Source of the DNA: a virus
Length of the DNA: 24,876 bases
Reading direction: 5' to 3' (one strand)
Virus record (IMG/VR): IMGVR_UViG_3300031766_000060
Location: 1-24,876 of that record
Within the stretch, counting starts at the first letter, position 1. Every line of letters begins with the position of its first letter. The notes under the pieces are model-generated. The model did not search any database and was not told where the DNA came from. It saw nothing but the letters and a program-made list of their open reading frames with translations. A program made the translations under genes and the position numbers. This document shows, piece after piece, positions 1-24,876 of this stretch.

Positions 1-363
1 AACGTGGCCTTCCCTTCACACGATACTGATCGCGCAGATATCCATGCCATCGGTCACGGTGTGCAGCGAAACCTATCTGTGGTGCTAATGGAAAGAGTGG
101 CTGATAAACATTGCCGGATAACAACACCGATGCCCGATGAATCCATCAGCCTCATAGCCGCAATGCCCATACACGATGTCCCATCCAGACCCCATCACAA
201 CTCTCTGATATACGATTTTCTGTGGATTACTTCTGACCAGATAAAAGCGCACGGGCAGCGAACAGGTTCACGGTGGGAGCTAGACATAAAATTCAAACCA
301 GACGGACATCAATGGACGGTCGCTGGAAAACCAATCGGATTATTTTTAAGTAGGAACGACTGA
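1..363 (+). CDS. Unrecognised early-region protein, possibly 5'-truncated
   Basis: The frame is open from the first base of the window, and the first possible start is GTG at 4-6 (119 aa). Either that is the start or the gene begins before the window. The product is mixed alpha/beta in composition and rich in His, with no membrane segment or motif I recognise. Its TGA stop overlaps the ATG of the next gene (TGATG at 361-365). This supports a real, translationally coupled member of the three-gene rightward operon and argues against a chance frame. The company of a helix-turn-helix protein and DUF3310 suggests an early-region accessory function. No function is assigned. Confidence 0.55.
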   Translation, partial: NVAFPSHDTDRADIHAIGHGVQRNLSVVLMERVADKHCRITTPMPDESISLIAAMPIHDVPSRPHHNSLIYDFLWITSDQIKAHGQRTGSRWELDIKFKPDGHQWTVAGKPIGLFLSRND

Positions 364-581
364 TGGAGAAACCATATTACACAGCGCCAGAATTGGCCGA
401 ACTAATGGGTATGACGGTGAAGAGTTTACACAACGCTCTTCATGCGGAGCGATTCCCTATCCCGACTTATAAGCTGGGCAAGATCAGAGTCGCTGACAAG
501 GAAGTCGTGAGACAGTTTTTTGCGCGTAAAAGTGCAGAAGGCTTGCAGAAATTACAACCAAAAAGTGAGGTTACAACATGA
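363..581 (+). CDS. Small AlpA/excisionase-like helix-turn-helix DNA-binding protein
   Basis: The product is 72 aa. Residues 5-55 look like a MerR/AlpA-type winged helix-turn-helix: the opening YYTAPELAELMGMT gives the first helices, and PTYKLGKIRVADKEV has the wing and 'read the sign' pattern of excisionase and PrtN-like proteins. Proteins of this size and fold act as excisionases (recombination directionality factors) or as transcription regulators. Closeness to an integrase and an apparent attP favours excisionase, but a regulator is equally compatible. The start is supported by AGGA seven bases upstream and a one-base TGATG overlap with the preceding gene. The stop overlaps the next start as ATGA. 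Confidence 0.72.
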   Translation: MEKPYYTAPELAELMGMTVKSLHNALHAERFPIPTYKLGKIRVADKEVVRQFFARKSAEGLQKLQPKSEVTT

Positions 582-883
582 ACGCAACTAAAGAAGATTG
601 GAGCAGACTACGTGAGGCGCACCCAGCTATTGAGCAAACGGGTACGGACGATGTGAATCACCCCGCTCATTACAATCACGGTGAGATAGAGTGTATTGAT
701 TACCTAGCGGATAACCTTGGTGACGGATACCAGTATTACCTTGAGGGTAACATCAAAAAGTACCTTCACAGGTGGCGGTACAAAAATGAAAGCAAGGCCA
801 AGCAAGTCGAAGACCTCCGCAAAGCCGCATGGTATTTAGGCAAGTTGCTTGAGACTCAAGTCTTTAACGATTCGAGCACTTGA
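578..883 (+). CDS. DUF3310 family phage protein
   Basis: The product is 101 aa. Residues 26-90 match the DUF3310 pattern found in many phages: a VNHPAHY-type opening, IECID, then an EGNIKKYLHRWRYK-like helix and an EDLRKAAWYL helix. The biochemical function is not established; it is often annotated as nucleotide kinase-like. The start is an ATGA overlap with the previous gene, preceded by GAGG seven bases upstream, so the three rightward genes form one operon. The last 28 bases overlap the 3' end of the convergent integrase, leaving no room for an intergenic terminator between the two transcription units. Confidence 0.85.
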   Translation: MNATKEDWSRLREAHPAIEQTGTDDVNHPAHYNHGEIECIDYLADNLGDGYQYYLEGNIKKYLHRWRYKNESKAKQVEDLRKAAWYLGKLLETQVFNDSST

Positions 884-1839
884 ACAGCGCTGCGGTGGGT
901 GTAGCGTTTAAGCATATTCATATCTCTATGACCGCTGAACAAACTCACCGCAGACATATCAAAACCCAACTCAAACAGGCGGGTACATCCTTCGTGCCGC
1001 ATATCATGCCAACGCATATCTTCGATACCCGCCTTCACAGTTGCCAGATGGAACGCCTCACCAACTGACTTAGCATTCTGAGGGAATATCTTTTCTGAGA
1101 TTCTGGGTTGCCGCTCTATTATTTCTTGAGCTTCCGGTAACAGCGGGACTCGCTCGTTACGTTTTTTCTTAGGGTGCTTGCGCTGTCTGACCAAGATAGA
1201 CCTACCCTCATCTCCTATATCGTCCCACAGGAGGGCGAACTGCTCACCTCGTCTCATGGCTGTATGTACCGCAAAGCTCATAAGGTCAGCCATTGGGAAA
1301 AAGTCATTGCATGTTTCTGCAATGATACGCATCTCATCATCGGACACTCTGCGATCACGGTGGTTCGATTCAGCGATTATTCCCTCACGCTTTAGAACCT
1401 TCATCGCGTTCTTGTAGTCCGTCATATTAGGCTGGGCATCCCACATAGCCTCTGCGGTATCAAGCACCACACCAATGTAGATCATATCCTGCATGACCGT
1501 GGAAGGCGCGACAGATCTATCTAAGGCGTATTTAGTGAGAACTGGCGTTGTTAGGTCTTTGAGCTTAAAACTCCCCAGACGCTCCCTGATGGCCTCTAAG
1601 GTGTGTGTCTTAGTTCTACCGAACTGTCGCGCCCCACCAATCTCTACCAGATAGCGTCTACATAACTCACCGAAGTTCTGCTCGTCATGTCTAAATTCGC
1701 CAGCCTCTATGTCGGACTCCGTGTTGATCATCCATTTCTGCGCTACAGCTTTTTTGGTAAAGGTCTTTGATATAGGCTTCACGCCCTTTTTGCGGATCAG
1801 GACGCGATACTTATCACCACGCTTTTGTATAACCCCCAT
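856..1839 (-). CDS. int: Tyrosine recombinase integrase
   Basis: The product is 327 aa, the usual length for a phage integrase. The first 50 residues look like an arm-binding domain (basic, GDKYRVLIRKKG). Residues about 55-150 look like the SAM-like core-binding domain. The catalytic domain follows with all main residues visible: Arg196 in HTAMRRGE, His278 and Arg281 in WHDMRHE, His304 in SGHRDMN and the nucleophile Tyr313 in KRYTH. It would integrate and excise the phage at attP/attB. The ATG is preceded by AAGGAG nine bases upstream. That ribosome site sits between two arm-type repeats, so Int binding could repress its own expression. The gene converges with and overlaps the early operon. 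Confidence 0.95.
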   Translation of the reverse strand: MGVIQKRGDKYRVLIRKKGVKPISKTFTKKAVAQKWMINTESDIEAGEFRHDEQNFGELCRRYLVEIGGARQFGRTKTHTLEAIRERLGSFKLKDLTTPVLTKYALDRSVAPSTVMQDMIYIGVVLDTAEAMWDAQPNMTDYKNAMKVLKREGIIAESNHRDRRVSDDEMRIIAETCNDFFPMADLMSFAVHTAMRRGEQFALLWDDIGDEGRSILVRQRKHPKKKRNERVPLLPEAQEIIERQPRISEKIFPQNAKSVGEAFHLATVKAGIEDMRWHDMRHEGCTRLFELGFDMSAVSLFSGHRDMNMLKRYTHRSAVQVLESLKT

Positions 1840-1872
1840 CTTGGTACACTCCTTGGTACAGCAATGAAGTGC

Positions 1873-1900
1873 AGTGTATGGGGAAACAGTGATAAATCAA
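1873..1900 (-). promoter_or_regulatory. Candidate sigma-70 promoter for the integrase
   Basis: On the minus strand, TTGATT (1895-1900) and TACACT (1873-1878) are separated by 16 bp. Each hexamer matches the consensus at four of six positions. It lies inside the arm-repeat region and overlaps the near-match IHF site, so integrase and IHF could both affect it. This is a visual match only. Confidence 0.3.
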
Positions 1901-2004
1901 GGCTTTTGGTGCAGTTTGGTACAGTGAATGATGGAGTTAAGTGATTGATAAATAACAAATTGCTTTCCGTAGCACCCATGATGGCTTGAGCAATCGTTTA
2001 TATA

Positions 2005-2017
2005 AATCAACCACTTA
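2005..2017 (+). promoter_or_regulatory. IHF-binding consensus in attP
   Basis: AATCAACCACTTA fits the IHF consensus WATCAANNNNTTR at every specified position. A second site at 1895-1907 (AATCAAGGCTTTT) misses only the last position. The two lie on either side of the presumed crossover region, as expected for host-factor bends in an intasome. Confidence 0.6.
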
Positions 2018-2043
2018 GAGCAAATGGTACACTATTGGTACAG

Positions 2044-4980
2044 TTAGATCGGGGAAAACATCTCGAAGCCTGAGCGAACTATATCTCTGGGCAAACCTTT
2101 ATCCATAAAGTTCCCATGTGTTGCTTCTTTTACATACGGGACATCGTACAGGGTGGGAACACGCTTCTCGCTATCCATCAACTGAAGCACTGCGTTTATC
2201 TGGTCTACCGTAAAGAAGTTTAGCCCATCAACCACACCTCTATTTACACTAGACATGGCCTCGGTAAGAACATCGCCAGTGTCTTTCAAGAAACCGTCCT
2301 CTTGCGGAGCGTTGGTAGCACTTTGTGCTTGATCTGAAAGCAAAGCTCCACCCCCCACAGTCAAAGCCCCCTGCGAAAATAGTGGCAAGCCTTTCTTTAC
2401 ACGATCCACTAGTTCTGGGGTTACGTCTATTGAGTGAGCGCTGTCGGTCATTGTCTTTTCTACCAGCTCTGCTAGACGTTGTTTAGATTCCGCTGTCTGA
2501 GGCCATGTTTGAGATACAGCTTTGTACTCTTGCGCTTCTTCAGGAGTTAGATTTTTTGTATTAGCTTGCATTCTATCGAATTTAGTTTGACCGACAGGCT
2601 GATTGCCCAACTTACCCAGCCTGTTGCGGAACGTCTTATCGTACAGTGGTATCAAACCTTCAGTACCCATGTATCGGTCTGATTGTTGTTTACCAGTGGT
2701 TAAAGCCAGCTTGTCATACCCACCTTCTGCCGCTTCTATGATTGCTCTTTTAAGGGCTAGGTCATACCACGTGGTTTTGTCCGTATTTTTAAACGGTGCA
2801 TCTGGAACTTGGTCAGGCTGTTTCGTAATAAGCTCATCCTGAATCGAAAGAAGGTTACCGTGTCTCGCGCCAGCATCATCTAACTGAGCTTTCAGGCTCT
2901 TACCGACATTTGTTTCCATTAATTGTTTGTATAAATCCCAATCTGGTTCGTCAGCGCTGGGATCAAAGCCGTTCGCTTCAACAAATTCTCTTCGAGCTTG
3001 CTGCGCCTTCTCGACAGCGTTGGTGGATTCATCGATTTCTTTTTCTAACTTGTCCATCGCCTTCGGGTCGAAGTAACCATCTTCTTTGCCGAACTTATGC
3101 CAATCGGATTGCAGCTCCTCTATTAATAGAACATTGCTGCCGTCAGTGTCTTTCCGATCAACCATACGGAGGTGCGTTAAGATGTTCGGATGGTCAAAGT
3201 GGTCTGGGTTTACAAACTCTCGTGTCTCATCGCCAAAACTGTCTAGCTGATCCCACACCGCCATCATCTCATCATCTAACTCTGCTTGTTGTTCCCAGAG
3301 TTCGTCTTGACGCGCTTTAAGCTCATCCCCTACTAACATCGGGTTGTCAGTTAATTGATCACGGTCAATGGCATTTCGAGCATTAACTATGTCGTGACGC
3401 ATACCCATAAGTTCATCATATTTGCTAGACACCTCTTTAGCCGCATCTGCCCTATCGTTGGGTAGCGTCATTAGAAGCTCACGATAATTACTACCGCTGT
3501 ATCCTCCACCTAGCGTGAATTCACCAAACTTGGCGTTTCCTACGTTCTCCTGCCGGAAAACGTCTTCGATGTAAGTTAGAGCGCCTGACCTTTCACCAGC
3601 GGTTCTAGCATCATGATAAAGCTCATGCCCTTTATGGAAGTTGTCTTTTGCCCAATCAAGTATCTCATCCGCAGATAGTTGAGGAGTATCGCCTAGCAAA
3701 ATCTCTTTGATCTTGATCTGATTGCTGTTGATAAAGTCCTGAACTTCTCCGGTCGTAATGTCGGTGCGATCACCGAAATGATCCTTGAAGCCAATCGCGT
3801 CTAGCTCGTTTGGTTTAGCACCACCCTTGGTGAGATCGTTATAGAAGGCTTGTGCGTTAGCAGGTTTGCTTCGAGACAGGGAATTTGCAGCTTTCACCGC
3901 TGCACTGAACAGGCCAGCGTCAGCTTCTGGAGATGCCAACATGCCCCCAGCAGCGCCAGCGGTCATCATATAAGGGAGGAAGCTGTTAACTTTCACACCC
4001 GCAGCTTGCAGACGTTTAAGCATCTTGTCGTCAATGACACCCGTATACGGTTTCATCTCTAACGCTCTTCGAGCGTCATGGACAGATGCCCGTCCATCCA
4101 TCAACTCTGGGATCAAGTCTATGACTGTGGCGTTTGTATCTAAACGCCCCAACCCCTCACCCGCAATAGCAGATGGGTATGTGGGATTACCACCGTCAGG
4201 TATGACACCGCGCTCGACATCCATGATGCCGACATTTTGAAAGCCTAAGTCTTGAGCATTTAACTGAGGTACGTCAGTAACAGATATACGCGCTTGAGGT
4301 AGGCTGAGTCCCCCTTGGTCGCGGTATTTCTTATCCATTAAATCGATCACTGCTTTTCTAACACGGTCTTTTTGCTGACCATACTGCGCCACACTTCTTG
4401 GATCATCGACACCAAGCCAATCAGGGATCAGCTTCTTTATATCTGCGTCCATAGCGCGTTTAGTTGTTTTTGGCATATTCGCGGAGTTATACACAAGCAT
4501 GGTCTGACCCGTCTTGTGCGCGAAGTCGCCACCGGAGGGAGACATCCTCCAGTTCATCATTACAGGGTCAACACCACCCGCATCTTTCTTGGCTTGTTTG
4601 CCAGCCGCCACCATCTTAGGCGTAACACTCTTCGCAGATGCCCAAAGCTCTTCACCGTTCTCAAGCATGTAGCCCTGACCGCCTGTTAGGTTTACAGGCT
4701 GCGCCAGTTCAACATCGCCAATCCCTTCAAGAACCGCACCAGCTCTAGTTCGGTCAGACATAGTCGTAACAAAGGGTCGGCCTTCTAGATCTTGTAACGC
4801 TACGCGAGGAGCATCTTGAGTTCCCAAGTCTGTCACTTGAGGTGTCAACACCTCATCAGCCTTCCGTGGTGTTGATCCACCTCGCGGTTTAAAAAACCTT
4901 GGGTCGATGTTTTCTCGTATGTAAGTTCTAGCTTCTCTTCCAGCATCAAGAGCCGCCTTCACCATTTTCACAGAACCCAT
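2044..4980 (-). CDS. Large polyvalent-type ejection protein (978 aa)
   Basis: This is the last and longest gene of the virion block. The N-terminal third (about residues 120-280) contains a SGGDFAHKTG motif and a later LSLPQARISVTD segment, which recur in my memory of large phage virion proteins. A short Gly/Ala-rich hydrophobic stretch follows near 330-365. The second half has a GSNYRELLMTLP motif, a PNILTHLRMVDRKDTDG segment running into IEELQSDWH, and TTWYDLALKRAIIEAA. This second module is typical of phage polyvalent proteins, which are injected with the DNA and may carry enzymatic or anti-host domains. The C-terminus has another Gly/Ala patch. The biochemical activity is unknown. It follows the 150-aa gene after six bases. 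Confidence 0.7.
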   Translation of the reverse strand: MGSVKMVKAALDAGREARTYIRENIDPRFFKPRGGSTPRKADEVLTPQVTDLGTQDAPRVALQDLEGRPFVTTMSDRTRAGAVLEGIGDVELAQPVNLTGGQGYMLENGEELWASAKSVTPKMVAAGKQAKKDAGGVDPVMMNWRMSPSGGDFAHKTGQTMLVYNSANMPKTTKRAMDADIKKLIPDWLGVDDPRSVAQYGQQKDRVRKAVIDLMDKKYRDQGGLSLPQARISVTDVPQLNAQDLGFQNVGIMDVERGVIPDGGNPTYPSAIAGEGLGRLDTNATVIDLIPELMDGRASVHDARRALEMKPYTGVIDDKMLKRLQAAGVKVNSFLPYMMTAGAAGGMLASPEADAGLFSAAVKAANSLSRSKPANAQAFYNDLTKGGAKPNELDAIGFKDHFGDRTDITTGEVQDFINSNQIKIKEILLGDTPQLSADEILDWAKDNFHKGHELYHDARTAGERSGALTYIEDVFRQENVGNAKFGEFTLGGGYSGSNYRELLMTLPNDRADAAKEVSSKYDELMGMRHDIVNARNAIDRDQLTDNPMLVGDELKARQDELWEQQAELDDEMMAVWDQLDSFGDETREFVNPDHFDHPNILTHLRMVDRKDTDGSNVLLIEELQSDWHKFGKEDGYFDPKAMDKLEKEIDESTNAVEKAQQARREFVEANGFDPSADEPDWDLYKQLMETNVGKSLKAQLDDAGARHGNLLSIQDELITKQPDQVPDAPFKNTDKTTWYDLALKRAIIEAAEGGYDKLALTTGKQQSDRYMGTEGLIPLYDKTFRNRLGKLGNQPVGQTKFDRMQANTKNLTPEEAQEYKAVSQTWPQTAESKQRLAELVEKTMTDSAHSIDVTPELVDRVKKGLPLFSQGALTVGGGALLSDQAQSATNAPQEDGFLKDTGDVLTEAMSSVNRGVVDGLNFFTVDQINAVLQLMDSEKRVPTLYDVPYVKEATHGNFMDKGLPRDIVRSGFEMFSPI

Positions 4981-4986
4981 AAACTA

Positions 4987-5439
4987 CTACCCGTAAAAGT
5001 TAAATGGTTGATATGGCGACCGCTGTCTGTTTTGTAAAAAGGCTTGCTTGTCCTCTACGTCCCGATAGTTCTGCTGCATCTTTTGGAACTCTTCTAAGTC
5101 CTCAAGTGTTGCAGGTTCTTCACTGTCGTCTAACGCACCGACAAGGCTAGAAGTTGGGTCGTACATCGCAGGGATCGATGGCATCTCTGCGGCTTGGGCG
5201 TTGTGTTGTAACAAGCCAGCGGCAGGGTTGTTTGCACCAGCCGCTGCATTCGTCTGCGCCATCATTGCTGACGAGTCGATCATAGGAGCTGCTTGAGCTG
5301 GTGGGCGCTGGGAGATGAAGTCGATCACGTTTGTGCCGTACTTTTTGTTCATCTCATCAATCTTGAGATCAAGGGGGCTGGGTGTGGTTCTGCCCATCTT
5401 TTTCGACAGGTCAGAAAAGAAATTTAGAAACGCGCTCAT
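4987..5439 (-). CDS. Hypothetical virion/ejection-block protein (150 aa)
   Basis: I do not recognise this protein. It starts with an amphipathic helix (SAFLNFFSDLSKKMG), continues through an Ala/Asn/Met-rich middle, an acidic helix around residues 105-130 (EEPATLEDLEEFQKM) and ends in RSPYQPFNFYG. The ending resembles SPFNSLNFYNQ near the C-terminus of the 471-aa protein of the same block, which hints at a shared docking motif. Its position between two large ejection-type proteins suggests a minor internal virion component or chaperone. It starts with ATG five bases after the stop of the preceding gene. Confidence 0.6.
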   Translation of the reverse strand: MSAFLNFFSDLSKKMGRTTPSPLDLKIDEMNKKYGTNVIDFISQRPPAQAAPMIDSSAMMAQTNAAAGANNPAAGLLQHNAQAAEMPSIPAMYDPTSSLVGALDDSEEPATLEDLEEFQKMQQNYRDVEDKQAFLQNRQRSPYQPFNFYG

Positions 5440-5444
5440 GTTAT

Positions 5445-7619
5445 TTACTCTGCTAGTTGGGAGTTATCTTCAAAGACTGATTGGTCTATCACCTGACGCA
5501 TGACTGCGTTCAATTTGATGTGGCTGTCGTCAAACTTCATGATGTAATCGACAGGCGTTCGACCACTCTTCAGTGCTTCTTTCATTGTCTTTTCAGCGGC
5601 ATACGCTTCTACGCCAGACAAAGGACTTAACACTGGAGTCACCTTCAGCATTCTGAAAAGGCTATCGATCCACGTGTACGCTGAACCGGAATAGTTAACA
5701 GCGCCATCAGGCTTTTTAGTGGCTTTGCCGACAGCAACCTCAAAGGCTCTTAGCTTTTGATATTGCTCTGGTGACAAGACTTTCTTTAGAGCAGCATCGT
5801 TTTTCTTGATCGCTGTCGTGAGCTTAGACCCACTGAAGAAACCTACACCGCTCTTGCTTTGCTGGTTTGGGTTTACGGCCTTGTCGAAGATATCTTTTAA
5901 CGTGAAGGTTCTGATGTCAGCGATAGCTGCTTCATCACCCCTTTCCGCTAACTGCTTGATAACGCGCTCTGCGTTCTCAGGCGATCTCATTATCGCCTTC
6001 ATAATCTCAGAAGGATCTTTTAGCGGTGTTTTGGTGTTAGGTTTGAAGCCCGTTATCTCTTGAAGCACATCCTTTGCCGACCAGAGGTCGCGGTAGGCTC
6101 TGTTGGCTTGTCTAGCCGCCCGTGCTTGCTTCAAGAACTGATCAGCAGCTTTACCACCGCCACCGGCCTTCATTGCTTCTGCTAACTGTGCGTCTGCGTT
6201 TTCTTCAATCGCACTCTTTATTTGCGAGAGGATGTAGTTACCACGGTCATCACCCTGCTGCCAAAGACTGTTGAGATATTTAATGAAATCTTCACTGTTG
6301 CTTACGCCCAATCGCTGAGTGTCCATGTCCGGTATGTTGAAGGGCATATCAGTCTTGAAATCTTCTGGATCTAGAACTCCAGATCGTGCCAGCTTTGTGC
6401 CGATGTCTTTCAGCAGCGCACCGTTGGTGTTCATGTGGTCACGCGCCATCTGATAGAAGACTTCGGATATAGCATCAGCGGAGAGAGGGATATCTATGTT
6501 GTTGTTCTGTGCAAACTGCTTTGCTTCGTCATACAGAGCCTTGTAGTTGGCCTTGTCTGTCGCCTTGAACCCTTCAAAAGTTTCCTTCAACACAGTGCCT
6601 ATCTGTTCAAGATCAGCCACCCGTGTACCACCAGCCTCATCTGCCATCGCCAAGGCTGCGTTATTGATGTCTATATTTTGCTCATCCCTGAAATCTCTCA
6701 TGCGGTCGCCAGCTTCTTTGGATTGACGCGCTGCCGCCTCTTCAGCAGCGATCTGCTCAAAGTCCTGCGTGTACTGACCCTTAGAGAGTTTGAAGCCGAA
6801 TTCAGTTTCCATTGCTTCTTGGATCGCAGCGTCTACATCTTCAGCGTTGCTGATGCTTTTCAGAATTTGCTGGGTGTCAGGTTTTAGATTGTCAAAGTCA
6901 TAACCCGCTTGTTCCAGTGCAGCTCTAATTTCAGATTCAACTTGATCGTTCGCACGGGGGTTTAGCGCACCGAAGGGAATTCTTTTTAGTGTTTCCTTTA
7001 ATACGATGGACACAGGTTCAGCCGCAGCACCAGCTACAGCGCCCATCATCGCGTTTGAAGTTCTTGTCTCGTCTGAGAAAGGTATCTCGACAGCGCCCTC
7101 AATCGCGCCAGACCCCATAGAGGTAGCCATACGACCAAGGAAACCTAACCCGCCTAAGATTGGAGCTTTAGATAGTCCAATTGCCAAAGGAGCAGCAGCT
7201 AAAACACCGCCCGTCATTCGTCCCCCCATGTTGAGGTAGGGCGACTCTTGCGCCAGTGCGTTGTTCACCATTTCAGTTCGCCTTGCGCCTTCCTGCGTGG
7301 CCTCGCTGTCGGTGAACGGGAGCTTGTCCCAGATGCCAAGCCCAACCTTACCCGTCTGAACACCAGCGCTGGCTAAGAACTGCGTTAAAGGGTTTTGGTC
7401 TTGCACAGCTTGATTGATGTCTTGCTGCTCTAGATATCTACCATAAGCCTCAATCTGAGCCATCTGCTGCTGTGGTGAGAGCTGCTGCTGTTGAGTCTTT
7501 TGCGCTAAGTCAGCCGCGACATCATCAACGTAGGCTCTCTGCTGTTGTGCAGTCATAGCATCAAAGCCTTGCGGCTTTTTGATTTTGGTTGTTCCGTTGA
7601 TTAACAGATTATCTGACAT
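5445..7619 (-). CDS. Internal virion / DNA-ejection protein (724 aa)
   Basis: I choose the start MSDNLLINGT at 7619. The ATG lies one base after the previous stop (TGATATG) and is preceded by GGTGGAG. The longer reading from 7709 would overlap the previous gene by 89 bases without need. Residues 22-75 are Gln-rich and helical. Residues about 131-206 form a Gly/Ala-rich run of hydrophobic segments (for example LGGLGFLGRMATSMGSGAIE) such as membrane-active ejection proteins carry. The rest is long, charged and helical. Size, composition and place fit the class of proteins released into the cell envelope during genome delivery. No enzymatic motif was recognised. Confidence 0.65.
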   Translation of the reverse strand: MSDNLLINGTTKIKKPQGFDAMTAQQQRAYVDDVAADLAQKTQQQQLSPQQQMAQIEAYGRYLEQQDINQAVQDQNPLTQFLASAGVQTGKVGLGIWDKLPFTDSEATQEGARRTEMVNNALAQESPYLNMGGRMTGGVLAAAPLAIGLSKAPILGGLGFLGRMATSMGSGAIEGAVEIPFSDETRTSNAMMGAVAGAAAEPVSIVLKETLKRIPFGALNPRANDQVESEIRAALEQAGYDFDNLKPDTQQILKSISNAEDVDAAIQEAMETEFGFKLSKGQYTQDFEQIAAEEAAARQSKEAGDRMRDFRDEQNIDINNAALAMADEAGGTRVADLEQIGTVLKETFEGFKATDKANYKALYDEAKQFAQNNNIDIPLSADAISEVFYQMARDHMNTNGALLKDIGTKLARSGVLDPEDFKTDMPFNIPDMDTQRLGVSNSEDFIKYLNSLWQQGDDRGNYILSQIKSAIEENADAQLAEAMKAGGGGKAADQFLKQARAARQANRAYRDLWSAKDVLQEITGFKPNTKTPLKDPSEIMKAIMRSPENAERVIKQLAERGDEAAIADIRTFTLKDIFDKAVNPNQQSKSGVGFFSGSKLTTAIKKNDAALKKVLSPEQYQKLRAFEVAVGKATKKPDGAVNYSGSAYTWIDSLFRMLKVTPVLSPLSGVEAYAAEKTMKEALKSGRTPVDYIMKFDDSHIKLNAVMRQVIDQSVFEDNSQLAE

Positions 7620-7620
7620 A

Positions 7621-8946
7621 TCACTCCACCACTTCGTAACTGTTACCGTTAGGTGTCTCGTACACGCCTTTAATGTCAGTCGATCTTGGTGCGAAACCAG
7701 AGCCTTCAATGTCTAGCTGAGGTATTGAAGTGAAGTCGCCTCTTGCTTTTAGCTCCGCATCTTTCGCGCCTCTAACAACTACGCCCAAGAACTCCTCAAG
7801 GCCGTTCATGAACTGACCCTTCGTTTGTGCTTTATCCAAGTTAGCCAAGGAGACTTCTGCTTTTTGGCCTTCGATTTCGGTAATCTGACCGCCACCTTTA
7901 ACTGCCTTAAAGCCTTGCAGGAACACAGTACCTGTCGCCTGTTCTAGCAATTCAGCTAAGTCTCTTTCTGGTGTGTTAGCCGCGAACAGTTTCGGGTTCA
8001 ACCCGCCCATCCAATTGTTGAAGACGGCATCAAGAGCTGGGTGGTTTCGTATCTTGTTAACCGTGGTGATAACTTGGTTAGCCCCGTCAACAACGCTTCG
8101 CAGATTAACCTGTGCATCACCTATAGCCTCACCCCTCGCTCCACCGACTGCCGTTTGTTCGGCAATCGTAGAAGCGCCTTCAGCTATATCGTCCACAGAG
8201 TTTAAGTAGCGAATTGGCTGAGTTGGGTCTTGCCTGTCGATGACTGCGGTCACACCGTTGCCCAATTGAACTGTCTCAAAGCGTTGGGTTCGCAAGGGTT
8301 CACCACTACCGTCTGGAGCCGGAACATATTCTGAACTGATAGTTCCGTCTGGTCTTTGCACTACCACAGCCACACCGTCTGCGGTGTTTTGAGTGCCACC
8401 TATAGTTTTAGTCACAGCTCCGGCAAATGCGTTAGCTCTCGTGTCTCGACCATTGATAAACATTTTATGGTTCGCAACACGGAGTTGATCTAGCTCCATA
8501 AGCCGACCCTTATAGCCTTCCACCGCAGACTCACTTGGATCTACGTGGAAGCCGTTGTCGCCAGTAATTAGATTAATTGGCAACCCGACAGTGTTTCTAA
8601 ATACATCAGCGGCAAAGTCTTGAACTTTAAAGAACGGGTTGCTCACTCGTCTTTCAAAATCTGAGTCTTCTTTTGCCTGAATCGCATCTAAGTATTTTTC
8701 GTTCTGAAGGAACACCTCTCGTTCCGGTGTCATATACAGAGGTTGGTTAGCTTCGTTTACTTGATGGACACCATCCTGCATGACCGGAGTCATTGTCCGG
8801 TCAAAGCGAATTTTCTCTCTATCGTTTTGAGGTGCGAAGTAAGGCTGACTATTTACATAGTCCTCTGCCCGTATAAGAGCGCCCTCCCTCGCAGATCTGA
8901 ATTCTTGCCCGTCTTCTAACGCGCCCTGATCATTAAATATTGGCAT
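7621..8946 (-). CDS. Internal virion protein with GQITEIEG motif (441 aa)
   Basis: The C-terminal part (about residues 285-400) contains a conserved phage virion module: VVDGANQVITTVNKIRNHP, then ATGTVFLQGFKAVKGGG followed by QITEIEGQKAE and a short helical segment. I know this pattern from internal or ejection proteins of diverse phages, where its function is undefined. The N-terminal half is mostly polar with no transmembrane segment. GGAGG lies nine bases before the ATG. It sits between the Asn/Gln/Ala-rich 471-aa protein and the 724-aa ejection protein, so co-packaging is likely. Confidence 0.65.
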   Translation of the reverse strand: MPIFNDQGALEDGQEFRSAREGALIRAEDYVNSQPYFAPQNDREKIRFDRTMTPVMQDGVHQVNEANQPLYMTPEREVFLQNEKYLDAIQAKEDSDFERRVSNPFFKVQDFAADVFRNTVGLPINLITGDNGFHVDPSESAVEGYKGRLMELDQLRVANHKMFINGRDTRANAFAGAVTKTIGGTQNTADGVAVVVQRPDGTISSEYVPAPDGSGEPLRTQRFETVQLGNGVTAVIDRQDPTQPIRYLNSVDDIAEGASTIAEQTAVGGARGEAIGDAQVNLRSVVDGANQVITTVNKIRNHPALDAVFNNWMGGLNPKLFAANTPERDLAELLEQATGTVFLQGFKAVKGGGQITEIEGQKAEVSLANLDKAQTKGQFMNGLEEFLGVVVRGAKDAELKARGDFTSIPQLDIEGSGFAPRSTDIKGVYETPNGNSYEVVE

Positions 8947-8951
8947 CTAAC

Positions 8952-10367
8952 TTATCCTCCACCGAAGCCCATGCTGATTGACTTAGAACTACCTTTTGAG
9001 CTTGCAGAGGCGTTGCTCAAGTTGTTTGGCGCTCCGACAATCTGGTTGTAGAAGTTGAGTGAGTTGAACGGAGACATCTGTCTCTGGTATTGGTTGTTCA
9101 GAAGCTGCTGCTCATAGTCGCGCAGATACTGACCAGAACCCTGACTAAGCCCGACTCCGGTGTTAGCCATCGCTTGCCCCTGCATCATGTTGCTGACACC
9201 CTGACGACCAATGTCTTGAGCCATCGATGCACCAAACTGTTGATTCTGCAAGTTTGTGTTGTATTGACCCGCACCAAGATTCGCTCCAGTAGCCAGAGCG
9301 GAGTTATAAGCACCTTGGTTTGACAGGTTAGTTTGCTGTTGTCGATTCAAGTTTGAATCTATCTGGTTAGCACCAATCTGGTAGCCCTGCCCTCGCAACT
9401 GGTTCTGTGCTGCTGCGTTGGTTTGGTTTGCCGCTTGATTGAATCCGGCATTCTCAGAAGCTGTTTGAGCTGCAACACCCACTCCCTGAGACATCATACT
9501 GTTGAGAGCATTCTGATTTGCCAAGTTCGTTTGCTGCTGCATAGATGCGTTTTGATTAGCACGATTAGCTTCGATACCAAGTGCTGTGTTGTACGCCTGA
9601 CCGCGCATCTGTGCAGATACGTCAGCAGCCCTGTCATTAGCACCGCGCTGTGCAATACCAGCCATAACGCCAGCTCGACTAGAGCCAGAGTTACCAGTGC
9701 CAGCCGCCTGTGACGCAATACCCGTCATCTGATTTTCGTTTAGATCTCTGAATATGTCTCTGGTAGATGCGTTTATCTGACCTTGCAACACATCGTTGTT
9801 GATGTAGTTGCCAAGATTGTTTTGGTTGAAACCAGCGTTTTGTGCAGCGCCAGAGGATGCAGCTAACCCGCCAATGCCTCTAGCTTGGTTTAAGTTAGCC
9901 CCCATATTCTGTGCTGAGTTCATTAAGCTGGCTGACGTAGCCATGTTGTTAGCCATGCCAGAGTTAACGCCACCACCCAGTGCAGCATTCGCGCTTGCTG
10001 TTCTCCCTGCGTAGTTTAAGCCAGTGCCGATAGCTGTACCTATACCGCCCAGAGCGTTGCCACCCATCGCTTGATTTGCGTAGTTGAGCGCCATGCCTGT
10101 GCCACGGGTCTGCCCCGCACCGTTAGCCATCAAGTTCGCACCGCCACGCGCTTGCATGTTGCCAAGGCGGTTCGCCTGACCTAATGCACTCCCCAGCCTT
10201 GGGTTGATTCCGGCAACACCCTCAACAGGCATACCTTCTGCGTTTAGCTGTGAGGCTTGCCGCATCAGATCCTGACGATAGGGAGCTTGATTGGGATCTA
10301 CAAATGTTCGTGAGTTGCTATTGGAGCTGCTTTTGGATTTAGAGCCACCAAAACTAAATAAGCCCAT
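8952..10367 (-). CDS. Asn/Gln/Ala-rich internal virion protein (471 aa)
   Basis: The N-terminus is MGLFSFGGSKSKSSSNSN followed by DPNQAPYRQDL, a beginning seen in phage internal virion proteins of similar low complexity. From about residue 80 to 400 the protein is extremely rich in Asn, Gln, Ala and Gly with irregular repeats such as NQNALNSM, NQNASMQQQ and NLSNQGAYNSA, probably a long helical or fibrous structure. The C-terminus has a SPFNSLNFYNQIVGAP motif and a Ser/Gly tail. It opens the ejection-protein block and follows the 83-aa tail protein after ten bases with AGGT upstream. The role is inferred from place and composition. Confidence 0.6.
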   Translation of the reverse strand: MGLFSFGGSKSKSSSNSNSRTFVDPNQAPYRQDLMRQASQLNAEGMPVEGVAGINPRLGSALGQANRLGNMQARGGANLMANGAGQTRGTGMALNYANQAMGGNALGGIGTAIGTGLNYAGRTASANAALGGGVNSGMANNMATSASLMNSAQNMGANLNQARGIGGLAASSGAAQNAGFNQNNLGNYINNDVLQGQINASTRDIFRDLNENQMTGIASQAAGTGNSGSSRAGVMAGIAQRGANDRAADVSAQMRGQAYNTALGIEANRANQNASMQQQTNLANQNALNSMMSQGVGVAAQTASENAGFNQAANQTNAAAQNQLRGQGYQIGANQIDSNLNRQQQTNLSNQGAYNSALATGANLGAGQYNTNLQNQQFGASMAQDIGRQGVSNMMQGQAMANTGVGLSQGSGQYLRDYEQQLLNNQYQRQMSPFNSLNFYNQIVGAPNNLSNASASSKGSSKSISMGFGGG

Positions 10368-10377
10368 AATTTATTAC

Positions 10378-10629
10378 CTATGCAATGTGAACCCAGCCGC
10401 TAGAATCGTAGTAATACAGACCACGCCCAGAGCTTGGATTCCAGTTAGTGCCATCTGCAAAAACGACTTGTCCGATTTGCGGCTTTGCAGGGGCAACGGT
10501 TAGAACGGGAAGTTGGGTTGTTTGCGACTGTGTGGAGAAGGCGTTTGAAACTCTGACGAGTTCGTTGCTAATCCAATTTCGCAAATCCGAAATAGTTGAA
10601 GCTGATGAGCTGGAGGGGTTGTAGCTCAT
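10378..10629 (-). CDS. Small tail-associated protein (83 aa)
   Basis: The N-terminal half is helical (ISDLRNWISNELVRVSNAFS). The C-terminal half, from LPVLTVAPAKPQIGQVVFAD to GLYYYDSSGWVHIA, looks like a compact beta domain of the sort repeated in phage tail proteins, where a 'property plus displayed value' pattern ends in WVHI. It overlaps the stop of the 518-aa nozzle-like gene as ATGA, so translation is coupled. It is probably a minor tail component. No closer assignment is possible. Confidence 0.6.
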   Translation of the reverse strand: MSYNPSSSSASTISDLRNWISNELVRVSNAFSTQSQTTQLPVLTVAPAKPQIGQVVFADGTNWNPSSGRGLYYYDSSGWVHIA

Positions 10630-12182
10630 CGACTTGCGACCTCTTTGAGATCGATATCAAGGCCAGTGAGTCTCCAGTAGTTTTGATCGCTTGTGCTTTC
10701 TATGCGAAGCGCGAAATACCTACCTGAAGCTCTTAAATCTATCTTGTGATCAGTCTCTATATTATACGTCTTTGTAGCTTTCCACGTAACCCCATCCTGT
10801 GGCGAACTAGACACTCCAACAGATATGTTCAGTGTTCCTTGCCCTTCGATCTGCGGATATATTCCATTGATCTGTTTAATGGTGTTAGTGGCTGTACCTA
10901 GTACGGTGTCCAGATCTAGCTTCGTAGCCTCTAAGTATGCGTTTATGTTTGATCCCGCTGCACCGTGACTGTCGTTCATCAGGTACAACTTATTTGCACC
11001 GTACCCTGCGCCAAATAAACTTAGCGCACTAGCGTCCAGAGACGCAGACACACTCGACCAGTATTCAGATGTCTCTGCCCACGTTTGGGTAGCGTCATCG
11101 TAGCCACCGGAAGCGTCTAACTTCTCGCTTAGAGTTAGCGCCCTTACATTTGGTAAATCAATAAATGTGAAAGCGTTCTGCGACCAGTTGTAGACCAAAG
11201 CCCTGTTTGCCGTCTGGAAATCAGCAGCGTCACTGTCAGCGTAACAAATCCAAATTTCTGACTTTTCATTTAAGGTTTGGCAGAAAACGCTACGCTTGTC
11301 GGCAACTGCATTAAAGAATGTCTTTCTCACTCTTTTGTCTACGATGCTTTGCTTCTGGTTGCCATCGTGAACATATATGTCGTTGTTACCAACCACTAGG
11401 TGGCCGTTAGGAAAACTCGCAACAGCTCCACGGTTCAGAATGCCATCATCGCTAAACAGCTCCCTGAAACTAAATACTAGCGGAGCGCCAATGAAATCCA
11501 TCGCAAAAACGCCACGTTCCGCATATATGATTTGGCTATTGTTTAAGGTGAGCTGGTCAACCAACGCCCCGTTGTTACCAGAGAGCACGTTTTCACCAGC
11601 GAGGTTTGTAGTGCTGCCTATGTCGTAGTCTTGGGGTACGCCAGTTGGTTCATACTCATCAGACCATCTCACCGTGTAGGGGTGTTTGGCACTACTAGCC
11701 TCGTAGCCGGCCATAACGAGAAACGACTTATAAGGTTTGAGACACTGAGTTATAACGCCTGAAGGCCAAGCGGGTAAGTCTGCAAAACGCGACCCCGTGG
11801 GCAACATATATTGCGGCACTTGCGCCCCGTTGTTAAACATCATCGCAGTACCTAACTGCTCCGACTGCCAGCGGGGAGCGTTGCTGTAGTTTGTAGCATC
11901 GCTGGTCTTTGTTACGTTTGTCAGTGTGCCACCGTCATACCTATAGAGCTTTTGCAGTGATCCAATAACAACTGTATCGCCACCCTCAAACCTCCAACCT
12001 TGCACGTGTGTGGGCTGGAAAGAGAGCGATTGATTGATGGTGTGGCCTAGCGTTTTACCAATGCGGCCATCGTGGAACGAAACATTATTACCGTTGGGGA
12101 ACTGAGTCAGCTCAAGATCGTAAGGGTCTTGATCAGTTACTATGCCGCCACTGCCTATGTTTCGTAGAGGTATAAAAGTCAT
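10626..12182 (-). CDS. Tail stabilisation / nozzle-like beta-propeller protein (518 aa)
   Basis: The start (MTFIPLRNIGSGGIVTDQD, then LELTQFPNGNNVSFHDGRIG) is the signature opening of podovirus tail stabilisation or nozzle proteins (P22 gp10-like in role), which extend the short tail below the adaptor ring. The remainder shows repeated short beta blades such as GWRFEGGDTVVIGSLQKLYR, followed by YSPFRELFSDDG-like, NGHLVVGNNDIYVHDG and ALVYNWSQNAFTFIDLP segments. This suits a beta-propeller. The C-terminal 100 residues look like a jelly-roll or fibronectin-like beta domain. Length is normal for the group. It overlaps both neighbours as ATGA, marking one tail operon segment. Confidence 0.75.
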   Translation of the reverse strand: MTFIPLRNIGSGGIVTDQDPYDLELTQFPNGNNVSFHDGRIGKTLGHTINQSLSFQPTHVQGWRFEGGDTVVIGSLQKLYRYDGGTLTNVTKTSDATNYSNAPRWQSEQLGTAMMFNNGAQVPQYMLPTGSRFADLPAWPSGVITQCLKPYKSFLVMAGYEASSAKHPYTVRWSDEYEPTGVPQDYDIGSTTNLAGENVLSGNNGALVDQLTLNNSQIIYAERGVFAMDFIGAPLVFSFRELFSDDGILNRGAVASFPNGHLVVGNNDIYVHDGNQKQSIVDKRVRKTFFNAVADKRSVFCQTLNEKSEIWICYADSDAADFQTANRALVYNWSQNAFTFIDLPNVRALTLSEKLDASGGYDDATQTWAETSEYWSSVSASLDASALSLFGAGYGANKLYLMNDSHGAAGSNINAYLEATKLDLDTVLGTATNTIKQINGIYPQIEGQGTLNISVGVSSSPQDGVTWKATKTYNIETDHKIDLRASGRYFALRIESTSDQNYWRLTGLDIDLKEVASR

Positions 12183-12661
12183 GATGTAAACACCACATCG
12201 ACATTGCCAGTAACATTAAAGGGTGTGCCTGTTGGGAAAACCCAATATGTCCCTTCAATTTGACCGGAAGATCCGATCTGTTGTGAGTAGGTGGCAGACG
12301 ATCTTTGATAATCCACTCCCTGAATAGTCACTTTCGAGAAACCTGAGTTGGGGTGAGCGCCTCGAACTGTCAGCACCCAACCGCCAAGAGGCGATCTGTA
12401 AAGCTCATCGATCTGAGCACCGCCAGCCCAATCAGCCGTTCCATCTGAGATCGACCCAAACGCGCCCGTCCAATTAACACCTCCACCAGATGAATACCCA
12501 GCATATGTTCCGAGCATATAAATATATTTATAGCCAACAGTAACGGTCTGGGTGTCAACTATTCTGTCCCATACTTTGTTGCCGCCAACCCAAACGGTGT
12601 TCACCTGTTGGCTACCGATCTTTACATCGGCTACACGGTTTCCTCCGATATAGATAGTCAA
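12179..12661 (-). CDS. Small tail/fibre accessory protein (160 aa), TTG start
   Basis: The N-terminus MTIYIGGNRVADVKIGSQQV continues into NTVWVGGNKVWDR, two copies of a 'x-x-I-G-x-x-x-V' beta hairpin used by phage tail proteins to attach to the virion. The rest is Gly/Ser/Tyr-rich beta structure with W and Y clusters, consistent with a small receptor-facing or decoration domain. The start codon is TTG at 12659-12661 with AGGA eight bases upstream and no ATG nearby. Three bases separate it from the preceding fibre gene's stop, and it ends as an ATGA overlap with the next gene. Confidence 0.6.
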   Translation of the reverse strand: MTIYIGGNRVADVKIGSQQVNTVWVGGNKVWDRIVDTQTVTVGYKYIYMLGTYAGYSSGGGVNWTGAFGSISDGTADWAGGAQIDELYRSPLGGWVLTVRGAHPNSGFSKVTIQGVDYQRSSATYSQQIGSSGQIEGTYWVFPTGTPFNVTGNVDVVFTS

Positions 12662-12664
12662 TTT

Positions 12665-13588
12665 CTATGTCCTAAAATATATGGTGTCTGAGCTTGCGCC
12701 AGTGGCACTTGTAGATAGCTTGTATGTGTTCCATTTCGTTGAGTTAGCAGCAGTGCTGGATGAGCCTAACTTGCCGTTTAGTGCAGTCTGTAAACCGTCC
12801 ACGTTACTGATCGTGTGGTTGTGTGAGTCGTCATTAACACTGACAGACAGAGTTTTATTCGCGCTACCGTCCATAGTTACGCTACCACTCGCGTCACCAC
12901 TTAAAGTAAGAGTTCTCGCAGTAGTCCACTTTGCAGCAGATTGCACAGTCCCTGCTGAAGTGAGCTTGCTGTCCAGCGCGGCTTGCAGACCGGTGACATT
13001 GGCGATTGTGTGGTTGTGAGAATTATTTCCGACAGTTGCGCTGATTGTTGCGTTACCCGAACCGTCAAAAGAGGCCGAACCTGTAACGTCTCCAGAAAGA
13101 CCAATGGTTCTCGCTGTTGCCAACTTAGTCGCTGTAGCAGCGTTGCCTGACGTACTGCTAGAGGTTGAAGCGTTCCCCGTCACATTACCTGTGAGATTAC
13201 CTGTAACGTCTCCCGTTACATCGCCCGTTAAATCACCCGTCACATTACCAGTGACGTTGCCCGTGACGTTACCTGTGACGTTGCCTGTCAAATCACCTGT
13301 CACGTTACCCGTAAGCGCTGCGCTGATTGTACCGGCTGAAAAACTACCAGAAGAATCGCGGAGAACTATCTTATCCGCAGTGTTAGATACGGTTGCAGCA
13401 TTTGCTGCTGTGACAGCGGAGTTTATCTGACCATGTGTGGCGTTAACCGCTCCGGTGATCGAAGGGAAGGTTGCAAGGAGGCTAGATTTAATAAGCCTGA
13501 TGTGATTATCACCCTCACCGATATTGTCTGAGCTGGTGGGGTTGGAAGCAACAAGGCCGCTAATGTAAGTCGTGCTTTCTAAAGCCAT
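12665..13588 (-). CDS. Tail fibre protein with TGNV repeats and HxH motifs (307 aa)
   Basis: Residues 1-60 are a recognisable fibre N-terminus (YISGLVASNPTSSDNIGEGD then HIRLIKSSLLATFP), a common virion-attachment domain. Residues 93-140 are twelve tandem tetrapeptides of the type TG(N/D)(V/L/A), probably a triple-stranded beta shaft. The C-terminal half has two copies of a module of about 65 aa containing LSGD, a DGSxN segment and SHNHTI, with HxH at residues 191-193 and 256-258. HxH motifs bind iron in T4 long-fibre tips, so metal-stabilised trimerisation is plausible. It follows the 126-aa membrane protein directly, with no gap. Confidence 0.8.
   Translation of the reverse strand: MALESTTYISGLVASNPTSSDNIGEGDNHIRLIKSSLLATFPSITGAVNATHGQINSAVTAANAATVSNTADKIVLRDSSGSFSAGTISAALTGNVTGDLTGNVTGNVTGNVTGNVTGDLTGDVTGDVTGNLTGNVTGNASTSSSTSGNAATATKLATARTIGLSGDVTGSASFDGSGNATISATVGNNSHNHTIANVTGLQAALDSKLTSAGTVQSAAKWTTARTLTLSGDASGSVTMDGSANKTLSVSVNDDSHNHTISNVDGLQTALNGKLGSSSTAANSTKWNTYKLSTSATGASSDTIYFRT
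13169..13312 (-). repeat. Twelve tandem 12-bp units encoding TG(N/D)(V/L/A)
   Basis: The units encode residues 93-140 of the tail fibre. They are near-identical at DNA level (GTAACGTGACAGG-like on the plus strand reading as ACCGGTAAC variants) with silent and N/D, V/L changes. Such repeats can expand or contract by slippage and so vary fibre length. Confidence 0.8.
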
Positions 13589-13969
13589 TTACTTTTTCCT
13601 CATGTTCATAACTTTGTCAGCGCCCTTTATGCCGAAACTGGCTGACACTGCGATAAACAATAAATATTGATACCAATCTGGGAGGTTATTGAGCGCAGCA
13701 AACGCTTGCTCAACCCTATGTATTATGGTCATGTCATCCACCACAATTGCATAACCAATAAAGAACAGGGGCGTACTGAGCACCAGACTGAAGAATTCGT
13801 CTTTCCAGCTTGATGCCGAAGCGTCTGCCATCTTCGCTTCCCAATCTGCATCGTTCTGAATTACGTTCATTTTTGCTTCGTGCTTGGCTTGCTTCTCTGC
13901 GGCTTTGTTTTTAAGCCACGTTGAGCCAAGGTTTGTTACAGCGCCAAACAATCCACCTAAAATGTTCAT
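13589..13969 (-). CDS. Holin-like membrane protein, GTA-holin/3TM type (126 aa)
   Basis: The N-terminal 55 residues are an Ala/Lys-rich helix. SSWKDEFFSL introduces a first membrane segment (about residues 59-77, SLVLSTPLFFIGYAIVV). LNNLPDWYQYLLFIAVSASF gives a second (about 97-114), with a basic C-terminus. The WKDE ... LPxWYQYLL pattern resembles the GTA_holin_3TM family of phage and gene-transfer-agent holins. Together with the neighbouring endolysin this points to a role in inner-membrane permeabilisation. A membrane-bound virion role cannot be excluded. The start overlaps the 55-aa gene stop as ATGA. Confidence 0.65.
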   Translation of the reverse strand: MNILGGLFGAVTNLGSTWLKNKAAEKQAKHEAKMNVIQNDADWEAKMADASASSWKDEFFSLVLSTPLFFIGYAIVVDDMTIIHRVEQAFAALNNLPDWYQYLLFIAVSASFGIKGADKVMNMRKK

Positions 13970-14133
13970 TGCTTTTTACCAAACAGGTTCTGGATTGTCG
14001 GTGACTCCCAGATTCTGAGGCCAAGCCATATGATGGTTAGGAGGGAGGCTATTGGAGGAAGCCAAGCAACTAAACTGGCAACTCCGGTACTGGCCGCTAA
14101 AACATCAACAGCTTGCTTCGTTTCTTCAGTCAT
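13966..14133 (-). CDS. Small single-TM holin/spanin-region protein (55 aa)
   Basis: I place the start at MTEETKQAVD (14133), which follows the endolysin stop and has AAAAGG seven bases upstream. An upstream GTG at 14157 would add eight residues without a ribosome site. Residues 18-38 (VASLVAWLPPIASLLTIIWL) form one membrane segment, followed by a short cytoplasmic-type basic tail. Phage proteins with this plan sit beside endolysins and are annotated as holins. Two adjacent small membrane genes could form a holin and antiholin pair. Confidence 0.6.
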   Translation of the reverse strand: MTEETKQAVDVLAASTGVASLVAWLPPIASLLTIIWLGLRIWESPTIQNLFGKKQ

Positions 14134-14144
14134 CTTTTTACCTT

Positions 14145-14501
14145 TTAGTATGTCCACAGTACGGGCGTGTCTTCACGCATATCCACGTGGACGAAGGAAC
14201 GTGCAATGCCTATGCCGTTGAAAGAACCCATAGCCATAGCGTGTTTTACAATCTCGTTTCTCTGCTTCCCGTTTGTTACTTTTATGTCTGCTGCGATTCC
14301 CATCGTGTGTGTGCCTCCACCGTTGGGCTTGTTTCTCTCAGCGCTGTGGCTGGGGTCGCGGTATCCGCTTGTCACATAGAAAGGCCACCCGCAACGCTCT
14401 CTGAGCTTGTCTAACTCATGAATAAAATCGTCTTCCATGCGGTTTTCGCCTGACTCTTGGCAGTCGAAATCTTCCTTTGAAAAATACTTAAACTCACTCA
14501 T
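14145..14501 (-). CDS. Endolysin, peptidase M15 family (118 aa)
   Basis: The product is a zinc peptidase of the M15A type that would cleave peptide cross-links of peptidoglycan. His65 and Asp72 in THTMGIAADIKV and His105/Asp107 in FVHVDM are the expected metal-binding and catalytic residues, and VTSGYRDPSHSAERNK is the conserved segment before them. The length is typical for a single-domain M15 lysin. No signal peptide is present, so export depends on a holin. The start MSEFKYFSK at 14501 forms an ATGA overlap with the preceding gene. The longer reading from 14576 only adds a basic out-of-character extension. Confidence 0.88.
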   Translation of the reverse strand: MSEFKYFSKEDFDCQESGENRMEDDFIHELDKLRERCGWPFYVTSGYRDPSHSAERNKPNGGGTHTMGIAADIKVTNGKQRNEIVKHAMAMGSFNGIGIARSFVHVDMREDTPVLWTY

Positions 14502-14890
14502 AGATATTGACCCAGTACATCGTGCAGTGTTTCCAGCTCCCTTTCGGGTGTTGCGTCTGACTCTTTGATGTAGCAAGTGCCAGTGGCATCTTCGTTGCTT
14601 AGAAAAAAGACCGCTCGTTTCGGTAAAACGACTAGTGCAAAGAAATCTACCTCGCTGATCCCGTATGCACCTGACTCTTTCTTGGTTTTGAACGCCCAGT
14701 ATTTTGATCCGTTAATTTCTTTGATCTTGGCTGCCGTTTTTACTTGGCACTTTAGAAATTCACCGGATTTGTGGTGCGCTAAGAGATCGTATGCTGTGGG
14801 AATGTGAGGAAAGGCTATCGCCTGAAAATGGCGTTGTAGCACACAGGCGGCTAGATATTCGCCCGATTGTCCAACTTGACTAGTATCAAT
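14498..14890 (-). CDS. PD-(D/E)XK nuclease-like protein, probable ATT start (130 aa)
   Basis: The fold signature is Glu11 in SGEYLAACVL, Asp35 in TAYDLLAHH and Gln49-Val-Lys51 in KCQVKTA. This is the E...D...(Q/E)xK pattern of PD-(D/E)XK nucleases such as intron-encoded and phage small endonucleases. The first standard start, GTG at 14842, would remove the helix carrying Glu11. The frame continues upstream as DTSQVGQSGEYLAA with no ATG, GTG or TTG before an in-frame TGA at 14900-14902. An ATT at 14888-14890 lies five bases after a perfect GAGGTG ribosome site (14896-14901). I infer ATT initiation. The substrate is unknown. It overlaps the endolysin by ATGA. Confidence 0.65.
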   Translation of the reverse strand: MDTSQVGQSGEYLAACVLQRHFQAIAFPHIPTAYDLLAHHKSGEFLKCQVKTAAKIKEINGSKYWAFKTKKESGAYGISEVDFFALVVLPKRAVFFLSNEDATGTCYIKESDATPERELETLHDVLGQYL

Positions 14891-14901
14891 GACTACACCT
14901 C
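14888..14901 (-). promoter_or_regulatory. GAGGTG ribosome-binding site with ATT initiation codon
   Basis: On the minus strand GAGGTG (14901-14896), a six-base match to the anti-Shine-Dalgarno, is followed by TAGTC and ATT (14890-14888). An alternative ATG at 14901-14903 opens only a five-codon frame (MRCSH, then stop). Confidence 0.55.
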
Positions 14902-14911
14902 ATGGCTGTAT

Positions 14912-14940
14912 ATTCTACCGTAAGTTGTTTATATATCCAA
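14912..14940 (-). promoter_or_regulatory. Candidate sigma-70 promoter before the lysis genes
   Basis: On the minus strand, TTGGAT (14935-14940) and TAGAAT (14912-14917) are 17 bp apart. The -10 matches five of six and the -35 three of six positions. It lies in the 57-bp gap between the oxygenase-like gene and the nuclease-like gene and would start a transcript only about 15-20 bases before the ATT codon. It could give the lysis genes expression independent of the upstream modification cassette. Confidence 0.35.
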
Positions 14941-14947
14941 AAATCCC

Positions 14948-15484
14948 CTAGACATAATAAAAGTAAGGATCTTTCTCGTATTCCGCTGCCAACAGAGGGG
15001 CTGTACCGTTAAATGCTTCATTCTCACTAAGCCTCCTTGGTAAGAACTTAAACATCGTCACCGCCACCCGCACCGTGGGGATGCTATGCACAGCGTGAGG
15101 TACTGCCGAATTGTGGTAATACCACCTGTTTTTTTTGTACTTCACTCTTATTATCTCTTCACTTTGATAGCTAGGTTTAAACTCCGTAACACCAGATTCG
15201 CCATGAAGTAGACAGTTGTATGACCAATCTCGCAGTAAATCGATATGAAAATCCGCTTTCTCAGTGTTGAAACGCTGAAGCGTAACCATCCAACCCTCGT
15301 CTATGTCGATAGGCACATTTTGGCTAACCCACTCTCTCAGATACCACGGGGCTTTCAGTAACGAAAATTGTGGTTTTCCTTTAGCGGGGACTGCTCTATC
15401 TGCAGACAAACCCCACTCAGTCAAAGACGAAACTAGAGCGTCTGGTAGAGAAGGCCATTCCTTCTCTGCGTAAAATTCACTCAC
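14948..15484 (-). CDS. 2OG-Fe(II) oxygenase-like protein (178 aa)
   Basis: The core runs from WMVTLQRFNTEKADFHIDLL to VRVAVTMFKFLP. His80 and Asp82 (HID), a distal His (His130 or His133 in VPHAVHSIP) and Arg139 fit the HxD...H...R arrangement of the double-stranded beta-helix dioxygenases that hydroxylate proteins or small molecules. Spacing between HxD and the distal His is about 50 residues, normal for the fold. The best start is GTG at 15484, overlapping the sulfotransferase stop by eight bases; no clear ribosome site is visible. TTG codons at 15496 and 15526 are alternatives. It ends the modification cassette. The substrate is unknown. Confidence 0.55.
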   Translation of the reverse strand: MSEFYAEKEWPSLPDALVSSLTEWGLSADRAVPAKGKPQFSLLKAPWYLREWVSQNVPIDIDEGWMVTLQRFNTEKADFHIDLLRDWSYNCLLHGESGVTEFKPSYQSEEIIRVKYKKNRWYYHNSAVPHAVHSIPTVRVAVTMFKFLPRRLSENEAFNGTAPLLAAEYEKDPYFYYV

Positions 15485-16160
15485 TAAAGAAATCAACTGA
15501 CTCGTAAAAGGCTGTTTCTTCAGCAAAGTACGCTTTCATCTTTTCGTAGCAATCTGAGGGTAGCCAACTTTCTACTGGCGCTTTGAACTCATCTGGTGTG
15601 CCATCTGGGTTCATATTTATGTGAGGGAATGTGCCTTTATAATCCGACCCAAGTTTTTCACTGAGTATTCGGTTCGTAACGGCTTCAAAGTCCTCCCATC
15701 GGTACGCATCTACAACTTGCTTATCACCGTGAAAAAAGAAGTTTTTATAGTGAAACGGCTTGTAGTTTGGTTGACTGAGTTTGCTGTCTTTACCAGCGAA
15801 AGGTCTTGGGACTTCCGATCTCGCTAAACGAACGATCAAATCAAGTGGATCTATATCTTGACGCATCATCCCCATGCTTCTAGCTAAAAAGATACTAGAC
15901 ACCCACCTTTCCAGAGGCTCACGCACAAATCCGAAGGCTGTGTACTCAGACAAACCCTCATCTGTAATTAATCCGTTCTCCACCAACGTGGAGGGGCGCA
16001 TATGATAATTATCAATATGGTTGGGGTGATCTGGGGATAGCGAGTAAACGACATCGGTGGGATCTGCGATGTCCGAACTCTTTATCGCCTCTTGAACAGA
16101 GTTTGATGCTGTTCTAGGTACGGCAATAAAGAGCAATTTATGTTTCTTTGATAAATACAT
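15477..16160 (-). CDS. Sulfotransferase family protein (227 aa)
   Basis: Residues 10-22 (LFIAVPRTASNSV) form the 5'-phosphosulfate-binding loop with the PRTASNS variant common in carbohydrate sulfotransferases. Residues 76-91 (FGFVREPLERWVSSIF) form the 3'-phosphate-binding motif with Arg80 and Ser88. A His-rich segment at 45-55 may supply the catalytic base. The product should transfer sulfate from PAPS to a hydroxyl, most often on a sugar. The length is complete for a small cytosolic enzyme, with no membrane anchor. The start MYLSKKHKLL has AGGAG seven bases upstream and overlaps the previous stop as TGATG. An extension to 16304 runs over the previous gene and is rejected. Confidence 0.82.
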   Translation of the reverse strand: MYLSKKHKLLFIAVPRTASNSVQEAIKSSDIADPTDVVYSLSPDHPNHIDNYHMRPSTLVENGLITDEGLSEYTAFGFVREPLERWVSSIFLARSMGMMRQDIDPLDLIVRLARSEVPRPFAGKDSKLSQPNYKPFHYKNFFFHGDKQVVDAYRWEDFEAVTNRILSEKLGSDYKGTFPHINMNPDGTPDEFKAPVESWLPSDCYEKMKAYFAEETAFYESVDFFSE

Positions 16161-16738
16161 CAGGGTGCTCCTGTGGTGTCTGCATAGCCGTTTTGGACTA
16201 GCGCTTTGGGTGTGTGTTTTCGGATTAAGGCTTCTTGCTTTGATCCAACAGTCTGACCTTTCCAACGAGCTGCAACAGTTGTTGGCTTTAGCCCGTCCTT
16301 CCATTTCTGAAACGCAAGCAGACCAAACCCTTGGTCTAACCCCCCTTTCTCTTTGAAATTAATTCCCGCCCCATGCGTCTGCCCCTGAAGCAGCGTGTTA
16401 GATGCCTCCTCATGACTCGTCTGCATAACTTTTCCCTGACTAGAAGCATAAGTGTCTAGGCGCATCTTTATGACCTCAACATCTGGATGCCCGTGTTGCG
16501 GTAAATTTGGAGACGGGTGTATCAGGTACAGCTCAACTTGGAACTGCCCACTCCTAAACAGACAAAAAGAAGTAGCATCATCGCTCAGATACACAGTCTC
16601 CACGGGGGGCGCTATTGGCGATCCGTTGTCGCACCACCACTTGGCAAACTCACGCACGGAAGCCCACTCAGGGATATCTACACCCTGAAGCGGATTAGGC
16701 CGAAGAAACCCAGAGGTGCTTTTACTCAGCTTTATCAT
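16160..16738 (-). CDS. Cupin-like hypothetical protein (192 aa)
   Basis: The middle of the protein reads as a series of short beta strands: FCLFRSGQFQVELYLIHPSP, then LPQHGHPDVEVIKMRL, and later THGAGINFKEKGG and FGLLAFQKW. A HxHP pair followed by VEVI and a later His is reminiscent of the cupin metal-binding motif, but no full cupin signature is visible. The assignment is a weak fold guess. The gene follows the 119-aa gene after two bases and overlaps the sulfotransferase start, so it belongs to the same transcript. A role in sensing or modifying a sugar or peptide is possible. Confidence 0.5.
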   Translation of the reverse strand: MIKLSKSTSGFLRPNPLQGVDIPEWASVREFAKWWCDNGSPIAPPVETVYLSDDATSFCLFRSGQFQVELYLIHPSPNLPQHGHPDVEVIKMRLDTYASSQGKVMQTSHEEASNTLLQGQTHGAGINFKEKGGLDQGFGLLAFQKWKDGLKPTTVAARWKGQTVGSKQEALIRKHTPKALVQNGYADTTGAP

Positions 16739-16740
16739 GT

Positions 16741-17100
16741 TTAAGCCTCTGGTAGTAAAGCAACGTCCTTGTAGGTGTAGGAAGCGTCTTGGATCTGTTT
16801 CTCTAAGTTTGCTGCGTGTCCACCTTCCAGCAATTGATCAAGAAAAGCCGTCCCGCCTTCAGCGTCTAATGCCCACTGCAAAATTTGTGTCTGAGTGACG
16901 TTTTCGTATGGCGTAAATGTATCGGCAGAAATTGAGTCCGTATCAAGGTAGCTTTCCACCCCGCCAGTGCTTTTTATATCGGGGTTGTTCGTGTCGAAAA
17001 ACTCAACAACCCAACTTACTTTTTTAACTACGTCTTGATGGGGGTCTTGGTTATCGATAGCCCAAACATTTTGTAGGCTCATTGCGTAATCGATGTTCAT
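16741..17100 (-). CDS. Hypothetical phage protein (119 aa), small tail-region family
   Basis: The N-terminus contains SLQNVWAIDNQDP and VKKVSWVVEFFDTN, then a Tyr/Ser linker, FTPYENVTQTQILQWALDAEG and a C-terminal amphipathic helix. This plan (VWAI, then a beta hairpin, then FTPYxxLTxxQVLxW) is familiar from small proteins encoded near fibres in several phages. Their function is not known to me; a fibre-associated or assembly role would fit. It overlaps the GT-A-like gene as ATGA and is co-transcribed with the modification cassette. Confidence 0.5.
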   Translation of the reverse strand: MNIDYAMSLQNVWAIDNQDPHQDVVKKVSWVVEFFDTNNPDIKSTGGVESYLDTDSISADTFTPYENVTQTQILQWALDAEGGTAFLDQLLEGGHAANLEKQIQDASYTYKDVALLPEA

Positions 17101-17822
17101 GTTGTAACTCCTAATGGAAGATTTTTAGCTAACCCCTTTCGGAGTTTTGCTGCACGTTCTAATGTTTTATTGGCTACCGACTCGACCCTTTGTTTGTCCA
17201 TCTCTGGCATCCCGTCAGTCAGTCCTATAGCCGCCTCTAATCTATATGCGAACATTTCATTTCCGTTTGCCGTACCCCGTTCATACACTGGGATGTAATT
17301 CATAACGGATGCCTGTTCGCCTAGCATTCCGTAGTCCATTGCGACCTTTGCACTAATCGCCTTAGCCACAATCGGATCGCATTTGTGGTTCATATGTCGC
17401 GGCATACGCAATCGTTTTACCCGCGCCAAAACACCCGCATCTGTGTCTGGCGTTCTCACCCAGCGCTTTGGATTTATGCAAAAACACGACAAGTCCATAG
17501 ACTTTTCGTTGAGCTTGCTACCGATCAACCCATACACATGCTTGTTCGCCCTGTTGTCTGTAAACACACCGTCCCTGCTTACACATATGTCGTACTGCTC
17601 AAGTAGCTCACGGCTTGGCACATCTCCGTCTTTGATGTCTAAAATGACCCCGCTCTTCACCACCAAACAAAGATCGTTAGCGTGTCGCAGTGCGGTCGGA
17701 ATGAACCCGTCCTTAAACGGCACTACTTTGTAATCCCACTCAGGCATGTTTTGTCGAATGCTATTAACCGTAAGCGCGGTTAACTGATTGCACTCGACCA
17801 CTAAAATTTCTAGGCGCAACAT
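17097..17822 (-). CDS. Glycosyltransferase-like protein, possibly GT-A fold (241 aa)
   Basis: The N-terminus LRLEILVVECNQLTALTVNS, then MPEWDYKVVPFKDG, resembles the first Rossmann-like strands of GT-A enzymes. NDLCLVVKSGVILDI lies where these enzymes usually carry a DxD metal motif, but here the position reads VKSG, so catalysis by the usual metal-dependent route is doubtful. YDICVSRDGVFTDN and the later CFCINPKRW fit an acceptor-side domain. I rate this a divergent glycosyltransferase-like protein. AGGAGG stands three bases before the ATG. The start lies 59 bases inside the end of the GT-B-like gene, an unusually long overlap for this genome. Confidence 0.45.
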   Translation of the reverse strand: MLRLEILVVECNQLTALTVNSIRQNMPEWDYKVVPFKDGFIPTALRHANDLCLVVKSGVILDIKDGDVPSRELLEQYDICVSRDGVFTDNRANKHVYGLIGSKLNEKSMDLSCFCINPKRWVRTPDTDAGVLARVKRLRMPRHMNHKCDPIVAKAISAKVAMDYGMLGEQASVMNYIPVYERGTANGNEMFAYRLEAAIGLTDGMPEMDKQRVESVANKTLERAAKLRKGLAKNLPLGVTT

Positions 17823-18666
17823 GTTCCTCCTGACCGTATTGGATGAAGAACCGATTTATCCGTTCCACGGGAGAATCGACACTTACAGGGATAAGTCCTG
17901 AATCTTTACAGGACAAAATCGCCTTCAGTCGTTCGGGGTTTAGCTCACCCCTATCCAATAAGGCTCTGTAGATCGCACTGTATGTACACCACTGGTCTTC
18001 TTTACCGAACCTATGAACGGTCTTGCCGCTGGCTAACCCCGCGATCCCCATTTCGGAGTTGTCGCAGCAACCAATGATCTGGGCGCTCTCTAACAGCTCA
18101 TGACCAGATGCTTTCTTCTCTATTACTGCGTCCCCATATTTGTGTACTAAGTGCTCATACGCTGATGCGGCTGTGAGGGGGTGGCACTTGAGTTTCGCTC
18201 CTTGAGCTACCGCCTCATCCACTTTCTCCCAATCTGTAACCTTGTCGAGAATGTTCGTGCCAGCGAGAAAAATGACGTATTCGTGTGCCAACCCTTTTTT
18301 TCTCAGTCGGTACTTATCTCCACAGTTTTTCGCTATCTTGGCGAAAAGTTGCTCACCTTCTTCGGTAATGTCTGTCTCAGCAGCCCTTTTCATAGCGTCA
18401 GTCGCCCACATGCTGCTTGCGACTCGCAGATACAGGAATTGAGTTAACAGGTCTGTGTACACGTACCCGTGGATTCGTTGATCGTTTGGGAAGTCATACC
18501 AAACGTCATATTCGACTTTCGTATCGTTGATCCACTTCTCTGGCACTAGAGACTTCAGACGCATTAGTTGGTCGTTGTCTCTACTACGTAAGACGTTTCC
18601 AGACTTAAAAAAGTGGGCAACTGGGTTACCCAACTCGTCATTGTCAGCTAACTTGTTCAAGCTCAT
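17764..18666 (-). CDS. GT-B-like glycosyltransferase, capsule-polysaccharide type (300 aa)
   Basis: The C-terminal half carries KLKCHP (158-163), HELLESAQIIGCCDNSEMG (189-207) and GLASGKTVHRFG. This is the K-x-HP ... E-L-L ... S-x-x-G-x-x-A-L-x-x-G-K-x-V pattern of capsule polysaccharide and polyol-phosphate transferases. The N-terminal half is shorter than in bacterial members, so the acceptor domain may be minimal. It would use a nucleotide sugar in the cytoplasm. AAGG stands seven bases before the ATG. The first 23 bases overlap the end of the coiled-coil gene. The acceptor is unknown; candidates are the adjacent fibre proteins or host glycans. Confidence 0.6.
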   Translation of the reverse strand: MSLNKLADNDELGNPVAHFFKSGNVLRSRDNDQLMRLKSLVPEKWINDTKVEYDVWYDFPNDQRIHGYVYTDLLTQFLYLRVASSMWATDAMKRAAETDITEEGEQLFAKIAKNCGDKYRLRKKGLAHEYVIFLAGTNILDKVTDWEKVDEAVAQGAKLKCHPLTAASAYEHLVHKYGDAVIEKKASGHELLESAQIIGCCDNSEMGIAGLASGKTVHRFGKEDQWCTYSAIYRALLDRGELNPERLKAILSCKDSGLIPVSVDSPVERINRFFIQYGQEEHVAPRNFSGRVQSVNRAYG

Positions 18667-18784
18667 CTCTTAACCTTAGAACTTCGTCTTCGAGTTCCGC
18701 GATTCGATCCTCTGTTTCGCTGAAGTGCTCCATAATTATTTCCAGAGCGTTCTCCAGCTTCCCGTTGATTTCTCTAATATCCAT
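18644..18784 (-). CDS. Small coiled-coil protein (46 aa)
   Basis: This short gene starts with ATG at 18784 as a TAATG overlap with the stop of the Thr/Ser repeat gene and has GGAGG five bases upstream. The protein is one acidic amphipathic helix with heptad-spaced Leu and Ile (ALEIIMEHFSETEDRIAELE followed by DEVLRLRDELEQV), a strong coiled coil. It ends with TGA 23 bases inside the GT-B-like gene. A fibre chaperone, a trimerisation partner or an adaptor for the modifying enzymes would all fit. No homologue is recognised. Confidence 0.65.
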   Translation of the reverse strand: MDIREINGKLENALEIIMEHFSETEDRIAELEDEVLRLRDELEQVS

Positions 18785-20064
18785 TAGTCCTCCGTCCACT
18801 GAGAGCCATCCCAGTACCGACCGTTGTGTGCGCTTCCGCTGGTGACTTCAGTCTGATTTCCAGTAGATGTCAGGCGTTCGTAGACTACGGTTGATGTGTC
18901 GCGGTTCGTGGTCGTTGATCGGCTTGTGCCAGTTGCATGGCTAGTAGATCGCGTAGTGTCCGTGTTAAACGCAGTAGTCGTGCTGTGACTTGTGCCATGC
19001 GATGTTCCAAACGTAGTGGTCGTGTTAAACGATGTCGTTGTGCTGTGACTTGTTCCAAACGTAGTCGTGTAAGACGTACTCGTAGACTTGGACGTACCGA
19101 ACGTAGTCGTAGTGTTGAACGATGTAGTCGTTGATTTAGACGTTCCACGCGAGGTGTTGTAGTAAGTAGTCCAACTAGTAGTCGTGGACTTACTAGTGCC
19201 ACGCGAGGTGTTGTAGTACGTAGTCCAGCTCGTAGTCTTAGTAGTGCTTCGACTTGTTCCGCGAGACGTTCCACGGGAGTGGCTGCTACTCGTTTGGCGG
19301 TAGATTCTGTGATACGAACCATAACCATCTGATGAATGCAGTGTACTTCTGTAGTAAGTCCAACCACTGACCGTCTGTGAAGTGCCAGAAGCACTACTGG
19401 TAATAGCGGAGTTGCCCCATCTAATTACGTGACCGTTGCTGCTAGCAGCGTTGTGCCACCAATAGGTTTGGTTTGCGGTGTAGTAGCTTCCAGATGAAGG
19501 CTGACGGGTCGTAGATGACCAGTAAGTAGTCCAGCTAGTCGTCCAACTAGTGCTTTTGGCTGTTCCGCGAGATGTTCCACGTGACGTACCGTAAGTAGTA
19601 GTCCAGCTCGTAGTCGTTGATTTACTTGTGCCGCGACTAGTCCCGTAGGTGGTAGTCCAACTTGTAGTCGTGCTCTTGCTTGTCCCTGTTGCACGGCTAG
19701 TGTTAAACGAAGTAGTAGTGCTGTGAGAAGTCCCACGGCTAGTGTTATACGAGGTGGTAGTGGATCTCGATGTTCCAGTAGCACGGCTCGTGTTGTACGA
19801 GGTGGTATAGCTAGTCGTAGTAGCGCGAGACGTACCTGTGGCGAACGTAGTTGTGTACGTGGTCGTGGTGTTAAACGAGGTGGTCGTGGAGAATGCTGTC
19901 GAGGTGTCGCGGCTGGTCGTATAAACCGCATTCCAGACAGTGCCTAACGTACCGTTGTTGTTAGCTACAACATAGTTAACGCCATAAAGCGTCCCCTGAT
20001 CTCCCTTTACAAAGATCTGGGTGGGTTCTTTGAGAGTACCGCTGTCGTTAACTTTAATAGTCAT
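18784..20064 (-). CDS. Thr/Ser-rich repeat fibre protein (426 aa)
   Basis: Residues 1-48 are an anchor-like domain (LKEPTQIFVKGDQGTLYGVN). Residues 49-187 and 262-392 are low-complexity tracts built from units such as TSRG, TSKS, TTTSW and TTTFG. Nearly every bulky residue (Arg, Lys, His, Phe, Tyr, Trp) falls on an even position, 4 or 6 apart, while odd positions hold Ser, Thr, Gly, Ala, Asn or Asp. The register is the same on both sides of a non-repetitive central domain (188-261) rich in Trp and Tyr. This implies a long two-faced beta structure. The C-terminus ends in GRYWDGSQWTED. It follows the Ala/Ser fibre by nine bases. Role: probably a virion fibre. Confidence 0.7.
   Translation of the reverse strand: MTIKVNDSGTLKEPTQIFVKGDQGTLYGVNYVVANNNGTLGTVWNAVYTTSRDTSTAFSTTTSFNTTTTYTTTFATGTSRATTTSYTTSYNTSRATGTSRSTTTSYNTSRGTSHSTTTSFNTSRATGTSKSTTTSWTTTYGTSRGTSKSTTTSWTTTYGTSRGTSRGTAKSTSWTTSWTTYWSSTTRQPSSGSYYTANQTYWWHNAASSNGHVIRWGNSAITSSASGTSQTVSGWTYYRSTLHSSDGYGSYHRIYRQTSSSHSRGTSRGTSRSTTKTTSWTTYYNTSRGTSKSTTTSWTTYYNTSRGTSKSTTTSFNTTTTFGTSKSTSTSYTTTFGTSHSTTTSFNTTTTFGTSHGTSHSTTTAFNTDTTRSTSHATGTSRSTTTNRDTSTVVYERLTSTGNQTEVTSGSAHNGRYWDGSQWTED
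18885..19930 (-). repeat. Degenerate repeats coding the Thr/Ser tracts
   Basis: The DNA shows many near-repeats of 12, 18 and 54 bp. For example CCACGCGAGGTGTTGTAGTA occurs at 19145 and again at 19199, 54 bp (18 codons) apart. Repeats continue on both sides of the non-repetitive stretch that codes the central domain (about 19282-19503). Confidence 0.75.
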
Positions 20065-20073
20065 AGCGGCCTC

Positions 20074-21435
20074 TTAAACTACATACCAGACATGTCCGTT
20101 AGCAAAGCCACTGGCACTCGTTGGTGCTGTCGTGACAACAGATTGTGTTCCAACATTAGACGGTAACGAATAGACAGTGTCGGTACTCGTTATAGTGAAG
20201 TTGGGGTAAGTACCAGAGACGCTAGTAGCTCCCGCACCTGCCAACGTGACAGTCTGATCAGGGGCAGTGTTCGCAAATTCAGATCCAGTTAGGGATAGAC
20301 CCGAACCCGCTGTGTACGTTGTGCCTAATCCCGTAACGGTGAAGTTAGGGTATGTACCTGAAACAGTAGTTGTACCCGCGCCAGTGATTGAAACCGTCTG
20401 ATCAGCTTGTGCTGCGGTGGCGTATGCACTTGCGTCCGTTGTCGCGGCAGTGCCAAGACCTAAATTAGTTCTGGCTGTGCTTACGCTGTTTAGATCAGAC
20501 AAATTGCCAGTTGCTATCAACGCACCAGATAGAGAAGCGTATGCGTTTAGCCATGCGCTACCGTCATAGACTTTCATCTCATCTGTCGTGGTATTGAAGT
20601 AAAGAGTTCCTGCAACCAGCGCGTTTGAATCGTTATCAGTGGACGGATTTGACGCTTTTTGTCCCAAATACCGATCATCGAATGAATCAAACGCAGCCAA
20701 CGCAGCATCTCTTGCCGCTTCTGCGGCTGACTGAGCGGTTGTGGCTGACGATGCGCTGCTTGATGCGTTAGATGCCGATGTAGAGGCTTCACCAGCCTTA
20801 GTCGTGGCGGTCGCTGCCGATGTAGATGCTGAAGAGGCGCTGGATGCGGCATTCGTAGCTTGCGTTGCGGCATCTGTTGCCGAAGTAGCGGCTTCTCCCG
20901 CTTTCGTTGTCGCAGTTGCAGCCGAACCAGACGCAGACGAAGCACTAGAAGCTGAATTTGTTTGAGAAGTCGATGCAGAGTTCGCGCTTGAGGCTGCATT
21001 GGACTCAGAAGATGCCGCATTGGTGGCAGATGTGGCCGCTTCAGATGCTTTTGTAGAAGCTGTCGATGCAGACGTAGAGGCTTCATTAGCTTTTGTTGTC
21101 GCAGTGGCCGCAGACGTAGTGGCAGACGAAGCACTTGAGGCTGAACCTGTCGCTGACGAAGCCGAATTTACCTCTGCTGTCTCTGCTGCGTTTTTAGAAA
21201 GCAGTGCAGCAGCCGCACTCGCTGTTGCTGACGCAGCGTCACCAGAAATTGATGCTGCTGTGCTGGCAGCGTTGGTGGCACTCGCTGCAGCGTTAGTCTC
21301 AGAAGTAGCAGCAGCCGCTGCGGAAGTGGCAGCGTTAGCCTCACTTTGTGCCGCTGCATTTTTAGACGCTAGTGCATCTGCTTCGGCAGTTTCTTGAGTC
21401 GTTGTACTACTTATATTCGCGTAAAAACTAGCCAT
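20074..21435 (-). CDS. Ala/Ser/Thr-rich tail fibre protein (453 aa)
   Basis: Residues 1-10 (MASFYANISS) may be the attachment end. Residues 15-245 are an almost continuous run of Ala, Ser, Thr and Asn (units such as ATKANEASTSAS and TNAASSESNAASS), a pattern that forms long trimeric coiled-coil shafts in phage fibres. FDDRYLGQKASNPSTDND then marks a neck, followed by LVAGTLYFNTTTDEMKVYDG, a beta domain frequent in fibres. The C-terminal third has two copies of a module with DQTVxxxGAGxTxVSGTYPNFT. The final ASGFANGHVWYVV is a short tip. It follows the adaptor gene after three bases. Confidence 0.75.
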   Translation of the reverse strand: MASFYANISSTTTQETAEADALASKNAAAQSEANAATSAAAAATSETNAAASATNAASTAASISGDAASATASAAAALLSKNAAETAEVNSASSATGSASSASSATTSAATATTKANEASTSASTASTKASEAATSATNAASSESNAASSANSASTSQTNSASSASSASGSAATATTKAGEAATSATDAATQATNAASSASSASTSAATATTKAGEASTSASNASSSASSATTAQSAAEAARDAALAAFDSFDDRYLGQKASNPSTDNDSNALVAGTLYFNTTTDEMKVYDGSAWLNAYASLSGALIATGNLSDLNSVSTARTNLGLGTAATTDASAYATAAQADQTVSITGAGTTTVSGTYPNFTVTGLGTTYTAGSGLSLTGSEFANTAPDQTVTLAGAGATSVSGTYPNFTITSTDTVYSLPSNVGTQSVVTTAPTSASGFANGHVWYVV

Positions 21436-21438
21436 CCA

Positions 21439-22038
21439 TTAATACCCATTAGCAATTTGTACTGTAGATCCCGACCCTTCGGAATCGCGTGAGTGCTGCA
21501 CGATGCGGTTGTAGGCTGTTTGGTAATTCATCTCCCACTGGCTGCTGTCTGAGCCTAAGAAGTTAGCCGCTTCTACAAGTGAGCCGTACAGGTAAAGCTC
21601 TGGCACGGTGGACAAGAGCACATTTGTTGGTGCTGAATCTGACAAAGAAGCTACCTGTTGGTAGTAGATCATCTCTAATTTGTCAGTTGCCCCCATAGTT
21701 GGTTTGGGGAAAAAGGTGAGCTTCCCAACTTCTCTCGCAAAGTAGATGGGTATGCCCGAATAGGGTTCGTATGACTTGATCTCTGCTAGGCTTCTTCGTT
21801 CTAGCGGTTTGTCGTTAAAGAAGACATCTTTTGCTTCTAAAAAATCAACGGGGATTGTTGTGTATCCCTCAGTATCCAGAGAGATGAGAACCTTTTTTTC
21901 AAGGGTCGGTAAACGAACCTCATGAGCTATTCTCGATTCAGCTAGAGAAATAAAGTCAGGTATCTCGTTGGCTATATCTTCTCTGTTTAACCAGTTAGCG
22001 ATTGAGGCTTTGAGGCCACTGTAGGTGTTCAAGCTCAT
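21439..22038 (-). CDS. Head-tail adaptor protein, SU10-adaptor type (199 aa)
   Basis: The opening YSGLKASIANWLNREDIANE leads into IPDFISLAESRIAHEVRLP, the helical start of the adaptor family that attaches to the portal ring in short-tailed phages. A beta hairpin (ISLDTEGYTTIPVDFLEAKD), ERRSLAEIKSYE and FPKPTMGATDKLEMIYYQQV follow. The C-terminal helical part (LYLYGSLVEAANFLGSDSS) is also typical. Length fits the family. It overlaps the previous gene as ATGA and precedes the fibre genes; its tail partner, the nozzle-like 518-aa protein, is encoded about 9 kb further on. Confidence 0.75.
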   Translation of the reverse strand: MSLNTYSGLKASIANWLNREDIANEIPDFISLAESRIAHEVRLPTLEKKVLISLDTEGYTTIPVDFLEAKDVFFNDKPLERRSLAEIKSYEPYSGIPIYFAREVGKLTFFPKPTMGATDKLEMIYYQQVASLSDSAPTNVLLSTVPELYLYGSLVEAANFLGSDSSQWEMNYQTAYNRIVQHSRDSEGSGSTVQIANGY

Positions 22039-22334
22039 AATCTGCCACCGCCTGTGCGTAGGTATGCATATTCTGGTGAGTTAAGTTTTTTCTTGAGACG
22101 CTTAACGTCATCGGCATTCGGAGACATCACATTGATGCCCTCCTTCATCCACTCCATAGCAACAACTGCTGGAATGCTTGCTACTCGCTGCATCTCACCC
22201 ATTCGCCTACCTTCAGCTTGCTCTCTAGCAATCTTGTTGGCTTCTAAGATTGGGCTAACGTCTTGGCTGTGAGAGACGATCAGCTTGTCTTCTTGCTCAT
22301 CGTGAATGATTTGTTCGTGCAGCATGTCGGACAT
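22035..22334 (-). CDS. Conserved small phage protein (99 aa)
   Basis: The N-terminal half is polar and helical. The C-terminal half has MQRVASIPAVVAMEWMKEGI, then NVMSPNADDVKRLKKKLNSP and EYAYLRTGGGRL. This pattern of an 'ASIPxVVxxxW' helix with an 'EYxxLRTxxGRL' ending is familiar from small proteins encoded between capsid and adaptor in podoviruses. The function is not established; head completion or a capsid-interior role is possible. It is the first gene after the terminator behind the capsid gene and is coupled to the adaptor by an ATGA overlap. Confidence 0.65.
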   Translation of the reverse strand: MSDMLHEQIIHDEQEDKLIVSHSQDVSPILEANKIAREQAEGRRMGEMQRVASIPAVVAMEWMKEGINVMSPNADDVKRLKKKLNSPEYAYLRTGGGRL

Positions 22335-22346
22335 GGAGAACCTCAG

Positions 22347-22380
22347 ATATAAAAGAGGGACAGCCCCGAAGGGCTGCCCT
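22347..22380 (-). terminator. Rho-independent terminator after the major capsid gene
   Basis: On the minus strand AGGGCAGCCC, loop TTCG and GGGCTGTCCCT form a GC-rich stem with a CUUCGG tetraloop and one G-U pair, followed by CTCTTTTATAT. It lies nine bases beyond the capsid stop and before the 99-aa gene. It would let the capsid message outnumber the tail genes, which must then depend on read-through or antitermination. Confidence 0.8.
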
Positions 22381-22388
22381 CATAGGGT

Positions 22389-23288
22389 TTAAGCAGTTAG
22401 TGCTTCAATAAGGCCAGAGGCTTTACTGTTCTCACAAACAAGAGTGAGTTCTGTAAGCATTTGACGCTTCTCAGAGTCACCAGTTTTTGCAAGGTTGATG
22501 GTCTGCACAGGACGCAGTACGGCACGTGACCAATACTCTGTGTCCAAAACTAGAGCCGTGTTATTTTGGAGAAATCTATTAGGGACAATAGAAACTTGAC
22601 CGAACGGACTCACGTATAAATCGACCGCTTGCACGATAGTCTTACCAGTGCCGAAATCACGCTCACGACCAGCAGAAGCTGCAAAGTTCGCAACTGTTAC
22701 TGAGTGAGATGGAGTGACCTGAACCTGATTAGGATCGCCACCAGCTTCGTACACATCTTGCAATGTGCCTAAAAGCAGAGTTTCGGTAAACGCACGGTTA
22801 GAACCAGCAGTGCTAGTAGTGCTTGCATCGATCTGGTTCTGGGCAGACTTCAACTGACGAGCAGTTGTGCCGTTACCAGCAGTACCAGCTTGAAGAGCAC
22901 CCACAAAACTATGTTCTATGTCTCTACGTAATTCTTTTCCTTTCATCGCGATGTTCATCGCTAGATCGCTAGACCTACCATACGTTCCAACGGCTTCTGA
23001 AGTGCCAGAGGACTGAACCACTTTGGTGAAGATCTGAGTGTTCGCAGATTTCATGGTAGTGGTGTTGTTCTCTGCTGCTCCAGCGTCTGCTCCTTCTAAG
23101 GCAGCATTGGTCGCCACTGCCGCCAACTCAGATTCTTGCCACTGGTGTAAAGTAGCTGAAGTAGAAGTCGTGCCGATTGAAGAGGTAAAGGGAGTTAGGG
23201 TGGGCGAAATATCGTAGATTATGTCTTCGATCATTTCTTTTTTACCTACCTGATCGTAGGTTTTTAAGGTATTTGCAACTGTTGGCAT
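22389..23288 (-). CDS. Major capsid protein, SU10-like (299 aa)
   Basis: The opening VANTLKTYDQVGKKEMIEDI continues as IYDISPTLTPFTSSIG, the hallmark start of the SU10 major capsid family (formerly DUF5309), an HK97-fold capsid protein. A WQESELA segment and the EGADAGAAENNTTTMKSANT segment (E-loop region) follow. MKGKELRRDIEHSFVGALQA is the long spine-helix, and ETLLLGTLQDVYEAGGDPNQ the later A-domain helix. Length is normal. AGGAA lies upstream of the ATG. It sits directly after the scaffold gene and before a strong terminator, as expected for the most abundant structural protein. Confidence 0.88.
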   Translation of the reverse strand: MPTVANTLKTYDQVGKKEMIEDIIYDISPTLTPFTSSIGTTSTSATLHQWQESELAAVATNAALEGADAGAAENNTTTMKSANTQIFTKVVQSSGTSEAVGTYGRSSDLAMNIAMKGKELRRDIEHSFVGALQAGTAGNGTTARQLKSAQNQIDASTTSTAGSNRAFTETLLLGTLQDVYEAGGDPNQVQVTPSHSVTVANFAASAGRERDFGTGKTIVQAVDLYVSPFGQVSIVPNRFLQNNTALVLDTEYWSRAVLRPVQTINLAKTGDSEKRQMLTELTLVCENSKASGLIEALTA

Positions 23289-23304
23289 GGGAATATTTCC
23301 TGAA

Positions 23305-24273
23305 TTAAGTACGATTTAAGAGGGCTTGAACAGCGTCCTCCATCGAACCTGACTTCTTGAGACGTTCACGCGACTTGCGATATTTCTCTTGTTTGCCTAA
23401 GTCCTTTGGATCTGCTTTCTTACCCGACAAAGTTTTCTTCGGTGACGACTTAACTTTCTTCTTCGTCTCCGTTTTTGCCTGATCAAATTGCATCGCCTTG
23501 AACATTGCCGTGATAGAGCGGTGATCTGTAATACTGTTGAACTCTTCTTGAGTTACTCCTAAAGAATTCTTGGCGTACTCGCCTACTGCGTAGTAGACAT
23601 CATTGCTCCAATTGGGAATCGTTGACTTCAGAACAGTCAGGCTCTCTTTTGCGCGATCTTTCATCGCAGCCTGTTGCTGGGCTTCAGACCGTTGCATGTG
23701 TTCTTCTGCTTGAGACTTTATAAAGTTGTAAGTCTGTAGCGTCTGATCATGCATCGCCTTGGCTTGCTTATATTGGTCAGGGTTATCTACTGCTGCCTGT
23801 TCCCAGTTCACGCCTTCAAAGCGTGAAAGGTCTGCTCCAGCAGCAGTCAAGAGGGCGCTCAATGTGGATTCGTAGGACTGCGTTTGTTCTTCAGCAGCCT
23901 TACGCTGTTCGGCAACAGCTTGCGTCTTCTTGGTGTAATCGGATTGGCGCATATACCCCAGCTTGATTTCTTCAACGGAGACTTGTTCTCCATCAATTTC
24001 AATCACACCTTCGGTAATGACATCAGGCTCGTCTTCAGCTTCTTCCTCAGACTCTTCGGTTGGGTCTTCTTCGACCTCCTCTGATTCTTCGGTTTCTTCT
24101 TCAGCGAGTTCTTCAGCTTCTTCGATCACTTCATCGGTAGACTCATCTACCTCTTGCTCGTCTTCGGGCTGTTCGGTTTGTTCCTCTTCGGACTCCAGTA
24201 GTGCCACTAGTCGTGCTTGTACATCTTGATCTGCGTTAACAGAGTCCACTGGCGTGGTTTGCTCTTCACTCAT
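23305..24273 (-). CDS. Capsid assembly scaffolding protein (322 aa)
   Basis: The first 90 residues are extremely acidic (long runs of Glu with Asp and Ser). They are followed by VITEGVIEIDGEQVSVEEIK and GYMRQSDYTKKTQ, the small conserved beta/helical module of phage scaffolds. Residues 120-220 are a helical, Gln/Glu-rich rod. The C-terminus is strongly basic (KKKVKSSPKKTLSGKK, later KYRKSRERLKKSG) and should bind the capsid protein. Its place immediately before the capsid gene supports the role. It is expected to be lost from the mature head. GGAG lies nine bases before the start. Confidence 0.82.
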   Translation of the reverse strand: MSEEQTTPVDSVNADQDVQARLVALLESEEEQTEQPEDEQEVDESTDEVIEEAEELAEEETEESEEVEEDPTEESEEEAEDEPDVITEGVIEIDGEQVSVEEIKLGYMRQSDYTKKTQAVAEQRKAAEEQTQSYESTLSALLTAAGADLSRFEGVNWEQAAVDNPDQYKQAKAMHDQTLQTYNFIKSQAEEHMQRSEAQQQAAMKDRAKESLTVLKSTIPNWSNDVYYAVGEYAKNSLGVTQEEFNSITDHRSITAMFKAMQFDQAKTETKKKVKSSPKKTLSGKKADPKDLGKQEKYRKSRERLKKSGSMEDAVQALLNRT

Positions 24274-24292
24274 CAGAACTGTCTCCTATATT

Positions 24293-24547
24293 TTACACTT
24301 CTTCTCGTTGTATTGCCAACTCGTAGTTGTTTATCAACCCAGCGAATTGTTGGACGAATAACTGCCCTGCTTTGTACATGTTGTACAACCGCTCTCTTTC
24401 CTCTGCGGCTTCAAGGGGGGTTGCCAGTATTTGATCCATTAACTGGCTGTTCATTTGCATGAATGCTTTGTTAAAAACTTCGCTTTCCAGCATGTTTTTA
24501 GCTGCATCAGCATCGGTGGCCGCTTGGCCTAGATCTAGCTCACTCAT
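24293..24547 (-). CDS. Small helical phage protein before scaffold (84 aa)
   Basis: The whole protein is predicted helical: DAAKNMLESEVFNKAFMQM, then LMDQILATPLEAAEERERLY and KAGQLFVQQFAGLINNYELA. The pattern of a short helical protein with 'AxxEERExLYxxxxA' resembles small proteins that lie beside portal and scaffold genes in many tailed phages, of undefined function. GGAG precedes the ATG by five bases. It sits ten bases after the 67-aa gene and 19 before scaffold, so it is part of the head operon. Confidence 0.6.
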   Translation of the reverse strand: MSELDLGQAATDADAAKNMLESEVFNKAFMQMNSQLMDQILATPLEAAEERERLYNMYKAGQLFVQQFAGLINNYELAIQREEV

Positions 24548-24557
24548 ATAAACTCCA

Positions 24558-24761
24558 CTAGGTGGTTGGTTTTGGTTTCGCCTTGGCTTTCGCCATTCGC
24601 CCCCGTGTTGGAGGCTTTGGTAGCGTTGTTTCTTTATCTAACTTTCCGTCTTTCCATTTTTGAAATTCATCAAACGCCTGTTTGCGCGATTTTTTCTTGG
24701 CGTACTTTTTCTCGTTCGCCTTCTTAATAAACTGCTCAAGTGCTTCTTGATTAACTGGCAT
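24558..24761 (-). CDS. Small basic head-operon protein (67 aa)
   Basis: I do not recognise this protein. It is highly charged and Lys-rich: a helix (QEALEQFIKKANEKKYAKKK) is followed by RKQAFDEFQKWKDGKLDKE and a Pro/Lys/Ala tail. Such a protein may bind nucleic acid or an acidic partner such as the scaffold N-terminus. It starts four bases after the upstream stop, with GGG just before the ATG. Confidence 0.55.
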   Translation of the reverse strand: MPVNQEALEQFIKKANEKKYAKKKSRKQAFDEFQKWKDGKLDKETTLPKPPTRGRMAKAKAKPKPTT

Positions 24762-24765
24762 ATCG

Positions 24766-24876
24766 TTACCCTATTGATACGTTTCGTTTTTGAGTTTTCT
24801 CGACAGCGAGTTCCTTCTCATCCATTTCCATGTCGTGGTTCTGCTTCTCAACATCCATTAATAGACGACTGTCGTT
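24766..24876 (-). CDS. C-terminal end of an upstream gene, probably the portal protein (partial)
   Basis: The minus strand is open from the right edge of the window to a TAA at 24766-24768, giving 36 residues. They form a charged helix with ME and KE alternation (LLMDVEKQNHDMEMDEKELA, then VEKTQKR). Such tails end many podovirus portal proteins. The position, just before small head genes, scaffold and capsid, is where the portal gene is expected. The rest of the gene lies outside the window. Confidence 0.5.
   Translation of the reverse strand, partial: NDSRLLMDVEKQNHDMEMDEKELAVEKTQKRNVSIG

Follow-up and report, generated by a model that had tools for sequence, protein, structure and literature searches.

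The window analysed here is the whole stretch of 24,876 nucleotides that makes up positions 1 to 24,876 of the IMG/VR virus record IMGVR_UViG_3300031766_000060. The open reading frame at 18784-20064, already recognised in the first-pass annotation, lies on the minus strand, begins with ATG and encodes a protein of 426 amino acids (P0001), referred to below as the fibre. In the direction of transcription, the gene order is scaffolding protein, major capsid protein, virion protein, tail-fibre-like protein, fibre, a 46-residue open reading frame and the genes termed p300 and p241. The major capsid protein is 37-43% identical to its best matches listed, which include PaP3-like Pseudomonas phages and the methylophage Venkman. 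The features are as follows.

23305-24273, scaffolding protein, before the fibre gene in the direction of transcription
22389-23288, major capsid protein, before the fibre gene in the direction of transcription
21439-22038, virion protein, before the fibre gene in the direction of transcription
20074-21435, Ala/Ser/Thr-rich tail-fibre-like protein, directly before the fibre gene in the direction of transcription
18784-20064, minus strand, fibre, 426 residues
19912-20064, minus strand, N-terminal anchor of the fibre, residues 1-51 (MTIKVNDSGTLKEPTQIFVK...TVWNAVY), conserved among homologues
19519-19911, minus strand, arm 1 (residues 52-182), a Thr/Ser repeat whose bulky residues fall on even positions, recognised by parity and mirror pairing
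19282-19518, minus strand, tip domain at the predicted fold-back, residues 183-261, non-repetitive and fast evolving, judged from pN/pS and AF2 pLDDT
18889-19281, minus strand, arm 2 (residues 262-392), which mirrors arm 1 in its aromatic-basic pairs
18787-18888, minus strand, C-terminal anchor, residues 393-426 (VVYERLTSTGNQTEV...RYWDGSQWTED), the most conserved stretch of the family
18644-18784, minus strand, coiled-coil-like open reading frame of 46 residues (MDIREINGKLENALEIIMEHFSETEDRIAELEDEVLRLRDELEQVS) that overlaps the stop codon of the fibre gene and has counterparts in most related loci
17764-18666, minus strand, p300 (phrog_26179), KpsC/KpsS-like, with KCHP and NSEMGIAGLASGK motifs, characterised by linkage, PF05159 and hhalign
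17097-17822, minus strand, p241, conserved partner of p300 by linkage
15477-16304, minus strand, galactose-3-O-sulfotransferase-like gene (phrog_3347), near the cassette

Database searches placed the fibre in no described family. It shares with five divergent relatives the lack of any PHROG match; Pfam gave nothing above threshold for it, the DUF2510 match at its last residues (415-425) being short and sub-threshold; and a phmmer search against PDB chains returned two matches only, both to tail sheath proteins, with E values of 0.15-0.17. A weak NCBIfam match (NF033849, 'serine-rich protein') covers residues 49-391 with 18 bits against a cut-off of 650, and cellular Ser-rich proteins of this kind are possible further candidates for the mirror rule described below.

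The first-pass annotation had reported a strict odd/even register of the bulky residues (Arg, Lys, His, Phe, Tyr and Trp) in the two repeat stretches, and the count bears this out. Even positions are occupied by 28 of the 29 bulky residues in residues 52-182 (the exception is Y181) and by 28 of 30 in residues 262-388 (Y283 and Y301), which are exactly the three exceptions named earlier; Ser, Gly, Ala, Asn and Asp never stand on an even position in either stretch, and the bulky residues are nearly all spaced by 4 or 6. As none of 20,000 residue shuffles reaches the observed counts, parity is a rule and not a composition bias. The two sides of the middle domain keep one register, as had been claimed, because partner positions in the mirror relation sum to 446, an even number; the domain itself spans 79 residues (183-261) and not 74. 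Alternation is kept in every family of homologues examined, as T/S-rich stretches contain 7,429 bulky residues, of which 94% are in register, with nine register switches in total, and the loss of alternation that had been named as speaking against the rule was absent. The Thr, Ser and Arg codons of the fibre gene are mixed and the pN/pS of the arms is low (0.13-0.28); therefore, the parity rule acts on the protein. The corresponding values are 0.07-0.11 for the N- and C-terminal anchors together and 0.42-0.47 for the tip, an order that fits anchors forming a base, arms forming a shaft and a tip that recognises the host.

Homologues were collected by a scan of viral contigs, which gave 65 loci, and by a second scan with alignment, which gave 80, with further members from a genome scan and from a scan with the L066 protein. 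Complete members range from 314 to 1,783 residues and have the N- and C-terminal anchors in common, while the tip domain and the arm length vary. Arm lengths are near-equal in most homologues (833/833, 363/363, 323/323, 445/443 and 271/274), as measured with a heuristic that places the centre wrongly in a few of them. In view of these near-equal lengths, a relation of the form i + j = constant between the two arms was tested.

In P0001, residue m lies opposite residue 446-m. Between residues 58-182 and 264-388, 26 of the 27 bulky pairs consist of one aromatic and one basic residue, in a series that runs from F58:R388 at one end to W182:R264 at the other, K170:K276 being the sole non-complementary pair. 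The offset scan, which scored only bulky against non-bulky residues and was blind to the difference between aromatic and basic ones, found the best mirror offset relative to the anchors to be identical in 40 of the 41 distinct homologues with both anchors. At this shared offset, 25 representatives together have 1,149 cross-arm pairs in which both residues are bulky, and 1,137 of these (99.0%) are aromatic-basic, as against 21-75% at the other offsets tested (-30 to +40) and 588 +/- 17 pairs (maximum 643) when the aromatic and basic labels were permuted within proteins. Preferred pairs are Phe:Arg, Tyr:Lys and Tyr:His, with Trp facing Arg or Lys; His faces only Tyr. The commonest pair is Thr:Thr, which separates the aromatic-basic pairs, and small residues face small ones, with an enrichment of Ser:Asn. 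Mirror complementarity is a fact of these sequences.

The mirror score was 20-246 for nearly all complete members as against 4-16 for their dipeptide shuffles. Neighbouring tail-fibre open reading frames (L004 and L048) scored 4-5 without a comparable diagonal, and single-arm reading frames cut by contig ends (L029, L049 and L051) scored 9-15, near their own shuffles. In some members (L047, L053 and L041), roughly one bulky residue in two lacks a bulky partner, which counts against the fold-back reading given below. Long Thr-rich proteins of up to 1,722 residues (L060, L066 and L147) show mirror aromatic-basic pairing without the family anchors or p300; the regular units of L060 allow several axes to compete. 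In a 133-kb contig, the L062 protein (2052-5966) combines an N-terminal part matching virion structural proteins of the jumbo Pseudomonas phages Noxifer and PhiPA3 with a short mirror-paired zipper and a Hint/intein-like C-terminus. The fibre gene of L054 appears to lie in two overlapping frames (2324-3997 and 3735 onwards), through either faulty assembly or a genuine break in the frame.

When arm 1 and arm 2 were aligned independently between relatives, the insertions and deletions were found to pair up, with equal size and at mirrored distances from the base. Between L010 and L014, the paired changes (arm 1/arm 2) are +52 at 123/118, +32 at 175/173, +16 at 196/192, -4 at 226/225, -2 at 297/293 and +17/+16 at 319/312, the distances from the base agreeing within 7 residues. 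L030 and L033 differ by -52 and -40, each in both arms, and P0001 and L005 by -2 at 120/116; between L037 and L042, 40 residues are gained per arm, set 29 residues apart by the aligner, which is permissible with repeats. Such mirrored indels correspond to the compensatory changes seen in other paired systems. A tally of simple compensatory flips, made on arms cut by the mirror axis and with many poor alignments, supports no claim. Parity, mirror pairing, complementarity, matched arm lengths and mirrored indels are established at the level of the sequences. Their origin in the nucleic acid was considered and rejected in two forms. A hairpin in the mRNA or DNA is not the cause of the mirror symmetry, as the gene has no inverted repeats and Thr:Thr pairs are impossible from a reverse complement (ACN against NGT). 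Simple slippage of DNA repeats is contradicted by the mixed synonymous codons and the low pN/pS.

Structure prediction, proposed earlier as a check, gave a qualified answer. The full-length monomer (AF2, 21 sequences) was modelled with a pLDDT of 40, with strands only and no confident helix, the tip domain reaching about 65-78 and the arms only about 40, a low confidence that makes this model uninformative. A fragment covering residues 142-304 (20 sequences) had a mean pLDDT of 63.5, with the arms again of low confidence at about 50 and fragment residues 71-120, in the second half of the tip domain, mostly at 74-87. It contains predicted strands at 143-173 and 273-303; their boundaries add up to exactly 446, and this agreement with the predicted register is weakly supportive of the pairing. 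The PDB yielded no match to the full-length model and nothing significant to the tip fragment model in Foldseek (best E 2.8e-3); against viral predicted structures, Foldseek gave two matches with E < 0.001, one of them a Gp38-domain protein. Members with a minimal tip carry turn-like residues at the mirror axis, namely DGK in L018, L041, L044 and L045, K|G in the Vibrio phage proteins KVP40.0254 and QD01_260, and DPE-G in the L127-L144 group; therefore, a hairpin within one chain is favoured.

The fibre gene belongs to a conserved cassette. A coiled-coil-like reading frame of 30-62 residues follows it in most homologous loci where one was sought, and from this linkage the 46-residue product is a candidate gp57A-like fibre-assembly chaperone, a role for and against which the chances appear evenly balanced. 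p300 occurs in 133 of 148 related loci, and 61 fibre reading frames are followed by it at 109-211 nt; the anchored fibres without it (L015, L024 and L089) are at contig or locus ends, and the remaining ones (L060, L062, L066 and L147) have no family anchors. p241 occurs in 102 related loci, and its distance from the start of p300 hardly varies (823-853 nt). PF05159 (Capsule_synth) is matched by seven of 40 p300 members at E <= 1 (best E 8e-4), p300 itself remaining unmatched, and hhalign of p300 against PF05159 reading frames gave 85% with E 6e-6 in the part that contains the KxHP and NSxxG motifs. The p300 group has, like the KpsC/KpsS family, the KxHP and NSxxG...GK motifs, with a similarity that spans only about 131 columns. 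With this likeness, p300 is a candidate glycosyltransferase, and phrog_26179, annotated as of unknown function, could be re-annotated in this manner in KVP40, the Caulobacter phages and others. PDB profile searches with p300 and with p241 found nothing, and p241 has no Pfam match; a GT-A glycosyltransferase had been suspected from the p241 sequence and was dropped, being backed by no search. Sugar modification of the fibre by p300 and p241 is conceivable from their linkage, if somewhat doubtful. Together with p300, the sulfotransferase-like gene hints at modified glycans.

Fibre, p300 and p241 are also found in a 520-kb bacterial contig of the SAR92 clade (L067), beside HK97-type head genes of another kind, and therefore the cassette moves between phage types; the contig suggests a prophage of a SAR92 gammaproteobacterium. 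When annotated phages were searched by tblastn with the fibre or with its anchors, no match was obtained because low-complexity filtering masks the arms, and the cultured relatives were reached only via p300. The Vibrio phages KVP40 and QD01 encode miniature fibres, KVP40.0254 (197 residues) and QD01_260 (168 residues), each followed by a small coiled-coil-like reading frame and then by p300. Their mirror scores are 16 (shuffle maximum 9) and 19 (shuffle maximum 8), with 9 and 10 aromatic-basic pairs, respectively, and no like-with-like pairs. In the Caulobacter phages BL198 and Lullwater, a Thr-rich protein precedes p300 (BL198_gp046, mirror score 9 against 8 for shuffles; Lullwater_gp41, 10 against 9); their membership of the family is only probable. 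No Thr-rich zipper was seen beside p300 in the stretches read of DLP6, D479 and F86.

These observations very probably describe a fold-back antiparallel beta fibre zipped by an aromatic-basic code, with the anchors at its base and a fast-evolving tip. The conserved N- and C-terminal anchors would form the base, from which arm 1 would leave as one long beta strand, pass into the variable tip domain and return as arm 2, pairing with arm 1 in a single antiparallel register (m with 446-m). In P0001, the paired strands would extend for ~129 residues; with a rise of 0.33-0.34 nm for each residue, their length comes to roughly 43 nm. On one face, the ribbon would be lined with Thr:Thr pairs that give way, at intervals of 4 or 6 residues, to a cation-pi type pair between the strands (Phe:Arg, Tyr:Lys/His or Trp:Arg/Lys); the other face would carry small pairs (Ser, Thr, Ala, Gly and Asn). 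The code would reside in the order of the aromatic-basic orientations together with the 4/6 spacings, which would fix the register and keep even arms of about 830 residues from slipping. The case for beta structure in the arms is strong. A point against the model is that a lone two-stranded ribbon is expected to be unstable and would therefore need partners. Several hairpins are likely to be packed into one fibre. The protein is probably a virion fibre with an adhesive tip, and the tip is likely to be the host-recognition domain. The two-faced beta fibre of the first-pass annotation is thus supported as to the bulky residues on one face and their conserved alternation, and gives way as to a continuous single fibre, the arms being mirror-complementary; its ladder of aromatic and basic side chains was right in kind and missed the complementarity between the arms.

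That the pairing is antiparallel is almost certain; that it takes place within one chain is highly probable, if a little less so. The relation i + j = constant would be met equally by pairing between chains, either in an antiparallel homodimer with the tips in mid-rod and the anchors at both ends or in a domain-swapped oligomer, and sequence alone permits both arrangements. Such pairing appears unlikely, as the turn-like DGK, K|G and DPEG of the minimal members fall exactly at the axis, the large size, variability and rapid evolution of the tip domains are as expected of a distal tip, and the conservation of both anchors is explained most simply if both lie at one base. A hairpin in one chain is thus the likely arrangement, rather than a domain-swapped dimer.

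A beta-solenoid, a triple beta-spiral or a trimer of single extended beta strands, with the mirror signal as a by-product of short repeats, would draw on the strict alternation, which fits one strand of either fold, and on the accidental matches that low-complexity repeats yield. It is very improbable, since the spacings of bulky residues are irregular 4s and 6s with no repeat or rung of fixed length in P0001 (the tandem-repeat search found one array only, of 54 bases and 2.1 copies), other mirror offsets fall far short of the 99% aromatic-basic pairs, dipeptide shuffles score far below the real proteins, and equal arm lengths and mirrored indels are left unexplained; the single extended fibre and the solenoid were rejected on the mirror pairing and the mirrored indels. 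Least probable of all is a disordered mucin-like Ser/Thr linker serving only for O-glycosylation by p300/p241, which the Thr/Ser-rich composition and the linkage to a KpsC/KpsS-like protein might suggest, as disorder would not keep position-by-position partners over 130-830 residues. Glycosylation may occur on top of the fold-back structure.

It seems reasonably probable that the family embodies a natural folding code like strand complementarity, which sets a unique antiparallel register and gives single-chain hairpin fibres of up to ~275 nm, modified and assembled by a dedicated cassette and spread over podoviruses, siphovirus-like phages and T4-like Vibrio phages. No earlier description of an intra-protein pairing code or of giant hairpin fibres was found in the open-access literature searched, and no near one-to-one pairing rule on this scale is known from natural proteins. 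If true, the sequence would directly yield the contact map of proteins as large as about 1,780 residues, and protein design would gain a rule, taken from nature, for beta fibres that are very long and thin and locked in register. One gene could then provide some marine phages with a receptor-binding fibre several times the capsid length, tuned by paired indels. It is an evolutionary puzzle how an insertion of 2-52 residues in one arm acquires its match at the mirrored site hundreds of residues away, and the miniature versions in KVP40 and QD01 make the code testable with standard laboratory strains.

Among the closest known systems, the receptor-binding needle of the T4 long tail fibre protein gp37 is comparable in topology: each of its chains runs out, forms the tip and returns, giving a six-stranded antiparallel needle. 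It is a thin beta needle at the tip of the phage fibre, in which HxH motifs hold iron (PMC11705849), and is about 15 nm long (PMC3004832). Antiparallel strands folding back around a distal tip would be present here also, as deduced from sequence. However, the T4 needle is short and glued by iron and histidine, whereas the P0001 family would use aromatic-basic glue in arms of up to about 830 residues, with both chain ends forming conserved anchors. The HxH motif is absent from P0001, whose histidines are nowhere two apart, and no sequence relation to T4 gp37 was found by phmmer against PDB chains or by PHROG. The gp37-gp38 fibre of Salmonella phage S16 consists of a rod with a variable tip adhesin (PMC6851490). 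A likeness to gp38 is suggested by the match of the tip fragment model, itself of moderate confidence, to a Gp38-domain protein of Rhizobium phage RL2RES (BFVD, E 9.9e-4); S16 gp37, however, is an interdigitated triple beta-helix and its adhesin a separate polyglycine protein, while in P0001 the tip and the shaft belong to one chain. Tryptophan-zipper and cation-pi beta-hairpins are designed peptides in which an antiparallel hairpin is likewise stabilised by aromatic or aromatic-cation pairs across the strands. These designs contain few such pairs, whereas the present family reaches 136 aromatic-basic pairs in one natural chain (L063, the highest count).
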